Part shown: in pieces, positions 1 through 64,000 of the stretch
Position numbering within the stretch: the first letter of the stretch is position 1
How the letters are laid out: every line of letters starts with the position of its first letter
Origin: an uncultured Naasia sp.
GTDB lineage: Bacteria > Actinomycetota > Actinomycetes > Actinomycetales > Microbacteriaceae
Reading direction: 5' to 3'
Assembly: GCA_913778905.1 (NCBI GenBank)
Contig: CAJYYA010000001.1
Span: 124,001 to 188,000, forward strand
DNA length: 64,000 nt
The notes under the pieces: model-generated
What the model saw: only the letters and a program-made list of their open reading frames with translations
The model's database searches: none
Told to the model about the DNA's origin: nothing
Program-made: the position numbers and the translations under genes

Positions 1-372
1 GCTCATGTGAAGGCGTCGGTGACCGTCATGGACGCGGACTCGCTGGATCACGTGGCCGGTGTTGTCGGCCTGGATGGACCGCTCGATCCGACCCGGGCCC
101 GGCGCAACATCGTGCTGCGCGGGATGGATGCAGGAACGATGCTCGGTCTCGACGCCTGGCGCGGACGCCGCTTCTCCTTGGACTCCGGCAAGGGTGCGGT
201 CGAGTTCGAGGCGCACCGTCCGGCCAATCCGTGCGCCTGGATGGACGTCGTCTACGCGCCCGGTGCGTTCCAGGCCCTTCGTGGCCGGGGCGGGATGCGC
301 TGCGCGCCCCTCACCGACGGGTTCCTGACGCTGGGGCCCGCGGTACTGCGGCTCCATCCGTCGTCTCCCTGA
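1..372 (+). CDS. MOSC domain protein, C-terminal part (5' end outside window)
   Basis: The reading frame is open from the first base and ends at TGA 370-372, so this is the 3' part of a longer gene; the GTG at position 7 is probably an internal valine. Visible blocks are ARRNIVLRGMD, then NPCAWMDVVYAPG, typical of the C-terminal half of MOSC proteins. MOSC proteins handle sulfur bound to a conserved cysteine, for example in molybdenum-cofactor sulfurases and YiiM-like enzymes; the Cys of NPCAWM is the likely residue. The substrate cannot be told from this fragment. About 120 residues are visible. Confidence 0.7.
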   Translation, partial: AHVKASVTVMDADSLDHVAGVVGLDGPLDPTRARRNIVLRGMDAGTMLGLDAWRGRRFSLDSGKGAVEFEAHRPANPCAWMDVVYAPGAFQALRGRGGMRCAPLTDGFLTLGPAVLRLHPSSP

Positions 373-375
373 CCG

Positions 376-449
376 AATGAAGGAAAAATCCGCCGGATCA
401 CTCTCGGATCCGCTTGAGCGTGTGACTGGGTGGCCCTTTCTCCTTCATT
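376..449. terminator. Weak inverted repeat between MOSC gene and ispE
   Basis: AATGAAGGA at 376-384 is complementary to TCCTTCATT at 441-449, with a long GC-rich middle that can pair internally. It sits between the convergent ends of the MOSC gene and ispE, so it may act as a bidirectional terminator. The stem is short relative to its loop. Confidence 0.3.
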
Positions 450-482
450 TGGTCAGAGAGGAGTCCGAAGGGGCACTGCCGC

Positions 483-1415
483 TCAGTCGTGAAGAGTGCG
501 GGCGCCGTGGGCCGGGGCCGTCACGCGGACGACGTCGAGACGCGCGGCGGAGAGAGCGATCTGCAGCGAGATGGCCGAGTTGCGGTCGGCGGTGAGGAAC
601 GCGATGGTGGGGCCGGAACCCGACACGATGCCCGCGAGGGCACCGTTCCGCTCCCCCAGCTCGAGGATCGTCGACAGGTTCGGCGCGAGATGCAGCGCCG
701 GGGCCTGGAGGTCGTTGTGCATGGTCTCGGCCAGCAGGTGGGCGTCCCCGGCACGGAGCGCCTGCAGCACGTTGGCATCGACGACCGGCGCGGTACCGAC
801 CCCGGGAGCGAGTTCGGCCGCGTTCCGCTCCCGGTGACGGTCCAACTCCCGGAAGACGACGGGCGTACTGAGACCGTGATCGGCGAGCACGAGTACCCAG
901 TCGAAGGAGCCCTTCGCGAGGGCCGGGCTCAGCTCGTCGCCGCGGCCGGTACCGATGGCCGTTCCGCCCATCAGAGCGAATGGGACATCGGCGCCGAGCT
1001 GCGCGGCGAGACCGTGCAGATCCTCACGGCTGAGACCGGTTCCCCAGAGCGCATCGCACGCGACCAGGGTCGCCGCCGCGTCGGCCGATCCGCCGCCCAT
1101 GCCACCGGCGATCGGAACGCGCTTCGTGATGTCGAGGCGGACTCCGCCGCGATAGTCGGTCGTACGCGCCAGCAGACGGGCCGCCTTGATGGCGATGTTC
1201 GACTCGTCGACCTCGAGACCGGACGTGTCGATAGGGCCTTCGAAGGCGACGGAGAAGTCGTCGGCACGACTGGCGCGCACCTCTTCGCAGAGCGAAACAG
1301 CCTGATAGGCGGTCGCGAGATCGTGGTAGCCGTCGTCCTGCAACGCGCCGACCCGGAGGAAGACGTTGATCTTCCCCGGGGCCTTGGCCGTGACCGACCT
1401 CGCGTCCGGGCTCAT
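483..1415 (-). CDS. ispE: 4-diphosphocytidyl-2-C-methyl-D-erythritol kinase
   Basis: This is the IspE kinase of the MEP isoprenoid pathway, which phosphorylates the 2-hydroxyl of CDP-methylerythritol using ATP in the cytosol. The protein has the GHMP-kinase layout: N-terminal [14 protein letters not shown], the glycine-rich ATP loop [17 protein letters not shown] near residue 100, and a C-terminal GSGPTIAFL motif. At 310 residues it is normal size. I start at ATG 1415 (MSPDARS); an in-frame TTG at 1424 is the alternative. In many actinobacteria ispE directly follows rsmA; here a SulP gene and a MerR gene lie between them, so ispE probably has its own promoter. The upstream TTAGGT at about 1434-1429 could be its -10. 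Confidence 0.95.
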
Positions 1416-1495
1416 GCCTAACAACCTAACCGGTCCGGACGGAGGCCATGAACTCCCCCGATGGACCGCCGAGATCGATGGCCCGCACCGAGCCC

Positions 1496-2998
1496 TCAGT
1501 GACTCTCGAGGGTGCCCGCCAGACGGCCGTGCATGGATGCGCTCGAGTCGTTCATGCCGACGATCTCGACGGTCGCGCCGTGGCGAGCATATTTCGTCGT
1601 GATCGCGTCGAGCGCGGCGACCGTGGACGCATCCCAGACGTGCGATCCGGAGAGGTCGATCCGGATGCTCGACGGATCCTCCGCGTAATCGAACTGATGC
1701 GTGAGGTCGTTGCTCGATGCGAAGAACAGCTCACCGCGCACACGGTATACCGCCACGTCGACACCGTCTTCCTGGACGACCGTGCGCTCGACCGCCGTGA
1801 AGTGGGCGACCCTCCTCGCGAAGACGACCATGGCGGCGACGACCCCGAGGATGACACCGATCGCGAGGTTGTGGGTGATCACGACGGCGGCCACCGTGAT
1901 GACCATGACCAGGGTCTCGCCGATGGGCATGCGCTTGAGGGTCGAGGGGCGGATGCTGTGCCAGTCGAACGTCCCGACGGACACCATGATCATGACCGCG
2001 ACGAGAGCCGCCATCGGGATGATCGCCACGATGTCGCCGAGCGCCACGACGAGGATGAGCAGAAAGACGCCCGCGAGGAATGTCGAGATCCGTGTTCGAG
2101 CACCCGACGCCTTCACGTTGATCATCGTCTGGCCGATCATCGCGCAACCGCCCATACCGCCGAAGAGGCCGGACAGGACGTTCGCGGCACCTTGGCCGAG
2201 TGACTCGCGGGTCTTGCTCGAGCCGGTCTCGGTGATGTCGTCGACGAGCTTCGCCGTCATGAGCGATTCGAGAAGGCCAACGAGGGCCACCGCGACGGCG
2301 TACGGGGCGATGATCTGCAGGGTCTCCCAGGTGAGCGGAACACTCGGGAAGACCAGCTCGGGGAGGCTCTTCGGGAGCTCGCCCTGGTCGCCGACCGTCG
2401 GGACGGCGATGGCGGCGGTCACGACGACGGCGGTCAGGAGCACGATCGCGACCAGCGGGGCGGGCACCGCCCGGGTGAAGCGAGGGAGGAGAACCATGAT
2501 GACGATTCCCACCGCGACCAGCGGATACACCAGCCACGGCACGCCCAGGAGGTAGGGCACCTGAGCCGAGAAGATCAGGATCGCGAGCGCGTTGACGAAG
2601 CCCACCATGACGCTGCGCGGGATGAAGCGCATGAGCTTGGCCACGCCGAGGACGCCGAGGAGGATCTGCAGAAGGCCGCCGAGGATGACGGTCGCGAGCA
2701 GGTACTCGACACCGTGGTCGCGGACCACCGGGGCGACGACCAGCGCGATGGCTCCGGTCGCCGCCGTGATCATGGCGGGGCGACCCCCGAGGAAGGCGAT
2801 CGCGACGGCCATGACGAACGACGAGAAGAGGCCGACGCGCGGGTCGACGCCGGCGATGATCGAGAACGAGATCGCCTCGGGGATGAGGGCGAGGGCGACG
2901 ACGAGGCCGGCCAGCACCTCCCGCGTGAGGATGCGGGGCGAGCGGAGCGCACTGAGGACGGACGATTCCGGGCGCACGGAATAGGACTGGGTAGGCAT
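1496..2998 (-). CDS. SulP family anion transporter with STAS domain
   Basis: This is an inner-membrane SulP/SLC26 anion transporter of 500 residues. The first 380 or so residues are almost continuous hydrophobic segments, starting with the SulP signature region [20 protein letters not shown] cytoplasmic STAS domain occupies roughly residues 400-495, with the core [20 protein letters not shown]. Family members carry sulfate, bicarbonate or dicarboxylates; the substrate cannot be read from sequence. It is transcribed away from a MerR-type regulator, and the intergenic region carries a MerR-like palindrome, so that regulator is the likely controller. Start is ATG 2998. Confidence 0.88.
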
Positions 2999-3068
2999 CG
3001 GATCCTTCGGGGAGATCGCGCTCGGACGGCGCGGAAGCAGAGGTGGCCGCTCCTCGTCGAGCCGACGT

Positions 3069-3099
3069 CTGTAACCCTACCCTAACGTGAGGGTAGAGT
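3069..3099 (+). promoter_or_regulatory. MerR-type promoter and operator
   Basis: A perfect inverted repeat, CTACCCT-N6-AGGGTAG, lies at 3077-3096. It falls between a possible -35 (CTGTAA, 3069-3074) and a -10 (TAGAGT, 3094-3099) separated by 19 bp, the stretched spacer typical of MerR-family promoters. The predicted transcript would start near 3106, the first base of the MerR gene, giving a leaderless mRNA. Confidence 0.65.
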
Positions 3100-3105
3100 T
3101 GGAAT

Positions 3106-3498
3106 ATGCGAGAGGATGGACGCATGAGCGACGTCCGGACCATGCACATCGGTGAGCTCGCCGAGCGCACGGGGCTCTCCCTCCGCACCCTCCGCCATTA
3201 CGACGAGGTCGGCCTGGTCAGCGCATCCGGTCGGACCGAGGGCGGCTTCCGGCTCTACACGCAGGACGACTACGAGCGGCTCATGCTGATCAGGCGGATG
3301 AAGCCGCTCGGGTTCACTCTCGAGGAGATGGCGGCGCTGCTGGAAGCGCTCGACGCGGGCGACGAGGATCCGGAGCGCCGCGCGGCGACCCTGGAGCGCT
3401 TCACGGCCGAGGCGCGGGAGCGACGCGAGGCGTTGGCGAAGCAGCTGGCCATGGCGGACGAGTTCCTGGAGCTGCTGGCCGAACGCAGCGGAGGCTGA
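3106..3498 (+). CDS. MerR family transcriptional regulator
   Basis: This is a 130-residue MerR-type activator. The N-terminal winged helix (MHIGELAERTGLSLRTLRHYDEVGL) is followed by the wing FRLYTQDDYERL and a C-terminal coiled coil (EALDAGDEDPERRAATLERF) that would dimerise. There is no cysteine, so a thiol- or metal-sensing role like MerR or SoxR is unlikely; no effector domain follows the coil. It is divergent from the SulP gene with a shared operator, suggesting control of that transporter and of itself. ATG 3106 fits a leaderless start 7 nt after the -10; ATG 3124 (MSDVRTM), preceded by AGAGGA, is the alternative. Confidence 0.88.
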   Translation: MREDGRMSDVRTMHIGELAERTGLSLRTLRHYDEVGLVSASGRTEGGFRLYTQDDYERLMLIRRMKPLGFTLEEMAALLEALDAGDEDPERRAATLERFTAEARERREALAKQLAMADEFLELLAERSGG

Positions 3499-3514
3499 CC
3501 CCGATCGTCGAGAA

Positions 3515-3549
3515 GGCCCCGCCCATCGAGCGAAGCGATATGAAGGGGC
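3515..3549. terminator. Hairpin between MerR gene and rsmA (family A repeat copy)
   Basis: GCCCC (3516-3520) pairs with GGGGC (3545-3549) around a core resembling GAGCGAAGCGATATGAAGG. This matches the family A repeats at 35101-35213 and 46410-46493. It separates two convergent genes, fitting a bidirectional terminator. Confidence 0.5.
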
Positions 3550-4425
3550 TCAGGCGGTCGCGCGGGCGATCGCGAGGAAGTCGTCTATGGTCAGCCGCTC
3601 GCCTCGGGCCGTCGGGTCGACGCCCGCACGCTCGAGGGTCGCCGTCGCGTTCTCGCTCGACCCCAGCACGCCGGAGAGGGCCTGCCGAAGCATCTTGCGC
3701 CGTTGCCCGAAGGCCGCATCCACCAGGGAGAACACGCGACGGCGGAGGTCCGCGTCACCCGGCTCGCTCGCGTGGCGTTGGAAGCCCACGAGCACGGAAT
3801 CGACATTCGGGACCGGCCAGAAGATCTGCCGGCCGACTTTGCCCACGACCCGGAAGTCGCCGTACCACGCCGCTTTAACGCTGGGCGAGCCGTAGATCTT
3901 CGATCCGGGGGCCGCGGCGATCCGCTCCCCCACCTCGGACTGCACCATGACGACGCCCGACTGCAGAGTCGGGACGTGCTCGAGGAGGTGCAGCAGCACC
4001 GGCACCGAGACGTTGTAGGGCAGGTTCGCGACGAGACGCACCGGAAGCACGCCGGGCGCCGCCGAGGATCCGGTCGGAGGCGTGAAGTCGCGCACCTCGA
4101 GCGCATCGGACAGGACGACGTCGAGACGCACCGCCGCCTCGTCGCCGAGCTGCACGCCCACCGTTGTCGGGAGCGCCTCGGCGAGACGCGGATCGATCTC
4201 GATCGCGAGCACGGAGGCGTCGGCTTCGAGGAGGCCGAGCGTCAAGGACCCGAGCCCGGGTCCGATCTCGACGACGCGATCCCCCGCCTGCACACCGGCG
4301 AGGCGCACGATGCGGCGGACCGTGTTCGGGTCGTGAACGAAGTTCTGGCCGAGCTTCTTGGTCGGATTGACCATGAGCCGCTCGGCGAGGTCGCGGACTT
4401 CGGCGGGACCGAGCAGACCGCTCAC
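3550..4425 (-). CDS. rsmA: 16S rRNA (adenine(1518)-N6/adenine(1519)-N6)-dimethyltransferase
   Basis: RsmA (KsgA) dimethylates two adjacent adenines in helix 45 of 16S rRNA, a late step in 30S maturation. The protein shows LGQNFVHDPNTVRRIV at the N-terminus, the SAM-binding VVEIGPGLGSLT around residue 55, and the adenine-methylase motif NLPYN near residue 140. At 291 residues it is normal size. The start GTG (4425-4423) overlaps the tatD stop in a GTGA junction, so the two are probably translationally coupled in the metG-tatD-rsmA operon. Confidence 0.96.
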   Translation of the reverse strand: MSGLLGPAEVRDLAERLMVNPTKKLGQNFVHDPNTVRRIVRLAGVQAGDRVVEIGPGLGSLTLGLLEADASVLAIEIDPRLAEALPTTVGVQLGDEAAVRLDVVLSDALEVRDFTPPTGSSAAPGVLPVRLVANLPYNVSVPVLLHLLEHVPTLQSGVVMVQSEVGERIAAAPGSKIYGSPSVKAAWYGDFRVVGKVGRQIFWPVPNVDSVLVGFQRHASEPGDADLRRRVFSLVDAAFGQRRKMLRQALSGVLGSSENATATLERAGVDPTARGERLTIDDFLAIARATA

Positions 4426-5375
4426 GCGATGTCGCTCGGGGCCGGCGACTCGTCGAATTCGGGCGAGAACGCCGAATCGGGCTCGGGCGGCTCACTGTCC
4501 CAGGAGCCGTAGACCATCTCGGTGTTCGACGAGATCTGCGCCGCGAGCATCGAGGCGTCGGTGCCGAGGTAGTCGGCCATGAAACGCAACGTATGCGGCA
4601 GCAGATACGGCGCGTTGGGTCGTCCGCGAACGGGGACGGGCGTCAGATACGGCGCGTCCGTTTCGAGCAGCAGCTGAGCACGCGGCAGCACCTCGAGCGC
4701 GTCGCGGCGGTCCTGCGCGTTCTTGAACGTGACCGTACCGGCGAACGAGGCGTACCAGCCGTTGTCGGCGATGACCCGACCGAGGTCGTAATCGCCGGAG
4801 AAGCAGTGGAAGACGGTCTTCTCGGGGGCGCCGACACGCAACAGGGTCTCGACGACCTCATCGTGGGCATCCCGGTCATGGATCTGCAGGGCGAGGCCGT
4901 ACTTCTTGGCGATCTCGATGTGCGCCTCGAAGCTCTCGAACTGCGCCGCGCGGCCGTCCTCGCCGGTGCGGAAGAAGTCGAGCCCGGTCTCGCCGATGGC
5001 CCGTACGCGCGGACGCTGCGCCAGGGCCTCGATCTCCTCCAGAGCGGAGGTCAACTCGCCGCGGGCGGCCAGCTCGGGCGCCTCGTTCGGATGCAGCGCC
5101 ACGGCGGCCAGCACGCGCGGCTCGATGGCCGCGATCTCGGCCGACCATCGGCTCGTCTCGAGGTCGGTGCCGACCTGCACGACACCGCGCACGCCGACGG
5201 ACGACGCCCGGTCGAGGTGCTCGCGGTAGTCCAGCGAGTTCGCGCCGTCGGCAATCTCGAGGTGCGTGTGGTTGTCATAGACGCCCACGGTCAGCGCCTC
5301 GGGCAGAGGCGGGTAATCGAGCTGCTCCCGCTCGCCGTCGCCGCGCTCGCGGAGGTGCGTCGGAAGATTCGTCAC
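4422..5375 (-). CDS. TatD family metal-dependent hydrolase (DNase)
   Basis: This is a TatD/YcfH-type amidohydrolase with a TIM-barrel fold and two metal ions; family members have 3'-5' exonuclease or DNase activity. Metal ligands are visible as NHTHLEI (HxH) near residue 35, GETGLDFF, QIHDRDAHDE, FHCFSG and LETDAPYLTP. The protein is 317 residues. I chose GTG 5375, which overlaps the metG stop as GTGA; the open frame extends upstream, but that part is antisense of metG and shows no family similarity. It sits mid-operon between metG and rsmA, a common actinobacterial order. Confidence 0.93.
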   Translation of the reverse strand: MTNLPTHLRERGDGEREQLDYPPLPEALTVGVYDNHTHLEIADGANSLDYREHLDRASSVGVRGVVQVGTDLETSRWSAEIAAIEPRVLAAVALHPNEAPELAARGELTSALEEIEALAQRPRVRAIGETGLDFFRTGEDGRAAQFESFEAHIEIAKKYGLALQIHDRDAHDEVVETLLRVGAPEKTVFHCFSGDYDLGRVIADNGWYASFAGTVTFKNAQDRRDALEVLPRAQLLLETDAPYLTPVPVRGRPNAPYLLPHTLRFMADYLGTDASMLAAQISSNTEMVYGSWDSEPPEPDSAFSPEFDESPAPSDIA

Positions 5376-6979
5376 GCGGTCACCCGGGCAGGAGCGGCAG
5401 CCGGAGTCGGATCCTCGATGCGCGGGAAGAGACCTGCGAGCTTCGTGACCGTCGCCCCCGCGGCCAGCTGACCCCACCGCCCGGCGTCCCGGAGCGGCTG
5501 CTCGGCGAGCGCACCCAGCGCAGGGGCCGCGCCGAGCGCATCCCACAGCGTCGTGGTCGCCTTCGGCAGCACCGGCGACAGCAGAGTCGCAAGGGCACGG
5601 AGCCCCTCGGCCGCTGTGTAGAGGACCGTCCCCAGGCGCTCGCGCTGAGCCTCGTCCTTGGCCAGCACCCAGGGCTCCTGCTCGGTGATGTAGCCGTTGA
5701 GCTCGTCGACGATGGTCCAGATCGCGGCGATGGCCTCGTGGGGCGCGAAGCGCTCCATAGCGGCGTCCGCATCGATCGCCGCCTTTGTCACGGTGGCGCG
5801 GATCGCGAGGTCGGCGTCCGTCGGTGCCGTTTCCGCCGGCACGACGCCGTCGAAGTAACGCGTGATCATGGCGACGACGCGCGAGGCGAGGTTGCCGAAG
5901 CCGTTGGCGAGCTCGGCCTGGTAACGCGCCGACAGGTCCTCCCAGGAGAACGAGCCGTCCTGCCCGAACGCGATGGCGCGGAGGAAGTAGTAGCGGAAGG
6001 CGTCGGATCCGAAGACCTCGGTGATCTGCTCGGGCGCGATACCGGTGAGCTTCGACTTCGACATCTTCTCGCCGCCGACGAGCAACCAGCCGTGGGCGAA
6101 GACGTGCTTGGGCACCTCGACTCCCGCGGCCATGAGCATGGCGGGCCAGATGACGGCGTGGAAGCGGAGGATGTCCTTGCCGACGATGTGCACGGCCGGC
6201 CAGCGGCGGGTGAAGTTCTCGTCGTCCTGGCCGTAACCGGCGGCGGTGGCGTAGTTGAGCAGCGCGTCGAACCACACGTAGAGGATGTGCTTCTCGTCCC
6301 ACGGGATCGGGATGCCCCAGTCGAAGCTGGACCGCGAGATCGACAGATCGCTGAGGCCCTGCTTGACGAACTGGACGACCTCGTTGCGAGCACTCTCGGG
6401 CTGCACGAAGTCGGGGCGCTCCTCGTAGAGGGCGAGGAGGCGCTCCTGGAAGTCGCTCATGCGGAAGAAGTAGTTGCGCTCCTGCAGCAGCTCGACGGGC
6501 TTGGAGTGGATGGCGCAGACCAGCTGGCCTTCGAAGGGCCCGGTGCCCTCGACGAGTTCGCTCTGCTGCTTGTACTCCTCACAGCCGACGCAGTAGTAGC
6601 CCTCGTACTCGCCCGTGTAGATGAAGCCGTCGTCGTGCAGCTTCGACACGAACGCCTGCACGCCGTCCTCATGACGCTTCTGCGTCGTACGGATGAAGTC
6701 GTCGTTGGCGATGTCGAGGGTGTCGAGCAGCGGGATCCACGACTCCTCGACGAGCCGGTCGGCCCATTCGCCCGGGGTCATACCGCCCGCAGCTGCGGTG
6801 CGGAGCATCTTCTGGCCGTGCTCGTCGGTGCCGGTCAGCATCCAGGTGTCATCACCGGCCTGACGGTGCCAGCGGGCGAGCACGTCGGCAGCGACCTCGG
6901 TGTACCCGTGGCCGATGTGAGGCACGTCGCTCGGGTAGAAGATCGGCGTCGTGATGTAGAAGGAATCGCCGGAAGACAT
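5372..6979 (-). CDS. metG: Methionyl-tRNA synthetase
   Basis: MetG charges tRNA-Met with methionine. The class I signatures are both present: PHIGHGYTE (HIGH) near residue 20 and EKMSKSKLT (KMSKS) near residue 305. An insertion with CVGCEEYK follows the first half of the Rossmann fold, reminiscent of the zinc knuckle, although a full four-cysteine set is not evident. The protein is 535 residues and lacks the C-terminal tRNA-binding extension of some MetG forms. ATG 6979 (MSSGDSFYIT) is preceded by AGGA 8 nt upstream; in-frame ATGs further upstream are less likely. It is the first gene of the metG-tatD-rsmA operon. Confidence 0.96.
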   Translation of the reverse strand: MSSGDSFYITTPIFYPSDVPHIGHGYTEVAADVLARWHRQAGDDTWMLTGTDEHGQKMLRTAAAGGMTPGEWADRLVEESWIPLLDTLDIANDDFIRTTQKRHEDGVQAFVSKLHDDGFIYTGEYEGYYCVGCEEYKQQSELVEGTGPFEGQLVCAIHSKPVELLQERNYFFRMSDFQERLLALYEERPDFVQPESARNEVVQFVKQGLSDLSISRSSFDWGIPIPWDEKHILYVWFDALLNYATAAGYGQDDENFTRRWPAVHIVGKDILRFHAVIWPAMLMAAGVEVPKHVFAHGWLLVGGEKMSKSKLTGIAPEQITEVFGSDAFRYYFLRAIAFGQDGSFSWEDLSARYQAELANGFGNLASRVVAMITRYFDGVVPAETAPTDADLAIRATVTKAAIDADAAMERFAPHEAIAAIWTIVDELNGYITEQEPWVLAKDEAQRERLGTVLYTAAEGLRALATLLSPVLPKATTTLWDALGAAPALGALAEQPLRDAGRWGQLAAGATVTKLAGLFPRIEDPTPAAAPARVTA

Positions 6980-7057
6980 AAGGAGCATCCTACTTCGGCG
7001 CCCTCGCACGGCTGATGCGTGTGACGGGCCCCGGATCGGGAGGACGACGGGTGCGGC

Positions 7058-7981
7058 TCAGCCGATCGAACGGACGTCGATGACGACCTTGCCGAGGCCG
7101 TGCCCTGCAGCGACGCTCTTGTAGGCGTCCTTCACCCGGGCGAGCGGATAGCTGCTGCGGATGGGCAGCTCCAGCTGGCGACAGGTGAGAAGACCCGCGA
7201 GTCGACTGAGCACCGAGCCGGGATCCACCGAATCCTGTCCGCACGTCTGAGCGCCGACGCGCGTCGCCGCATCGAAGTCGGCGACCGTGTTGATGCGTTC
7301 GGGCGCGACTCCCAGGTCGACGGCGAGGTCGACATTGCCGTTGCCGTGCGTGTCGATGAAGGCGACGACCGGTTCCTCCCCGGCGACCTCGAGCACCCGT
7401 TCGCGAAGGCCATCGCCGTAGGTCACCGGGAGGGCTCCGAGGCCTCGGAGGTAGTCGTGGTGGCACTCGCGGGCCGTCGCGATGACACGGGCGCCTTCGC
7501 GGATCGCCAGCTGCGTCGCGAGGACCCCGACCCCACCCGCGGCGCCGGCCACGACGACCGTCTCACCGTCCCGAGGAGCCACCGCGTCGACGCACGCCTG
7601 AGCGGTGGTCCCGGCGACGTAGAGCGCCCCGGCGGTGTGCCAGTCCAGCCCGTCGGGCTTTCCGATGAGTCGTGACTCGTGGACCGTGGCGAACTCCGCC
7701 TGACCGTTCCGGCAGTCGCTGAAGCCGATGACCTCGTCGCCCACCCGGACGCTGGTAACCCCTTCACCGACGGCCGCGACGAGGCCTGCGAAGTCGCTGC
7801 CCTTACCTTTCGGTCGTTCGTCCCCGCTCGAGTCGTCAGCCCCCTCGATGTCGCACCGATTGACGCCCGCAGAGACCACGGCGACCCGCACCTCGCCCGC
7901 GCCGGGTGGGCGGTCGTCGACCTCGACCACCTCGAGGGCATCGGACCCCCCGTAGCTGCCGAAACGGACCGCGCTGGACAT
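7058..7981 (-). CDS. Zinc-independent MDR-type NAD(P)H:quinone oxidoreductase
   Basis: This is a 307-residue medium-chain dehydrogenase/reductase of the quinone-oxidoreductase branch. The N-terminal GroES-like part (PPGAGEVRVAVVSAGVNRCD) precedes the cofactor-binding VVAGAAGGVGVLATQLA around residue 145. The catalytic-zinc cysteines of true alcohol dehydrogenases are not evident, so an NADPH-dependent reductase of quinones or reactive carbonyls is expected. Substrate is unknown. ATG 7981 has a strong AGGAGG upstream. It is probably monocistronic; the 146-bp gap towards rsmI has no clear gene. Confidence 0.85.
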   Translation of the reverse strand: MSSAVRFGSYGGSDALEVVEVDDRPPGAGEVRVAVVSAGVNRCDIEGADDSSGDERPKGKGSDFAGLVAAVGEGVTSVRVGDEVIGFSDCRNGQAEFATVHESRLIGKPDGLDWHTAGALYVAGTTAQACVDAVAPRDGETVVVAGAAGGVGVLATQLAIREGARVIATARECHHDYLRGLGALPVTYGDGLRERVLEVAGEEPVVAFIDTHGNGNVDLAVDLGVAPERINTVADFDAATRVGAQTCGQDSVDPGSVLSRLAGLLTCRQLELPIRSSYPLARVKDAYKSVAAGHGLGKVVIDVRSIG

Positions 7982-8127
7982 GAGACCTCCTGGATCGGGA
8001 CCCGTATATCCTCCCGACCGCGAGGGCCTCTCAGCTGAGAATGGGGCCCGCTCTCATGAGGCTCTGCGTGAATACCCATTAGTTCGTCCCATGAAGCATC
8101 CCCAGCCGGCATGGTCACGCTGCTGGA

Positions 8128-8952
8128 TCAGGAGGGGCGGTTCGCGGCGAGTGCCGCCTCATACAGTTCACGACGAGACAACCCGGTCGCGGCGGCCACT
8201 TCGGCGGACGCGTCCTTCAGGCGTGATCCGGCCGCGGTGAGGGCGAGCACCTGCCGAGTGCCCTCGTCGAGGTCGACCATGACGGCGGCAGCGCCTTCGA
8301 CCACGACCACGATCTCGCCTCGGGCACCGTCCGCGAAGCGTTCGGCGAGCTCCGCCGCGCCGCCCCGGACGATCTCCTCGAACATCTTCGTCAGCTCCCG
8401 GCAGACCGCGACGCGACGATCCGCCCCGAACGCCGCGGCCAGATCAATGAGGAACCCGCCCAGGCGCTGAGGAGACTCGAAGAAGACCAGAGTGCGCGGT
8501 TCCCGGGCCAGCGCGGCGAGCGCCGAGCGCCGCTCGCCCGGCTTGCGCGGGGCGAACCCCTCGAAGACGAACCGGTCGGTGGGGAGCCCGGAGAGAGCGA
8601 GCGCGGTCGGTACAGCGGACGGACCGGGGAGCAGGGTCATCGGGATGCCCGCCTCGATCGCGGCGACGACGAGGCGGTATCCGGGGTCCGAGACGGTCGG
8701 CATGCCGGCGTCGCTCACGACGAGCACGTCGGCCTCGCGCGCGAGCTCCAGGATCTCCGCCGCCCGATCGCGCTCGTTGTGGTCGTTCATCGAGATGAGT
8801 CGAGGTCGGTGCTCGATCCCGAGGCCCGCCATCAGGCGCTGGACGACCCGGGTGTCCTCCGCGACCACGACGGGCGCCGTCTGCAGCGCTTCCGTGAGTC
8901 GGCGGGTCGCGTCGCCGAGGTTTCCGATGGGGGTGGCGGCGAGCACGAGCAT
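8128..8952 (-). CDS. rsmI: 16S rRNA (cytidine(1402)-2'-O)-methyltransferase
   Basis: RsmI adds the 2'-O-methyl group to C1402 in the 30S P-site. The tetrapyrrole-methylase fold is clear: MLVLAATPIGNLGDATRR at the N-terminus, VVAEDTRVVQRLM, DAGMPTVSDPG and LPGPSAVPTALALSGL. The C-terminus (SRRELYEAAL) resembles the usual small helical tail. It has 274 residues, as usual. Start ATG 8952; the longer open frame upstream is antisense of the polymerase gene. In related genomes rsmI often faces the mannosyltransferase gene directly; here a polymerase gene lies between them. Confidence 0.95.
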   Translation of the reverse strand: MLVLAATPIGNLGDATRRLTEALQTAPVVVAEDTRVVQRLMAGLGIEHRPRLISMNDHNERDRAAEILELAREADVLVVSDAGMPTVSDPGYRLVVAAIEAGIPMTLLPGPSAVPTALALSGLPTDRFVFEGFAPRKPGERRSALAALAREPRTLVFFESPQRLGGFLIDLAAAFGADRRVAVCRELTKMFEEIVRGGAAELAERFADGARGEIVVVVEGAAAVMVDLDEGTRQVLALTAAGSRLKDASAEVAAATGLSRRELYEAALAANRPS

Positions 8953-9039
8953 GGGCTCAAGTCTCCCACCGCGCCGCTCGGCCGCCGGAGGCCGGGTCGC
9001 GCGCGGCCGAGTGTCGTCGGGGCATGGTGAGGTTAGGCG

Positions 9040-10746
9040 GTGACCCCCGCCGCTTCCGCACGCCGCCCCGACACCGTCAGGGTGCTCGCGCTCCAGCGCA
9101 ACGGAGACCGGGTGGATCTCCTCCGGATCGACCGGTCCGCGTCCGACGACGCCGACGATGCGCGGGGTCTGCGGCCCGGAACGGAGCTGAATCAGGCGGT
9201 GGCCCGTGCCGAGTCGGACGCACCGATCTGGGTGTGGGACGACACGGCGCGCTGGTATCCGCATCTGCTGCGTGCCGGCGTACGCGTGCGGCGTGCGGGC
9301 GACCTCCGCCTGCGGCGGCAGATCCTCCGCCGATCCCCCGCCGTGCCGGTCGGTCTCCTCGACGGGGTCGATGCGGCACGTTGGGACGCTCTCGCCCCCG
9401 CCTCGGACGACGCCGCTGCCCTGTTCGATCTGCACGAGCAGGACGCCCCGCTCGACATCCGCGCCGAATGGATCCGTCAGAACGCGGCCCTTGCCGCCGT
9501 CGCAGATCCGGAGGCACAGCGGCGCCTCCGGCTGCTGCTGACCGCGGAGAGCTCCGGCGCGCTCGTGGCCGCCGAGCTCTCGCATGTGGGGCTCCCCGTC
9601 CGCGCCGACGAGCACGCCCGCCTCCTCCGCGACACGATCGGGGAACGACCCCTCTCGGCGGCATCGCGCCCGTCGGCCCTCGACCGTCTGATCCCTCCGC
9701 TCCGCGCAGCCCTCGGCAGCCCCGATGTGAACCCCGATGTGCCCGCGCAGGTCCTGGCCGCTCTGCGACGAGCAGGCCTCGACGTCACCGACACCCGGTC
9801 GTGGACGCTGTCGCAGCTCGACCACCCCGCCATCCCGCTGCTGCTCGAATACAAGCGGCTCGCGCGGCTCGCCTCGGCGAACGGCTGGCGATGGCTCGAC
9901 ACGTGGGTGCACGACGGGCGCTATCGGCCGACGTACCTCCCCGGCGGAGTCGTCACCGGGCGCTGGGCGGCCCAGGGCGGCGGGGCCCTCTCCTACCCGG
10001 CGGGACTCCGTTCCGCCGTCCGCGCGGACCCGGGGTGGACCTTCCTCGTGGCCGACGTCGCCCAGCTCGAACCGCGGGTCCTCGCGGGCATGAGCCGCGA
10101 CCTCGCGATGGCGGAAGCGGCGGGCGACTCCGATCTCTATCAGGGCCTGGTCGACCGCGGCGCGGTGCAGACGCGCGACGACGCGAAGCTCGCCATGCTG
10201 GGCGCCATGTACGGCGCCACCAGCGGCGAGAGTGGGCGCCTCGTCGCTCGCCTCACGGAACTCTTCCCGCTGGCCTTCGGATTCGTGGAGCAGGCCGCCA
10301 AGGCCGGCGAGCGCGGCGAGGTGGTGCAGACCTTCCTCGGCCGGGCCTCCCCCGCGCCGGACGGCTTCTGGACTGCCCCCCTCTCCGACCTCCCGACCGA
10401 CGGCGAGGCCCGGCTGCGCGAGCGAAGGAAGTGGGGCCGCTTCACCCGCAACTTCGTGGTCCAGGGCACGGGTGCCGAGTGGGCGTCCTGCTGGATGGCG
10501 ACCCTGCGCAACCTGCTGTGGGAGCTGAGCGAACGGGAGGATCTGCCTCCCCGCCTGGAGCAGCGGCCTCACCTCGCCTTCTTCCTGCACGACGAGATCG
10601 TGGTGCATGCTCCGCAGGGTGTGGCCGGCGCGGTGGCGGAGGCCGTCGACGAGGCGGCAGCGACGGCGACCCGCCTGGTCTTCGGACGCTTCCCGGTCCG
10701 TCTGCCTCTCAAGACGGTGCAGGTCGACTCGTGGGCCGATGCCTGA
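9040..10746 (+). CDS. Pol I-like DNA polymerase (bifunctional 3'-5' exonuclease/polymerase family)
   Basis: This 568-residue protein resembles the polymerase half of family A enzymes, not full-length PolA (about 880 residues). Motif A is VADVAQLEPR with Asp339; the O-helix motif RxxxK-N7-YG is at Arg379, Lys383 and Tyr391; motif C is HDEIVVH with Asp518. Both metal-binding aspartates are thus kept. Leu387 replaces the usual O-helix Phe. The N-terminal 200 residues look like a degenerate 3'-5' exonuclease domain, and no 5' nuclease is present. Actinobacteria carry this family beside a normal PolA; its role is unclear, perhaps repair synthesis. GTG 9040 follows a GAGG motif. The next gene starts 35 bp downstream. 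Confidence 0.85.
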   Translation: MTPAASARRPDTVRVLALQRNGDRVDLLRIDRSASDDADDARGLRPGTELNQAVARAESDAPIWVWDDTARWYPHLLRAGVRVRRAGDLRLRRQILRRSPAVPVGLLDGVDAARWDALAPASDDAAALFDLHEQDAPLDIRAEWIRQNAALAAVADPEAQRRLRLLLTAESSGALVAAELSHVGLPVRADEHARLLRDTIGERPLSAASRPSALDRLIPPLRAALGSPDVNPDVPAQVLAALRRAGLDVTDTRSWTLSQLDHPAIPLLLEYKRLARLASANGWRWLDTWVHDGRYRPTYLPGGVVTGRWAAQGGGALSYPAGLRSAVRADPGWTFLVADVAQLEPRVLAGMSRDLAMAEAAGDSDLYQGLVDRGAVQTRDDAKLAMLGAMYGATSGESGRLVARLTELFPLAFGFVEQAAKAGERGEVVQTFLGRASPAPDGFWTAPLSDLPTDGEARLRERRKWGRFTRNFVVQGTGAEWASCWMATLRNLLWELSEREDLPPRLEQRPHLAFFLHDEIVVHAPQGVAGAVAEAVDEAAATATRLVFGRFPVRLPLKTVQVDSWADA

Positions 10747-10781
10747 GCCTTCGTCATAGCGGCCCCCTCTACAGTGAGCAG

Positions 10782-12563
10782 GTGACGAGTCGCTGGTGGA
10801 CGATCGGCGGCCCGATCGGAGTGCTGCTACTGGCCGCGGCCGTGCGCCTGTGGGGCCTCGGACATCCGGCCGCCCTCATGTTCGACGAGACGTACTACGT
10901 CAAAGACGCGTGGACCATGTTCAACCTCGGGTACGAGGGTTCGTGGCCCAAGGACGCCGACACCGCCTGGAACCTGGGCGACTACAGCGGGTGGACGTCT
11001 CAAGCCAGCTACATGGCGCATCCGCCGCTCGGCAAATGGATCATGGCGCTCGGCATCGCCGCACTCGGGATCGAGAACCCCGCCAGCTGGCGTCTCAGCG
11101 TCGCGGTCGCGGGCATCCTCGGCGTCGCCCTCATCATGTTCCTCGCGAAGCGCCTGTGGAACAGCCCCGTCCTCACCGTCCTCGCCGGCGGATTCTTCGC
11201 GATCGACGGCCACGCCATCGTGATGTCGCGCCTCGGCCTGCTCGACAACTTCGTGATGTTGTTCAGCCTGCTGGCCTTCACCGCTCTGCTCCTCGACCGG
11301 GCCGGTACCGAACGACGCCTGGACGCCGCACTCGCTCGAGCACGCGAGCGCTCGCCGCGCGTCCTGTGGGGTCCGGTCGTGTGGTGGCGCCCGTGGCTGC
11401 TCGCCGCCGGAGTGCTGCTCGGCGCGACGACCGCCGTCAAATGGTCGGGTCTCTACTTCATCGCCTTCTTCTTCCTCTACGTCGTCGCGGCGGACGGTCT
11501 GGCACGCCGGCGACGCGGCCTCCCCTTCTGGCCGTTGTCCGCCGTGCTCAAGCAGGGTCCGATCAACGCGCTGCTCGTCCTCCCAGCAGCGGTCGGCGTC
11601 TATCTCGCGAGCTGGACCGGGTGGTTCATCACCTCCGGCGGCTACGACCGCAACTGGATCGCGAACGGCGGCGAGCGGTGGACGGGAGGGCTCGCCTGGG
11701 TGCCCGACACCCTGCAGAACCTCTGGCACTGGCACGCGACGATCTACGCGTTCCACAACGGACTCAGCTCACCGCACCCCTATTCGACGCCGGCTGTCCT
11801 CTGGCCGTTCCTCGTGCGACCCACCCAGATCTTCTACCGCGGCAGCGATCTGGGCGAGAACGGCTGCACGTTCTCGAGCTGCTCGGAGATCGTGTGGTCG
11901 ATCGCCAACCCGATCCTCTGGTGGGCGGCGAACATCGCCGCGGTCTACGTGCTCTACAGATTCCTGCGCTTCGCCGAGTGGCGTGCAGGGTTGCTCCTGA
12001 TCGGGATCGCCGCGGGGTACCTGCCCTGGCTGCTGTACCCGAATCGGACCATGTTCCAGTTCTACGCGATCGCGTACGAGCCGTACCTCATCCTCTGTCT
12101 CGTCGCTGCCATCGGGCTGCTCCTCGGGATCCCGATCGGCCGATCGGACGTCGACAATCTCGCGCGTATCCGTGACCGACTCGCCGCGCGTCAGCAGGGA
12201 TCCGATGCGGCCGGCGTCCGCCTCGATGACCCCGAGGTCGTGACGGCGGGTGGTCGCAGCGCGCGAGCCGAGGCTTCGGGCACAGCCGTCGGGCCCGGAG
12301 GCGGGGACACCGGGATCGCACCGCAGGGGTTCGCCGACATCGTCGCGGGGAGCGGGGAGACGTTCCCGGGAGACCCTCCGCCCCGTTCCGGCTGGCACCG
12401 GTTCGTCGAGACGATGCGTCAGCCTGCGGTCCGGCTCCGGTTCGTGATCGTCTTCCTCGTCGTCGTGGTGCTGGTCAGCATCTTCTTCTACCCGATGTGG
12501 ACGGGGATCCAGGTGCCGTTCTGGTTCTGGACGCTGCACATCTGGACGCCCACCTGGGTGTAG
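10782..12563 (+). CDS. Dolichyl-phosphate-mannose-protein mannosyltransferase (Pmt)
   Basis: Pmt transfers mannose from polyprenyl-phosphate-mannose to serine or threonine of secreted proteins. The catalytic-loop signature FDETYYVKDAW (acidic DE pair) is near residue 32, after the first membrane segment, and PPLGKWIMALG follows. At least ten hydrophobic segments are visible, and the C-terminal FWFWTLHIWTPTW is family-typical. A long hydrophilic Gly/Pro/Asp-rich insert (about residues 455-545) precedes the last segment. The protein is 593 residues. The longer upstream open frame is a shadow of the polymerase; GTG 10782 (VTSRWW) is the first start in the family-like part. Confidence 0.92.
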   Translation: MTSRWWTIGGPIGVLLLAAAVRLWGLGHPAALMFDETYYVKDAWTMFNLGYEGSWPKDADTAWNLGDYSGWTSQASYMAHPPLGKWIMALGIAALGIENPASWRLSVAVAGILGVALIMFLAKRLWNSPVLTVLAGGFFAIDGHAIVMSRLGLLDNFVMLFSLLAFTALLLDRAGTERRLDAALARARERSPRVLWGPVVWWRPWLLAAGVLLGATTAVKWSGLYFIAFFFLYVVAADGLARRRRGLPFWPLSAVLKQGPINALLVLPAAVGVYLASWTGWFITSGGYDRNWIANGGERWTGGLAWVPDTLQNLWHWHATIYAFHNGLSSPHPYSTPAVLWPFLVRPTQIFYRGSDLGENGCTFSSCSEIVWSIANPILWWAANIAAVYVLYRFLRFAEWRAGLLLIGIAAGYLPWLLYPNRTMFQFYAIAYEPYLILCLVAAIGLLLGIPIGRSDVDNLARIRDRLAARQQGSDAAGVRLDDPEVVTAGGRSARAEASGTAVGPGGGDTGIAPQGFADIVAGSGETFPGDPPPRSGWHRFVETMRQPAVRLRFVIVFLVVVVLVSIFFYPMWTGIQVPFWFWTLHIWTPTWV

Positions 12564-12579
12564 GCCGGCTGCGCCGGGT

Positions 12580-13341
12580 TCAGCGCCAGGCTTCGGCGGG
12601 CGCGGTGATCACCGGAACGGGCGTCTGACTCCAGTGGGACCCGTTGCCGTAGTGACTGGTCGCCCACGGCGAGGCCCAGATCGCCGCTTCGATCTGACCC
12701 GTGGGGGCAGAGGCGGCGAAACCCGCCCGGATGTCGACGTAGCCCGAATAGGTCTGCAGAGTCTCGGCCGCCATCGCTGCCGCTGTCGCGAGCGTGTCGT
12801 AGGAGCCGAGGCCCGATCCACCACCCGATCCGTAGCCGTTGTTGAGGGGGTTGTTGCGGTTCCACCAGTCATCGGGACCGTTCTCCTGACGCATCCACCG
12901 CGTCATCACCGCCACGTTCGAGTCGGTGACCGGCCATCCGGCGTCCAAGAGGACGAGTTTCGCCCAGTCGTAGTTGGTGCCACCCGCGATGAGGGACTGC
13001 TTGCCGGTGGTGTAGGTGAAGTCGTCCCGGTCGATGGCGAGCGGCGTCGAGTCTCCCAGCACGCTCAGACTCTGCCCCGGCCCACGCGCCGGGCCCGGAG
13101 CGAGCTCGCCGACCGCCGTGGCGGTGGAGGGCAGGAGCGCCGCAGGGGCCAGAGCGGCACCGGCCAGAAGCGCGAACGAGGCGGACATGGCGAAGACGAC
13201 CATTCCGTGTCGGGCCGCGCGAGCGGGCCGGATCGTGCCGACGGCCGAGGTCTTCGAGGCGGTCGCGGCCTGCGCCGCCGCGGGCGCCGCACGCGAGCGT
13301 CGACGACCGCGGGGGCGGAGCTCGTTCGGAGGTGTCGTCAT
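12580..13341 (-). CDS. Membrane-anchored exported protein with lysozyme-like region
   Basis: The 253-residue protein has an Arg/Ala-rich cytoplasmic stretch of about 45 residues, a single hydrophobic segment (about 47-75), then an extracellular part. That part contains RWMRQENGPDDWWNRNNPLNNG, with asparagine/tryptophan-rich motifs and a Gly-Ser loop. The ENG...NNPLN pattern with spaced aromatic residues recalls phage-endolysin-like and peptidoglycan-cleaving domains, Glu of QENG being a candidate catalytic residue; this is a weak analogy. It is convergent with pmt (16 bp between stops). I cannot assign a specific function. Confidence 0.6.
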   Translation of the reverse strand: MTTPPNELRPRGRRRSRAAPAAAQAATASKTSAVGTIRPARAARHGMVVFAMSASFALLAGAALAPAALLPSTATAVGELAPGPARGPGQSLSVLGDSTPLAIDRDDFTYTTGKQSLIAGGTNYDWAKLVLLDAGWPVTDSNVAVMTRWMRQENGPDDWWNRNNPLNNGYGSGGGSGLGSYDTLATAAAMAAETLQTYSGYVDIRAGFAASAPTGQIEAAIWASPWATSHYGNGSHWSQTPVPVITAPAEAWR

Positions 13342-13482
13342 AGCGGATTACCGGATCGGCGGATGGGAGAAGTCAGGCGATGCGTGCGGGCGAGGGTAAC
13401 AGCCCGGGCTGCTTTCAGGCCGGGACGCCGCTCACTCGGATCACTCGAGGCGAGCGACGCCGAGGAGAGAAGCGGCGGATAC

Positions 13483-13875
13483 TCAGTTGCTCAGCGCGGC
13501 GCGGAGTGTGTGCTCGATGCGGTGAGCCGCATCGCACGCGACGGGACCACCCTCACGGCCGACCCAGGCATAGAAGCTGCTGCCCGATGCACTGCTGGGC
13601 ATCCACTCCGCGATCCACCCGTCCACGGCGCGCGAGAGGTTCTCCCCCGCGGCCGGCTCGCCCGTGAGCGGGTCGACGGCCACGGGCACCCGACGGATCT
13701 GCATCCGGCGGGGCAGCGACAGGGCGGGAAGCTCCTCGTCGGACTCGACGACGATCTGACCGTAGGAGCAGATCGGGAGGATTGCCACCATGGCCTCGAT
13801 CTCCGCGAGGTCGGCCGGGACACCAGCGAGGAACACGTTCACTCGAGGGTCGGGCACGGTGCGGGTCACCGACAC
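13483..13875 (-). CDS. SIP (siderophore-interacting protein) C-terminal-domain-like protein
   Basis: The 130-residue protein resembles only the NAD(P)H-binding C-terminal half of siderophore-interacting ferric reductases: NVFLAGVPADLAEIEAMV corresponds to the LAGDETALPA block, and FYAWVGREGG to the WVAGEA block. The N-terminal FAD-binding half is absent, so it is unlikely to reduce iron alone. The role in iron metabolism is supported by a DtxR/IdeR-like box immediately upstream (13879-13897). The GTG at 13875 is listed; an in-frame GTG at 13869 lies about 7 nt after a possible TAAACT -10 and would be a leaderless start. Confidence 0.65.
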   Translation of the reverse strand: MSVTRTVPDPRVNVFLAGVPADLAEIEAMVAILPICSYGQIVVESDEELPALSLPRRMQIRRVPVAVDPLTGEPAAGENLSRAVDGWIAEWMPSSASGSSFYAWVGREGGPVACDAAHRIEHTLRAALSN

Positions 13876-13878
13876 AGT

Positions 13879-13897
13879 TTAGGCACGCCTTACCTCA
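13879..13897 (-). promoter_or_regulatory. Putative DtxR/IdeR iron box
   Basis: On the plus strand the 19 bases read TTAGGCACGCCTTACCTCA and match the IdeR/DtxR consensus TTAGGTTAGCCTAACCTAA at 14 of 19 positions. The site overlaps the likely -10 (TAAACT, 13881-13876 on the minus strand) of the SIP-like gene, a position suited to Fe(II)-dependent repression. Confidence 0.65.
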
Positions 13898-13965
13898 CAC
13901 GCCAAACGATCGCTGCGACTCTCAGGGACCGCTGAGGACGGGCGCTCCCTCGGCCTTTGCGAGGA

Positions 13966-14334
13966 TCAGTCCTTGAGAGGGTCGTGGCCCCAGTTCATCA
14001 GCGAGTAGCGCCAATCGGAGTGCTCGACGTCCTTCTTCGGACCTTGCGCGCGATGCCGGTGCACGTAGCCGATGACCTTCTTCATCCACGACACGTCGTC
14101 ATCCGTCAGATCGGCCTTCTTCGTCCCGAGGATGTCCACGATGCGGCGACCGGACTTGTGCCCCGTCGACTCTCCGCCGCCGCTCTTGTCGCCGACCGAC
14201 TTCGACTCGTCGGTGTCGAGCCACTTGTCGATCTCCTTGCCAGTCATGTTGACGGCCGACTTCCAGTCGTGCCAGACCTCGTCCAGCCCCTCGGGGGTGC
14301 TCGATGCGCTCATGCGGATGAGACTGTCGGTCAT
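13966..14334 (-). CDS. DUF3140 domain-containing protein
   Basis: This is a small (122-residue) charged cytoplasmic protein of the DUF3140 family, common in actinobacteria. Family-like blocks are LDEVWHDWKSAVNMTGKEIDKWL near the N-terminus, RRIVDILGTKKADLTDDDVSWMKKV in the middle and the terminal RYSLMNWGHDPLK. Function is unknown; the family has been loosely linked to DNA-binding or stress proteins, but nothing here proves that. The ATG at 14334 (MTDSLIRM) is chosen because the family alignment starts just after it; the frame upstream lacks similarity. Confidence 0.75.
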   Translation of the reverse strand: MTDSLIRMSASSTPEGLDEVWHDWKSAVNMTGKEIDKWLDTDESKSVGDKSGGGESTGHKSGRRIVDILGTKKADLTDDDVSWMKKVIGYVHRHRAQGPKKDVEHSDWRYSLMNWGHDPLKD

Positions 14335-14417
14335 CTCTGAGCGTTCCCGGCGCGCGCACTGGACACAGCCCGCGAAGGGACTGAGCGCTCGCGGCTGCAC
14401 GGCCTGTCAGGTCCCGC

Positions 14418-16283
14418 TCAGTCCCGTGGGGAGCCGCTGAGCAGGGACGCGAGCCGGGCCCCGTCCGTGATCGGGAGCCGGCATACCCGGTCTTCGCAGA
14501 GGTAAGCGGTCGGCTCGGAGCGGCCCGCCCGGTCCGAGAACAGATCGAACCCCGCCGAAGCGAAAGCCTCGGCTTGGGCGGAGGTGACCAGTGCGACCAC
14601 GATGCTGGGATCCGCGTTTCGTGCCGTGGCGACGAGGTCTCCGTCACGATCCTCGGAGACCACGATCAGTTCGCGCGGCACGTCGTCCAGTTGGGCCGTC
14701 GCTTCCAGAGCACCGCCCATGGACAGCGGACGGGTGCGGACGACATCCGCGAGCGGACGAACGGCGGCTTCGGCCACGTCCCGGTAGACACGATCGCCCG
14801 TCAGGCTGTACGCGACGAGGGCCGCCCGGGCCGCGAGAGTGACCCCCGACGGGCTCGCCCCCTCTCCGGGATCGATCGGCAACTCACGCCCTTGCGACCG
14901 GAGGGTCGGGTCGCCCCCGCCGGGCACCCGGAAGCCGGGGCCCGACGGGCCGGAGTCGATGATCCGGTCGAGCAGGTCGCGCCCCGCGACGGCGTACCGG
15001 ACCTCGCCCGTGGCGAGACCGAGCTCCAGAAGAGCGAGGGCGAGCGATCCGTAGTCCTCGAGGGTGGCGACGGCGGACGACGGCTCACCGTCGAGACTGG
15101 CCCTGACCAGGCCGTCGACGAGCACATGCCGCTCGAGGAGACCATCGGCGACTGCTCGCGCGTGCCCCAGCCATTCGTCCCGTCCGAACCGGCGCCCCGC
15201 TACGGCGAGGGCGCTGATCGCGAGTCCGTTCCAGCCGGTCAGCACCTTGGCGTCGATCGCAGGAGCCTGTTCGCCCGCCCGTTCCGCCTCGCCGAGCCGG
15301 TAGTAGCCGCCCTCGTCGCGAACGCCGCCGAGGACGCTCTCCGAGTCCTGGGCGGACGCGAGCATTCCGCCATCGACTCGCAGGACGCGGTGGAGGAACC
15401 GGACGACGCCCTCCGCGGTCACCTTGTCGCCGAGCTCGGCGTAAGCGCGCAGGAGCTGGGCGTTGTCGTAGAGCATCCGCTCGTAGTGCGGCTCGCTCCA
15501 GTCGCGCCGGGTGCCGTAGCGGAAGAACCCGCCGTCGATCGGGTCTCGCAGCGGTGAGGCGGCCATCGCGTCGAGGGTCCGACGGGCCAGGCTCTCGGCG
15601 GCGTCCCGAACCTCCCGTCCGACCGACGCGGAGGCTGCCACGCGTTGCAGTCCGAGGAGCGCGGGCGCGACAGGGAACTTCGGCGCTCCTCCGAACCCGC
15701 CGTGCTCGGTGTCCTCGTACCGCTGCAGCTCGAGGACGACGGCCGCCAGGTCGACCCGGGCAGCGGGGGCGGCGGCGGTCTCCTCGGCGGCGGCCTTCAG
15801 GGCGGCCGTGAGTCGCGTGGCGGTCTCGTCGACCTGAACCCGGCGGTTCGTCCACGCGTCCCACACGGCATCGAGGACCTGTCGGAACGACGGATGCCCG
15901 CCCGTCGCGACCGGCGGCGAATAGGTGCTCGCGAAGAAGGTCGCGCCGTCGGGGGTCGCGAAGATCGTCAGCGGCCACCCGAGGCCCTGAGTGAAAGCGC
16001 CCGCAGCCGTCATGTAGGCGGAATCCACCTCCGGATGTTCCTCGCGGTCGACTTTGACGCTCACGAACCGCTCGTTGAGGACCGTCGCGACCTGCGGGTC
16101 GCTGAAGCTCTCGCGCGCCATCACGTGACACCAGTGACAGGTGGCGTACCCGATCGAGACGAGCACGGGGACATCGCGGCGACGCGCCTCCGCGAACGGC
16201 TCGTCGCCCCACGGCCACCAGTCGACCGGGTTGTCGGCGTGCTGGCGGAGATAGGGGCTGAGGGAATCGGCGAGACGGTTCAT
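14418..16283 (-). CDS. Thioredoxin-domain protein, YyaL/DUF255 family
   Basis: The 621-residue protein belongs to the YyaL/SSP411 family: an N-terminal thioredoxin-like domain (about residues 1-160) with the active-site motif ATCHWCHVM (C-H-W-C) near residue 50, followed by an (alpha/alpha)6-barrel region resembling N-acylglucosamine epimerases. The opening [24 protein letters not shown] is the family signature. Activity is undefined; the fold suggests redox or sugar-related catalysis. It starts at ATG 16283, 51 bp after the end of the TauE/SafE gene on the same strand, so the two may be cotranscribed. Confidence 0.9.
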
Positions 16284-16334
16284 GACCTCGCCTGTCTAGC
16301 CCGCCCGCATGTGCGCCGGCTCAGACGCCGCCTC

Positions 16335-17186
16335 TCAGCGGGTCGTGTCGCTCGCTCGCTCGTCGGCCTCGGAGACGGCGGGCGCCGGATCCTCCACGAC
16401 CTTGACGCTCCGGCGCTGACGGAGCGTCCGGATGATGAGCTGTGTGGCCGCGAGCAGCAGAAGGCAGGCGAACAGGACGGCGGACACCCGCGGCGACATC
16501 ACGAACGCGAGCGCGACGCCGGCGTAGGAGAACAGGGTGGCCGCGACGCCCACGATGAGGCCCGCACGCCAGTCGACCTTGCCGGCCCTGATGTTGGACG
16601 CCGTCCCCACCGTGCTCGAGGCGATCATCGCGACGAGCGACGTGCCCTTGGCGATGAGGTCGCTCATGCCGAAGCCGACCACCAGGACCGGCACCATGAT
16701 CACGCCACCGCCCACTCCGAAGAGGCCGGATGCGATGCCGGTGAGGATGCCGATCCCGATGAGCATCACGAAGGTGAGGACGCTCTGCTCGAGGGCGACT
16801 CCTCGCTCGACCTCGAGGAAGAGCATGCGGATCGCGACGGCGACCATCATGGCGATGAACAGCCAGCGCAGGATGTCGATGTTGATGCGACGGAGCAGCC
16901 AGGTGCCGATGAGAGCACCGGGTACGGCGCCGATGGCGAGGGCCAGGGCGGCGACGAGGTCGACCTCGCCCTTCAGGACGTACGCGACGGAGCCGACGAT
17001 CGTCGCGGGCACGATGGCCGCGAGCGAGGTGGCCGAGGCGACCTTCTGGTCCATCCCCACGAGCCAGACGAGCAGAGGCACCATCACGATGCCGCCGCCC
17101 ACGCCGAACGCGCCCGAGAGGACACCTCCGATGATGCCGACGAGGGCGAGGAGCAGGAACGTCTTGCGGGAGGTGGCTGCGGTCAC
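16335..17186 (-). CDS. TauE/SafE family sulfite or organosulfur exporter
   Basis: This is a polytopic inner-membrane protein of 283 residues with about eight hydrophobic segments in two repeated halves. Each half opens with a glycine-rich motif: SGAFGVGGGIVMVPLLV near residue 26 and SGLFGVGGGVIMVPVLV near residue 155, the hallmark of the TauE/SafE (4TMS duplicated) family. Characterised members export sulfite, sulfoacetate or taurine-derived anions; the substrate here is unknown. The hydrophilic C-terminal tail is charged. Start is GTG 17186. The upstream intergenic stretch (17187-17520) contains repeat elements and no gene. Confidence 0.88.
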   Translation of the reverse strand: MTAATSRKTFLLLALVGIIGGVLSGAFGVGGGIVMVPLLVWLVGMDQKVASATSLAAIVPATIVGSVAYVLKGEVDLVAALALAIGAVPGALIGTWLLRRINIDILRWLFIAMMVAVAIRMLFLEVERGVALEQSVLTFVMLIGIGILTGIASGLFGVGGGVIMVPVLVVGFGMSDLIAKGTSLVAMIASSTVGTASNIRAGKVDWRAGLIVGVAATLFSYAGVALAFVMSPRVSAVLFACLLLLAATQLIIRTLRQRRSVKVVEDPAPAVSEADERASDTTR

Positions 17187-17259
17187 CGCTCCACGCTAGA
17201 CGAGCCGTGTTACGGGGACCGACACGGCGCGGGGCTCATTGTGCGCGGCGTCGGGTCGG

Positions 17260-17445
17260 GCCTCGTACGCCTTCGGCTACTCGGCCGGTCTCGGTACGAC
17301 GCGCTTCGCGGCGTCTACTCGACCTCCGTGCGCCCCCGGAGATCGATGAGATCGTCCGGGAGAGACCTGAGTTCCGTCCCTTCCGGAGGTCGAGTAGGCC
17401 GCCAGGCCGTATCGAGACCGGCCGAGTAGCGAAGCGTATCGAGGC
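17260..17445. repeat. Palindromic intergenic repeat, family B
   Basis: The left half runs CCTCGTACGCC...GGCCGGTCTCGG...TACTCGACCTCCG; the right half returns as CGGAGGTCGAGTAGGCC...CGAGACCGGCCGAGTAGCG...CGAGG. The halves are roughly inverted copies around a unique centre. The same units occur at 59481-59546 and in tandem at 62191-62599. This accounts for most of the 334-bp gap between the TauE/SafE gene and the aldo/keto reductase. Confidence 0.8.
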
Positions 17446-17470
17446 CCCGCACCCCCACCGCCCCAAGCGA

Positions 17471-17503
17471 AAGGGCGGCGCCCCACGGGGAGGCACCGCC
17501 CTT
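17471..17503 (-). terminator. Hairpin terminator downstream of aldo/keto reductase
   Basis: AAGGGCGG (17471-17478) pairs with CCGCCCTT (17496-17503); a CCCC/GGGG pair in the loop can extend it. It lies 18 bp beyond the stop of the reductase gene, and on that strand is followed by a T-rich CTTTCGCTT. Confidence 0.65.
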
Positions 17504-17520
17504 CACACTCGCTGCTCGGA

Positions 17521-18360
17521 TCAGCGGAAGTCCGCCGTTGCGGGGTTCGCGCCGATGCGTCCGTCTTCTCCACGGTCGAGGGCGTCGAACACTTCGAGCT
17601 CCTCCGGGGTCAGCTCGAAGTCGAGGATGTCGAAGTTCTCCTTCTGCCGGTCGGCGTTGTTCGACTTCGGGAAGATGATGCGGCCCTCGTCGAGGTGCCA
17701 GCGGAGCGTGACCTGCGCGACGGTCTTGCCGTACTTGTCGGCGATCGCCTTCACGTCATTGCGATCCGACAGCTGACCGGAGGCGATGGGCGACCAGGCC
17801 TCGATCTCGATGCCGTGCTGCAGCGAGAACTGCTGCAGCTCGATCTGCTGGAACTCCGGGTGGATCTCGATCTGGTTGACGGCGGGCACCACGTCGGTGT
17901 TGTCGAACAGCTTCTGCAGGTGCTCGGGAAGGAAGTTGGAGACGCCGATGCTCTTCGCGCGGCCGCTCTCCTTGATCTCGATGAGACCCTGCCAGGCCTC
18001 GAGATAGTCGTCGAACATCGGCAGCGGCCAGTGGATGAGGTACAGGTCGACGTGGTCGAGCTGCAGCTTCTCCAGGCTCTCCTCGAAGGCCTCGACGGCG
18101 CGCTTGTGATTGGCGTTCCAGAGCTTGGTGGTGACGAACAGCTCGTCCCGTGCGATCCCGGACGCCTTGATCGCGTCGCCGACCCCCTTCTCGTTCTTGT
18201 AGGCGGCGGCCGTGTCGAGGTGACGGTAGCCGGCCTCGAGGGCCGAGCTGACGACGTCCGCCGTCTTCTCAGGCTCGACCTGGAATACGCCGAAACCGAG
18301 CTGAGGGATCTCGTTGCCGTCGTTGAGGGTGATGCGGGGAACGGAGTTCGTGGAAGTCAT
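17521..18360 (-). CDS. Aldo/keto reductase (2,5-diketo-D-gluconate reductase-like)
   Basis: This is a 279-residue NADPH-dependent aldo/keto reductase of the DkgA/YvgN group (AKR5-like). The catalytic tetrad is readable: Asp in RHLDTAAAY, Tyr of AAAYKNE, Lys in FVTTKLWN and His in YLIHWPLP. The C-terminal cofactor region FPKSNNADRQKENFDIL is typical. It reduces small aldehydes or ketones; substrate unknown. ATG 18360 (MTSTNSV) is chosen; the extra N-terminal residues of the open frame lack similarity. Closely similar reductases lie at 30838 and, from another subfamily, at 32543. Confidence 0.92.
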   Translation of the reverse strand: MTSTNSVPRITLNDGNEIPQLGFGVFQVEPEKTADVVSSALEAGYRHLDTAAAYKNEKGVGDAIKASGIARDELFVTTKLWNANHKRAVEAFEESLEKLQLDHVDLYLIHWPLPMFDDYLEAWQGLIEIKESGRAKSIGVSNFLPEHLQKLFDNTDVVPAVNQIEIHPEFQQIELQQFSLQHGIEIEAWSPIASGQLSDRNDVKAIADKYGKTVAQVTLRWHLDEGRIIFPKSNNADRQKENFDILDFELTPEELEVFDALDRGEDGRIGANPATADFR

Positions 18361-18423
18361 GGTCTCACCATTGTCGTCATTCCTGACCGCTTCTTCTGAG
18401 CCCCCTGAATCCCTCCCGAACCC

Positions 18424-18509
18424 CATCCCCCGCGACTGCCGAGTGTCGCCGCGATTGCGGGGCGTTCAGGATGCGCAATGGGCGCGACACTCCGCAGTCG
18501 CAGGGGATG
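18424..18509. repeat. Long inverted repeat between aldo/keto reductase and hrpA
   Basis: Two 26-bp arms (18424-18449 and 18484-18509) are inverted copies with 24 of 26 bases matching: CATCCCC-(C/T)GCGACTGC-(C/G)GAGTGTCGC. The 34-bp centre is unique. It lies in the divergent promoter region, ending 11 bp before the hrpA start, so it may act on expression of either gene or be a mobile palindrome. Confidence 0.75.
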
Positions 18510-18520
18510 ATGGAGGGCCC

Positions 18521-21500
18521 ATGTCTTCCTCACCCGCGCCCGCCGTCGACGGCGTCTTGTCGTACCCGCCCGAGCTGCCCGTCAGCGGGATGCGGGACGA
18601 GATCCAGGCAGCCATCCGCGATCACCAGGTCGTGATCGTCGCCGGCGCGACCGGATCGGGCAAGACCACGCAGCTGCCGAAGATGTGCCTCGAGCTCGGA
18701 CGCACCTCGATCGCGCACACCCAACCGCGGCGGATCGCTGCTCGCACCATCGCGGAGCGCATCGCCGAGGAGATGGAGGTCGAGCTCGGCAGCCTCGTCG
18801 GCTACCAGGTGCGCTTCACCGACCGCCGGAGCGAGACGACCCGCATCAAGCTCATGACCGACGGGATCCTGCTCAACGAGCTCACCCGCGACCGGCTGCT
18901 CCGTCGCTACGACACGATCATCCTCGACGAGGCCCACGAGCGGAGCCTCACCGTCGACTTCCTGCTCGGCTACCTCAAGCAGCTGCTGCCGAAGCGCCCT
19001 GATCTCAAGGTCATCGTGACGAGCGCCACGATCGATCCGGAGAGCTTCGCGAAGCACTTCGCGGACGCCGACGGGAAACCGGCGCCCATCATCGAGGTCT
19101 CAGGCCGCACCTTCCCCGTCGAGATCCGCTACCGGCCGCTGCTCGGCGAGGCCGGTGTCGATGGAGACGAGGGCGACGACGGGGCGACCGCGGAGGATCT
19201 CGACCTGATCGGGGGCATTCGCGCGGGCCTCGCCGAGCTCGATCGCGAGGCCGATGGCGACGTGCTCGTCTTCCTCTCGGGCGAGAACGAGATCCGCGAT
19301 GCGCAGGACGCCCTCTCGGATCTGCCGCGCACCGAGGTGCTCCCCCTCTACGGCCGCCTGTCCACCGCCGATCAGCACCGGGTCTTCGAGCGGAGCTCGC
19401 GCGCCGGTATCCGCCGCCGCGTGATCCTCTCGACCAACGTCGCCGAGACGAGCCTCACGGTCCCCGGCATCAAGTACGTCATCGATGGCGGCACGGCGCG
19501 CATCTCACGGTATGGCGCCCGCTCGAAGGTGCAACGCCTGCCGATCGAGGCGATCTCGCAGGCGAGCGCGAACCAGCGCTCGGGTCGCGCGGGGCGCACG
19601 AGCGACGGAATCGCGATCCGCCTGTACGCCGAGGACGACTTCGAGAAGCGGCCCGCGTTCACCGATCCCGAGATCCTGCGCACCTCGCTCGCGAGCGTCA
19701 TCCTGCAGATGCTCACGCTCGGCCTCGGCAAGCTGGAAGACTTCCCGTTCCTTCAGCCGCCCGACCCGCGCGGCGTGAAGGACGGCTTCGACCTGCTCCG
19801 GGAACTCGGAGCGGTGCGCGCCGACGGATCGGTCACCCGCACGGGACGGGACATCGCCCGACTTCCCGTGGATCCCCGTTTCGCGCGCATGCTCATCGAG
19901 TCGAAGAAGCACGGTGTCACTCGGGAGGTACTGGCGATCGTCGCTGGCCTCAGCATCCAGGACGTGCGCGAGCGACCGCTCGAGAAGCGCGGCCAGGCGG
20001 ACGAGAAGCACGCACGGTTCGCGGACCCGACGAGCGACTTCATCACGTTGCTCAATCTCTGGAACCACCTCGAGGCCAAACGATCAGAGCTGTCATCGAG
20101 CGCGTTCCGCCGTCTCTGCAAGGCCGAGTTCCTCAATTACCTGCGGGTGCGCGAGTGGGCCGACGTCTCGTCGCAGCTGCGCCGCCTCGCGAAGCCGCTG
20201 AACCTCACACTCGAAGCACCCAAGGCCGACCCCGACGGCGTGCACCGCTCGATCCTCGCGGGATTGCTGTCGCAGATCGGGATCCTCGACGAACGGAGCG
20301 CCGCGAAGGCCGGCCCGACCGGTCGCCCGGGATCGAAGGGCCGGGATGCGCGGTCCGTCGAGTACATCGGGGCGCGCCAGGTGAAGTTCCAGATCTTCCC
20401 CGGCAGCACGGTCGCGAAGAAGCGCCCGGATGCGGTCATGGCCGCCGAGCTCGTCGAGACCTCGCGCCTCTTCGCCCGCACGGTCGCGCGCATCGACCCG
20501 GCGTGGGCGGAGCAGTTGGCGGGCGACCTGGTCAAGCGCGCGCACAGCGAGCCGCACTGGGAGGCCAAGCAGGGCGCCGCCGTCGGCTGGGAGCGGGTGA
20601 CGCTGTTCGGCGTCCCCCTCGTGGCGCGGCGCCGCATCCAGTGGGCTCGCATCGACCCGGAGCTCGCCCGTGAGCTCTTCATCCGACACGCCCTCGTCGA
20701 GGGCGAATGGCCGCCCGGGGTCGACCGCGGACGCGACCGCGCGTACGACTTCGAACGCGCCAATGCGCGCCTGCGCCGCGATCTGCGCGAGGAGGAGGAG
20801 CGCACCCGGCGCCGCGACATCCTGGTCGACGACGAGGCCGTGGTCGACTTCTACGACGACCGCATCCCCGCCGACGTCGTCTCGGTGCGCGCGTTCGAGA
20901 CCTGGTGGAACGCGGAGCGGAAGCGGCGCGGCGACCTGCTCACGATGCGCCGGTCGGATCTGCTCGACGAGGAGGCCGACTCCCCCGACGGCGACAGCGC
21001 GGCCTACCCGCCGAAGCTGCAGCAGGGCGACCAGACCCTGCGCCTGAAATACCGCTTCGAGCCCGGAGCCGAGGACGACGGCGTGACCGTGCAGGTGCCG
21101 CTGGCGCTGCTCCCCCGCCTCGATCCCGACGGGTTCGACTGGCTCGTGCCCGGCCTCCGACACGATCTGGTGACGGCGCTCATCAAGGCGCTGCCGAAGC
21201 ACATCCGCCGCACCGTCGTGCCCGCCGCCGACTGGGCCCGCAAGCTGGTGGACGAGTTCCCCGCCGAGCCGACCGGATCGATCCGCGATGCCCTCGCGAC
21301 CGCGATCCGCCGCGCGACCGGGGCTCCGGCGACGGCCGACGATTTCGACATCGACCGCCTGCCGCCGCACCTGCGCATGGGATTCGCGGTGCTCGACGAG
21401 AACGGCCGGCGCCTCGCGATCGGGCGCGATCTCGCCCTGTTGCAGCACCGCTACGCCGAGCGGGCGCGGGAATCTGTGGCCCGGGTTTTCGCCGAGCCGG

Positions 21501-22483
21501 ACGCGGGTGGGCGACGCGGGCGCGGACGCCCCGGGGCTCCCACGCCGGCCGCTTCCGGTCCCGGTCGCGGCGTGGCCTTCCCCGGAAGACCCGCCACCGA
21601 GGCGGCCAGCGTCGAGCGCGACGGCCTCACCACTTGGGACTTCGACGAGCTGCCGCAGAGCCTCGAAGTCCGACGCGGCGGCGGGGCCATCCGGGCGTAT
21701 CCCGCCCTCGTCGACAACGGCGCCACGGTATCGGTGCGCCTCTTCAGCACCGTCGAGGATCAGCGTCGCGCGCACCGCGCGGGGGTGCGCCGACTCGTGC
21801 AGCTCGCCGTCCCGTCACCCGTCTCGTACCTCAACTCGCACCTCACCCAGGCCGAGAAGCTGAGCCTCGCCACCAGCCCGTACAAGGACTCGCGGGCGCT
21901 GTTCGACGACGCTCTGCTCGCGGTCATCGACGCCCGTCTGCGGGCGACGGCAGCAGACGGATTGATCTGGACCCGGGCCGAATTCGAGGCGGCCCGGGAC
22001 ACCGCATCCGCCAATGTGATCGACGACCTCTTCGCCGCCGTCTCACTGGTGTCGAAGATCCTTGCCGCGCACCGCCAGGCGGAGCGCGAGGTGAAGGACG
22101 CGACGAGCCTCGCGCTGCTGCCCGCCCTGACCGACATCCGGGGTCAGCTCGCGGGCCTCGTGTTCCCGGGCTTCATCGCGCGGACCGGGCTCGACCGGCT
22201 CGCGCGCGTGCCCCTGTATCTCGCCGGCGCGTCGCACCGGATCGCGAAGCTGCGCGAGAACCCCAACCGCGACCGCGTGTGGATGAACGAAGTCGAGGCC
22301 GCGACGGCGCGCTACTCGGAGGCGGGCGGCACGCTCCCCCTGGCTGCCGACGCGGACTCACGGCTCGAGACCGTGCGCTGGATGCTCGAGGAACTGCGCA
22401 TCAGCCTCTTCGCCCAGCATCTCGGCACCACGGGCCCCGTCTCCCTTCAGCGCGTCGCGAAGGCCCTCGCCGCCGGCTCGTGA
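18521..22483 (+). CDS. hrpA: ATP-dependent RNA helicase HrpA
   Basis: HrpA is a DEAH-box RNA helicase; bacterial HrpA has been linked to mRNA processing and rescue of collided ribosomes. Motifs in order: Walker A GATGSGKTTQLP (about residue 45), DEAH box ILDEAHERS (about 130), SAT box VTSATIDPE, TNVAETSLTV and the arginine-finger block QRSGRAGRT (about 350). The helicase-associated and OB-like regions follow, then a long C-terminal DUF3418-type extension ending near residue 1320. This is full family length. ATG 18521 follows TGGAGGG with good spacing; the upstream extension of the frame has no similarity. Confidence 0.95.
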   Translation: MSSSPAPAVDGVLSYPPELPVSGMRDEIQAAIRDHQVVIVAGATGSGKTTQLPKMCLELGRTSIAHTQPRRIAARTIAERIAEEMEVELGSLVGYQVRFTDRRSETTRIKLMTDGILLNELTRDRLLRRYDTIILDEAHERSLTVDFLLGYLKQLLPKRPDLKVIVTSATIDPESFAKHFADADGKPAPIIEVSGRTFPVEIRYRPLLGEAGVDGDEGDDGATAEDLDLIGGIRAGLAELDREADGDVLVFLSGENEIRDAQDALSDLPRTEVLPLYGRLSTADQHRVFERSSRAGIRRRVILSTNVAETSLTVPGIKYVIDGGTARISRYGARSKVQRLPIEAISQASANQRSGRAGRTSDGIAIRLYAEDDFEKRPAFTDPEILRTSLASVILQMLTLGLGKLEDFPFLQPPDPRGVKDGFDLLRELGAVRADGSVTRTGRDIARLPVDPRFARMLIESKKHGVTREVLAIVAGLSIQDVRERPLEKRGQADEKHARFADPTSDFITLLNLWNHLEAKRSELSSSAFRRLCKAEFLNYLRVREWADVSSQLRRLAKPLNLTLEAPKADPDGVHRSILAGLLSQIGILDERSAAKAGPTGRPGSKGRDARSVEYIGARQVKFQIFPGSTVAKKRPDAVMAAELVETSRLFARTVARIDPAWAEQLAGDLVKRAHSEPHWEAKQGAAVGWERVTLFGVPLVARRRIQWARIDPELARELFIRHALVEGEWPPGVDRGRDRAYDFERANARLRRDLREEEERTRRRDILVDDEAVVDFYDDRIPADVVSVRAFETWWNAERKRRGDLLTMRRSDLLDEEADSPDGDSAAYPPKLQQGDQTLRLKYRFEPGAEDDGVTVQVPLALLPRLDPDGFDWLVPGLRHDLVTALIKALPKHIRRTVVPAADWARKLVDEFPAEPTGSIRDALATAIRRATGAPATADDFDIDRLPPHLRMGFAVLDENGRRLAIGRDLALLQHRYAERARESVARVFAEPDAGGRRGRGRPGAPTPAASGPGRGVAFPGRPATEAASVERDGLTTWDFDELPQSLEVRRGGGAIRAYPALVDNGATVSVRLFSTVEDQRRAHRAGVRRLVQLAVPSPVSYLNSHLTQAEKLSLATSPYKDSRALFDDALLAVIDARLRATAADGLIWTRAEFEAARDTASANVIDDLFAAVSLVSKILAAHRQAEREVKDATSLALLPALTDIRGQLAGLVFPGFIARTGLDRLARVPLYLAGASHRIAKLRENPNRDRVWMNEVEAATARYSEAGGTLPLAADADSRLETVRWMLEELRISLFAQHLGTTGPVSLQRVAKALAAGS

Positions 22484-22592
22484 CGAACGACGAAAGTTCT
22501 CGACGCACATCCTCCAAACCGGAAACAAACGGGATTCTCGGACGGATTCCGTCGTTCCATCCCGGACGTCCGTCGTTTATTCGTTCCCCGGG

Positions 22593-22928
22593 TCAGGAGA
22601 GGGTGAGGAACAACTTCTCGAGCTCGTCGAGCGTGAGCGGACGGGCTGCGTCAGCGCCGCTATCTCCGGGATCGGAGTCCGTCGACGCTACTCCCGCGGG
22701 CTCGCCCTCATCGACCACGCACTGCTTCATGGCGGTCGCGATGATGGCGAAGCCCGCCCGATCCAGAGCACTGGAGACGGCCGCGAGCTGAGTGACGACC
22801 GCCCGGCAATCACCGCCGCCCTCGACGGACGCGATGACGGCCGCGAGCTGGCCCTGGGCACGCTTCAACCGGTTGGCGATCCGGCGTACCGCCTCGGGAT
22901 CACCGCGGAGCACATCGTCGGCGCTCAT
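22593..22928 (-). CDS. CstR-like (CsoR family) persulfide-sensing repressor
   Basis: This 111-residue protein is a DUF156/CsoR-family repressor with the helical core RRIANRLKRAQGQLAAVIASVEGG. CsoR copper sensors use Cys, His and Cys. Here Cys41 and Cys70 are kept at a spacing of 29, but the position four residues before the second Cys, His in copper sensors, is Ala66. Two cysteines without the histidine is the pattern of CstR-type persulfide sensors. This agrees with the adjacent gene, a CoA-disulfide reductase with rhodanese domain, whose stop it overlaps (ATGA). An Asp/Gly/Ala-rich segment (about 75-97) extends the usual length. It likely binds the palindrome at 24639-24656. Confidence 0.82.
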   Translation of the reverse strand: MSADDVLRGDPEAVRRIANRLKRAQGQLAAVIASVEGGGDCRAVVTQLAAVSSALDRAGFAIIATAMKQCVVDEGEPAGVASTDSDPGDSGADAARPLTLDELEKLFLTLS

Positions 22929-24628
22929 GCGCTCACCAGCTCGTCGCCGACCCGCGCAGCCGTCGACGCCGGGGTAGAGGTCGTCGCCGAGGCCGTCCCA
23001 TCGCGCCAGGTCAACCAGCCACCGTCGAGATTGCTCACGCGGTAGCCCAGCTGAGCGAGCAGCCGGGTCGCCGTGTGGCCACGCTGACCGACCTGGCAGT
23101 GCACGATGATCGGGGCGTCGGGGAGCTCGGAGTGACGGGCGCGGAGTTCGTCGAGCGGAATCACGAGCGCCCCCGGGATCCCGCCCGCCTCGTTCTCGCG
23201 CACACTGCGGACGTCGACCACCACGGCTCCCGCGTCACGGAGGGCGTTGAGCTCGTGCCACTGCACGCTCGGCGTCGCTCCCGCGCCGGTGTTCTCGGCG
23301 ACATAACCGAGGAGGTTCACGGGATCCTTGGCCGATCCGTACTGCGGCGCGTACGCGAGCTCAAGTCGCGAGAGAGCCGACGCGGTCAGCCCCGCCGCCA
23401 TCGCCACGGCGATCACGTCGAGGCGCTTGTCGACACCGTCGCGACCCACGATCTGTGCGCCGAGGATGCGCTCATCGGTCGGATCGATCAGCAGCTTCGC
23501 CGCCATCTGCTGCGCACCCGGGTAGTACCCGGCGTGCGACGACGGGTGCGTGTGCACGACACGGTGCGCCCGGCCCGCGGCGCGCAGACGACGCTCGTTC
23601 CAGCCGACGAACCCCACCGTCAGATCAAAGAGGCCGAGGATCGAGGTGCCGAGCGCTGGTGCTGCATCATCGACGGGGAGGCCCCCGATGTCGTCCGCGA
23701 CGGCGCGCCCGTGGCGGTTCGCGAGCCCCGCCATGGTCACGAGCGTCGGCTCCCCCGTGACGGCGTCGATCTTCTCGACCCCGTCGCCGACGGCGCGGAT
23801 GGACGGATCGCTCGTGCGGTGACGTCCGTCGACTGCGATGCCCCCGGTGGTTCCGATCTCGAGCCCTGCCTGACGCGCGAGGGTCGTCTCGGGCACGACT
23901 CCGGCGGCGAGGACGACGAGGTCCGCGTGGATGCGGTCGCCATCGCTCAGCGCGAGCACGCCATCGGTGGCGGAGACGACCGTGGTGGAGGTCCGCACAT
24001 CGACCCCCGCACGGAAGAGCTCACGGCGCACCGGCTCGGCCATCTCGGCATCCAGCGGGGTCAGCACCTGCGGGCCGCGCTGGAGCAGGGTGACCTCCAC
24101 GTCTCGACGGCGGAGGTTCTCGACCGCTTCGAGCCCGATGAAGCCCGCCCCGACGACTATGGCCCGCACGGCACCTCGCGCGCCGGCGGTCTCGAGCGTC
24201 GCGATGATCCGATCGACGTCGTCGAGGTCGCGCAGTGTGACGATAGGCACGCCCGCGCCGGAGAGCACAGGATCCGGCATCGCCCGGGCGCCTACGGCGA
24301 GCACGAGGTCGTCGTACGGCTCGACCCGCTCGAGGCCCGCATCGAGGTCGCGCACCGTCACCGTCTTCGCGGCCCGATCGATCGCCACGACCTCGTGCCG
24401 CACCTGCACGTCCAGACGGAATCGCGCGCCGAGCGATCGCGGAGTCTGCAGAAGCAGGGCGGAGCGCTCCTCGATCACGCCGCCCACGTGGTACGGCAGA
24501 CCGCAGTTCGCGAACGAGACGTGCGAGCCCCTCTCGAACACGACGATGTCGCGCTCCTCGTCGAGCCGACGCAGTCTGGTCGCGGCCGACATCCCCGCGG
24601 CCACCCCTCCGATGATGATCGTCCTCAT
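22925..24628 (-). CDS. CoA-disulfide reductase-like FAD oxidoreductase fused to a rhodanese domain
   Basis: The 567-residue flavoprotein begins with the FAD-binding IIGGVAAGMSAATRL and has the single redox Cys42 in SFANCGLPYH, as in CoA-disulfide and NADH sulfur reductases. A second dinucleotide site is AIVVGAGFIGLEAVENL (about residue 155), and the dimerisation domain follows. A rhodanese domain occupies roughly residues 465-545 with active-site Cys511 in VHCQVGQRGH. Fusions of this kind reduce CoA-persulfides or polysulfides. The operator palindrome begins 11 bp upstream of ATG 24628, and the CstR-like gene overlaps its stop, so the pair is an autoregulated reactive-sulfur response operon. 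Confidence 0.9.
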   Translation of the reverse strand: MRTIIIGGVAAGMSAATRLRRLDEERDIVVFERGSHVSFANCGLPYHVGGVIEERSALLLQTPRSLGARFRLDVQVRHEVVAIDRAAKTVTVRDLDAGLERVEPYDDLVLAVGARAMPDPVLSGAGVPIVTLRDLDDVDRIIATLETAGARGAVRAIVVGAGFIGLEAVENLRRRDVEVTLLQRGPQVLTPLDAEMAEPVRRELFRAGVDVRTSTTVVSATDGVLALSDGDRIHADLVVLAAGVVPETTLARQAGLEIGTTGGIAVDGRHRTSDPSIRAVGDGVEKIDAVTGEPTLVTMAGLANRHGRAVADDIGGLPVDDAAPALGTSILGLFDLTVGFVGWNERRLRAAGRAHRVVHTHPSSHAGYYPGAQQMAAKLLIDPTDERILGAQIVGRDGVDKRLDVIAVAMAAGLTASALSRLELAYAPQYGSAKDPVNLLGYVAENTGAGATPSVQWHELNALRDAGAVVVDVRSVRENEAGGIPGALVIPLDELRARHSELPDAPIIVHCQVGQRGHTATRLLAQLGYRVSNLDGGWLTWRDGTASATTSTPASTAARVGDELVSA

Positions 24629-24638
24629 GTGGCAACCT

Positions 24639-24656
24639 TATACCCCCAGGGGTATA
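24639..24656. promoter_or_regulatory. CsoR/CstR-family operator in divergent promoter
   Basis: TATACCCC-CA-GGGGTATA is a perfect palindrome of the G/C-tract type bound by CsoR-family repressors. On the plus strand TATAGT (24653-24658) can serve as -10 for the mini-protein gene; on the minus strand TATAAG (24642-24637) can serve for the flavoprotein gene. One repressor could therefore shut both directions. Confidence 0.75.
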
Positions 24657-24703
24657 GTGCTCGCCCACGGCGACGGGCCGAAACGATACCCGGGAGGTTG
24701 TAG

Positions 24704-24871
24704 ATGTGCCGACAGACGACGTGCCGCACGTGCGGCAAGACGGGATGGGCCGGATGCGGCCAGCACGTCGACCAGGTCATGCACGGGGTGCCGTCCTCCC
24801 AGCGCTGCCCCGGCCACGCGCCCGCCGCGGGCTCACCCGGGCTCCTGGCACGGCTCTTCGGCCGCGGCTGA
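24704..24871 (+). CDS. Small conserved Cys-rich protein (55 aa)
   Basis: A short gene of 56 codons starts at ATG 24704, 6 nt after GGGAGG. The peptide begins MCRQTTCRTCGKTGWAGCG, followed by HVDQVMHGV and RCPGH. It has five cysteines, two of them in CRTC, and three histidines, so metal binding or thiol chemistry is plausible. Similar mini-proteins starting MCR.TTC..CGK.TW.GCG are common in actinobacteria but have no defined function. It is divergent from the CoA-disulfide reductase/CstR operon and shares its operator, so it may be induced by reactive sulfur. Confidence 0.8.
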   Translation: MCRQTTCRTCGKTGWAGCGQHVDQVMHGVPSSQRCPGHAPAAGSPGLLARLFGRG

Positions 24872-24894
24872 CCCACCCCTCGCCCTCAGCGGTG

Positions 24895-25290
24895 ATGTTC
24901 GAGAGTGGTGGGTCCGTCGCGGTCGCGGACCTCGCGGACGTCGTGCTGCTGGCGCCTCGCGAAGGTGTCGTTCACCTGCGTCGTGGCGATGAGAAGGTCG
25001 CCGTGGATCCCGAGAGACTCGGTGTCGTTCCTGTCGGCCAGTCGCTCGAGCTCTCAGGGGATGACGCGGAGATCGACGCTGTGTCGTTTCCGCGCACCGC
25101 GCTCAGCCGGCTGCTCGGAGCGGACATCGATCCTGAGGGTCTGGATGTCGGCCGGCTCACGCCCGGGTCACCCGTCATCGTCGATCGCGTGCGCCGCAGG
25201 GGTATCGATCCGGGGTCTGCAGCTGGCGTACCGCAAGACGGGGCGCGAGACCCCGATCGCCCACCTGCGATCCCTCCGCATGACCGATCG
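24895..25290 (+). pseudogene. Decayed AraC-family regulator
   Basis: From ATG 24895 one frame encodes an AraC-type N-terminal region (AVSFPRTALSRLLG near residue 65), ending around VDRVRRRG. The neighbouring frame then continues as AAGVSIRGLQLAYRKTG and ETPIAHLRSLRM, the second helix-turn-helix of AraC regulators. The frame change and the missing first helix-turn-helix indicate a frameshift plus internal deletion. Between 25291 and 25487 I see only a short hydrophobic reading frame (25368-25451, ending LSTLLATWI) that may be another gene remnant. Together this explains the 616-bp gap. Confidence 0.65.
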
Positions 25291-25487
25291 GTGTCCGAGC
25301 CGTCCTCGGGAGCAGGACCCCCGGTTCGAGGAGCCACAGAGGTTCGACCGGGGCGCGGGCGCCCGGAGACCTGGCTTTCTACGTGATCACCGGGACCGGC
25401 ATCCTCGGCGGGTCGGCAGCACTCAGCACGCTGCTGGCGACCTGGATCTGACCCGTGCTGGGAACGGGTCGCCCGCCGGGGCGCTTC

Positions 25488-26588
25488 TCAGCGGTCGAGG
25501 AACCACCCGAGCACCCAGGGGAAGGCGAAGAACGCCGCCCCGATCGCGACGGCTGCGGCGACACCCCGAGCTGCCGACCGGCGACGCAGGCGGCGACCGG
25601 CCTCGGCGACCGCCGTCCGGGGACTCCCGGACCGGGGGTCCGTGTAGTGCCGCGCCTGACGTCCGAGCTCCTCGACGATGAGTTCGGAGAAGGCGAGGAG
25701 CGCGGTGCACTCGCTGCGATCCGACCCGCGTCCGAACCTCCGGGAGGCGATGATGAGCCGATCGTCGAAGATCTCGATATCCCACGCTCGGCCGTGATCG
25801 ATCAGGCAGACCATGACATCGGGCGTGAGCAGTTGCAGAGCGTCGCGCTCGTAACCGTTCGGCACGTACACGGTGAAGTACCTGTCGAAGTCACCCTCGA
25901 GCGACAGCCGTTGCGTCCCGGGCAGGATGCTCCGCAGTCGTCCGTTCCGGCGCGCATCGATGACGATGTGCGGCACCTCGCGTGGCAACAGCGTCTCGAG
26001 GTAGCGGAAGCTGTGACGCGGCCCCTGCGGGCTCGAACGGTCCCCGGAGTGGCGTGCGATGGCGATCTGCAGCGATCGTCGTCCTGTCGGCTCCGGGCGC
26101 CACAGGGCGAACTCGGCGCGATATGCGGCCTTGGTGCTATCGACTCGCATCCGTGACGGACGCGCCCACTCGTCGCCGCCCGCCAGAAGCACCCCGCCGG
26201 GCGCCGGCGCGAGTCCCATCCGTGAGAACAGGAGTCCGCGCTCCCTGCCGAAGGCTGTGAGCGCGAGCTGCCGACGGACGTCGGCCGGCAGAGACACGGC
26301 GATACCCGCGATCAGCCAGAGTCCGATCGTCACGAACATGAGCACCACGAGGAGCAGACCCCGCGCCCAGTCGATCCACGGAGGGAGCACCACCGGTGCC
26401 GGGATCTCGAGCATCAGACCCGAGAGCCCCACTGTGGCCCCGACCGCCGGCACGACGAGCAATCCTCCGAGGACCGCGTTGCGGAAGACGGTCGGATCTT
26501 CCGCACGCACCTCGGCCCACGAGACGTGCCGGGGGAATTCACGACGGAACAGCACCAAACGCTCTTCGATCCGCGTCCGCCCACCCAT
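25488..26588 (-). CDS. Membrane protein of unknown function
   Basis: This 366-residue protein has two adjacent hydrophobic segments near the N-terminus (AVLGGLLVVPAVGATVGLSG and LLLVVLMFVTIGLWLIAG), a large cytoplasmic middle, and one C-terminal segment ending WVLGWFLDR. The middle holds SFRYLETLLPREVPHIVIDA and LSLEGDFDRYFTVYVPNGYE, a pattern seen in uncharacterised actinobacterial membrane proteins. No catalytic motif is evident. I start at ATG 26588 (MGGRTRIEER); the ORF could begin at 26633, but that codon lies at the edge of an inverted repeat. Confidence 0.7.
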   Translation of the reverse strand: MGGRTRIEERLVLFRREFPRHVSWAEVRAEDPTVFRNAVLGGLLVVPAVGATVGLSGLMLEIPAPVVLPPWIDWARGLLLVVLMFVTIGLWLIAGIAVSLPADVRRQLALTAFGRERGLLFSRMGLAPAPGGVLLAGGDEWARPSRMRVDSTKAAYRAEFALWRPEPTGRRSLQIAIARHSGDRSSPQGPRHSFRYLETLLPREVPHIVIDARRNGRLRSILPGTQRLSLEGDFDRYFTVYVPNGYERDALQLLTPDVMVCLIDHGRAWDIEIFDDRLIIASRRFGRGSDRSECTALLAFSELIVEELGRQARHYTDPRSGSPRTAVAEAGRRLRRRSAARGVAAAVAIGAAFFAFPWVLGWFLDR

Positions 26589-26633
26589 CGACGGCACGTT
26601 AGCAAACACGCTCCTCGCGCTCAGCAGGAACAA

Positions 26634-26680
26634 TGACGCCTCAGCAGGAAGAATCTGGCGGATTCCTCCTGCTGAGGCGT
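26634..26680 (-). terminator. Hairpin downstream of the MDR transporter gene
   Basis: GACGCCTCAGCAGGA(A/G)GAATC arms at 26634-26654 and 26660-26680 pair at 20 of 21 positions around a 5-nt loop. It lies 35 bp beyond the transporter stop. Extra CAGCAGGA (26621-26628) and CTGCTGAG copies flank it. Confidence 0.7.
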
Positions 26681-26714
26681 CGTTAGTGCTGCTGAGCGCG
26701 GGTGAGGCGTCGGA

Positions 26715-28253
26715 TCAGTGACCCATCGGGGCGGGAGCGGCGCCGTTGTCGGCGGGCTTGCGGACGAACAGGCCCGCGACGACCAGCACTATCGAGAGGA
26801 TCGCGCCGACGAGGAACGCCGAGCGGGCGCCTTCGAGGGTGGCGGCGATCTCCGCCGTCCCGGCTGCGGCCGCATTCGCCGCGCCCACGCTGAGCACCGT
26901 CACGAACAGGGCCGTTCCCGCTCCGGCAGCCACCTGCTGGAAGGTACTCAGCACCGCGCTACCGTGCGAATAGAGCTGCGGACGCAGCGACCCGAGCCCC
27001 GAGGTCATGACGGGAGTGAAGGTGGCCGCCAGGCCGACGCTCATGAGGATGTTCGACACCATGAGGTACCAGATCTGCGTCTCGGTCGACACCATCGTGA
27101 GCATCCAGAGCGCCGCCGAGACGAGGAGGGTGCCCGGCAGGATCAGGACGCGGGGGCCGCGCTTGTCGTAGATACGCCCGATGAACGGCGACGCGATTCC
27201 CATGAGCAGACCACCTGGCAGTGTGATGAGACCGGTGGCGAGCGGATCGAGCCCCAGCACCGTCTGCGCGAACAACGGGATGAGGATGATGACGCCGAAC
27301 ATCGTGAGCGTGCCGAGCAGCATCGTCGCCATCGAGATGGAGAAGATGCTGGACGTGAAGACGCGCAGATCGAGCAGCGCGTTGTCCGTGCGCTGCAGGA
27401 AAAGCTGACGGCCGAGGAACGCGGCGAGGAAGGCGACTCCGATCAGGAAGAACGCCCACGGCGGCAGGACGGCCGGTGCCTCTGAGCTCTCGCCGATGCT
27501 CGCGAGACCGTAGACGAGGCCACCGAACCCGAGCGCTGCGAGCGGCACCGAAAGGAAGTCGAGCTTGGCGGGACTCGTCTCGGAGACACTCGTGATCCAC
27601 TTCGCACCGAGCGCGAGGCTGGCCAGCGCGATCGGGAGGACGAATCCGAAGATCCAGCGCCAGCCGAAGTGATCGAGGATGAAGCCCGACACTGTGGGGC
27701 CGAGAGCGGGCGCGACCGAGATGACGATCGAGATGTTGCCCATCATCTGCCCGCGACGGGCGACCGGGACGAGCGTCAGGACCGTCGTCATGAGCAACGG
27801 CATCATGATCGCGGTGCCGCTCGCCTGGACGATGCGCGCGCCGAGCAGCACACCGAACGTCGGGGCCGCGAACGCGATGAGCGTCCCCGTGCTGAACAGC
27901 GACATGGCGATGATGAACAGCGTGCGCGTGGGCAGGCGGCGGATCAAGTAGCCGGTCGTCGGGATGATCACGGCCATCGTCAGCATGAACGCGGTCGTCA
28001 GCCATTGGCCCGTGGCAGGCGCCACGCCGAGGTCGCGCTGGAGAACCGGCAGCGCGACGCTCATGACGGTCTCGTTGAGGATGACCGTGAACGCCGCGAC
28101 CAGGAGCAACGCGATGACGTTCCGGTGCGCCTTGGGCAGCTTGTCAGAGGTGGCGGCATCGACTGCGGGCGGCGCCGCTGTCGGGCGTTCTTCGGCCACG
28201 GAGCGTGCGGGAGCCAGCGGATCCTGGCTGCGTGATGTGGTGTCGTTCGTCAA
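26715..28253 (-). CDS. DHA2-type (14-segment) MFS multidrug transporter
   Basis: This is a 512-residue drug:H+ antiporter of the EmrB/QacA group. A hydrophilic 40-residue N-terminus precedes about 14 hydrophobic segments. Family motifs are LNETVMSVALPVLQRDLG (segment 1, motif D1), the loop motif GYLIRRLPTRTLFIIAMSLF (motif A) and GPTVSGFILDHFGWRWIF (motif C), marking antiporters. Substrate is unknown. The start is TTG 28253, preceded by AGAGGA; no better ATG follows before the conserved part. It is divergent from another MFS gene across a 424-bp region. Confidence 0.88.
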   Translation of the reverse strand: MTNDTTSRSQDPLAPARSVAEERPTAAPPAVDAATSDKLPKAHRNVIALLLVAAFTVILNETVMSVALPVLQRDLGVAPATGQWLTTAFMLTMAVIIPTTGYLIRRLPTRTLFIIAMSLFSTGTLIAFAAPTFGVLLGARIVQASGTAIMMPLLMTTVLTLVPVARRGQMMGNISIVISVAPALGPTVSGFILDHFGWRWIFGFVLPIALASLALGAKWITSVSETSPAKLDFLSVPLAALGFGGLVYGLASIGESSEAPAVLPPWAFFLIGVAFLAAFLGRQLFLQRTDNALLDLRVFTSSIFSISMATMLLGTLTMFGVIILIPLFAQTVLGLDPLATGLITLPGGLLMGIASPFIGRIYDKRGPRVLILPGTLLVSAALWMLTMVSTETQIWYLMVSNILMSVGLAATFTPVMTSGLGSLRPQLYSHGSAVLSTFQQVAAGAGTALFVTVLSVGAANAAAAGTAEIAATLEGARSAFLVGAILSIVLVVAGLFVRKPADNGAAPAPMGH

Positions 28254-28677
28254 CGTGTCCTCTTACTGCGGGGGCGCACCCGGCATGCGGGTGGCGGCGA
28301 ACGTCGAGCCACAGAGGCGGACCGACTGCGGATACAACAACTGTCGGGCGCCGTTCTTCCCGATACGGCGATATTCGTCGCACACAGACGTTCGCGCGCA
28401 GCGCGGAGGATAAGGGGACTCGTCTCCGGACCCCGGGCCACCCGAAGGCCGGGGTCCGGAGAACGATTCCCTACAGTTGCCGCTTCGCTCGTCGAGCCAC
28501 CCGAAGACCGACGAACTACTGCGCGGACCAACTGCAGACCACTATATATGGGGTTGGGGTCCCCCCGAAACCGCAAGATGTGGTGACATCCGTCCACAAG
28601 CTGTGGAGAAAGACGACGATCTATCCACAGTGACGAGCCCTTCCCAGCAGAACACTGGCAGATACAATCAGGACGCT
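28254..28677. other. Long divergent intergenic region with a hairpin at 28423-28462
   Basis: No gene is evident in these 424 bases. The notable feature is a perfect 14-bp stem, TCTCCGGACCCCGG (28423-28436) with CCGGGGTCCGGAGA (28449-28462). An AT-rich island ACTATATATGG lies near 28540. A possible promoter TTCCCA (28641-28646) and TACAAT (28663-28668) would start transcription about at the GTG of the downstream gene. Low-complexity open frames here lack similarity. Confidence 0.55.
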
Positions 28678-29886
28678 GTGAATAGTTACGTGAACCTTCT
28701 CCGAACTCCCGGGGTCGCGCGTATCATCAGCGCCCAACTTCTCGCGAGATTCCCCAGCGGCATGCTCTCGCTGGGCTTCCTGCTGCACATCCAGAACACC
28801 ACCGGGTCCTACGCATCCGCCGGGCTCGTGCTCGCGGCGCTCAGCATCGGTCAGGCCGTGTCGGGTCCCCTGCTCAGCAGACTGATGGGTGTCCTGGGGA
28901 TGCGTCCGGTGCTCCTGGTGTCGACCCTCGCCTGCACCGCCGCGGTGACCGAGATCGCCCTCGTGCCGCAGAGCGTGCCCGTGTCCATGGTCGTCGCCCT
29001 CATCGCCGGGCTCGTCTATCCGCCCGTGCAGCCGGCGGTGCGCACCATCTACCCGAAGATGGTCAACTCCCGTCAGCTCACTCCCCTCTTCTCACTCGAC
29101 GCGTCGGCGCAGGAGATCATCTGGGTGGGCGGCCCCGTCATCGTCACACTGGTCGCGACGCAGATCGGCACGGTGTGGGGCATCCTGCTGTCCGCCGCCC
29201 TCCTGATTGGCGGCGGGCTGTGGTTCATCTCCTCTCCGGAACTCGGACGAGTGCGGATCCCGCGCAGCAAGCGGAGGTTCGGCGTCGTTCTCAGCCGGCC
29301 GACCGTGCTGCTCAGCACCATCGTCGGCTTCCTTCTCATCGGTTCGTGCGCGGGCGTCGAGGCGGGCGTCGTCGCCGCCTTCGGGGACCATGGCGCCGAG
29401 GCCGGCATCGTGCTCGCCATCTGGTCCATCGGATCCCTGGCGGGTGGTCTCGCGTTCGGTCACGTCCCGATCGGGCCGTGGGCTCTCGCGCGTCGCATGG
29501 CGATCATCGCCGTCGGTCTCGCCATCGCGTCGGCCTCTCTCGATTTCTGGTGGCTCGCGGTGACCCTCGTGATCGCCGGCATCGGCATTGCCCCCGCCCT
29601 CGCGGTCATGTTCGCCATGACCAGTGCGACCGTGAAGTTCAGCGACACCGCCGAGGCCTACGGCTGGATCGGCACCGGCCAGCTCATCGGCTCGGCCGTG
29701 GGTTCCGCGATCGCCGGCTTCCTCATCGACGGCAGCGGCGCGCGTGGAGCGTTCTGGGTTGCGATCGCGATGGCGGGCGTCGGCACCCTCGTGGCGGTGA
29801 TCGGCCGCCGCTGGGCCCCCGACCTCCGTGGCCGCGACGCGAGCCCCATCCCCGACACCGAGCCGGTCCCCACCCAGCCCTCCTGA
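28678..29886 (+). CDS. MFS transporter
   Basis: This is a 402-residue major facilitator with about 12 hydrophobic segments, e.g. ISAQLLARFPSGMLSLGFLL (segment 1) and the loop GPLLSRLMGVLGMRPVLLVS, a motif-A-like turn. The central region NSRQLTPLFSLDASAQEIIWVGGP is typical of small actinobacterial efflux-type MFS proteins. Substrate unknown. GTG 28678 is chosen: TACAAT ends 9 nt before it, fitting leaderless transcription, and AGGA is 4 nt upstream. GTG 28630 is an alternative with a hydrophilic extension. A family C repeat follows its stop. Confidence 0.82.
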   Translation: MNSYVNLLRTPGVARIISAQLLARFPSGMLSLGFLLHIQNTTGSYASAGLVLAALSIGQAVSGPLLSRLMGVLGMRPVLLVSTLACTAAVTEIALVPQSVPVSMVVALIAGLVYPPVQPAVRTIYPKMVNSRQLTPLFSLDASAQEIIWVGGPVIVTLVATQIGTVWGILLSAALLIGGGLWFISSPELGRVRIPRSKRRFGVVLSRPTVLLSTIVGFLLIGSCAGVEAGVVAAFGDHGAEAGIVLAIWSIGSLAGGLAFGHVPIGPWALARRMAIIAVGLAIASASLDFWWLAVTLVIAGIGIAPALAVMFAMTSATVKFSDTAEAYGWIGTGQLIGSAVGSAIAGFLIDGSGARGAFWVAIAMAGVGTLVAVIGRRWAPDLRGRDASPIPDTEPVPTQPS

Positions 29887-29891
29887 CCCGC

Positions 29892-29955
29892 TAGATCGGA
29901 TATTTCGGCGAAAACCGCACGTTCCGGCTAGTCCGTTCCGCCGGAACGTGCGGTC
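29892..29955 (+). repeat. Family C repeat, left copy flanking SDR pseudogene
   Basis: A 64-bp element: AGATCGGATATT, a short linker, then a hairpin ACCGCACGTTCCGGC-N10-GCCGGAACGTGCGGT. The reverse complement of 30758-30821 matches it at 60 of 64 bases; a third copy lies at 40859-40918. It also sits where a terminator for the MFS gene would be. Confidence 0.85.
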
Positions 29956-29989
29956 TACACCCGACTCCGTCCGCTTCTAGGATCACGAC

Positions 29990-30745
29990 ATGTCAGCTAG
30001 CGCCTCCCGGAGGATCGCCGTCGCCGGGGCCACCGGAACCGTAGGTCGCCACGTGGTCGAGGCGGTTCGCCTCCGGGGCCACGAGGTCGTGTCGATCTCG
30101 CGCGCATCCGGCGTCGACGTCGTCTCCGGAACCCTCCGCGATCGACTCGACGGAGTCGATGCGATCATCGACGTCCTCAGCGTGCCCACCCTGTCGCGGA
30201 AACGGGCCACGGAGTTCTTCCGCTCTGCCGGGGCGACGCTGCAGCGGGACGGCCGTGCGGCGGGCGTGTCTCATCTGGTGACCCTCTCCATCGTGGGTAT
30301 CGACGGGGTCGAGGACAGTTAATACGGAGCCAAGCTGTCGCAGGAGATGGCGGTTCGGGAGGGCGCTCTCAAATGGTCACTGCTTCGGGCGGCCCAGTTC
30401 CACGAGTTCGCGGCGCAGACGATCGATCGAGGTTCCCTCGGACCGGTCGTGATGGTGCCGAAGGCGCCGATCCGCCCGGTCAGCGCCCGCGAGGTCGCCG
30501 AAGAGCTGGTGCGGCTGGCCGAGGGTGCCCCCGCCGGTCGCGCGCCGGACTTGACCGGCCCCCGCGACGAACGCCTCGTCGACATGGTGCGCGCCGTCCT
30601 CCGTGCACAGGGTTCGCGGCGTCCGGCATTCGAGATTGCCCTCCCCGGCGGGATGGGGGCCGCGATGGCGGCGGGCCGGATGCGTGGCGATGAGACCGCC
30701 CGCCGCGGGACGCTGACATTCAGCGAATGGCTTGCGCGGAGCTGA
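29990..30745 (+). pseudogene. NAD(P)-binding SDR/NmrA-like gene interrupted by a stop codon
   Basis: One frame spans the interval, split by TAA at 30320-30322. The first 110 codons carry the nucleotide-binding RIAVAGATGTVGRHVVEA and SHLVTLSIVGIDGVEDS; after the stop the frame continues YGAKLSQEMAVREG, where the family has a Tyr-rich block before AKL. TAA is thus most simply a point mutation of a tyrosine codon; there is no frameshift. The full product would be about 251 residues, similar to NAD(P)H-binding atypical SDRs. It may be inactive, read through, or a sequencing error. It is bracketed by inverted 64-bp repeats. Confidence 0.85.
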
Positions 30746-30757
30746 GAGGCCTTGAAT

Positions 30758-30821
30758 GACCGCACGTTCCGGCGGAGCGGACTAGCCGGAACGTGCGGTC
30801 TTCGCCGGAATATCCGATCTG
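30758..30821 (-). repeat. Family C repeat, right (inverted) copy
   Basis: Inverted counterpart of 29892-29955 with 60 of 64 matches. The hairpin ACCGCACGTTCCGGC...GCCGGAACGTGCGGT comes first on the plus strand, then TTCGCCGGAATATCCGATC. It ends 16 bp before the aldo/keto reductase start, so it also covers that gene's promoter region. Confidence 0.85.
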
Positions 30822-30837
30822 GGCGGAGAATCGGGGT

Positions 30838-31656
30838 ATGGCTTCCCCTCTGCTCTCCATGAACGACGGTCGCTCGATTCCTCAGCTCGGGCTCGGGGTG
30901 TACAAGATCCCGGACGACGAGGCGGCGGCCGCCGTCGGGCACGCCCTCGAGGTCGGGTACCGGCACGTGGATACGGCCGCGCTGTATCGAAACGAGCGCG
31001 GCGTCGGACGAGGTATCCGCGAATCCGGGATCGACCGTGACGACGTCTTCGTGACCACCAAGGTCTGGAACGACGACCAGGGCTTCGACGCGACCCTCCG
31101 CGCCTTCGATCACAGCCTCGACCTGCTGGGGCTCGACGAGGTCGACCTCTACCTCATCCACTGGCCCGTCCCTAGCAAGGACCTCTTCGTGGAGACCTGG
31201 CGTGCGCTCGGCCGCCTGCACGAGGAGGGACGCGCGCGCAGTATCGGCGTCTCCAACTTCACCGAGCAGCACCTGCAGCGCATCATCGACGAAACCGGCG
31301 TGACCCCCGTTCTGAACCAGGTGGAGCTGCACCCCTCGCTCCCCCAGGCCGAGCTCCGCGAGTTCGATGCTCGGGCCGGCATCCTCACCGAGGCGTGGTC
31401 GCCGCTCGCGCGCGGGCGCGTCTTCGGTAGCGACGTGCTCACGCGCCTCGCGGAGAAGCACGGCAAGACGCCGGCGCAGATCGTGATCCGCTGGCACCTG
31501 GACCTCGGCAACGTGGTCATCCCGAAGTCGGTGACGCCCGCCCGGATCCAGGAGAACTTCGACGTCTTCGACTTCGGCCTCGACGCGGACGACATCCGGG
31601 CCATCGCGGCGCTCGAGTCGGGCGCCCGCACAGGTCGCCACCCCGACGAGGACTGA
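30838..31656 (+). CDS. Aldo/keto reductase (2,5-diketo-D-gluconate reductase-like)
   Basis: The 272-residue enzyme belongs to the same AKR5-like group as the gene at 17521. Catalytic residues are in YRHVDTAALYRNE (Asp, Tyr), FVTTKVWN (Lys) and YLIHWPVP (His); the cofactor loop IPKSVTPARIQENFDVF is present. It should reduce carbonyls with NADPH; substrate unknown. ATG 30838 (MASPLLSMNDG) is chosen because the upstream part of the frame overlaps the family C repeat. Confidence 0.92.
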   Translation: MASPLLSMNDGRSIPQLGLGVYKIPDDEAAAAVGHALEVGYRHVDTAALYRNERGVGRGIRESGIDRDDVFVTTKVWNDDQGFDATLRAFDHSLDLLGLDEVDLYLIHWPVPSKDLFVETWRALGRLHEEGRARSIGVSNFTEQHLQRIIDETGVTPVLNQVELHPSLPQAELREFDARAGILTEAWSPLARGRVFGSDVLTRLAEKHGKTPAQIVIRWHLDLGNVVIPKSVTPARIQENFDVFDFGLDADDIRAIAALESGARTGRHPDED

Positions 31657-31693
31657 CGAGCGGCGCGGCCCGCGTTTCTCGGATGGCCTCGGA

Positions 31694-32320
31694 TCAGGCC
31701 GAGCGGTCGGCACGCCTCTTCTGCCTGAGGTAGGTCAGGGCGATACCCGCCAGGCTGAGGGCCACGATCCCGATCAGCACGACGTCGATGTACTTCCCGA
31801 CGAAGTCGGCGACCCCGGGGATCCGGCCGAGGAAGAAGCCGAGCAGGATGATCCCCGCCGACCACAGCACCGCGCCCAACGCGTTGAAGGCGGAGAAATG
31901 CGAGTGACGCATCTTCCCGACCCCGGCAGCGACGGGCGCGAACGTGCGAACGACGGGGACGAAGCGTGCGATCGTGACCGCCCAGCCACCGAAACGGTCG
32001 AAGAAGCTCTGGGTTCGGGCCACGCTCGATCGACTGAAGAAGCCGCTGTCCTTGCGATCGAAGATCGCCGGCCCGCCCCTCCTGCCGATCACATAACCGA
32101 GCTGATCGCCGAGGAAGGCACTCGAGGCGACGAGGATGATCACCACCGCCACCGGGAGCGTGATGACACCGGTCGCGACGAAGACCCCCACGAAGAAGAG
32201 CAGAGTGTCGCCGGGAAGGAAGAACCCGATGAGCAGCCCGGTCTCGACGAACGCGATGAGGCAGACGATCACCATCGCCCATGGTCCTGCGCCCTGGAGA
32301 ATCGCCTGGGGATCGAACAC
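31694..32320 (-). CDS. DedA family membrane protein
   Basis: This is a 208-residue DedA/SNARE-associated membrane protein; DedA proteins are thought to flip undecaprenyl phosphate or phospholipids and support envelope homeostasis. Features are AFVETGLLIGFFLPGDTLLFF near the N-terminus, the conserved GDQLGYVIGRRGG, FARFVPVVR-like ARFVPVVRTFAPVAAGVGKM and four to five hydrophobic segments. GTG 32320 (VFDPQAIL) has GAGGAG 5 nt upstream; the longer frame is unsupported. The following 220 bp to 32542 contain no clear gene. Confidence 0.88.
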   Translation of the reverse strand: MFDPQAILQGAGPWAMVIVCLIAFVETGLLIGFFLPGDTLLFFVGVFVATGVITLPVAVVIILVASSAFLGDQLGYVIGRRGGPAIFDRKDSGFFSRSSVARTQSFFDRFGGWAVTIARFVPVVRTFAPVAAGVGKMRHSHFSAFNALGAVLWSAGIILLGFFLGRIPGVADFVGKYIDVVLIGIVALSLAGIALTYLRQKRRADRSA

Positions 32321-32542
32321 GGGCACTCCTCGAGCGCGGCGGCCCGAGGCCGTCGAAGGATCGCTACCGAGCAGACGCCGGTACGGGCGCGAGCGCCTCG
32401 TGAAGTATCGAGCGCCACACGGAGAAGTCCCTGAACGAGCTCCGAAAACCGCATGTGCACACTCTGAGCGGCACGATCCCAGCAGAGCCGCGCCCTCGCC
32501 CCGGTGCCCCACGTCCGTGTCGTGAGGAACCGGGGCGGGACC

Positions 32543-33526
32543 TCACCAGCGGTCGTGGATCAGCGCGCGGAAGCGGTTGTCGTAGATGTCGCGGACGCCC
32601 CGGCGGAAGTCGTCGCCCAGGTCGGGAACCGAAGCGGCCGATGCGTTCGAGCGGGCCTGATCGACGTTGCGCGCACCGGGGATGACTGTCGAGACGCCGT
32701 CGAGCTGAGTGATCCACGCGATGGCGGCCTGCGCCGGGGTGACGCCCTCGGGAACGAGGCGGGCGAACTCGCGGGCCGCCTCGACGCCCTCCTCGTAGGG
32801 CACACCCGAGAAGGTCTCGCCCACGTCGAACGCCTCGCCCTTGCGGTTGTAGTTGCGGTGGTCGTTCTCGGCGAAGGTCGTCTGCTCGGTGTATTTGCCG
32901 CTCAGCAGTCCCGAGGCGAGGGGGACGCGGGCGATGATGCCCACACCCGTCTCGACCGCACGCGGGAGGACCTCGTCGAGGGGTTTGAGGCGGAACGCGT
33001 TGAGAATGATCTGCACAGTCGCGATCCCGGGGCGCTCCATGGCGGCGAGCGCCTGCGCGGTCTCCTCGACGCTCACGCCGTAGGCCGCGATGGCGCCTTC
33101 GCTCACCAGGGTGTCCAGGGCGTCGTACACCTCGTCCGAGTGGAAGACCGCGGTCGGCGGGCAGTGCAGCTGCACGAGGTCGAGCGTCTCGACGTCGAGG
33201 TTGCGACGCGAGCGGTCGGTCCATGCACGGAAGTTGTCGAGCACGTAGTTCTCGGGGATCTGGTCCATGCGGCGACCCATCTTGGTGCCCACGGTCAGCG
33301 GTGCGTCGACATTGGCCTTCCGCCACTCGCCGATGAGCGACTCGCTGCGGCCGTCGCCGTAGACGTCGGCGGTGTCGAAGAACGTGACCCCCGCCTCCGC
33401 GGAAGCGTCGAGCACCGCGAGGGCGTCCGCCGGATCGACATCGCCCCAGTCGGCCCCGAGCTGCCAGGTGCCGAGTCCGATGACGGACACGTCACGTCCG
33501 GTGCGTCCGAGCTGGCGAGATTCCAC
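32543..33526 (-). CDS. Aldo/keto reductase (YajO/Tas-like subfamily)
   Basis: This is a 327-residue aldo/keto reductase with the N-terminal beta hairpin MESRQLGRTGRDVSVIGLGTW, the catalytic region VTFFDTADVYGDGRSE (Asp, Tyr), VGTKMGRR (Lys) and LVQLHCPP, where the usual His is present (LHCPP). The C-terminal TVIPGARNVDQARSN is the NADP-binding stretch. It belongs to the AKR11/AKR13-type bacterial group, distinct from the two DKGR-like enzymes in this window. GTG 33526 follows AAGGAGG. Substrate unknown. Confidence 0.9.
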   Translation of the reverse strand: MESRQLGRTGRDVSVIGLGTWQLGADWGDVDPADALAVLDASAEAGVTFFDTADVYGDGRSESLIGEWRKANVDAPLTVGTKMGRRMDQIPENYVLDNFRAWTDRSRRNLDVETLDLVQLHCPPTAVFHSDEVYDALDTLVSEGAIAAYGVSVEETAQALAAMERPGIATVQIILNAFRLKPLDEVLPRAVETGVGIIARVPLASGLLSGKYTEQTTFAENDHRNYNRKGEAFDVGETFSGVPYEEGVEAAREFARLVPEGVTPAQAAIAWITQLDGVSTVIPGARNVDQARSNASAASVPDLGDDFRRGVRDIYDNRFRALIHDRW

Positions 33527-33617
33527 GGTGCCTCCTTGCGTCGCGGACGAGCGGATCTCATCCGAGTTACCGGATCGATCCTAGGAAACCCCGCCGACAC
33601 CCAGCTGGGGCGCCGCG

Positions 33618-34055
33618 TCACAGGTCGAGGACTTCGGAGCTCAGCTCGGCGGCATCGTCGCCCAGGAACATGTGGAGAAGCGCTTCGCCGTACGCCTCAT
33701 CCGCGGAGGATCCCGTGAAGTGCCGCTCGGCCCCGAGGAAGTGGATCGAGACCGTGAAGCCGCCTTGCGCGGCTCGAAGCGAACGGAATGCCGCCCCGAG
33801 CAGCTCTCGCAGCTGACCCTCATCGGGCAGCCAGAGCACCTCGTCGAGCCCCACCGAATCGAGCGCCCACTCGGTCGTGCCGTTGAACCCGAGCACGGTT
33901 CCCGACGGATACGAATGGGCTTCGACCGTCATCTCGCTCACGGTGAAGACCTCGCCTCCCACCTCCGGTTCGTCGATCACGAAGCGGTCGCCGGAGGCGG
34001 GTGTCCAGCGCAGCCCGGCGGTGCGCAGCGATCGGGCGAGCGGAGTCGGGATCAT
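33618..34055 (-). CDS. Conserved actinobacterial hypothetical protein
   Basis: This is a 145-residue soluble acidic protein without membrane segments or cysteines. It begins MIPTPLARSLRTAGLRWTPASGDRF and carries LGFNGTTEWALDSVGLDEVLWLPDEGQLRELLG. The same pattern occurs in many Microbacteriaceae proteins of unknown function. It lies opposite the aldose-epimerase gene with about 118 bp between starts. No functional motif is evident. Confidence 0.75.
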   Translation of the reverse strand: MIPTPLARSLRTAGLRWTPASGDRFVIDEPEVGGEVFTVSEMTVEAHSYPSGTVLGFNGTTEWALDSVGLDEVLWLPDEGQLRELLGAAFRSLRAAQGGFTVSIHFLGAERHFTGSSADEAYGEALLHMFLGDDAAELSSEVLDL

Positions 34056-34173
34056 CGGGGAATTATCGCCGCGCCACCTGGGCCTCTCGCCGGAGACGAG
34101 TCGGAGCCGGCCCGACGACCCTCGAAGCGACCCCGATGCGGCGGATCCGCCCGCGCACCGGCAGAATCATCGG

Positions 34174-35082
34174 GTGCATCCTCTCTCCGGCGCCCAGGTC
34201 CAGATCTCCGCTCACGGCTATGTCGCCGATGTCGCCACCGTCGGCGCCACGCTTCGCGGTCTCTCGTTCGAAGGGCGCGACCTGATCACGCGCTTCGACG
34301 CCGACCGTGTGCGTCCCAACTACTTCGGCGCCGTGCTGGTCCCGTGGCCCAACCGCATCACCGACGGCGTCTACGAGTGGGAAGGCACCACCCACGAACT
34401 GCCCCTGACCGAGCCCCAGCGCCACCACGCCCTCCACGGACTCGCCTGCTGGCTCGAGTTCACCGTGGAGGAGCAGTTCGCCGACCGCGTCGTGCTGTGC
34501 GCCACCGTCCCGGGCCAGGCCGGATACCCCTTCGCCCTTTCCGTCGCGGTCGAGTACATCGTCGGCGAGGACGGGCTCACCACCCGCGTCACCGCCGTCA
34601 ACGAGGGATCGACCCCCGCCCCCTACGGGACCGCGCCGCACCCCTACCTCGTGGCCGGCACCGGCCACATCGACGAGTGGACGCTGACGCTTCGCGCCGA
34701 CTCGATCCTGAACGTCACCCCCGACCGCCTCATCCCGACCGAACTCGTGCCCGTGTCCGGCGAGGTCGACTTCCGCGAGCCCCGTCTCATCGGCGCCGCC
34801 CAGATCGACAACGCCTTCACCGGACTCGCCCGGGGTGACGACGGTCGCGTGGTGGTGCGCCTCGAGGCGGCCGACGGCCACGGAACCGAGATGAGCTGGG
34901 GCGAAGGCCTCGACTGGGTGCAGATCTTCACCGCCGACTTCCCGGTCCCCGAATGGCGCCGCGAGGCCGTCGCAGTGGAGCCCATGACCTGCCCGCCGGA
35001 CGCGTTCAACACCCGTGAAGACCTGATCGTGCTCGAGCCCCAGGCATCGCACACGGCCGAGTGGGTCATCAGCGCGTTCTGA
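34174..35082 (+). CDS. Aldose 1-epimerase family protein
   Basis: This 302-residue protein is a galactose-mutarotase-like aldose 1-epimerase. Visible blocks are VATVGATLRGLSFEGRDLI, VLVPWPNRITDGVYEW, HALHGLACWLEF (catalytic His region) and APHPYLVAG (second His); the catalytic Glu is likely in the C-terminal CPPDAFNTREDLIVLEP segment. It would interconvert anomers of hexoses or hexose phosphates. GTG 34174 (VHPLSGAQ) is about 6 nt after CAGAAT, suggesting leaderless transcription; the longer ORF is unsupported. Confidence 0.87.
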   Translation: MHPLSGAQVQISAHGYVADVATVGATLRGLSFEGRDLITRFDADRVRPNYFGAVLVPWPNRITDGVYEWEGTTHELPLTEPQRHHALHGLACWLEFTVEEQFADRVVLCATVPGQAGYPFALSVAVEYIVGEDGLTTRVTAVNEGSTPAPYGTAPHPYLVAGTGHIDEWTLTLRADSILNVTPDRLIPTELVPVSGEVDFREPRLIGAAQIDNAFTGLARGDDGRVVVRLEAADGHGTEMSWGEGLDWVQIFTADFPVPEWRREAVAVEPMTCPPDAFNTREDLIVLEPQASHTAEWVISAF

Positions 35083-35100
35083 CGATCGAAGGGCTCGAGC

Positions 35101-35213
35101 CCTTTCATTTCGCTGCGCTCACTGGGCGGGCGGCAACGATCGGGCCCTTCATTTCGCTGCGCTCAATGGGCGGGGCCGCCTCGCCCGCCCGTTGAGCGCA
35201 GCGAAACGCAGGG
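35101..35213. repeat. Family A repeats forming a terminator between convergent genes
   Basis: Two direct copies of TTTCATTTCGCTGCGCTCA-(a/c)-TGGGCGGG (35101-35130 and 35144-35175) and one inverted copy, CGCCCGCCCGTTGAGCGCAG (35182-35212 region), can fold into a strong hairpin. They separate the aldose-epimerase gene from the convergent SDR gene. Confidence 0.8.
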
Positions 35214-35227
35214 CGCAAGGCAACGAG

Positions 35228-36241
35228 TCAGGGACGCAGTCGCGGCGAGCCCGGCAGACCGCGCTTCTCCGACACGGCCTCGATCGCCTCGCGAAGCGCG
35301 TCGCCCGCGTCGACGCGCGGAGACCACCCGAGCACGTCTCTGGCGCGTCTCGTCGACATGATCGGCACTCCGAGTGCGATGTCGAGCCAGCCCGGGTCGA
35401 CCGGCACGAGGTGCATACGCCAGGCGGCGGACATGATCGATCGCAGTACCGCGGCCCGGATCGGAACCGTTCGACTCTCCATCGCGGTCGCGAACTCCTC
35501 GGGCCCGACGACGGGTTCAGAGGCGATATTGAACGCTCCCCCGGCCCGTTTGAGAACGGTGAGCCAGAACGCCTCGGCGAGATCGTCGGCATGGACCACC
35601 TGCGACCTCACACCGGTCGGGATCGGAAGGACGGGCAGCACTCCGGGCTTGAGCAGCACGCGTGGCACGAGCGGTCCGAGGAAGAGGCGGCCGAGTTCGG
35701 CTCCCGGATCCGCTTGCATGACGAGACCGGGGCGCACGCGAGTGACGACGACCGAGGGGTGGTCGTGCTCGAAGTCGTCGAGGATCCGCTCGTTCATGAC
35801 CTTGTGACGCGAGTAGTGCGAGCTCGCGATGCCGCCGGTCGGCCATGATTCATCGACCCGACGGCGCTTGGGCCCGAAGCTGTAGGCGCCGACCGACGAG
35901 GTCACCACGACCTGCGGAACTCCCGCGGCGGCCACCGCGCCGAGGACGTGCCGGAGCCCGTCGATGTTCGTTCGAGCCATCAGGCGCTCGTCCCGGTTGG
36001 GTTGGAGGAGCCAGGCGAGATGGAGCACGGCGTCGGCCCCCTCGAACGCCGCGGCGAGCCGCGCTTCGGCGCCCCGAGTCGAGATGTCGAGCGGAACCCA
36101 CTCGACGCTGCGGTACGGCTCGACCTCGGCGGGTCGGCGTCTGCTCACGCCGACGACGGTGTCGACCTCGGCGGCGGCGACCAGCCGCCGGAGCAATGCG
36201 GTCCCGACGTTGCCCGATGCGCCTGTGACGACGATCCTCAT
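35228..36241 (-). CDS. NAD-dependent epimerase/dehydratase (extended SDR)
   Basis: This 337-residue extended SDR has the nucleotide-binding VVTGASGNVGTALLRRL at its N-terminus, DAVLHLAWLLQPN, VVVTSSVGAYSFGP and the catalytic pair in HYSRHKVMNE (YxxxK). This marks a sugar-nucleotide epimerase/dehydratase or related reductase; substrate unknown. ATG 36241 (MRIVVTG) follows GGGAGG. It is convergent with the aldose epimerase. Confidence 0.9.
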   Translation of the reverse strand: MRIVVTGASGNVGTALLRRLVAAAEVDTVVGVSRRRPAEVEPYRSVEWVPLDISTRGAEARLAAAFEGADAVLHLAWLLQPNRDERLMARTNIDGLRHVLGAVAAAGVPQVVVTSSVGAYSFGPKRRRVDESWPTGGIASSHYSRHKVMNERILDDFEHDHPSVVVTRVRPGLVMQADPGAELGRLFLGPLVPRVLLKPGVLPVLPIPTGVRSQVVHADDLAEAFWLTVLKRAGGAFNIASEPVVGPEEFATAMESRTVPIRAAVLRSIMSAAWRMHLVPVDPGWLDIALGVPIMSTRRARDVLGWSPRVDAGDALREAIEAVSEKRGLPGSPRLRP

Positions 36242-36419
36242 GTGGAGCCTCCCGACCACCAGACAAGCATCGACCGGTGTCCGTCACCTGGGGACGCGAT
36301 GCGCCCGACGGCGATGTCGGTGGCAGGAGGCAGAGTGACGGCGTGGCGGAACCGGACAGCCGGATCCGCGGGGTGAGCATCGATGTGACCACCCGACGAA
36401 GACACGCGAAGGAGACGTC

Positions 36420-36629
36420 ATGGCCGAGTTGGACTGCGAACACGACGACGCCGTCGATCAGGCGGGTAACGCTCTCGACCGGGTCGAGGTCACCGACGAG
36501 TTCGGCGAGACGGCGTTCTGCCTCTCCTGCCCCTGCGGATCGTGGGTCGTCGAGTCCGTGAACGGCGAAGTGCTCGCCCGGTCGGGGCACGCGGTGGCCG
36601 CGGTGCCCGCGCTGTCGCACGCTGCTTAG
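36420..36629 (+). CDS. Small acidic protein with CxxCxC motif
   Basis: This is a 69-residue protein starting at ATG 36420 behind AAGGAG. It contains CEHDD near the start and FCLSCPCGSWVVES in the middle, giving cysteines C-x2-C-x-C that could bind metal. No family was recognised. It is followed by about 80 bp with no feature and then the convergent end of ecfT. Confidence 0.65.
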   Translation: MAELDCEHDDAVDQAGNALDRVEVTDEFGETAFCLSCPCGSWVVESVNGEVLARSGHAVAAVPALSHAA

Positions 36630-36710
36630 CCCGCAAGCCGACTCAGCGCCGCGAAGCGGGCCGCACCAAGTGGCGAATCGTCCCCAGGCCTCAGACCGGC
36701 GGACGTCGCC

Positions 36711-37322
36711 TCATCGCACCCCTCGCGCATTCAGGGCATCACCGAGGTCGTCGGCATGCTTCAGCGCGGCCACCAGGAACGGCACCGCGAAAGCGCGGAG
36801 GCTCGATCGCGCTCCGCGGGCACGCTGCGCGTCGCGGATGTCGCGCGCGAGTCGTCCGAGCACCGTCACGGTGCTGAGCGTGACGGTCAGCATGAGCGCC
36901 ACCCGGTCCGGCCGGAGCCCCACGCGCGCGAAGGGGCGGAGTCCGCGCTCGAGGGCGTCCAGCAGATGCGTGACGCGCGTCGTCAGCATCAGCAGACCCG
37001 CGAAGACGATGGCCGCCGTGATCCGGCAAGTGTTCGCGAACGCGGGCTCGAGGCCGACGAAGATCAGTTGCGCGACCGCGGTGACGAGGATGACCCATCT
37101 GACCGCCCAAACCTGAGCGGCGAAGACCTGCAGTCCGAGCGCACCGTCGCGCAGATCCGCCGCGGCGTACGCGAGCACCGCCGCACCGAGCGCGACTCCC
37201 CCCGCCCACCACTGCGACGGGAGCAGCGAGATGCCGAGGGCCCCGGCGATGAACAGCAGCATCTTCGGCCCCGCCGGCACACGATTGAGCCAGCCGGATC
37301 CGGGTCGGTAGAGACTCAGCAC
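36711..37322 (-). CDS. ecfT: Energy-coupling factor transmembrane protein EcfT (BioN-like)
   Basis: EcfT is the membrane coupling subunit of an ECF vitamin importer. The 203-residue protein has about five hydrophobic segments and the two family coupling motifs in its cytoplasmic helices, AQRARG and ALNARG. It follows ecfA with a 7-bp overlap and belongs to an operon containing bioY, so it is most likely the BioN component of a biotin transporter. GTG 37322 (VLSLYRPGSG) is chosen as the first start after the ecfA overlap. Confidence 0.9.
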   Translation of the reverse strand: MLSLYRPGSGWLNRVPAGPKMLLFIAGALGISLLPSQWWAGGVALGAAVLAYAAADLRDGALGLQVFAAQVWAVRWVILVTAVAQLIFVGLEPAFANTCRITAAIVFAGLLMLTTRVTHLLDALERGLRPFARVGLRPDRVALMLTVTLSTVTVLGRLARDIRDAQRARGARSSLRAFAVPFLVAALKHADDLGDALNARGVR

Positions 37323-38005
37323 GACAGCACTGCCTCGTAGTCGGCGACCACTTTCGCCGGGTCCCCTGTCGAAGCCACCTTTCCATCGGCGAAGAGCACG
37401 GCCGTCTCGCACCGCTGCGCGAGTTCCAGATCGTGCGTCACGAGGACGAGCCGGTGACCCGTGTCCGCCAAGAGATGCCCGGTGATGAGGCGAGCGTTGC
37501 GGGCGTCGAGATAGGCGGTCGGCTCGTCGGCGACGACCAGCTCCGGGTCGCGCACGAACGCCCCGCACAGCGCGAGGAGTTGCTTCTGCCCGCCGGACAG
37601 ATCGTGCGATGGGCGATCTGCGAGATCCGTCAGCCCGAAGCGGGCCAGCGCATCCTCGACCCGAGTCGCGACCACGGCGGACGGCAGACGATCGGCACGC
37701 AGGGAGAACGCGACGTCCTCCTTCACCGTCGGCATGATGATCTGCGCGTCGGGGTTGCTGAAGACGAGCGCCACCCGCTTGCGCAGGTCGGCGGTCGCGG
37801 AACGAGCCCCCGGGTCGAGTCCGAGCACGTCGACCCGCCCGCCGGTACGCGGAACCAAGCCTCCGATAAGTCGCGCGAAGGTCGATTTGCCGGATCCGTT
37901 CTCCCCGATCACCGCGACGGTGCGGGCGTCGAGCTCGAGGGACACATCGCGAAGAGCGTGGGTCTCGCCGACGCGCACGTCGACGGACTCGAGTCGGATG
38001 CTCAC
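37316..38005 (-). CDS. ecfA: Energy-coupling factor ATPase EcfA (BioM-like)
   Basis: This is an ABC-type ATPase of 229 residues that powers the ECF transporter. It has Walker A GENGSGKST (about residue 35), Q-loop region FSNPDAQIIMPTVKEDV, signature LSGGQKQ (about 135), Walker B VVADEPTAYLD and the H-loop VTHD. A single ATPase gene, as here, forms a homodimer in BioMNY-type systems. The start GTG 38005 overlaps the thiolase stop as GTGA. Confidence 0.92.
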   Translation of the reverse strand: MSIRLESVDVRVGETHALRDVSLELDARTVAVIGENGSGKSTFARLIGGLVPRTGGRVDVLGLDPGARSATADLRKRVALVFSNPDAQIIMPTVKEDVAFSLRADRLPSAVVATRVEDALARFGLTDLADRPSHDLSGGQKQLLALCGAFVRDPELVVADEPTAYLDARNARLITGHLLADTGHRLVLVTHDLELAQRCETAVLFADGKVASTGDPAKVVADYEAVLSC

Positions 38006-39123
38006 CGGACGACCTCCAGGACGGCCGCGACCCCCATGCCGCCGCCAACCGACGCGGCAGCGACGCCGAGCGTTCCGGCCGGGGCGCCGGATCCGACGAG
38101 ACGGCTGAACAGACGGACGAGCGCGACGGCACCACTCGCACCCCACGGATGCCCGAGCGCGAGGGCGCCGCCGTCGGCACACACACGCTCGTCGTCCTCG
38201 GCGATGCCGAGCCGATCGAGCACGGCGAGGCTCTGCGCGGCGAACGCTTCGACGATCTCGAAGGCGCTGACAGCGGTGACGTCCGCCCCGAACGACGCCA
38301 GCGCCTCGCGGATGGCGGGTGCTGCGCCGATTCCGGGGAGAGCGGGGTCGCAGCCGACGACCGCCCCCGTGCGGATGGCGAGCCCCGGGGCGTCTCCGGC
38401 GGGGGCCAGCACGACCACGGCGGCACCGTCTCCGATGCGTGTCGCGGTGCCGGCCGTCACCGACCCTCCGAGAGTCAACGGCCGCAGCCGCGCGAGAAGG
38501 GGCTGAGCCGCACCGATCGCGTCGTCGCGTGCAAGGCCCGCGAGGGGCACGAGTTCCCGCTCGAATCGGCCTGCGGCGAGCGCAGCCTCCGCTCGAGCGT
38601 GACTGCGTGCGGCATGGGCATCCTGACGCGCGCGGGTGATTCCGTCGTGGGCGGCGAGGTCCCCCGCGGCCTGGAGCATGTCGGGATCCGCGAAACCTTC
38701 GGGCGCGAAGGGGGCTCGGTCGTAAGGGACCCCGTCGATCGAACGGACCGGCGCTGTGGAGGCGCTCTCCACCCCTCCGGCGACACGGATCCTCCGGTCA
38801 CCGGAACACATCGCGGCCGCCGCGTCGAGCACGGCGGCGAGGCCGCTGCCGCATTGGCGGTCCACCGTGGAGCCGGGCACCTCGATGCCGAGACCGGCGG
38901 CGAGCGCGGCGATCCGCGCCGGATTCCCACCCGGCCCCATGCAGTTGCCGAGGGTCACGTCGGCGACGGACGGGCGGGATCCGAGTACGGCTTCCGCGTC
39001 GTCGACGGCCGCGCGGATCACGGGTGCCGCGAGCGCCGACACGTCGAGTCGCGCGAGCGCCCGACCGCGCGTTCCGATGGGGGTACGGCGGGCGGCGACG
39101 ATGACGGCGGCGTCACCGGACAT
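38002..39123 (-). CDS. Thiolase family protein with atypical catalytic residues
   Basis: This 373-residue protein is clearly a thiolase (acetyl-CoA acetyltransferase fold): nucleophile Cys91 in DRQCGSGLAA and His325 in GGALALGHPWGASG. Two usual residues are changed: the Asn of the NEAFA box is Val291 (VEAFAAQ), and the second catalytic Cys, normally before IGGGMG, is Ser358 (ASVGGGMG). Condensation or cleavage is therefore uncertain; an acyl transferase or a specialised activity is possible. It lies between an acyl-CoA ligase and ecfA inside the bioY operon, overlapping both neighbours, so a link to biotin or its pimeloyl precursor is suggested but unproven. Confidence 0.88.
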   Translation of the reverse strand: MSGDAAVIVAARRTPIGTRGRALARLDVSALAAPVIRAAVDDAEAVLGSRPSVADVTLGNCMGPGGNPARIAALAAGLGIEVPGSTVDRQCGSGLAAVLDAAAAMCSGDRRIRVAGGVESASTAPVRSIDGVPYDRAPFAPEGFADPDMLQAAGDLAAHDGITRARQDAHAARSHARAEAALAAGRFERELVPLAGLARDDAIGAAQPLLARLRPLTLGGSVTAGTATRIGDGAAVVVLAPAGDAPGLAIRTGAVVGCDPALPGIGAAPAIREALASFGADVTAVSAFEIVEAFAAQSLAVLDRLGIAEDDERVCADGGALALGHPWGASGAVALVRLFSRLVGSGAPAGTLGVAAASVGGGMGVAAVLEVVR

Positions 39124-40228
39124 GAGGTACCACCTCTCCTTCGATCGCGCGGCGGGCCGTCTCGGCGCGCAACGGCTTCCCGGACGCGCTGCGAGGCACC
39201 GGGCCGAATGTCCATCTTCGTGGGCGATGGGCCGGATGGAGTAGCTGACCGGCGGCCTCGCGCACGGCGCCGGCGATCGATTCCAGATCGCCTCCCTCGT
39301 CGGTCTCGACATGCGCGGCCACGAGCGCGCCGATGCGGGGAACGGGCCATCCGAAGACCACGATGTCGCGCACTCCCGGCACACCGCGGAGGACAGCCTC
39401 GACCTCTTCGGGGACGATGGTCGCCGAAGCACTGAGGATGGCGTCGTCCGCGCGTCCGAGCAGACGAAGTCGATCGCCGACCAGCTCGGCGCGGTCACCG
39501 ACGGTTGCCCATTCCCCGTCCCGGCGGAGCGGGCCGGTGGATCCGGCGTAGCCGAGTGCGACGAAGGGTGACCGCACCCAAAGTTCGTCGCCTCGGATGT
39601 CGATCTCGACACCTGGAAAGGGGCGGAGCCCGTGGCCGGTGTCGACGGCGACGAAGGAGAGCTCGGCCGCTCCGTAATAGCTCACGACCCGGATTCCTGC
39701 GGCCTCGGCCCCCTCGCGAAGCGCGAGGTCGAGATGGGACCCGCCGATGAGGGCGCTTCGAAGACTCGGGGCCGGTGACTCGAGGGCGGCGCGAAGCGCC
39801 TGCGGGGTTCCGTGGAGCAGCGGCGCTCCGGACGTGTCGGCCGGCGTCGGGCCGCCGTCGAGCGCGTGCGCGAGGGAGAAGAGGGTGAGCGACGACGAGG
39901 CCGGGGCAGGCAGTCGAACCTCGTCGAGAAGCTCGCCCTCGGGATCCCGTCCGACCCCGAACAGCCGCGCCACATCGTCGAACGAGGCGGACCAGGAGTC
40001 GGCGGTCCGGACCACCACGCGCGGCGATCCGCTGCTCCCCGACGTGAGCGTCGCCCAGGCCGCACCGGTCGGCGGCTCGTCCGCCCCGACGTTTCGCATC
40101 ACCTCGTCGCGTTGCGAGTCATCCCAGCGACGGTCGAGAACCAGGGGAACGTCGCCTGCACGGCGGATCTGCGCGAGCCTCTCGAGCAGATCCGTCGTGT
40201 CGTCGGTGAGCGGGACGAAGCGAGTCAC
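39113..40228 (-). CDS. AMP-forming acyl-CoA ligase, MenE-sized
   Basis: This is an adenylate-forming enzyme of 371 residues, short like MenE. The phosphate-binding motif TLTSGSSGSPRVVVRT is near residue 55, YYGAAELSF corresponds to A5, VGDRAELVGDRLRLLGRADD to A7-A8, and SASGKPLR contains the C-terminal catalytic Lys. It should activate a carboxylic acid as acyl-AMP/CoA. MenE itself (o-succinylbenzoate) is possible by size, but the operon context (bioY, thiolase, ecfA, ecfT) points to a fatty or dicarboxylic acid such as pimelate; this is inference. GTG 40228 overlaps the bioY stop (GTGA). Confidence 0.85.
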   Translation of the reverse strand: MTRFVPLTDDTTDLLERLAQIRRAGDVPLVLDRRWDDSQRDEVMRNVGADEPPTGAAWATLTSGSSGSPRVVVRTADSWSASFDDVARLFGVGRDPEGELLDEVRLPAPASSSLTLFSLAHALDGGPTPADTSGAPLLHGTPQALRAALESPAPSLRSALIGGSHLDLALREGAEAAGIRVVSYYGAAELSFVAVDTGHGLRPFPGVEIDIRGDELWVRSPFVALGYAGSTGPLRRDGEWATVGDRAELVGDRLRLLGRADDAILSASATIVPEEVEAVLRGVPGVRDIVVFGWPVPRIGALVAAHVETDEGGDLESIAGAVREAAGQLLHPAHRPRRWTFGPVPRSASGKPLRAETARRAIEGEVVPHVR

Positions 40229-40824
40229 GCCGTGACGCGGTCCTTCGCGGCCGGGGTCCAGGTGCGACCGAATGCCCGCGGGTAGGCCCGAAGCAAGGTC
40301 AGCGACACGGCGGTCGCGACCGCGACCTTGATGAGGTCGCCGGGGATGAAGACGAGGTTGCCGACGAACGCGGCATCGAGCGGGATGCGCGCGACGAAGC
40401 TGTAGACGGGGATGCCGAACGCGTAGATGACCACGAGTCCGCCGACCAGAGTGCCGACGAGGATGCGCAGCACGGTCGGCTTCCGGCCGCCCGCGTGGAC
40501 GATGAGTCCGATCACGAGAGCTCCGACGACCCAGCCGATCAGATAGCCGGCGGTCGGACCGACGAAGACGCCGATGCCGCCGCGACCACCCGACAGAAGG
40601 GGGACGCCGATGGCGACGAGAGCGAGCAGAACGGTCACGGAGAGAGCGCCGAGCCACGGGCCGAGCACGATGCCGGCCAGCATGACGCCGAGCGTCTGAG
40701 CTGTGATCGGTACGGGTCCGATGTTGAAGCTGCCGACCAGACCGAGGGCGGCGATGATCGCCGCGAAGACGGCGACGCGGGCGAAGTCAGTCGCGCTGAG
40801 CTGACGTCGTGCGCTGTGATCCAT
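40225..40824 (-). CDS. bioY: Biotin transporter substrate-binding subunit BioY
   Basis: BioY is the biotin-specific S component of an ECF importer in the inner membrane. The 199-residue protein has six hydrophobic segments and the family signatures PVPITAQTLGVMLAG and GPTAGYLIGW; DAAFVGNLVFIPGDLIKV is the typical last motif. Start ATG 40824 (MDHSARRQL) follows AGAGGA. It heads an overlapping five-gene operon ending in ecfT, and its promoter region holds two BioQ-type palindromes, so repression by BioQ when biotin is plentiful is expected. Confidence 0.94.
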   Translation of the reverse strand: MDHSARRQLSATDFARVAVFAAIIAALGLVGSFNIGPVPITAQTLGVMLAGIVLGPWLGALSVTVLLALVAIGVPLLSGGRGGIGVFVGPTAGYLIGWVVGALVIGLIVHAGGRKPTVLRILVGTLVGGLVVIYAFGIPVYSFVARIPLDAAFVGNLVFIPGDLIKVAVATAVSLTLLRAYPRAFGRTWTPAAKDRVTA

Positions 40825-40858
40825 GGGTTCCTCTCGATTCGCCCGACGCCGATCGGCC

Positions 40859-40918
40859 TCGGATGTTGCGGCACATACCGCACGTTCCGGCGAGCGTGAT
40901 CCGCCGCAACGTGCGGTC
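40859..40918 (-). repeat. Family C repeat in the bioY leader
   Basis: A 60-bp copy of the element at 29892-29955: CGGATGTTGCGGC, linker, then ACCGCACGTTCCGGC-N10-GCCGCAACGTGCGGT. It lies between the BioQ boxes and the bioY start, so it would be in the 5' leader of the transcript. Confidence 0.75.
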
Positions 40919-40951
40919 ACGACCGGGCGCATCTCCGCGAAAGAGACCACC

Positions 40952-40979
40952 TGAACAGTGTTCACCTGAACGCCGTTCA
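40952..40979. promoter_or_regulatory. Two BioQ operator boxes
   Basis: Two perfect palindromes, TGAAC-AGT-GTTCA (40952-40964) and TGAAC-GCC-GTTCA (40967-40979), sit 15 bp apart between divergent bioY and bioQ. They match the TGAAC-N3-GTTCA/GTTAC motif known for the TetR regulator BioQ. The -10 TATAGT of bioQ begins 2 bp after the second box, so autorepression is expected. Confidence 0.85.
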
Positions 40980-40993
40980 CTATAGTGGTGACT

Positions 40994-41611
40994 ATGGCTG
41001 GAGCAGCAAACGGACGGCGACACAGCCGCGACGACGTCGCCCGTGCCGCGCTCGCGATCCTCGACGAGTACGGGTTGCCCGACCTCACCATGCGCCGGCT
41101 CGCGGCGTCCCTCGACGTGCAGGCCAGCGCGCTCTACTGGCACTTCCCCAACAAGCAGACCCTCATCGCCGAGCTGGCGGATCGCATCGTCGGCAGGGCA
41201 GCACTGACGCCGACGGTCGAGGGCCGCGCGGATCCCGGTGACTGGCACGAAGGACTACGAGGTTCAGCGGATCGCCTCCGCGATTCGCTCCTCGCCTACC
41301 GCGACGGCGCGGAGGTCGTCACCAGCACCCTCGCGCTCGGACTCGGCACACGATCGGCCGCGCAGGGTTTCGCGGATGCACTGAGCACCGCCGGGTTCGA
41401 TCCGCGGACGACCGCTCGCGCCTCGAACGCGCTGCTCCACTACGTGCTCGGTCACGTGCAACAGGAGCAGCAGCGCCTGCAGTACGACAGCCTGGGCGTG
41501 CGCGCGTCCCGGTCCGACCCGCCGGATCTCGCGGCGGACGCGTCGTCGGACTTCCGCTTCGGAGTGGACCTCCTGGTCTCCGGGTTGTCAGCGTTGCACC
41601 CCGCGCATTGA
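40994..41611 (+). CDS. bioQ: TetR family regulator, BioQ-like
   Basis: This is a 205-residue TetR regulator. The N-terminal helix-turn-helix reads ARAALAILDEYGLPDLTMRRLAASLDVQASALYWHFPNKQTL, followed by an alpha-helical ligand domain. It is divergent from bioY with two BioQ-like operators between, which supports the BioQ assignment (the biotin-responsive regulator of actinobacteria). ATG 40994 lies 7 nt after TATAGT, so a leaderless mRNA is likely; in-frame GTGs at 40985 and 40988 are alternatives. Family BioQ responds indirectly through biotin status. Confidence 0.88.
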   Translation: MAGAANGRRHSRDDVARAALAILDEYGLPDLTMRRLAASLDVQASALYWHFPNKQTLIAELADRIVGRAALTPTVEGRADPGDWHEGLRGSADRLRDSLLAYRDGAEVVTSTLALGLGTRSAAQGFADALSTAGFDPRTTARASNALLHYVLGHVQQEQQRLQYDSLGVRASRSDPPDLAADASSDFRFGVDLLVSGLSALHPAH

Positions 41612-41663
41612 GCGGGGACTCGCGCGCCCCGTGGTCGCGGCCGGCGAAAGACGACGGCACCCC

Positions 41664-42154
41664 TCAGCGTGCACCGCGACGGAATCGGAACCCCACCCGG
41701 CCGCGCCCCGCGTCGTAGGCGTAATCGAGCTGGCTGAGCGCGTGAAGGCTGGTGTTCGCGAAGGCCTCGTTGCCATGCGCGGCGATCCGATGACCCCAGG
41801 CCACATCGACAGGGGCACCGCTTCGCGCGTCTCCGACCGTGAAGTCGTAGAGCGCTCGGCCGCCGAGGTCGGGCAGCGTGACGACCACCCGTTGCCCGTC
41901 GAGGAGGACGCTCCGCCGCGACCGTCGACCGGTTCCCTGCCGCTGGGGCGGATCGACGCCGGCGGGGACCTGCACGATCGATAGTCTTCGGGGCGAGAAG
42001 TCTCGTGGGCTCCCCCGCATCGGGGTCACCCCCTGCCGAAAAGCGCCGCCTTGAGATGTGACGAACGGCCGATGTCGGTCAGGGAGACCGAGCATCCGGA
42101 GAGAGCCGCGGCTCCGAGGACGGCGACGCCCAGAAGTGCGACGAACCGTTTCAT
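41664..42154 (-). pseudogene. Remnant duplicate of the DUF3443-like lipoprotein
   Basis: The region encodes two pieces of a protein homologous to the next gene (42164-43294). A lipoprotein signal peptide starts at ATG 42154: MKRFVALLGV...ALSGC, running to a stop at 42026-42028. Separated from it, a C-terminal fragment (about 41664-42000) reads SIVQVPAGVDPPQ and ends LSQLDYAYDAGRGRVGF, closely matching the intact gene's C-terminus. The central region including the aspartyl-protease motif is missing. This looks like a tandem duplication that lost its middle. Confidence 0.8.
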
Positions 42155-42163
42155 CGCCGCGAC

Positions 42164-43294
42164 TCAGTCACGAACGTCATGGAACCGGAACCCGAGGCGG
42201 CCGGCACCGGCGTCGTAGGCGTAATCGAGCTGGCTGAGGGTGTGGAGGCTCGTGTTCATGAATGGCTTGTTGCCGTGAGAGGCCATGTGATGCCCCCACG
42301 CGACGTCATCCGGTGCTCCGGTCGCGGGGTCGCCGACGGTGAAGCTGTAGATGGTCCGGTCGAGATCGGGCGAGGTGATGACGACCTGCTGTCCGCTCTG
42401 CAGCACGCTTCGCGTCGCGTCGGCTCCATTCCCCTGCTGCTGAGGGGGATCGAACCCATCGGGCACTTGGACGATCGAATACATCAGTCCCGTATCGACC
42501 AGAAGCCCGCCGCATTGAGGGGCCACGCCGGCCGTCGGCACGCTGACGCAGGCGGTGGGCATCTGCCAGTCCGCTCCCTGATCGGCCGGCAACGGGTCGA
42601 GCTGGATGAATTCGAACCCCGAGGTGTCGGCGTCGGTGATGCCGAGAGTGACCTGCGTCGGGGTGAGCACGTACCCCGGTGCGACCGCGCTCCCCTTCGC
42701 CGTACCGGGGATGTTGAGGAACGGGTTGAGGGTCGGGTCGACGGTGGTCCCGTGCGGATCCTGGCGGTCGAAGCCGATGCCCATCATCGACACGGTGATG
42801 TCGTCCTGGTCCCTGGTGCAGGCCTCACCCGTCTTGCATTGCTCGGTGACCATGCGCACCTTGAACGGCGCACTCTCGATGTTGGTGTCGCTGTCCGCGG
42901 AGAGGAAGCGCACTGTGGTCGTCACCCACTCACCGGAATAGCTGTTGCCGCTGCTGCTGTAGGTGAAGTCCGAGAACGTCTCGCCGGTCGAGGTGTAGTC
43001 CGAGCCCAGGTACCTCTGGGCGATGACCAGCCCCGTCGATCCGGTGTCGAGCATGACGTTCGTCTGGGCGCCCCCGGCGATGCTCACCGGCAGGTGGAGC
43101 CCCTCGGAGAGTGAACTCTTCGGAGCCAGCGTTAAGGACACCCCACCGGACGCCGCAGTGGTCGCTGCCACGAGGGGTCCCGGATCGTCGGAGAGAAGAT
43201 CCCTTGCATTCCCATCCGCGATCGACGAGCTGCAGCCGACCAGGAGAAGAAGGAGGATCGGAGCCGCGCAGGCGGCGGCCGTGATGCGATGCAC
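42164..43294 (-). CDS. Lipoprotein with aspartyl-protease-like domain (DUF3443-like)
   Basis: The 376-residue protein begins with a lipoprotein signal peptide, VHRITAAACAAPILLLLLVGCSSS, whose lipobox cysteine anchors it outside the membrane. The mature part contains VMLDTGSTGLVIAQRYLG, a retropepsin/pepsin-like DTGS motif, and a second ILVDTGLMYSIV block that could supply the other half of the active site. The overall layout resembles DUF3443 proteins; function is unknown. GTG 43294 is preceded by AAAGG. A truncated tandem copy lies just downstream. Confidence 0.72.
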   Translation of the reverse strand: MHRITAAACAAPILLLLLVGCSSSIADGNARDLLSDDPGPLVAATTAASGGVSLTLAPKSSLSEGLHLPVSIAGGAQTNVMLDTGSTGLVIAQRYLGSDYTSTGETFSDFTYSSSGNSYSGEWVTTTVRFLSADSDTNIESAPFKVRMVTEQCKTGEACTRDQDDITVSMMGIGFDRQDPHGTTVDPTLNPFLNIPGTAKGSAVAPGYVLTPTQVTLGITDADTSGFEFIQLDPLPADQGADWQMPTACVSVPTAGVAPQCGGLLVDTGLMYSIVQVPDGFDPPQQQGNGADATRSVLQSGQQVVITSPDLDRTIYSFTVGDPATGAPDDVAWGHHMASHGNKPFMNTSLHTLSQLDYAYDAGAGRLGFRFHDVRD

Positions 43295-43485
43295 GAGGTG
43301 ACCTTTCGAAGGCACGCTGGAGCAGTCCCCCTGCCAGCGTGCGGATGGATCCGGTGACCTGTCTTCAACCAACGGCGAGTGTCACCGATCCCGCCCCGGA
43401 ACAAGTCTCATGTTCGAGAGACACGACTCACAGCCCCTATTCGGGAGCATGGACGGCACCTGTGGCATCGGATGTCGCAGACGGC

Positions 43486-43519
43486 GAACGGCGCCGCCCG
43501 GGAAGGGGCGGCGCCGTTC
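43486..43519 (-). terminator. Strong hairpin downstream of asp23 gene
   Basis: GAACGGCGCCGCCC (43486-43499) pairs perfectly with GGGCGGCGCCGTTC (43506-43519) around GGGAAG. It lies 20 bp past the stop of the Asp23 gene and lacks a T-tract, as is common in actinobacteria. Confidence 0.75.
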
Positions 43520-43538
43520 GGACCGATGCGGAGTGCGA

Positions 43539-43940
43539 TCAGACGACGCGCGACTCCTTGTCGTCCTCCTCGGACTCGATGTGGACGTCGGCGACGGTCA
43601 CGTTGATCTCGGCGACCTCCAGGCCCACCAGGGTGGTCAGGGCTTCGGCGACAGCGGAACGGACCTGATTCGCCACCCGCTGCAGCTCGACCGGGTACTC
43701 GGCGACCAGCGTGATGTCGGCGGCGACCTGCTTCTCGCCGACCTCCACCTTGACGCCCTGACCGTGGTCGGTGTTGCCGATCGCGTCACGGACCGTGCCG
43801 ATCAGGCGAGCGGCTCCGCCGCCGAGGGCATGCACGCCGCGCACCTCGCGGGCGGCGATGCCGGCGACCTTCGCGACGACGGCGTCGTCGATGGTGGTGG
43901 TGCCCTGGGTCTGCAGAGTGGTGGGGGTAGCGGTTGCCAT
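43539..43940 (-). CDS. Asp23/Gls24 family envelope stress response protein
   Basis: This is a 133-residue Asp23/Gls24 protein, a family of small cytoplasmic proteins induced by alkaline or envelope stress and associated with the membrane. Motifs include IAAREVRGVHALGGG and VKVEVGEKQVAADITLVAEYPVELQRVANQVR, followed by VGLEVAEINVTVADVHIE. It is divergent from a sigma-factor gene, with two further Asp23-related genes behind that sigma factor. ATG 43940 follows GGAG. Confidence 0.92.
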   Translation of the reverse strand: MATATPTTLQTQGTTTIDDAVVAKVAGIAAREVRGVHALGGGAARLIGTVRDAIGNTDHGQGVKVEVGEKQVAADITLVAEYPVELQRVANQVRSAVAEALTTLVGLEVAEINVTVADVHIESEEDDKESRVV

Positions 43941-44029
43941 GATGTTCTCCGTTTCTGTTCGTAGGCTTTCGACACCACTGAGACGCGAGCGCCGCTCGGT
44001 TCGTCACGGTTTTTCACTGACAGAAAGCT

Positions 44030-44048
44030 GGGAACCCGATAGGTTCCC
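44030..44048. promoter_or_regulatory. Palindrome in the divergent asp23/sigma promoter
   Basis: GGGAACC-CGATA-GGTTCCC is a perfect inverted repeat ending just before the sigma-gene start. GGAAC is also a common -35 element for ECF sigma factors, so it may be a promoter or regulator-binding element for this module. Confidence 0.5.
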
Positions 44049-44049
44049 G

Positions 44050-44616
44050 ATGAGAGCGATGGGAGGCATGGTGGCCGCACTCGACAGCGCACCGGATGCT
44101 CTTCTCGCCCAGCGTGCGGCGGATGGCGACGAGGTCGCCTTCGCGGTCATCATGCGTCGGCACGGTCCCTACCTGAAGGCTTTCGCCACTCGCCTGCTGC
44201 GCTCGAACAGCGACGCTGATGACGTCGTGCAAGAGGCGTTCATCCAGGCGTGGCGCAGACTGCCCGACCTGCAAGACCCGGCCGCCCTGCGCGCGTGGCT
44301 GACGACGATGGTGTCGCGGAAGACGACCGATCGGATCCGGAGTCGGAAACAGTCCGACCCCCTCGAGGACATCGAGATCCCCGACCTCGCCGGCGACCCT
44401 GAGGACCACGCGCTCGGATCCGACAAGATGCGCGCGCTGGCGAGAGTTCTCGACACCCTTCCGCGCGACCAGCGGCAGATCTGGTTGCTTCGAGAAGTGG
44501 CCGGGCACTCCTATACCGAGATCGCCGAAAGGCTCGACATGCCTGTCCCGACGATCCGAGGTCGACTCGCGCGCGCCCGAGCGCACGTGCTCGACGGAAT
44601 GAGCGAATGGCGGTGA
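44050..44616 (+). CDS. ECF-type RNA polymerase sigma factor
   Basis: This sigma-70-family factor of 188 residues has region 2 (ADDVVQEAFIQAWRRL) and region 4 (LPRDQRQIWLLREVAGHSYTEIAERL). Regions 1 and 3 are absent, as in ECF factors. It sits between an Asp23 gene and a gene whose N-terminus resembles an anti-sigma factor; the latter overlaps its stop (GTGA). This suggests an envelope-stress sigma. Start is ATG 44050; internal starts at 44068 or 44071 have GGGAGG nearby. The GGGAACC palindrome is immediately upstream. Confidence 0.85.
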   Translation: MRAMGGMVAALDSAPDALLAQRAADGDEVAFAVIMRRHGPYLKAFATRLLRSNSDADDVVQEAFIQAWRRLPDLQDPAALRAWLTTMVSRKTTDRIRSRKQSDPLEDIEIPDLAGDPEDHALGSDKMRALARVLDTLPRDQRQIWLLREVAGHSYTEIAERLDMPVPTIRGRLARARAHVLDGMSEWR

Positions 44617-45272
44617 CCATGAACGAGAACATCACTGACGGCCTCCCGGAAGACGACATCGGCGGCAGCGGCTACACCCTCGACGATCTGTCGGCGTACC
44701 TGGACGCCGGTCGCACCCCGTACGACCCGGTCATCGAGCACAACGCGGAATGCCGCTCGGTGCTCGCCTCGCTCGAGCAGGTCGGGCGCTGGTCGAGAGA
44801 GCTCCTGGCCGGCGAAGCCGAGACCGCCCCCGTCGAGGCGGCGGGGGCGGGCTGGATGGACGGGGTCCTCGGAGCCATCGCCCGCGAGGTCCGCAGCGGC
44901 AGGGACATCGCCTACCCGGGCCCCGACCTGCGCACGACGCTGTCGATCACGGAGGGCGCGGTCAGATCCCTCATCCGTGCGACCGGCGATGAGGTCCCCG
45001 GTGTCCTCGTCGGACGATCGAGGATCGACGGACCGCTCGACGCCCCCGGAGAGCCCGTCACGGTGACCGTCACGATCAGTGTCCGCTTCGGCTACGCGCT
45101 GCAGGATGCGAGCGACGCGGTCAGGACGTCGATCGCGGAGACCTTGGCGCGGCACACCCCGCTGGCGATCGCCGCGATCGACGTGGTGGTGGACGACATT
45201 CGCGACAGCGGGGACGAGGAGCTCGGCCCCCTCGCGAGCCGGGTGGCCGATGCCGGAGGGGACGCACGATGA
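44613..45272 (+). CDS. Putative anti-sigma factor / Asp23-like fusion
   Basis: This 219-residue protein has two parts. Residues about 15-60 (LSAYLDAGRTPYDPVIEHNAECRS) resemble the N-terminal zinc-binding helical domain of anti-sigma factors, with HxxxC kept but the second cysteine replaced (CRSV). Residues about 85-215 resemble the Asp23/Gls24 fold (LRTTLSITEGAVRSLIRATGDEV, VTVTVTISVRFGYALQDA). No membrane segment is seen. GTG 44613 overlaps the sigma stop; ATG 44607 and 44619 are alternatives. Anti-sigma function is inferred from position and the N-terminal motif. Confidence 0.7.
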   Translation: MTMNENITDGLPEDDIGGSGYTLDDLSAYLDAGRTPYDPVIEHNAECRSVLASLEQVGRWSRELLAGEAETAPVEAAGAGWMDGVLGAIAREVRSGRDIAYPGPDLRTTLSITEGAVRSLIRATGDEVPGVLVGRSRIDGPLDAPGEPVTVTVTISVRFGYALQDASDAVRTSIAETLARHTPLAIAAIDVVVDDIRDSGDEELGPLASRVADAGGDAR

Positions 45273-45589
45273 GCACAGCGTTGGAAGAGCGGGTCGACGC
45301 CGTCGCCGAGAACGTCCCGGGTATCGCGGAGGTGTACGAATCGATGCGACCCATCGGCGGCCGCCTCGCCATGCGCAAGCTGGGGTTGGGGCCCGGCACG
45401 CGCTCGTTCGTGCGCGGATCGGGCGCGGTGGCCGAGGTCACCGTGAGCGTCGGGCTCCGACCCGACGCCGATGCGGCCATGGTGCGCGACGCGCTCGCCG
45501 GCCGGATCCGCGCGATCGACGGGCTTGAAGAGGCCAAGGTGCACATCCGCATCTCCCGGGTCCATCACGACGAGTCGACGCGCATCTGA
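45269..45589 (+). CDS. Small Asp23-module protein
   Basis: This is a 106-residue protein whose ATG overlaps the previous stop (ATGA). The C-terminal half, VAEVTVSVGLRPDADAAMVRDALAGRIRAIDGLEEAKVHIRIS, has an alternating strand/helix pattern like Asp23 domains and the preceding gene. No catalytic motif. It is likely a third component of the Asp23/sigma module. Confidence 0.65.
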   Translation: MSTALEERVDAVAENVPGIAEVYESMRPIGGRLAMRKLGLGPGTRSFVRGSGAVAEVTVSVGLRPDADAAMVRDALAGRIRAIDGLEEAKVHIRISRVHHDESTRI

Positions 45590-45699
45590 GAACCTGTCCC
45601 AGCCCCGGGATCGAGCCACTCGCGCCTGCCGAACGATGACCGGGGGCGCGCACATTCGGACGGACGGACGGGTCCCGCCGCGGTCGTAAGCTGGCGAGC

Positions 45700-46398
45700 G
45701 TGACCCGAGCCGTCGTCTTCGTCCCCTGGCGCCCCCAGCCCTCGCGCGTTCCTCAGTTCGAGCGTCTGATCGCCTGGTATGCGGCGGAGGTTCCGGAGCT
45801 CGAGGTCCGCACTGTGGACACCGATGACGTGCCTTTCAATCTCGCCGCGTGCCGCAACCGAGCCTTCGAAGGCCTCGATGACACCGATGTCGTCGTCCTG
45901 AACGACGCAGACACGCTGCCCGAGCGCGGACCGCTTCTCGACGCGGTCGGGGCCGCCGCGTCCGACCGCTTCGTCCATCTCCCGTACACCGAGTACCGCT
46001 GGCTGGGGGCGACGGGATCCCGCCAGTACGGCGACGGAACGCCGCTAGCCTCGTGCGACTTCGAACTCGTGAAAGGTGCCTGCTCGGGCGTCTACGTGTC
46101 GTCGGCGCGCACCTGGCGGGACCACGGCGGGCAGGATGAGCGCTTCCGCGGGTGGGGCTACGAGGATGCCGCGTGGTTCGTCGCGCACTCGACACTCCTC
46201 GAGTCACCGCCCGTGCGCCATGAGGGGAAAGTGTTCGCGCTGCATCACGTCGCCGAGGTGCGCGCGGGAGCGCACTTCGATGCCAACGCCGCCCTGATGG
46301 AGCGGTACCGCGACGCATCGACGTCGATCGAGGCGATGCGCGCTCTCATCGCGGAGCCGGCCCGAGCGGTCCGCGACCTGGTCGAGCCTGCGGTCTGA
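45700..46398 (+). CDS. Galactosyltransferase-related protein (GT7-like)
   Basis: This 232-residue glycosyltransferase has the GT-A donor motif NDADTLPERGPLLD (DxD) near residue 70, NLAACRNRAFEGLDD, and the GT7-type acceptor motif RFRGWGYEDAAWFV (GWGxED) near residue 150. It would transfer a sugar from a nucleotide donor; substrate unknown. GTG 45700 is the ORF start. It ends before a family A hairpin (46410-46493) and lies next to the GT1/GT4 genes. Confidence 0.85.
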   Translation: MTRAVVFVPWRPQPSRVPQFERLIAWYAAEVPELEVRTVDTDDVPFNLAACRNRAFEGLDDTDVVVLNDADTLPERGPLLDAVGAAASDRFVHLPYTEYRWLGATGSRQYGDGTPLASCDFELVKGACSGVYVSSARTWRDHGGQDERFRGWGYEDAAWFVAHSTLLESPPVRHEGKVFALHHVAEVRAGAHFDANAALMERYRDASTSIEAMRALIAEPARAVRDLVEPAV

Positions 46399-46409
46399 CG
46401 ACACCGGAG

Positions 46410-46493
46410 TCCCTTCACTCCGCTTGCGCTCAATGGGCGGGGCGGCTCCTTTCGCGGCGCGGCCCGCCCCTTGAGCGCAGCGAAATGAAGGAC
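46410..46493. terminator. Family A hairpin between convergent genes
   Basis: CCCTTCACTCCGCTTGCGCT-CAATGGGCGGGG (46410-46442) is inverted relative to GCCCGCCCCTTGAGCGCAGC-GAAATGAAGG (46462-46491), allowing a long stem. It separates the galactosyltransferase and GT1 genes, which converge here. Confidence 0.75.
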
Positions 46494-46523
46494 CCCGCGG
46501 CACGCGACGGAAGCCGCGCGCCC

Positions 46524-47810
46524 TCAGCTCAGGGCGGTGAACGCCCGCGCCGGACCCGGTTTCTCCCGCTCGGCTGCCGAGATCTGCTTCAGCACCGGCG
46601 TCGCCCCATCCGCCACCAGGGTTGCCAGCGCCTCCGCGATCTCGTCGGCGGTCACCCGGTTCGGATCGAACGAGACGCCCGCTCCCATCTGCTCGATCGC
46701 TGCGGCGCCCGCGAACTGGTCCGTCGAGAACGGCAGCACGATCATCGGCACACCGTTCGCGGCGCTTTCCGTGACGGAGTTGTTGCCCCCGTGGTTGACC
46801 GTCGCGGCGGCTCGACCGAGCAGGCGCACCTGCGGCAGGTAATCACGGACGAGCCACCCGGGGGGCAGTTCCCCGAGCGCCTCCGGCGGAGTCGATCCCG
46901 TTGCGATCGCAGCGGTGAAGCCGGCCTGCCGGATACCGTCTGCGACGACTCGGAGCACATCGTCCCGCACCGACAGGAAGCTGCCGAAGCTCACATAGAC
47001 GAAATCGCCCGCGGTCTCGAGCCACGCGTCGACCTGGGCGTCAGCCGCCTCGTCGCGAAGTGCGGATCCGAGGTATGCGTGCGGCGGCAGCGAGTCCTCG
47101 CGCCGCGCATCCGCGAGGGGGGCCGGGTAGTTGTAGAGCACGACCGGGCCGTGGGTCGCGAACGCGTCGGAGACGGGCGGAAGCGTCGGCGCGAGCTGAG
47201 CCGCTGCCGCGTTCCACTCCTGCGTGAAGTGGGCCGACACCCGTTCGCACAACTCGCGCAGGACGGCCAGGTCCCCTGCATCCGGTGCGAACGCGGCCGG
47301 CCAGGCGGGTGGGAATCCGTAGACCTCGCCCCCGACCGGCAACGCGCTCGGGTGGCCGAGCACGATGTCCGCATAGTGGGCCCCCGCGGTCTCGAGTCCG
47401 AGCCGAGCGCTGTACGCGAGATGATCGACGATGATCGCGGTCGGCGCGACCTCGGCGACGATCCGCTGCACCTCGCGCGCTTTCTCGACAGGTTGCCACA
47501 TCAGGTCGGTGAGGCGCTGCTCCGCCTGATAGGTCAGCGTCGGCACCATGCCGTCGCGGGTGGCGGCGAAGAAGCCGAGCAGGGAGTCGGATTCCGCCGC
47601 GACCTGCTGCTTCGCGCGGATGACGCCCGGGTTGGAGCCGCGGCCGAGACTCAGCTCGACGTGCTCGAAGCCGAACGACGCCACGATGTGCGCGGTCGAC
47701 GGGCCCGTGGCGACGACGACGCGCTCTCCCCGACGCTTCCACTCGGTCGCGAGAGTCGCGAGCGGGAGCAGGTGGGAGGCGTAGTCGGGGCTGATGACGA
47801 GCAGCGTCAA
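46524..47810 (-). CDS. GT1 family glycosyltransferase (MGT-like)
   Basis: This 428-residue GT-B enzyme resembles macrolide/UDP-glucuronosyl-type glycosyltransferases. The N-terminus starts TLLVISPDYASHLLPLATLATEWKRRG (acceptor-side GSHxxP-like). The donor-side PSPG-like motif is TVNHGGNNSVTESAANGVPMIVLPFSTDQF near residue 335, with the conserved His and Glu. The start is TTG 47810, overlapping the upstream stop as TTGA, so it is coupled to the HEAT-GT4 gene. Substrate unknown. Confidence 0.88.
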   Translation of the reverse strand: MTLLVISPDYASHLLPLATLATEWKRRGERVVVATGPSTAHIVASFGFEHVELSLGRGSNPGVIRAKQQVAAESDSLLGFFAATRDGMVPTLTYQAEQRLTDLMWQPVEKAREVQRIVAEVAPTAIIVDHLAYSARLGLETAGAHYADIVLGHPSALPVGGEVYGFPPAWPAAFAPDAGDLAVLRELCERVSAHFTQEWNAAAAQLAPTLPPVSDAFATHGPVVLYNYPAPLADARREDSLPPHAYLGSALRDEAADAQVDAWLETAGDFVYVSFGSFLSVRDDVLRVVADGIRQAGFTAAIATGSTPPEALGELPPGWLVRDYLPQVRLLGRAAATVNHGGNNSVTESAANGVPMIVLPFSTDQFAGAAAIEQMGAGVSFDPNRVTADEIAEALATLVADGATPVLKQISAAEREKPGPARAFTALS

Positions 47811-49960
47811 TTGAGCACCGTCAGTTCACGCAGAGTGCGCTCCTCCTCGGCGACATGCGCGTAGACATCGCCGAGGGCGGAGGCCATCCGCTGGATCGTG
47901 AAGCTCTGCTCGACCGTGGCGTGCGATCGCTGAGCGCGGGCGTCGTCGGTCTCCGCGAGAGAGGCGTCGAGAGCTTCGCCCAGGGTGCGCGTGAGCAGAT
48001 CGACATCCCAGGTGGACGTCAGGAACCCGGTGTCGCCCTGAGTCACATAGGTCGCGGGTCCGCCGCCGTCCGGCGCGACCACCAGGAGCCCGCTGCCCAT
48101 CGCCTCGAGCAGAGCGATACCGAACTCCTCCTTGAGACTCGCGCACGCGTAGATACCCCGGGGCGCGGCCAGGCCGGGAAGGCCTGCGCGGACCGCGGCG
48201 ACCCAGCGGGCGGACACGTCGTTGCGGCGATGGCCCGGCAGCATGAGCCCCGCCCCAGCACGGTCGGCCAGCGGGACGAGCGCGTCGATGAGAGCGAGCT
48301 GCTCTTTCTCATCGGCCGACGGGGTGTGCAGATCGCCACCGATGACGAGGAGGTTGGCGCGGTCCGCGAGTGGGCCGTTCGCCCATGCTTCCACGAGGGT
48401 CGCCATGCCCTTCACACGATGCAGACGCCCCACACTCGCGATGATCGGCAGGCCCAGACGTTCGGGGGCGAGTCCCGCGACGAGCGCCCGCAGCTCCTCG
48501 ACCGCCGCACTCGGCGCACCGCCCGCGGCGTGGTCACGAGCTTCGGCGACCGCGAGGTCGACGACTCCGAGATCGACACCCTCGGGCACGATGGTGTGCC
48601 GCTCGGGACGGGAGGTGATGTCGATGCCGACGAGCTCGCGCATGTCCCGGCCCAGATTCGGCCGAGGGAAGAGCACGGTGTGCGCTGCGTTGGCGGCGAG
48701 CTGCTGCACGAGGTGACAACGGAACCAGAAATGCTCGACCTGGTCGGTCTCGCCGAACTGCTCGCGAGTGAGGCGCCCCGCGACGTCGAGCGATTGGATG
48801 ACGGCGTGCGGGTCGGGTGCGACGGTGAAGACGACCGGGATCTCGAGTTCGCGGGCCACATCCGATGCGGCCAGGCTGCCGACGTCGGCCATCCGGAGAT
48901 GGATCGCATCGACCTGTCCCGCGGCGCGCAACATGCGACGGATGCCTCGTCGGGCGGCGACCCGGAGCGGCCACGCCTTCGCCGAGGGAAGCGGGTCACG
49001 GAGCAGAGGGATGCGACCGTAGACGTGGCCGTCGATGTCGTCGCGCAGCCTGAGCAGGTCGTGCGAAGCCTCGGTCACGGCTCCCCGGGACATCGTCAGC
49101 ACACGCTCCACGGGTGCTTTCCCCGAAGCCAGGGAGTCACCGAGGCGGACGAGCAGGGTCGCGATGCCGCCGTTGTCGCCCGCGCCGGCGGAGCTCAGGT
49201 CGGCATCGATGTCGGCGTGCAGGAAGAGCTGGGCGACGGTGAGTCCGTCCGTCGGCGAGGTGCGCTGTGCCTCATCGCCCGAATGCAGGTCGACGAGGGA
49301 CATGCGCGCCACATCGGCGAGTGTGTCGTCCCCGAGAGACAGCTCCAGGAGGACGGCCTCGACCGCACGGTCGCCGGGGCGCTGACCGAGGGCGGCGGCG
49401 GCGGCGATGCGGACCCGTTGGTCCTCGTCGGGATCGACGACGACCGCGAGCAACGGGCGGACCGCGGTACGGCTGCGCACGAGGCCGAGGGTCTCGATCA
49501 CGCGGGAGCGCGCCCATGGGCGGCGGACGCCGATGAGCGCGGACTCGAGGGCGACGGCCAGGTGATCGGCCGCTCCCCCGGACCACTGCTCGAGCGTGCG
49601 CTGCGCGAGCATTCCGGTGAAGCCGCCGTCGGCGACCATCCACACGAGTCGGGCGATCGCGTCGTGGCGGGGCGGGCGCGTTCCGAGAGCCCAGGCCGCA
49701 TGTTCGCGGACGTAGGGTCGTGCGTTCGACAGCAGGGCGGAGAGCAGCCGTGAGGCCTCCTCGTCGGGGATCGCGGCGAGCGCATGGATCGCGGCGATGA
49801 CCGTCACGCTGTCACCGTTCCGGATGGCGCCGCTCAGCACGCGCAGCGTGCGGGGGCCCGGATCGCGGCTGGCCTCGAACGCCAGGTCATCGGCGAGCCG
49901 CATGGCGTCGATGATGCGTTCGGCCTTCATCAGGGCGTCGAGAGACGTCTGGATCCCCAT
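47807..49960 (-). CDS. HEAT-repeat protein fused to a GT4 glycosyltransferase
   Basis: The 717-residue protein has an N-terminal alpha-helical repeat region (about residues 10-235) with HEAT-like units such as AIHALAAIPDEEASRLLSALL, VREHAAWALGTRP, VIETLGLVRSRTAVRPLLAVV and RIAAAAALGQRPGDRAVEAVL. The rest is a GT-B glycosyltransferase: ASVGRLHRVKGMATLVEAW near residue 515 and the EX7E donor motif EEFGIALLEAMGSG near residue 630. HEAT repeats on a group 1 transferase suggest a scaffold for a complex. It forms a two-gene operon with the GT1 gene and is divergent from a pyruvyl transferase. Confidence 0.85.
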   Translation of the reverse strand: MGIQTSLDALMKAERIIDAMRLADDLAFEASRDPGPRTLRVLSGAIRNGDSVTVIAAIHALAAIPDEEASRLLSALLSNARPYVREHAAWALGTRPPRHDAIARLVWMVADGGFTGMLAQRTLEQWSGGAADHLAVALESALIGVRRPWARSRVIETLGLVRSRTAVRPLLAVVVDPDEDQRVRIAAAAALGQRPGDRAVEAVLLELSLGDDTLADVARMSLVDLHSGDEAQRTSPTDGLTVAQLFLHADIDADLSSAGAGDNGGIATLLVRLGDSLASGKAPVERVLTMSRGAVTEASHDLLRLRDDIDGHVYGRIPLLRDPLPSAKAWPLRVAARRGIRRMLRAAGQVDAIHLRMADVGSLAASDVARELEIPVVFTVAPDPHAVIQSLDVAGRLTREQFGETDQVEHFWFRCHLVQQLAANAAHTVLFPRPNLGRDMRELVGIDITSRPERHTIVPEGVDLGVVDLAVAEARDHAAGGAPSAAVEELRALVAGLAPERLGLPIIASVGRLHRVKGMATLVEAWANGPLADRANLLVIGGDLHTPSADEKEQLALIDALVPLADRAGAGLMLPGHRRNDVSARWVAAVRAGLPGLAAPRGIYACASLKEEFGIALLEAMGSGLLVVAPDGGGPATYVTQGDTGFLTSTWDVDLLTRTLGEALDASLAETDDARAQRSHATVEQSFTIQRMASALGDVYAHVAEEERTLRELTVLN

Positions 49961-50229
49961 GGCGGCTGCCTTCCTGAACGAGAAACGGCCGCGAGGCCCG
50001 GGAGCGCACGGATCGACTGAAGCGAAACGGCTTGGCCGAGCCTATCTCCGCTTCCGCTGTAAACGATCTGCGAGTTCCTCTCGATATCCGATGCACGCGA
50101 CGGAAACATGTATCCGCTACTGTGCGATCGGCCCGCCGTGTGCGCGGGCGGTCTTCGCGGTCGCTCATCGCGCACCGCGGGAGATCCTCGCGTCGGCACA
50201 ATCGCCGCCCCTCTTCCAGGAGATCCTCC
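49961..50229. promoter_or_regulatory. Divergent promoter region of the glycan genes
   Basis: These 269 bases separate the HEAT-GT4 gene and the pyruvyl-transferase gene and have no likely gene. GATATCC near 50085 and TACTGT near 50117 are the best -10-like sites; GGAAAC near 50103 could be an ECF-type -35. None is certain. Confidence 0.4.
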
Positions 50230-51450
50230 ATGCGTCTTGTCGTGATCGGTGATGTCGGCGTGACCGACGCCATGATGCATATCGGCGACGAAGCGATGTT
50301 CGAGGCCATGGTCGGTCAGTTCACGCGCCGGGGCGCTCAGGTGACGGGCATCTCCGCCGATCCCGCCGAGACCGCCAACCGCTACGGCATCGACGCGGTG
50401 CAGCGGATCGGCTTCGACATGTCGCTCGGGCGCGAGGCCGCCGAGGAGCGCCTGCGCGCGATCGTGGCGGCCGCCGGGTCGGGCGCGACGGCTGCGATAC
50501 CAGGCATGCACGCCCTCGGTGCCGACGACCCCGCCTGGGGCGTCATCGAAGCGGTGCGCGCCGCCGACGGAGTCGCCGTCGCGGGCGGCGGCAACATGGC
50601 CTCGAACTGGCCGATGCACATCTTCGAGCGTCGCGCCCTCGCCGGGATCGCGGCCGCGACAGCTACCCCTTTCGTGGTGAGCGGTCAGACCCTCGGACCC
50701 GATCTCGTCTCCGAGGACCGGGAGCTGATCCGCGAGATCGGCGACATCGCCCGCCGTCTCGGAGTCCGGGAGGTGGCGTCCGCCCGACTCGCTCGCGAGC
50801 TCGGCATCGACGACGACGTGCTTCGACAGACGGTCGACGATGCGTCATTCCTCGTCGACGAGGCTTCGGCTGACGGATCGTCGTCGCCGTATGTCCTGGT
50901 CAGCCTCTCGACGCACCTCGGCGGTCGTCCCCGCGAGACCGCCGTCGCGGGGCTCGCCGCGCTGCTCGACCGCCTCACGGCCACCACCGGCGCAGAGGTC
51001 CGTTTCCACGCGCACTGGGGGTCCCTCCGCGACGACGAGATCCGTGGCGACAGCGTTCTTCATGACGAGGTGCGCCGCGCGATGGCCGAGCCCAGCGTCG
51101 TCGTTCCGACGGGCGACTCCCCGGCCGCTGCGCGCCTGGCCCGCGGTGCCGCCCTGCTCGTGTCGAGCCGGTACCACCCGGTCGTATTCGCGGTTCCGGC
51201 CGGCGTCCCGACCCTCGGCATCCATGTCGACGGATACACGAAGGTCAAACTCACCGGCGCACTCGGCAATTTCGATCAGACCGGTGTGGTGTCGATCGAC
51301 GACGTCATCGACGGTTCCGCCGTCGGCCGTGCCGAAAGCCTCTGGAGCGGGCGCGAGGGAATCCGCGCCCGCGGTCTGGCGGCCGCCGAGCGCCGCCGCC
51401 CCGAGTCCGACCTGTGGTGGGACGAGGTGTTCGGGGCGCTGCAGGGCTGA
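50230..51450 (+). CDS. Polysaccharide pyruvyl transferase family protein
   Basis: This 406-residue protein resembles pyruvyl transferases (CsaB/WcaK family), which add ketal-linked pyruvate to cell-wall polysaccharides. It begins MRLVVIGDVGVTDAMMHIGDEAMFEAM and has GVAVAGGGNMASNWP, FVVSGQTLGPD and SSRYHPVVFAVPAGVPTLGIHVDGYT, the conserved C-terminal motif. ATG 50230 follows AGGAGA. With the neighbouring GT genes it suggests pyruvylated or otherwise decorated surface glycan; the exact substrate is unknown. Confidence 0.85.
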   Translation: MRLVVIGDVGVTDAMMHIGDEAMFEAMVGQFTRRGAQVTGISADPAETANRYGIDAVQRIGFDMSLGREAAEERLRAIVAAAGSGATAAIPGMHALGADDPAWGVIEAVRAADGVAVAGGGNMASNWPMHIFERRALAGIAAATATPFVVSGQTLGPDLVSEDRELIREIGDIARRLGVREVASARLARELGIDDDVLRQTVDDASFLVDEASADGSSSPYVLVSLSTHLGGRPRETAVAGLAALLDRLTATTGAEVRFHAHWGSLRDDEIRGDSVLHDEVRRAMAEPSVVVPTGDSPAAARLARGAALLVSSRYHPVVFAVPAGVPTLGIHVDGYTKVKLTGALGNFDQTGVVSIDDVIDGSAVGRAESLWSGREGIRARGLAAAERRRPESDLWWDEVFGALQG

Positions 51451-51530
51451 GGGGTGGCCGATCACGCCGCCCGGGTAAGACTGCGCCGCGGTCATCCGGG
51501 CGGCGATCGTGCGGGCCGGCTGAGCGGGTG

Positions 51531-52397
51531 TCAGACCTCGAACATTCCGTACTCGGTGGCCAGCTCGACGACCCGGCGGGCGCGCGCCATGGTCGGTGCG
51601 TAGCTCCCGTCTATTCCGATGGGGGCCGGCGCATCGAGCAGGTCGACGGCCCAGGCGATCTCGTCGGGGGACGGGCTGAGCTCACGGTTCACCGTGTCGA
51701 GCTGAGCACGGTCGAGCACGAGCTTCCCGCCGAGCCCCATGGTGCGTCCATGGCGGACGGCGTCGGCCAGCGAATCCGGCGCGCAGCGGGAGGGCCCGTC
51801 GATGGGCGACGCGATCCCGGCGGCCGCGCTCGCCACGACCATACGGGACCGGGGGTAGGCGAGCGCGATGGGGTCGTCGCCGATGCCGGTGTCGCGGCGG
51901 AAGTCGCCCACGCCGAACGCCAGACGCAGGGTCGCGGGGTGACGGGCGATCTCGCTCACCAGTTCCAGCGCCGCACCCGACTCGATCATGGGGACGATCG
52001 GAAGGTTGCGGGACAGACGATCGGCGGTTCGCTGAACGTCGTGCGCCCCCTCGGCTTTCGCGAGGACGATGCCCAGCAGGCCCGGATGACGTCCGATCGA
52101 GGTGAGGTCGTCCGACCAGGAGGCCGAGGCGGCGTCGCCGATCCGCACCCAGGCCGGCTCGCCGTCCAGTCGAGCGGCGACCCGCTCGCGCGCGGCGCCC
52201 TTGAGCTCGGCGGGGACGCCGTCTTCCAAGTCCCAGATCGTGATGTCGGGGATCGGTCCGGGCAGTTCGCCGGTGACGGTGCCGGGCACGAGGAGCCAGG
52301 AGCGGGCGAGCTCGGGCGAGATGGACGAGGCGGAAGAAGAAACGGGCGAGGGGGCCGCCGTGGCGACCCCCTGCTCGTTCGCGGTGGCGAAGGTCAC
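51531..52397 (-). CDS. CitE-like HpcH/HpaI aldolase (CoA ester lyase)
   Basis: This 288-residue protein is of the citrate-lyase-beta/CitE-like group: LARSWLLVPG at about residue 30, the phosphate-binding IWDLEDGVPAELKG, PMIESGAALEL (metal-binding Glu) and FGVGDFRRD (metal-binding Asp). CitE-like enzymes cleave or hydrolyse malyl-, citramalyl- or related CoA esters. GTG 52397 overlaps the dctA stop (GTGA), so it is coupled to the transporter; a role in using imported C4/C6 acids is likely, activity to be tested. Confidence 0.87.
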   Translation of the reverse strand: MTFATANEQGVATAAPSPVSSSASSISPELARSWLLVPGTVTGELPGPIPDITIWDLEDGVPAELKGAARERVAARLDGEPAWVRIGDAASASWSDDLTSIGRHPGLLGIVLAKAEGAHDVQRTADRLSRNLPIVPMIESGAALELVSEIARHPATLRLAFGVGDFRRDTGIGDDPIALAYPRSRMVVASAAAGIASPIDGPSRCAPDSLADAVRHGRTMGLGGKLVLDRAQLDTVNRELSPSPDEIAWAVDLLDAPAPIGIDGSYAPTMARARRVVELATEYGMFEV

Positions 52398-53803
52398 CGG
52401 GAGGCTCCGACCTTCTCGACCTGCTGCTCCGCGAGGATCTGCTCGATCCCCTTGGTGGTCGGGCCCGCCTGGGCGACCGACGGGACGGCGTCCTCGGCGG
52501 GGCCGTGCGGATCGCCGGCAGCGAAGGCGGCCTCGTTGAAGGGATCGTTGCCACCGAGGACGTTGCGCACCCTGTCGGTGTCGATCTGGCCGGTCCACTT
52601 GCCGATGAGGAGCGTGGCGACCGCGTTGCCGGAGAAGTTGGTGACCGCGCGGGCCTCCGACATGAACCGGTCGATCCCGACGATGACTCCGACGCCGTCG
52701 ACCAGGTCGGGGCGGTAGGTCTGCAGACCGGCGGCCAGGGTGGCGAGGCCGGCTCCGGTGACCCCGGCAGCGCCCTTCGAGGCGATGATCATGAAGACCA
52801 GCAGGCCGATCTGCTCGCCGATCGACATCGGGGTGCCCATGGCGCTGGCGATGAAGAGCGAGGCCATCGTGAGGTAGATCGCGGTGCCGTCGAGGTTGAA
52901 CGAGTAGCCCGTGGGGACGGTGATGCCGACGACCGGCTTCGAGACACCGGCGTGCTCCAGCTTCGCGATGAGGCGGGGCAGCGCGGCCTCCGAGGAAGAC
53001 GTGCCGATGATCAGCAGGTACTCCTTACCGAGGTATTTGATGAGGGAGAAGATGTTGATGCGGGTGACGATGTAGAGAAGACCGCCGAGAACGACCAGGA
53101 CGAACACGGCGCACGTGAGGTAGAAGCCGATCATGAGCGTCGCGAGGCTGACGATGGCGCCGAAGCCGGTCTTGCCGACGACCGCGGCGATGGCGCCGAA
53201 CGCGCCGATCGGGGCCACCCAGAGCACCATGCTGAGGATGCGGAAGACGATCGCCTGGAAGATCTTGATGGCGTCGACGGCCTTGGTGGCGCGCTTGCCG
53301 AGCGACTGGATGGCGAAGCCGACGAGCAGAGCGACGAAGAGCACCTGCAGGACGCTGGAGCCGGTGAGCGGCGAGACGAGCGTGGTCGGGATGATGCCGA
53401 GCAGGAACTCGGTGGTGGTCTTGGGCTCCGCCTCGACGGTGTAGCTCGAGCCCGAGATGTCGAGCCCCTCGCCCGGGTGGAGGAGGTTGCCGACGACCAG
53501 GCCGATGGCGAGGGCGAATGTCGACATGAGGATGAAGTAGCCGAGCGCCAGTCCGCCGATCTTGCCGACCGTCGCGGCCTTGGCGATCGAGCCGACCCCG
53601 ATGACGATCGTGCAGAAGATCACCGGGGCGATCATCATCTTGATGAGCGAGACGAAGCCGTCGCCGAGGGGCTTGAGCGCGATGCCCGTCTCGGGGGCGA
53701 CGAGGCCGACGATCGCGCCGGCGATGACCGCCACGATGACGGACAGGTAGAGGTAGTGGTTCTTGTCGACGGACTTGAGCCGTCCCATCAGCGTCGATGA
53801 CAT
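52394..53803 (-). CDS. dctA: C4-dicarboxylate/cation symporter DctA
   Basis: DctA is an inner-membrane H+/Na+-coupled importer of succinate, fumarate, malate or related acids. The 469-residue protein has eight membrane segments plus the re-entrant loops: serine-rich GTSSSEAALPRLIAKLE, NLDGTAIYLTMASLF (substrate-site motif) and SKGAAGVTGAGLATLAA. It is opposite a CitA/CitB-type two-component system and precedes a CitE-like gene. ATG 53803 is the start. Confidence 0.93.
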   Translation of the reverse strand: MSSTLMGRLKSVDKNHYLYLSVIVAVIAGAIVGLVAPETGIALKPLGDGFVSLIKMMIAPVIFCTIVIGVGSIAKAATVGKIGGLALGYFILMSTFALAIGLVVGNLLHPGEGLDISGSSYTVEAEPKTTTEFLLGIIPTTLVSPLTGSSVLQVLFVALLVGFAIQSLGKRATKAVDAIKIFQAIVFRILSMVLWVAPIGAFGAIAAVVGKTGFGAIVSLATLMIGFYLTCAVFVLVVLGGLLYIVTRINIFSLIKYLGKEYLLIIGTSSSEAALPRLIAKLEHAGVSKPVVGITVPTGYSFNLDGTAIYLTMASLFIASAMGTPMSIGEQIGLLVFMIIASKGAAGVTGAGLATLAAGLQTYRPDLVDGVGVIVGIDRFMSEARAVTNFSGNAVATLLIGKWTGQIDTDRVRNVLGGNDPFNEAAFAAGDPHGPAEDAVPSVAQAGPTTKGIEQILAEQQVEKVGASR

Positions 53804-53917
53804 CGCTTGGTTCCTTGCTTCTGATCGGTGGACTTCTTTGTCGTGCCCTCCGAAGCCGGAGAGGTCAGAGCAGTACTTTCTCCCCGGATGCGATGACGTC
53901 GCGGGTTGCGTTCATAT

Positions 53918-53935
53918 TGGTCACCGGCGTGATCA
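53918..53935. promoter_or_regulatory. Imperfect palindrome between dctA and the sensor kinase
   Basis: TGGTCAC-CGGC-GTGATCA (one mismatch in the 7-bp arms) lies in the 212-bp divergent region and could be the operator of the adjacent response regulator. This is inference from position. Confidence 0.4.
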
Positions 53936-54015
53936 CAACCCCTCGTGCGCCCACCGGGGCGGCTACCCTCCTTCCACGGACGAGCGACGGCGACGAACGG
54001 CGAGAGGAGGCGACG

Positions 54016-55608
54016 GTGGCGAAACGTGGATGGAGCCTGGCCTCGCGGATCTTCGGGCTGCAGCTGCTGGCCGCGGTCGTCATCGGAGGGGCTCTGCTGG
54101 CAGCGCTCGTCGTCGACGGGCAGCAACGGGCCGACGGGGATGCCGCCGAACTGAGTCTCGCCGTCAGCCGCACCGTCGCCGAGAACCCCTGGGTCGCCGA
54201 GACCGTCACCGGGACGGACGCATCGACGGAACTCGAGCCCTACGCCTTGGCGTTGTTAGACGCGACCGGGGTCGACTTCGTCACGATCATGCGACCCGAC
54301 GGAATCCGGATCACGCATCCGGACGTCAACGAGATCGGGAAACCGTTTCGCGGGACCATCACCGAGGCCCAGCAAGGCCGGGAGCTCACCGAGACCTATG
54401 AGGGCACCCTCGGATTCTCCGTCCGCGCCGTCGTCCCGATCGAACGCGAGGGCACACTGGTGGGCATCGTCTCCGCCGGGGTGACGACGGCGAGCGTGGG
54501 CGAGATCGTGCTCACCCGACTGCCGTTCGTCCTGGGTGTCGCAGCTCTCGTCGCCCTGGTCGGCGCGGGGGTCGCGGCGGTCGCGTTGGTCTGGGTGCGC
54601 CGTGCGACCGGGGCCCTCTCCCCCGCCGACGCCCGACGGATGCTCGACTTCTACGAGTCGGTGCTGCATTCCGTGCGCGAGGGGGTCGTCCTCACCGACA
54701 CCCGGCACCGCGTCATCCTCTACAACGACGAGGCCGCCGACCTGCTCGGTCTGCCGCCGGCCGACGAGGCGCAGCTCCCCGCCGATCCGGCCGCGCTCGG
54801 CATCGACGTGGCGGTGGCCGAGCCGTTGGCGTCCGGACAGTCGGTGGTCGAGGAGAGCCTCGTCGCGGACGGCGCCGTTCTGCTGGTCAACCAGGAACCG
54901 GCGAGGCGTCCGGGGCGGTCGGCAGAGGCGCCGGTCGGGGCGGTCATGACCCTCCGCGACCAGAGCACTCTGCAGGCGCTGGCGGGCGAGCTCGACTCCG
55001 TACGCACCCTGTCGGGGGCTCTCAGCTCGCAAGCCCACGAGTTCTCGAACACGCTGCACACGATCGTGTCACTGCTGGAACTGGGCCGCGCAGATCAGGC
55101 GATCGAGCTGGTGACCACGGCCACCCGTGCGAGCCAGAGCCTCACGGACCAGGTCCTGGCGCAGACCGATGACCCCGTGCTGGGCGCGCTGCTGGTCGGC
55201 AAGGCCGCGCAGGCGAGCGAGCGCGGCGTCGGGATGGAGTTCGAGTTGGCGCCGCAGGCGTTCATCCCCCTCGCTCCCGCTGCCACCGTCTCCCTCGTCG
55301 GCAACCTCCTCGACAACGCGATCGAGGCGGCGCTGCGCGGGTCCGGTCGCGGACTCGTCCGCGTCGCCCTCTCGTCCTCGGGCGAGGGCGTCGTCCTGAG
55401 CGTCGAGGACAGCGGTCCCGGTTTCGGCCCGACGCCGGAGCGGTGGTTCGAAGCCGGCGCGACGAGCAAGCAGTCCGAGAGCGGCCGGCACGGCCTGGGT
55501 CTCGCCGTAGTCCGCGACGTGCTCGACGAGACCGGCTGCCGGATCGAGATGCTCGACGCACCGACCCGCGTCATCGTGCGTTTCCCGGCCACCGGGGACG
55601 CCTCGTGA
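54016..55608 (+). CDS. CitA/DcuS-type sensor histidine kinase
   Basis: This 530-residue kinase has one N-terminal membrane segment (about residues 15-37), a periplasmic sensor region with DFVTIMRPDGIRITHPD, a second segment (about 165-192), a PAS domain, and a CitA-type dimerisation helix QAHEFSNTLHTIVSLLELG with the phosphorylatable His. The ATPase shows NLLDNAIEAAL, EDSGPGFG and GRHGLGLAVV. It probably senses citrate or C4-dicarboxylates. GTG 54016 follows GAGGAGG. Its stop overlaps the response-regulator start. Confidence 0.9.
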   Translation: MAKRGWSLASRIFGLQLLAAVVIGGALLAALVVDGQQRADGDAAELSLAVSRTVAENPWVAETVTGTDASTELEPYALALLDATGVDFVTIMRPDGIRITHPDVNEIGKPFRGTITEAQQGRELTETYEGTLGFSVRAVVPIEREGTLVGIVSAGVTTASVGEIVLTRLPFVLGVAALVALVGAGVAAVALVWVRRATGALSPADARRMLDFYESVLHSVREGVVLTDTRHRVILYNDEAADLLGLPPADEAQLPADPAALGIDVAVAEPLASGQSVVEESLVADGAVLLVNQEPARRPGRSAEAPVGAVMTLRDQSTLQALAGELDSVRTLSGALSSQAHEFSNTLHTIVSLLELGRADQAIELVTTATRASQSLTDQVLAQTDDPVLGALLVGKAAQASERGVGMEFELAPQAFIPLAPAATVSLVGNLLDNAIEAALRGSGRGLVRVALSSSGEGVVLSVEDSGPGFGPTPERWFEAGATSKQSESGRHGLGLAVVRDVLDETGCRIEMLDAPTRVIVRFPATGDAS

Positions 55609-56309
55609 TCCGCGTCGCGATCGTCGAGGACGACCCGCTGACCGCCGAGCTGCACACCGCCTACGTGGAACGTCTCGACGGGTTCGAGGTCATCGGTTCC
55701 GCCGGGAACGCTCGCGAAGCACGCAAGCTCATCGGCGCTGCCGACGCGGCCATCGATCTCGTACTGCTCGACCTGACCCTGCCCGACATCGGCGGACTGG
55801 ATCTGGCTCGCGCGATGCGTTCGGCCGGGTTGTCGATCGACATCATCGCCGTCACGGCGGTGCGCGACATCGCGGCGGTGCAGACGGCGATGTCGTTCGG
55901 GGCGGTGCAGTACCTGATCAAACCCTTCACGTTCCAGGTCTTCCAGGAGAAGCTGCTGGCGTACGCGGCCTACCGCTCTCGCCTGTCGTCGGCCTCGTCA
56001 GCGACCTCGCAGGCCGAGATCGATCGGCTCCTGGCGGTTCCCCGCTCGTCGTCCGCTGCGGCGGCTCTGCCGAAGGGCCTGACGGCGGCCACGCTCGACG
56101 CGGTCTCACGTGCCCTGCGCGAATCGCCGGCCCCGCTCTCCGCGGCGGAGCTCGCGGAACGCGGCGACCTCTCCCGAGTCACGGCCCGCCGCTACCTGGA
56201 GCATCTCGCCGACATCGACCTGGCCTCCCGCGAGCCCCGCTACGGCACTCCGGGCCGCCCGGAGGTCGCCTACCGCTGGCTCAGCCACCCCTCACCAGAT
56301 CGGTTGTGA
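55605..56309 (+). CDS. CitB/DcuR-type response regulator
   Basis: This 234-residue regulator has the receiver domain with acidic EDDP near residue 8, phosphorylation Asp in VLLDLTLPDIGGLDL and Lys in YLIKPFT. The C-terminal half has a helix-turn-helix (SAAELAERGDLSRVTARRYLEHL). GTG 55605 overlaps the kinase stop (GTGA). Paired with the CitA-type kinase and opposite dctA, it most likely controls dicarboxylate uptake. Confidence 0.9.
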   Translation: MIRVAIVEDDPLTAELHTAYVERLDGFEVIGSAGNAREARKLIGAADAAIDLVLLDLTLPDIGGLDLARAMRSAGLSIDIIAVTAVRDIAAVQTAMSFGAVQYLIKPFTFQVFQEKLLAYAAYRSRLSSASSATSQAEIDRLLAVPRSSSAAAALPKGLTAATLDAVSRALRESPAPLSAAELAERGDLSRVTARRYLEHLADIDLASREPRYGTPGRPEVAYRWLSHPSPDRL

Positions 56310-56372
56310 GGGTATTCCGGCCCAAAGAGAACGTTCTAACGTTCTCTTTGGGCCGGAATACCCTCACAACCG
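56301..56372. terminator. Perfect 35-bp inverted repeat, bidirectional terminator
   Basis: The arms 56301-56335 and 56338-56372 are exact inverted copies separated by CT. The left arm starts with CGGTTGTGAGGGTATTCCGG and includes the stop codon of the response-regulator gene. The right arm ends 11 bp before the amylosucrase stop. It separates the convergent transcription units. Confidence 0.85.
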
Positions 56373-56382
56373 GGGTGGGCGG

Positions 56383-58239
56383 CTAGCGGTGAGTGTGCGG
56401 TCGCGCCCACAGCACGCCGTGCGCGGGCAGGTCGAGGTGAGCGCTCCAGTCGATCTCGGCACCCATGATCAGATCGACCGCTCCCATCGGGAACGAGCCG
56501 AAGATCCGCCCCGACAGGCGCACCGGGTCCTCCGAGAAGTTGACGAGCATCAGCAGCACGCCGTGCTCCCCCGGGCGCTGATATCCCAGCACCTGAGAAT
56601 GGCCCGCGTCGAACGGGATGAGGCGTCCGCCCGCGAACTCCGGTTCCGCCTTCCGCACCTCGATCATGCGGCGCAGGCCGGCGTGGATCCTGCCCGCGTC
56701 CGTCGTCGGGTCCGTGCGCTGCGCGTACGCCTCGGCGGGATACCGGGGCCGATTGACCCAGCGGCTGTCCATCTCGAGCGCAGGGTCCTGCAGGTAGCTG
56801 TAGTCGTTGAGCTGCCCGACCTCGTCGCCGAGGTAGAGCAGCGGGATGCCGCCGGTCGACAGCGCGATCGAATGGGCGAGGAGGATCCGTGCCACCGCCC
56901 CATCGTCGTGACGCTCGAGGCCCGTCAGCGACGCGGTCGTGCCCGCGATCCGGCTGTCGCCCGTCTCCGGGTTGGTCTGGAAGGGCACCCCGTCGGCGAA
57001 CGAACCCTCGAACCCACCGGTGTAGAAGTCGTTGAGGAACCGGCGGTGGTCGAATCCATCGATCCCGAACTCGGCGGCATCCTCATCGGCGAAGGTCCAG
57101 CCGATGTCATCGTGACTGCGCACGTAGTTCACCCACGCGGTGTGAGCGGGCAGCTCGTGACGGCGGCCGAGCGCCTGGCGGAGCAGTTTCGGGTCGCGGG
57201 TGGCGAGCGCCTCCCAGGTCAGCGCCATCTGCAGCGGGTTGTAGGAGATCTGGCACTCGGAGGCGTCGATGTACTGCACGACCTCGTCCGGGTGCACGAT
57301 GGCCTCGCTCTTGAAGAGCAGCGAGGGCGCGGCGATCCGGCACACCGCGTTGAAGGCGCGGAGCAGCAGGTGCGCCTCGGGGAGCGACTCGCACGTGGTG
57401 CCGAGCCGCTTCCAGATGAAGGCGACGGCGTCCATGCGGAGGAAGTCGACGCCCACGTTGGCGAGGAACAGCATCTCCCCCGCCATAGCGGTGAACACAG
57501 CGGGGTTCGAGTAGTTGAGATCCCACTGGAACGAGTAGAACGTCGCCCAGATCCAGCGGCCATCACCCATCGGCACGAAGGATCCCGGGTGGTCGTCTGG
57601 GAAGATCTCGCGCGTCGTCCGCTCGTAGGCGTCGGGCATCGTGCGGTCAGGGAAGACCCAGTAGTAGTTCTCGAACTCCTCCTCCCCGGCGGCGGCCTTC
57701 ACCGCCCACTCGTGCTCGTTCGAGGTGTGGTTGAAGATGAAGTCGACGACCAGCGAGATGCCGGCGTCGCGAAGGTCGGCCGCCAGCGCTCGCAGCTGGT
57801 CCATGTCCCCCAACGCCGGAGAGACCTCGCGGTAGCTCGACACCGCGTACCCGCCGTCCGAGTTCTCCTCAGGGGCGAGGAACAGTGGCATGAGGTGCAG
57901 ATAGGTCAGCCCGAGCTCACGGAAGTACGGGATCTTCGCGCGCACGCCCTCGAGGTCGGTGGCGTAGCGGTCGACGTAGCAGACACCGCCCAGCATCCGA
58001 TTCGACAGGTACCAGTCCTGGTCGCTCTCGCGAGCGCGATCGAGGGCTTTGAGATCGGGCGATCGATCGGCCCAGCTCGCACGGGCCACTTCGACGAGGT
58101 GTTCCAGCTGCGCCGTGAAGTCGTCGCGATCGCCGTAGATCTGGGTGAGGAGGTCGGTGAGGCCTGGCAGGTGGGCGGCGAGACGAGCTTCGAATTCGGC
58201 GTCGGGTGCTTCGTGCGGGATGCTGTCGCGATGCGTCAT
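56383..58239 (-). CDS. Amylosucrase (GH13)
   Basis: This 618-residue GH13 enzyme resembles amylosucrase, which builds alpha-1,4-glucan from sucrose or breaks glucan/sucrose bonds. The conserved regions are [13 protein letters not shown] (region I), [15 protein letters not shown] (nucleophile Asp), [14 protein letters not shown] (acid/base Glu) and [12 protein letters not shown] (region IV). GH13 subfamily assignment rests on these long motifs. ATG 58239 follows AAAGG. It lies near glgP, consistent with alpha-glucan metabolism. Confidence 0.87.
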
Positions 58240-58295
58240 GGTCGGCCTTTCTGAGCTTGCTCGGCTCGTTCCCCGCGTCACGTTAGCGGGACTGA

Positions 58296-59444
58296 TCAGC
58301 GAAGTCGGCTACGCGTGACCGTGAACTTGGGAGACCGACTCATCTCCTCGGTCGGACCGATGAGCTTCTCGAGCATGAGGCGGTAGCGAAGCGCCGAGTT
58401 GTACACCGTCCACACCTCGCCACCCGGCCGGAGGACACGCCGGGAGTCCCGCAGCATGCGTGCGGCGAGCTGCTCGGAGATGACCGCACCGGTGTGGAAG
58501 GGCGGATTGCAGAGGATCAGGTCCGCGCTCCGATCCGGGCGCTGCGCGAGGCCGTCCTCGCGCACGGCGGCGACCCGGTCGACGACCCCGTTGGCCTCCG
58601 CGGTCGCGAGCGTGGAGGCCACGGCGGCTGTGGATTGGTCGATGCCGGTCACACGCGCAGCCGGACGGGCGAGGGCGACGGCCGAGGCGATGATCCCCGA
58701 CCCGCACCCGAGGTCGATCACGTCGGTCGCGTCCGCGTAGGAATCGAGGTGGGCCAGCAGAGCTCGGGTGCCGATGTCGAGGGAGGTGCCGGCGAAGACC
58801 CCGCCGAGAGCGACGACGCGGACGGAACCGCCCGGGAGCTCGGCCGCGGGCACCTCCACGGGCTCCGGCGGAGCGGACCGAGGGTCCTGGACCGGGCGCG
58901 CGCCGGTGGCCATCAGGACGCGGGACTTCTGCCGGGCATGACCGACGTCCACGCGATCGAAGTACCGGCGCAGCACGTCGTTCATTCCGAGCGACATGTG
59001 CTTGATACGGCCACCGGCCACCACCGTCACGTCGGATGCGGAGTAGCGGACGATCGCGGCCGCCCACTCGTTTAGTTCGGCGAGTGCGCGCGGAAGCTGC
59101 ACGAGGACGACCCGGGCGCCGCGCAGGAGCTCGGCGCCGAACGGGAGCCAGGTCACCTCGCCCTCGGCGCCCGTCGCGACCGCATTGCGCAAGCCGGCGC
59201 GCTCACCGAGCAGGGCGTCCTGGTGAACGCGGACACCGCGTGCTCCGTGAAGGCCCCAGGCGCCGAGAGCCATCGCACCGTGGCGGTCGCCGAGCACGAC
59301 GACCTCACCCGGTTCCGAGGCGATGAGGAGGTCGGCGGCGGTGTCGAGCACGAGGCGGTCGGTCGCGTCGACGGCGACCAGATCGGGGCTCTCGACGTCG
59401 GGGAACCGCGAGAGTCTGCCGAAGTCGAAGTCGCCCTGCTGCAC
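58296..59444 (-). CDS. RsmC/RlmG-like rRNA (guanine-N2)-methyltransferase
   Basis: This 382-residue protein has the two-domain form of RsmC/RlmG: an N-terminal degenerate domain and a C-terminal SAM-binding domain with [18 protein letters not shown] near residue 245 and the catalytic [10 protein letters not shown] near residue 310. RsmC modifies 16S G1207 and RlmG 23S G1835; the exact target here is not clear. GTG 59444 is the start. Confidence 0.85.
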
Positions 59445-59480
59445 GTTCCGACGGTATCAGCGGGGTGCGTGGCCGATGGG

Positions 59481-59546
59481 GGCCTCGATACGCCTTCGGC
59501 TCCTCGGCCGGTTCCGATACTGCCCGGCGGCCTCCTCGAACTCCGA
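59481..59546. repeat. Partial family B repeat
   Basis: GGCCTCGATACGCCTTCGGC...CTCGGCCGGTTCCGATAC...CTCCTCGAACTCCGAG is a degraded copy of the family B unit found at 17260-17445 and 62191-62599. It lies upstream of glgP. Confidence 0.65.
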
Positions 59547-59640
59547 GACTCTTCCCACCCGCATCTCCCCCGCATGACATTCGTGTGTCTTTTCCCGCAT
59601 CGGCTCGGCATTGCGCGCCGGTTCTGGTTACGGTCTTCGG

Positions 59641-62145
59641 GTGACTGAGATTTCGTCTGCTCCCGCGCCGCTGAGCCCCACCCACTCGCTCGCCCTCGCC
59701 CCCGTCATCGCTCCGACCGCATCGGTCGACGGGTTCGTGAAGCAGTTCCTCCACAACCTCAACTTCAACCAGGGCGTCGCACTGTCCACCTCGCACGTCA
59801 ACGACCGATACCTGGCGCTCGCGACCACGGTCCGCAATCACCTGATGGCGCGCTGGCTCGACGACCGAGCGCAGCAGGCCCGCCAGCAGGCGAAGACGGT
59901 CTGCTACCTCTCCGCCGAGTATCTGCTGGGGCGTCAACTCGACAACAACCTCCTCGCCGCGCGCCTCACCGATGTCGCGACCGAGGCGCTGGCCCAGTGC
60001 GGCATCGACATCGACGAGCTCCGCGCCATCGAGGTCGAGCCCGGCCTCGGCAACGGCGGCCTCGGCCGTCTCGCGGCCTGCTTCATCGACTCGCTCGCGA
60101 CGATGAGCGTCCCGACCATCGGTTACGGGATCCGCTACGAATACGGAATCTTCCGCCAGGCCTTCGCCGACGGCGAGCAGGTCGAGCAGCCGGACGCGTG
60201 GCTGCGTCTCGGGTCGCCCTGGGACTTCCCGCACCCGGAGGCCGCTCAGACCATCTCGTTCGCCGGCCACACCGAGACCTACGACGACGAGGGCGTCGAA
60301 CGCACCCGCTGGGTTCCGGAGTGGAACGTCCTCGCCGTGCCCTACAACATGATGGTCCCCGGCTATCACAACGGTCGCGTGAACACCCTTCGTCTCTGGC
60401 GAGCCGAGGCCACCAACGCGTTCGACCTGCACACCTTCAACTCGGGCGACTACGTCTCGTCCGTTCGAGCGCAGACGTTCGCGGAGAACATCTCCAAGGT
60501 GCTCTATCCCGAGGACTCGACGCCCCAGGGCAAGGAGCTGCGCCTGCAGCAGCAGTACTTCTTCGTCGCCGCGTCCATCGCCGACTTCATCAACAAGGTG
60601 CTGCCCGCCGACTTCGACCTGGCGAATCTGCCCGACCGCGTCATCTTCCAGCTGAACGACACCCACCCGGTCATCGGCGTGCCCGAGCTCATGCGCGTCC
60701 TCGTCGACGAGAAGAAGCTCGAGTGGGACGACGCGTGGGCCATCACCCGCAGGTGCTTCGCTTACACCTGCCACACGCTGCTCCCCGAGGCGCTCGAGGT
60801 GTGGCCGGTCGATCTGCTCGGCCGCCTGCTCCCCCGGCACCTCGAGATCATCTACAGGATCAATGACGAGTTCCTGCTCGAGGTACGCGAGCGCTTCGGC
60901 GACGACGAGATGTTGATCCGCAACATGTCGATCATCGGCGAACACCCGTTCCGCTCGGTGCGGATGGCATATCTCGCGACCGTCGCGGGGTCGAAGGTCA
61001 ACGGTGTCGCCGAGCTGCACTCGCAGCTCCTGCGGGACAACGTCTTGAAGGACTTCGCCGAGCTCTGGCCCGAGAAGTTCACGAACGTCACCAACGGCGT
61101 CACGCCCCGTCGTTTCCTTCGGCTCGCGAACCCCGACCTGTCGTCGCTCATCACCGAGTCCCTGGGGGCGGGATGGACGGTGGATCTCGAGCGTCTGCGA
61201 GGCCTCGAAGCCCTCGCGGACGACCCCGAATTCCGCGAGAGGTTCGCCGCGGTCAAGGCCGCGAACAAGCGACGTCTGAGCTCCGTCCTCGAGGCCCGCG
61301 GCGAGGCCCCGCTCGATGACACCCACCTGCTAGACGTGATGATCAAGCGGCTGCACGAGTACAAGCGTCAGACGCTCAAGGTGCTGCACATCGTCAGCAC
61401 CTACGAGGGCATCGTGTCGGGACGCGTCGACGTCGGCGACGTCCAGGCGCGCACGTTCCTCTTCGGCGCGAAGGCCGCGCCCGGGTACGGCATGGCCAAG
61501 CGGATCATCCACCTCATCAACGCTGTCGGCGATGTGGTCAGCGCGGATCCTCGCGTGCAGGGCAAGCTCAAAGTGCTGTACCCGGCGAACTACAACGTGA
61601 CCCTCGCGGAGAGCATCATCCCCGCGGCCGACCTGTCGGAGCAGATCTCACTGGCCGGCAAGGAGGCCTCCGGCACCGGCAACATGAAGCTCGCCCTCAA
61701 CGGTGCGCTCACGATCGGTACCGATGACGGCGCCAACGTGGAAATCCGCAAGCTCGTCGGCGACGAGAACTTCTTCCTCTTCGGACTGAGCGAGCCCGAA
61801 GCGGAGGCGCTGAGCGAAGAGGGGTATCGTCCGGCGGACTTCTACCACCAGGACGAGCGGCTGCGTGCGGCGATCGACCTGATCGCCTCGGGCGCGTTCT
61901 CGGGCGGAGACCGTTCAGTGTTCGAGCCGCTGATCTCGAACCTGCTCTACGAGGACCGGTTCATGGCTCTCGCGGACTTCGGGTCGTACATGGCGGCTCA
62001 AGAGCGCGTCGACGCCGCCTACGCGGATCAGGATCAGTGGGTGCGTTCCGCGATCCTCAACGTGGCCCGCAGCGGGTACTTTTCCTCCGACCGCGCGATG
62101 GGCGACTACCTCGACCGCATCTGGCACGCCAAGCCGATCAGCTGA
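59641..62145 (+). CDS. glgP: Glycogen/starch phosphorylase
   Basis: This 834-residue GT35 enzyme releases glucose-1-phosphate from alpha-1,4-glucan ends. It has VEPGLGNGGLGRLAACFIDSL near residue 135, YGIRYEYGIF, the acceptor-side block KVLYPANYNV and the PLP-binding GTGNMKLALNGALTIGTDDGANVEI near residue 685. Length is typical. GTG 59641 (VTEISSAP) is the start; the longer ORF is unsupported. Neighbouring amylosucrase supports alpha-glucan metabolism. Confidence 0.96.
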   Translation: MTEISSAPAPLSPTHSLALAPVIAPTASVDGFVKQFLHNLNFNQGVALSTSHVNDRYLALATTVRNHLMARWLDDRAQQARQQAKTVCYLSAEYLLGRQLDNNLLAARLTDVATEALAQCGIDIDELRAIEVEPGLGNGGLGRLAACFIDSLATMSVPTIGYGIRYEYGIFRQAFADGEQVEQPDAWLRLGSPWDFPHPEAAQTISFAGHTETYDDEGVERTRWVPEWNVLAVPYNMMVPGYHNGRVNTLRLWRAEATNAFDLHTFNSGDYVSSVRAQTFAENISKVLYPEDSTPQGKELRLQQQYFFVAASIADFINKVLPADFDLANLPDRVIFQLNDTHPVIGVPELMRVLVDEKKLEWDDAWAITRRCFAYTCHTLLPEALEVWPVDLLGRLLPRHLEIIYRINDEFLLEVRERFGDDEMLIRNMSIIGEHPFRSVRMAYLATVAGSKVNGVAELHSQLLRDNVLKDFAELWPEKFTNVTNGVTPRRFLRLANPDLSSLITESLGAGWTVDLERLRGLEALADDPEFRERFAAVKAANKRRLSSVLEARGEAPLDDTHLLDVMIKRLHEYKRQTLKVLHIVSTYEGIVSGRVDVGDVQARTFLFGAKAAPGYGMAKRIIHLINAVGDVVSADPRVQGKLKVLYPANYNVTLAESIIPAADLSEQISLAGKEASGTGNMKLALNGALTIGTDDGANVEIRKLVGDENFFLFGLSEPEAEALSEEGYRPADFYHQDERLRAAIDLIASGAFSGGDRSVFEPLISNLLYEDRFMALADFGSYMAAQERVDAAYADQDQWVRSAILNVARSGYFSSDRAMGDYLDRIWHAKPIS

Positions 62146-62190
62146 CGTCGCCACCCGTGAAGGGCCTGGATACGCTCCGGCTCATTCCGG

Positions 62191-62599
62191 GGCAGGGCCT
62201 CGGTACGCTTCGCTACTCGGCCGGTCTCGGTACGCTTCGCTACTCGACCTCCGGGGGTCCGGACGTCGAGTAGGCCGCCAGGCCGTACCGAGACGGCTCG
62301 GGTAGCCGCAGGCGTACCGAGAGCTCAACAGAACAGCATCGGCGCAGCCGATCCCTCGCGCTCACCCCGAGGCAGGGCCTCGATACGCTTCGCTACTCGG
62401 CCGGTCTCGATACGCTCCGCTACTCGACCTCCGGACGTCGAGTAGGCCGCCAGGCCGTACCGAGACGGCTCGAGTAGCCGCAGGCGTACCGAGAGCTCAA
62501 CAGAACAGCATCGGCGCCGCCGATACCTCACGCGCACTCCGAGGCAGGGCCTCGGTACGCGGCGCTTCGCGGCCGCTACTCGACCTCCGGAACTTCGGA
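62191..62599. repeat. Tandem array of a 172-180 bp unit (family B)
   Basis: Three units start with GGCAGGGCCTCG: 62191-62370 (180 bp), 62371-62542 (172 bp), and a truncated one from 62543. Each has CTCGACCTCCGG...GTCGAGTAGGCCGCCAGG, an internal palindrome, then GAGCTCAACAGAACAGCATC. The first two differ mainly by an 8-bp length change in the palindrome centre. It fills the 456-bp gap between glgP and the ROK gene. Confidence 0.85.
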
Positions 62600-62601
62600 C
62601 G

Positions 62602-63807
62602 TCAGCGGACGACCGCGCCGGCGCCCGCCGGCAGCCGCAGGGCGCCTCGGGCCGACGCCGGGCCGAACACCGCATCGAGGTAGAGGCGGGCCGCGCCCTG
62701 CAAACCGCCGGTCTCCGGGTGACGGGGTACCGCCACCTCGAGACGCTCGGTGACCATGGGCAGGGAGTCGGCCCACAGCACCGAGCGGATCGCGGCGACG
62801 AAGACGTCGGAGGCGCTGAGCGATCCGCCGATCACGAGTCGATCGGGCGTGAAGAAGTTCACGATGGTCGCGAGGACACCGCCGGTCATCGTCCCTGCTT
62901 CGCGGAGCAGGCGCATCGCCAGCGCATCGCCGTCGCGCGCCAGCTCGATGACGGCTCCGACGTCGACGACCTCGCGTCCCGCTTCGGTCGCCGCCCGCGT
63001 GAGGGCGGATCCGCTCGCCAGGGCGTCGAGGCACCCCGTGCGACCACACGAGCAGGGCACCGGAGACGACCCCGGCACCGCGACGTGACTGATGTCGCCC
63101 GCGGCCCCGCTCCTCCCCGTGTAGAGCCTGCCTCCGGCGACGACACCGGATCCGATGCCCGCCCCCGCTTTGACGAAGATCTGGTTGACCGCCTCGGGGT
63201 CGCCGCCGACCAACTCTCCCAGGGCCATGCAGTTGGCGTCGTTGCCGGCTATCGCCGCGACCCCGAGGATCTCGGCGAGAGTCGCCGCCGCGTCCACACC
63301 GTGCCATCCCGGCATCCGCGAGGGTGCGACGAGCTTGCCCGTGTCGCCGGAGACCGGTCCCGGCAGGGCGATCGCAGCCCCCGTGAGGGCGGGCGCTCCG
63401 TGCTCAGCCGCGAGGCCGGACAGCTCGTCCGCGATTCTCTGGAAGACGGCCCGGGGGCCTTCGGCGAGATCGAGGGCGAGGTGTCGGACAGCGATCACAT
63501 CCCCGGCGTAGTCGACGAGCCCGAGGGTGGTGCGCTCGATCCCCAGATCGATGCCGCCGAGGATGCCGGCGTCGCCGCGCATGGCCAGCCGACGAGGTCG
63601 GCGACCCCCTCGAGAATCACCCGCGCCCGTCTCGACGACGACTCCCGCCGAGATGAGCTGATCGATGCGCGCGGTCACGGTGGACGGCGACAGGCCGGTC
63701 GTGGCCGCCAGTTCGGCACGCGACGATGCGATCCCGGCTCGCAGCGGATCGAGAACGGCGAGATCCTGCGAACTGAGGGTGGGAATGACTGACGAGCGCG
63801 GCTGCAC
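62602..63807 (-). CDS. ROK family transcriptional regulator
   Basis: This 401-residue repressor has an N-terminal winged helix (AELAATTGLSPSTVTARIDQLISAGVV) and a ROK sugar-binding domain with GGIDLGIERTTLGLVD, the catalytic-type GNDANCMALGEL and the zinc-binding CSCGRTGCLDALASG. It is likely a NagC/XylR-type sugar-responsive repressor. The start is GTG 63807; a palindrome lies just upstream, and the next gene is divergent, suggesting it controls that locus. Confidence 0.9.
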   Translation of the reverse strand: MQPRSSVIPTLSSQDLAVLDPLRAGIASSRAELAATTGLSPSTVTARIDQLISAGVVVETGAGDSRGGRRPRRLAMRGDAGILGGIDLGIERTTLGLVDYAGDVIAVRHLALDLAEGPRAVFQRIADELSGLAAEHGAPALTGAAIALPGPVSGDTGKLVAPSRMPGWHGVDAAATLAEILGVAAIAGNDANCMALGELVGGDPEAVNQIFVKAGAGIGSGVVAGGRLYTGRSGAAGDISHVAVPGSSPVPCSCGRTGCLDALASGSALTRAATEAGREVVDVGAVIELARDGDALAMRLLREAGTMTGGVLATIVNFFTPDRLVIGGSLSASDVFVAAIRSVLWADSLPMVTERLEVAVPRHPETGGLQGAARLYLDAVFGPASARGALRLPAGAGAVVR

Positions 63808-63816
63808 GTGACCACC

Positions 63817-63836
63817 TTAGTCCAAACTTGAACTAA
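63817..63836. promoter_or_regulatory. Palindromic operator upstream of the ROK gene
   Basis: TTAGT-C-CAA-AC-TTG-A-ACTAA is a palindrome typical of ROK/NagC-type operators; a TTAGTTTGA half-like copy lies at about 63869-63877. It is between the ROK gene and the divergent next gene, so it likely controls both. Confidence 0.65.
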
Positions 63837-63957
63837 CTTTATCGAAATCCACACGTAACATGGCCTCGTTAGTTTGATTTCACCGACGGCGTGGGGATCA
63901 CCTCCGGCGTCGGGCTTCACCCTCACGTCGCGGCCCGTCCGCGGGAAGGACACGCCC

Positions 63958-64000
63958 GTGACCTCGTCCACGAGCCCCGCGCAGCACCCGGCTTCCCCCC
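63958..64000 (+). CDS. Start of a truncated gene at the window end
   Basis: GTG 63958 follows GGAAGG with good spacing and opens a frame (VTSSTSPAQHPASP) to the window end. Divergent from the ROK regulator behind a shared operator, it is probably a sugar transporter or enzyme, but only 14 residues are visible. Confidence 0.45.
   Translation, partial: MTSSTSPAQHPASP

Follow-up and report, generated by a model that had tools for sequence, protein, structure and literature searches.

A biotin uptake operon with a built-in acyl-CoA ligase and an altered thiolase-like enzyme: a possible module for reworking scavenged biotin-like acids

Why should a biotin uptake operon carry an acyl-CoA ligase and a thiolase? 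The question is raised by a 64-kb stretch of DNA (the window), in which these two genes stand between the components of a vitamin importer. The locus reads as follows.

40985..41611, plus strand: TetR-type repressor, BioQ-like, 208 aa, divergent from bioY (Pfam TetR_N 42.5 and TetR_C_1 46.1 bits)
40967..40979: BioQ box 2, TGAACGCCGTTCA, perfect TGAAC-N3-GTTCA match, 15 bp after box 1
40952..40964: BioQ box 1, TGAACAGTGTTCA, perfect TGAAC-N3-GTTCA match
40225..40824, minus strand: bioY, biotin S component of an ECF importer, 199 aa (Pfam BioY 127.4 bits)
39113..40228, minus strand: acyl-CoA ligase, YhfT-type, short N-terminus, 371 aa (Pfam AMP-binding 33.9 and AMP-binding_C 30.5 bits)
38002..39123, minus strand: thiolase-like enzyme, YhfS-type, 373 aa (Pfam Thiolase_N 138.6 and Thiolase_C 86.9 bits)
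37316..38005, minus strand: ecfA (bioM-like), ECF ATPase, 229 aa (Pfam ABC_tran 89 bits; TIGR04520 is the top NCBIfam model, under its cut-off)
36711..37325 (alternative start 37322), minus strand: ecfT (bioN-like), ECF transmembrane protein, 204 aa (Pfam CbiQ 44.1 bits)

The five genes bioY, ligase, thiolase, ecfA and ecfT follow one another on the minus strand and overlap at every junction, by 4 bp (bioY/ligase), 11 bp (ligase/thiolase), 4 bp (thiolase/ecfA) and 10 or 7 bp (ecfA/ecfT, depending on the start codon). The first-pass annotation had described such a unit, and we recover it at the same positions. By Pfam, the S, A and T components of an ECF biotin importer of the BioYMN kind lie within one unit. 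Pfam and the box search likewise bear out its two further observations, namely that the ligase and thiolase are built into a BioQ-boxed operon of the biotin uptake type, and that two perfect boxes and a TetR gene lie ahead of it.

TGAAC-N3-GTTCA is the predicted BioQ site according to an excerpt of PMC3398298. The two boxes are the only perfect matches in the window; allowing up to one mismatch, the window holds 4 sites against 0.47 expected, and 0 of 100 shuffles gave 4. Neighbouring boxes were spaced by 15 bp in 27/27 cases among the surveyed loci, and at least one perfect box lies within 450 bp upstream in 24 of 33 loci of the family; in this count locus L066, which stops inside bioY, has unreadable boxes, and L060, where the perfect box is some 1.1 kb upstream, falls outside the limit. 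The closest solved chains to the TetR protein are 5xs9, 5yek and 5yej (E 1.6e-34 to 2e-34; the next is at 3e-24), annotated as TetR family regulators, which we take to be BioQ of M. smegmatis. The protein resembles BioQ both in being of the TetR type and in the TGAAC-N3-GTTCA sites ahead of its predicted targets, and as judged from sequence it very likely represses the operon through the double box.

The whole genome contains three perfect sites, namely the two of the operon and one elsewhere (G000:C1:90691). The latter is a single box; its neighbours resemble, by appearance, genes of a sugar ABC transporter and of an IclR regulator, and it was set aside.

To place the ligase and thiolase, we compared them with NCBIfam models. 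PRK06690 and PRK07638, which we take to be the Bacillus-type models of the pair, rank as the best equivalog models for its relatives. For the thiolase of the window, the top match is the general thiolase model TIGR01930 (256 bits, over its cut-off of 240.55); PRK06690 comes second, and first among equivalog models, with 249.8 bits against a cut-off of 498. This cut-off is reached in 0/33 family genomes and passed in one of 14 control genomes, and we therefore call the thiolases orthologous on the basis of ranking, linkage and a tree (quick method, 51 of 78 thiolases). By these comparisons, the pair appears to match yhfT-yhfS. In B. subtilis, yhfUTS is a BirA target whose operator is bound with biotin and ATP (PMC4016012), and in S. 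aureus the yhfT-yhfS homologues of ligase and thiolase are controlled by BirA (PMC7235819, PMC6391492). Within the passages of these three papers, yhfT and yhfS are described as putative or given no function. The earlier remark that this gene order has no defined pathway is thus right in that the PMC4016012 excerpt states none for yhfUTS, while the bioY-ligase-thiolase operon as such was already known.

The first-pass annotation had named a rare or random gene order in relatives as a result that would speak against its proposal; the order is conserved and not random. Of 199 family genomes, 33 carry an orthologous thiolase, set apart by a gap in score (at least 223.6 bits versus at most 175.4), and the ligase adjoins it in all 33 loci. 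All five gene types are present in the fetched stretch in 27/33; in L061 and L062, ecfT is found at a distance of about 2 kb. The family survey also contains four standalone ligase-thiolase pairs with no bioY, three of which (L041, L048 and L057, one genus) have a double BioQ box of their own.

The linkage of ligase and thiolase is conserved in three phyla, and the pair accompanies biotin uptake genes beyond its own phylum. The class survey took loci from 30 of 40 matching genomes; as the window's own genome and G079 had already been counted, 28 are new, and the ligase adjoins the thiolase in 28/28. Among Bacilli (32 genomes taken of 52 with a match), 25 of 32 loci have an adjacent ligase and the remaining 7 are canonical thiolases; BirA-like palindromes lie upstream in 14/25 versus 0/7 of these controls, three of the 14 being identical sequence in close relatives. 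When 299 genomes were drawn from across the phylum around G199, only G199 itself and G223 showed strong thiolase matches (above 700 bits), the rest being at or below 376 bits. Six plasmid loci were examined among the matches listed (40; 1153 matching records). No BioR boxes were found in these six, four of them alphaproteobacterial, when two 10-mers were searched for with one mismatch allowed.

The ligase starts about 50 residues later than three full-length relatives, and Lys351 together with four other motif residues is kept in 39/39 aligned ligases (P-loop Ser in 37/39). Its top NCBIfam match is a MenE model, at 92.7 bits far below the cut-off of 345. The first-pass annotation had pointed to an enzyme acting only as MenE as the opposing outcome, which is not what we see: all 33 family genomes with the operon hold a better MenE match at another place, with the model cut-off reached in 1/33, and in the window's own genome the match on G000:C16 scores 279.8 bits versus 88.3 for the operon ligase, both below 345.

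The thiolase-like enzyme departs from the ordinary pattern. Cys378 of the CxG fingerprint is the general base of thiolases (PMC3406046, in part). In the window enzyme the nucleophilic Cys and the His of the GHP motif are kept, the N316 position is Val and the C378 position is Ser. Cys89 (Zoogloea numbering) and His348 are kept in 64/64 module copies, while Cys378 is absent in all 63 readable ones (L056 is cut before this column and before ecfA) and present in 14/14 control thiolases. The controls comprise the 7 Bacilli loci without an adjacent ligase and 7 paralogs; three of these 14 (L173, L177, L179) have a ligase at a distance of 0.9-3 kb. Absence of Cys378 holds for all 25 ligase-adjacent Bacilli thiolases and extends to the 28/28 further class copies, which gives 91/91 readable ligase-linked copies. 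Residue 316 is more variable: 29 N, 29 V, 5 T and 1 M over the 64 module copies, versus 14/14 Asn in the controls. It is thus changed in 35/64 and lost in most actinobacterial copies, and Asn316 is found in one of the 30 class-survey loci. Asp146 is invariant (92/92 copies) and may serve as a substitute base. Since the general-base Cys is missing, the YhfS-type enzyme is probably not an ordinary thiolase, and the loss of N316 could be a sign of chemistry other than condensation.

Relatives in other taxa carry further genes beside the pair. Three Paenibacillus-type genomes have the fullest set, ligase-thiolase-dehydratase-dehydratase-ketoreductase-ecfA-ecfA, the first dehydratase being marginally below the Pfam cut-off (21.3 vs 22). 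In S. meliloti, R. etli and Streptantibioticus, the surroundings of the pair include genes for a thioesterase and an MDR dehydrogenase. In the Staphylococcus-like loci L161-L172 two small genes follow the thiolase; they gave no Pfam match in the one locus tested, and a weak alignment and the motif D-x-N-P-[LIV]-H, presumably of the dehydratase type, suggest that they are dehydratase-like. Taken by gene type, the ketoreductase, the dehydratases, or the thioesterase with the MDR dehydrogenase, point to a two-carbon elongation kit. None of the 33 family operons contains a cycle gene, and the cycle is therefore read from the relatives. The family stretches contain generic SDR matches in 5/33 (L035, L036, L052, L056, L066; in L035 the SDR gene is convergent, immediately after ecfT) and weak MDR matches in 2/33.

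Together, the ligase and the thiolase-like enzyme probably modify a biotin-like acid that has been scavenged, instead of producing biotin de novo. Our leading explanation, to which we give a probability of about 0.38, is a module for biotin starvation in which an imported biotin-like acid is activated and its side chain rebuilt, for example from bisnorbiotin to biotin. BioY, EcfA and EcfT would import biotin and perhaps close relatives too, and the ligase would convert the imported carboxylic acid to its CoA thioester. The thiolase-like enzyme would load the acyl group on its own Cys89 and, the usual base Cys378 being missing, would probably add two carbons to it, either by a KAS-like decarboxylative reaction or with the help of a different base. 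The remaining steps of the round would fall to a ketoreductase, a dehydratase, an enoyl reductase and a thioesterase, whether these are general enzymes of the cell or encoded in the operon. For organisms unable to produce biotin, a catabolite with a shortened side chain, such as bisnorbiotin, would be the most useful substrate. Bisnorbiotin is a common human biotin metabolite. Against this reading, biotin metabolites are reported to have escaped determination in microbial assays (PMC9106636, in part), which suggests that bisnorbiotin is of no use to the organisms employed there. Among the papers listed in literature searches, none was seen on bacterial reconversion of bisnorbiotin, and the passing of the TIGR01930 cut-off counts against the proposal too. 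The wider form of this proposal, a widespread biotin-repressed salvage in which a CoA ligase, a Cys378-less condensing thiolase, ketoreductase, MaoC-type dehydratases, enoyl reductase and thioesterase would return bisnorbiotin or shorter catabolites to biotin, we consider somewhat doubtful.

A biotin-sparing lipid response is rather unlikely. When biotin is short and acetyl-CoA carboxylase fails, the pair would recycle or extend fatty acyl chains and spare malonyl-CoA, the link to bioY being purely regulatory. Biotin regulation of the pair in Firmicutes (PMC7235819, PMC6391492, in part), its occurrence both with and without bioB, and the standalone pairs without bioY are consistent with this. 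However, the loss of Cys378 speaks against a malonyl-free condensation of acetyl-CoA, the thioesterase found close to the pair in three lineages would free an acid and not feed lipids, and the linkage to bioY and ecf genes in 27/33 loci suggests a common substrate.

The ligase could instead make biotinyl-CoA, from which the Cys/His enzyme would pass the acyl group to another carrier or retain biotin in the cell. Conservation of Cys89 and His348 alongside the change of C378, and often of N316, would weaken C-C chemistry and leave such acyl transfer. Yet all 36 genomes tested encode an ordinary biotin protein ligase that passes the cut-off, so a second route seems needless, and the ketoreductase and dehydratase genes in operons of the relatives would be left unexplained; we regard acyl transfer or trapping as distinctly unlikely. 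A role as an alternative biotin protein ligase is disfavoured by the same 36/36 result.

The first-pass annotation had proposed that the pair makes or salvages a pimeloyl-type C7 precursor of biotin. This finds no support in the window's host, where the best bioB match reaches 33 bits versus a cut-off of 225. bioB is over the cut-off in 4/199 family genomes, and 32 of the 33 operon genomes, the window's included, are without it; the single joint case shows no association of module and bioB (Fisher p 0.52). Without bioB, no known route leads here from pimeloyl-CoA to biotin, and the missing base Cys of the thiolase adds to the objection. Biotin co-regulation of the genes fits a precursor supply, as does the presence of bioB in 19/25 Bacilli module genomes, for which reason the pair may have a precursor role there; the 6/25 without bioB over the cut-off include the three Paenibacillus-type genomes with the fullest cycle. 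BioZ, a condensing enzyme, uses glutaryl-CoA. A further point in favour is that this KAS III-like protein initiates Rhizobiales biotin synthesis, according to an excerpt of PMC8024396. Overall we consider pimelate supply highly improbable, and for the window's host it is already refuted unless an unknown biotin synthase exists.

That ordinary genes, a MenE ligase and a beta-oxidation thiolase with no biotin role, were caught in the operon is scarcely credible: the MenE top match and the passing of TIGR01930, a general acetyl-CoA acyltransferase model, would fit, but better MenE matches elsewhere, linkage in three phyla and the altered thiolase active site oppose it.

Here a pair of the YhfT/YhfS type stands within an importer operon, with a different predicted repressor and in hosts without bioB. 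This removes the precursor hypothesis for those hosts and narrows an orphan pair to a few testable reactions, for which the fixed loss of the thiolase base offers a concrete starting point in biochemistry. Should the salvage reading prove true, the orphan biotin-regulon genes yhfT and yhfS would gain a function, and biotin catabolites would be a usable vitamin source for auxotrophs.

Among known systems, the OleA thiolases are also condensing enzymes of the thiolase superfamily with a different base, a Glu supplied by the partner subunit (PMC7064751, in part), but belong to another family and operon and have no biotin link. The BioZ route to a pimeloyl thioester likewise places a condensing enzyme of this superfamily in the service of biotin; unlike the YhfS-type enzyme, BioZ is KAS III-like and acts in synthesis, whereas the window's host lacks bioB. 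C. glutamicum bioYMN shares the BioY-EcfA-EcfT importer and the TGAAC-N3-GTTCA boxes ahead of bio genes (PMC3398298, in part), but is a three-gene operon without ligase or thiolase in a host that keeps bioA, bioD and bioB. The S. aureus yhfT-yhfS pair is a biotin-controlled ligase and thiolase as well, with another repressor and bioY as a separate target. Compared with yhfUTS of B. subtilis, the window operon has a BioQ-like TetR repressor, ECF A and T genes inside the operon, an N-terminally short ligase, a host without bioB and an additional loss of N316; by gene types and model ranking, both unite bioY, ligase and thiolase types in one biotin-controlled unit.

Judged from its sequence, the acyl-CoA ligase-thiolase module is a BioQ-boxed pair of the yhfT-yhfS-like kind, carried by a host that lacks bioB, and the thiolase base has been lost throughout the family. 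The first-pass annotation had described five overlapping genes with two perfect boxes and a TetR gene in front, and our analysis confirms this arrangement:

40824-40225, minus strand: bioY, overlapping the ligase gene
40228-39113, minus strand: acyl-CoA ligase, overlapping bioY and the thiolase gene
39123-38002, minus strand: thiolase, overlapping the ligase gene and ecfA
38005-37316, minus strand: ecfA, overlapping the thiolase gene and ecfT
37325-36711, minus strand: ecfT, overlapping ecfA
40952 and 40967: two perfect TGAAC-N3-GTTCA boxes, upstream of the operon
40985-41611, plus strand: TetR gene, in front of the bioY operon

Among solved chains, the TetR protein is closest to 5xs9, 5yek and 5yej (E ~2e-34; next 3e-24), which the table labels TetR family regulators and which are presumably M. 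smegmatis BioQ. The two boxes are the sole perfect copies within the 64 kb, and their sequence agrees with the BioQ site TGAAC-N3-GTTCA predicted in the excerpted source (PMC3398298). A scan of the whole genome (3.2 Mb) returned one further perfect palindrome, single and outside the window (G000:C1:90691-90703, equal to L034:6692-6704), upstream of a sugar-type ABC ATPase-like gene with an IclR-like gene adjacent, by appearance; it is probably not a BioQ site. Elsewhere in the window, a 402-aa ORF (42164-43372, minus strand) has a C-terminal stretch resembling that of the shorter adjoining ORF (41664-42095, minus strand), and the two look like a tandem duplicate with one copy shortened. Adjoining ORFs at 43539-45589, by appearance Asp23-type (alkaline shock) proteins and a sigma factor (43771-44616), are perhaps a stress-response cluster.

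A thiolase search of the 199 Microbacteriaceae genomes places 33 at 223.6 bits or more and the remainder at 175.4 bits or less. The operon is patchy, since the window's own genome is the only one of four same-genus genomes in the high-scoring group. The ligase adjoins the thiolase in all 33 loci; bioY, ligase, thiolase, ecfA and ecfT all lie within the fetched stretch in 27 (counting L061 and L062, with ecfT ~2 kb off), two have bioY-ligase-thiolase (one, L056, cut by the contig end) and four have the pair without other operon genes. At least one perfect box is found within 450 bp upstream in 24/33 loci, each with a second box at no more than one mismatch; neighbouring boxes are 15 bp apart in 27 of 27 distances, and a TetR gene of the window type occurs in 21/33 stretches. 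The nine box-less loci are L066 (unreadable, as the contig ends), the standalone pair L058, and seven full operons (L053, L054, L059-L063) with neither a box within 450 bp upstream nor a TetR gene in the stretch; a BioQ-type regulator is therefore not universal. One of these, L060, has a perfect box ~1.1 kb upstream, beyond the 450 bp counted. In three loci of one genus (L041, L048, L057) the pair stands away from bioY and the ECF genes, in other surroundings, with its own double BioQ box, which is an independent link of the pair to biotin.

BioY is found in 183/199 family genomes and biotin protein ligase is above cut-off in all 36 genomes tested. bioB (TIGR00433) is above cut-off in 4/199 family genomes and in one of the 33 operon genomes (G070), with no association between module and bioB (Fisher p 0.52); the best match in the window's genome (99.99% complete) reaches 33 bits vs a cut-off of 225. 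The earlier interpretation is supported in part; for this host, supply of a biotin precursor by ligase and thiolase is not, because the window's genome has no bioB and 32/33 operon genomes fall below cut-off. Barring an unknown biotin synthase, the host would have no use for a pimeloyl thioester. MenE was rejected as the identity of the operon ligase: a better MenE match lies elsewhere in 33/33 genomes (279.8 bits at G000:C16 vs 88.3 for the operon ligase in the window's genome), with the model cut-off reached in just one.

Similar pairs occur in other bacteria. Among NCBIfam equivalog models, PRK06690 ranks first for the thiolases (overall second, after the general TIGR01930), and the Azospirillum and Streptantibioticus ligases match PRK07638 best; all these scores stay below the equivalog cut-offs. 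Six of at least 40 plasmid tblastn matches were inspected: Azospirillum thermophilum, S. meliloti pSymB and Streptantibioticus have ecfA-ecfT-bioY-ligase-thiolase, Nonomuraea has bioY-ligase-thiolase-ecfA-ecfT, Paracoccus yeei has bioY-ligase-thiolase, and R. etli has ligase-thiolase without bioY. BioR boxes were not found at the alphaproteobacterial module loci. The P. yeei plasmid pYEE4 is typed mobilizable, and its thiolase is divergent near the nucleophile (DRQCCGGL), with Met at 316. On Streptantibioticus pSCAT the module may adjoin a biotin synthesis gene, since the MDR and thioesterase genes of its bioY-ligase-thiolase cluster have as a neighbour an ORF whose GTGTEVGKT motif is BioD-like.

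A pattern scan turned up three stretches, including Paenibacillus macquariensis with bioY-ligase-thiolase; of 250 genomes drawn class-wide around it, 52 had a thiolase match. Of these, 32 loci were fetched, with the ligase adjacent in 25. Allowing up to three mismatches to TGTTAAC-N13-17-GTTAACA, which we take to be the BirA-type consensus, BirA-like palindromes lie upstream in 14/25 module loci (three with one sequence in common, so not independent) vs 0/7 control loci. BioQ boxes in the family and BirA-like palindromes in Bacilli place a similar pair under at least two unrelated repressors. BirA binds the B. subtilis yhfUTS operon with biotin and ATP (PMC4016012), and the S. aureus yhfT-yhfS homologues of ligase and thiolase are likewise BirA-controlled (PMC7235819, PMC6391492).

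In three Paenibacillus-type operons (L148-L150; calls by Pfam on L148 and by tblastn on the others) the pair is followed by a FAS1_DH-like gene (21.3 bits vs cut-off 22 in L148), a MaoC dehydratase (46.4 bits, cut-off 27), a short-chain ketoreductase and two ecfA; bioY is in front in two, and an ecfT-like gene, by appearance, is next in L149 and L150, L148 being read less far. A ketoreductase adjoins the pair in four more Bacilli loci and two small dehydratase-like genes follow it in twelve, with at least one extra cycle gene in 19/25. bioB is above cut-off in 19 of the 25 Bacilli module genomes; the other six, the three with the fullest cycle set among them, fall below it. Close to the pair in S. 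meliloti, R. etli and Streptantibioticus lie genes for a thioesterase and an MDR dehydrogenase. None of the 33 family loci has a cycle gene inside the operon; generic SDR matches occur in five stretches (that of L035 convergent, directly after ecfT) and weak MDR matches in two.

The relatives' genes would convert an acid to its acyl-CoA, extend it by two carbons, reduce, dehydrate and reduce it again, and release an acid two carbons longer. As bioB is missing both from the genomes with the fullest sets and from this host, the product should serve a biotin auxotroph whose importer has just been derepressed. Bisnorbiotin, a catabolite two carbons shorter that makes up 13-23% of urinary biotin excreted (PMC9106636), fits as a putative substrate, and BioY may accept a wider range of vitamers (PMC6593275); the excerpts of open-access literature searched gave no account of its bacterial reconversion. 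Several points speak against bisnorbiotin salvage: the paper that gives the urinary share (PMC9106636) also says that biotin metabolites could not be determined with microbial assays, the window's host would need to take the enzymes for the reducing steps from elsewhere, and bioB is present in 19/25 Bacilli cases. The strongest competing reading is a response of lipid metabolism when acetyl-CoA carboxylase fails; acyl transfer by the ligase/thiolase-like pair ranks third.

Thiolases use Cys89, Asn316, His348 and the base Cys378 (PMC3406046), all retained in 14/14 control thiolases. Across 64 module copies (33 family, 6 plasmid-record, 25 Bacilli), Cys89 and His348 are retained in every one, position 378 is Gly in 29, Ser in 22, Ala in 12 and cut off in one, and position 316 is Asn in 29, Val in 29, Thr in five and Met in one. 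Fresh data gave 28 further same-class copies, each with an adjoining ligase and all with Ala at 378; these were retrieved with a module thiolase at a strict cut-off and so are relatives of the query, not a random draw. In the 30 loci of that search (these 28 and two already in the first set), position 316 is Val (25), Thr (4) or Asn (1), and Pro replaces the Met of the VMG fingerprint in all. In a quick tree of 51 rows, a branch with support 100 separates the controls from every module copy, which does not prove a single origin, as the control set is small. Asp146 of the window thiolase, in the loop before Met149, is invariant in 92/92 module copies and variable in the 14 controls, and is a possible substitute base.

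The ligase is apparently functional, since Lys351 and four other motif residues are retained in 39/39 copies (P-loop Ser in 37/39). An apparently working ligase would thus feed an enzyme able to load an acyl group on Cys, without the usual base for acetyl-CoA. The literature excerpts searched hold no description of this base loss. Decarboxylative condensation requires no such base. The module enzyme may cope without Cys378 either in this way or through another base, as does OleA, a member of the thiolase superfamily (PMC7064751).
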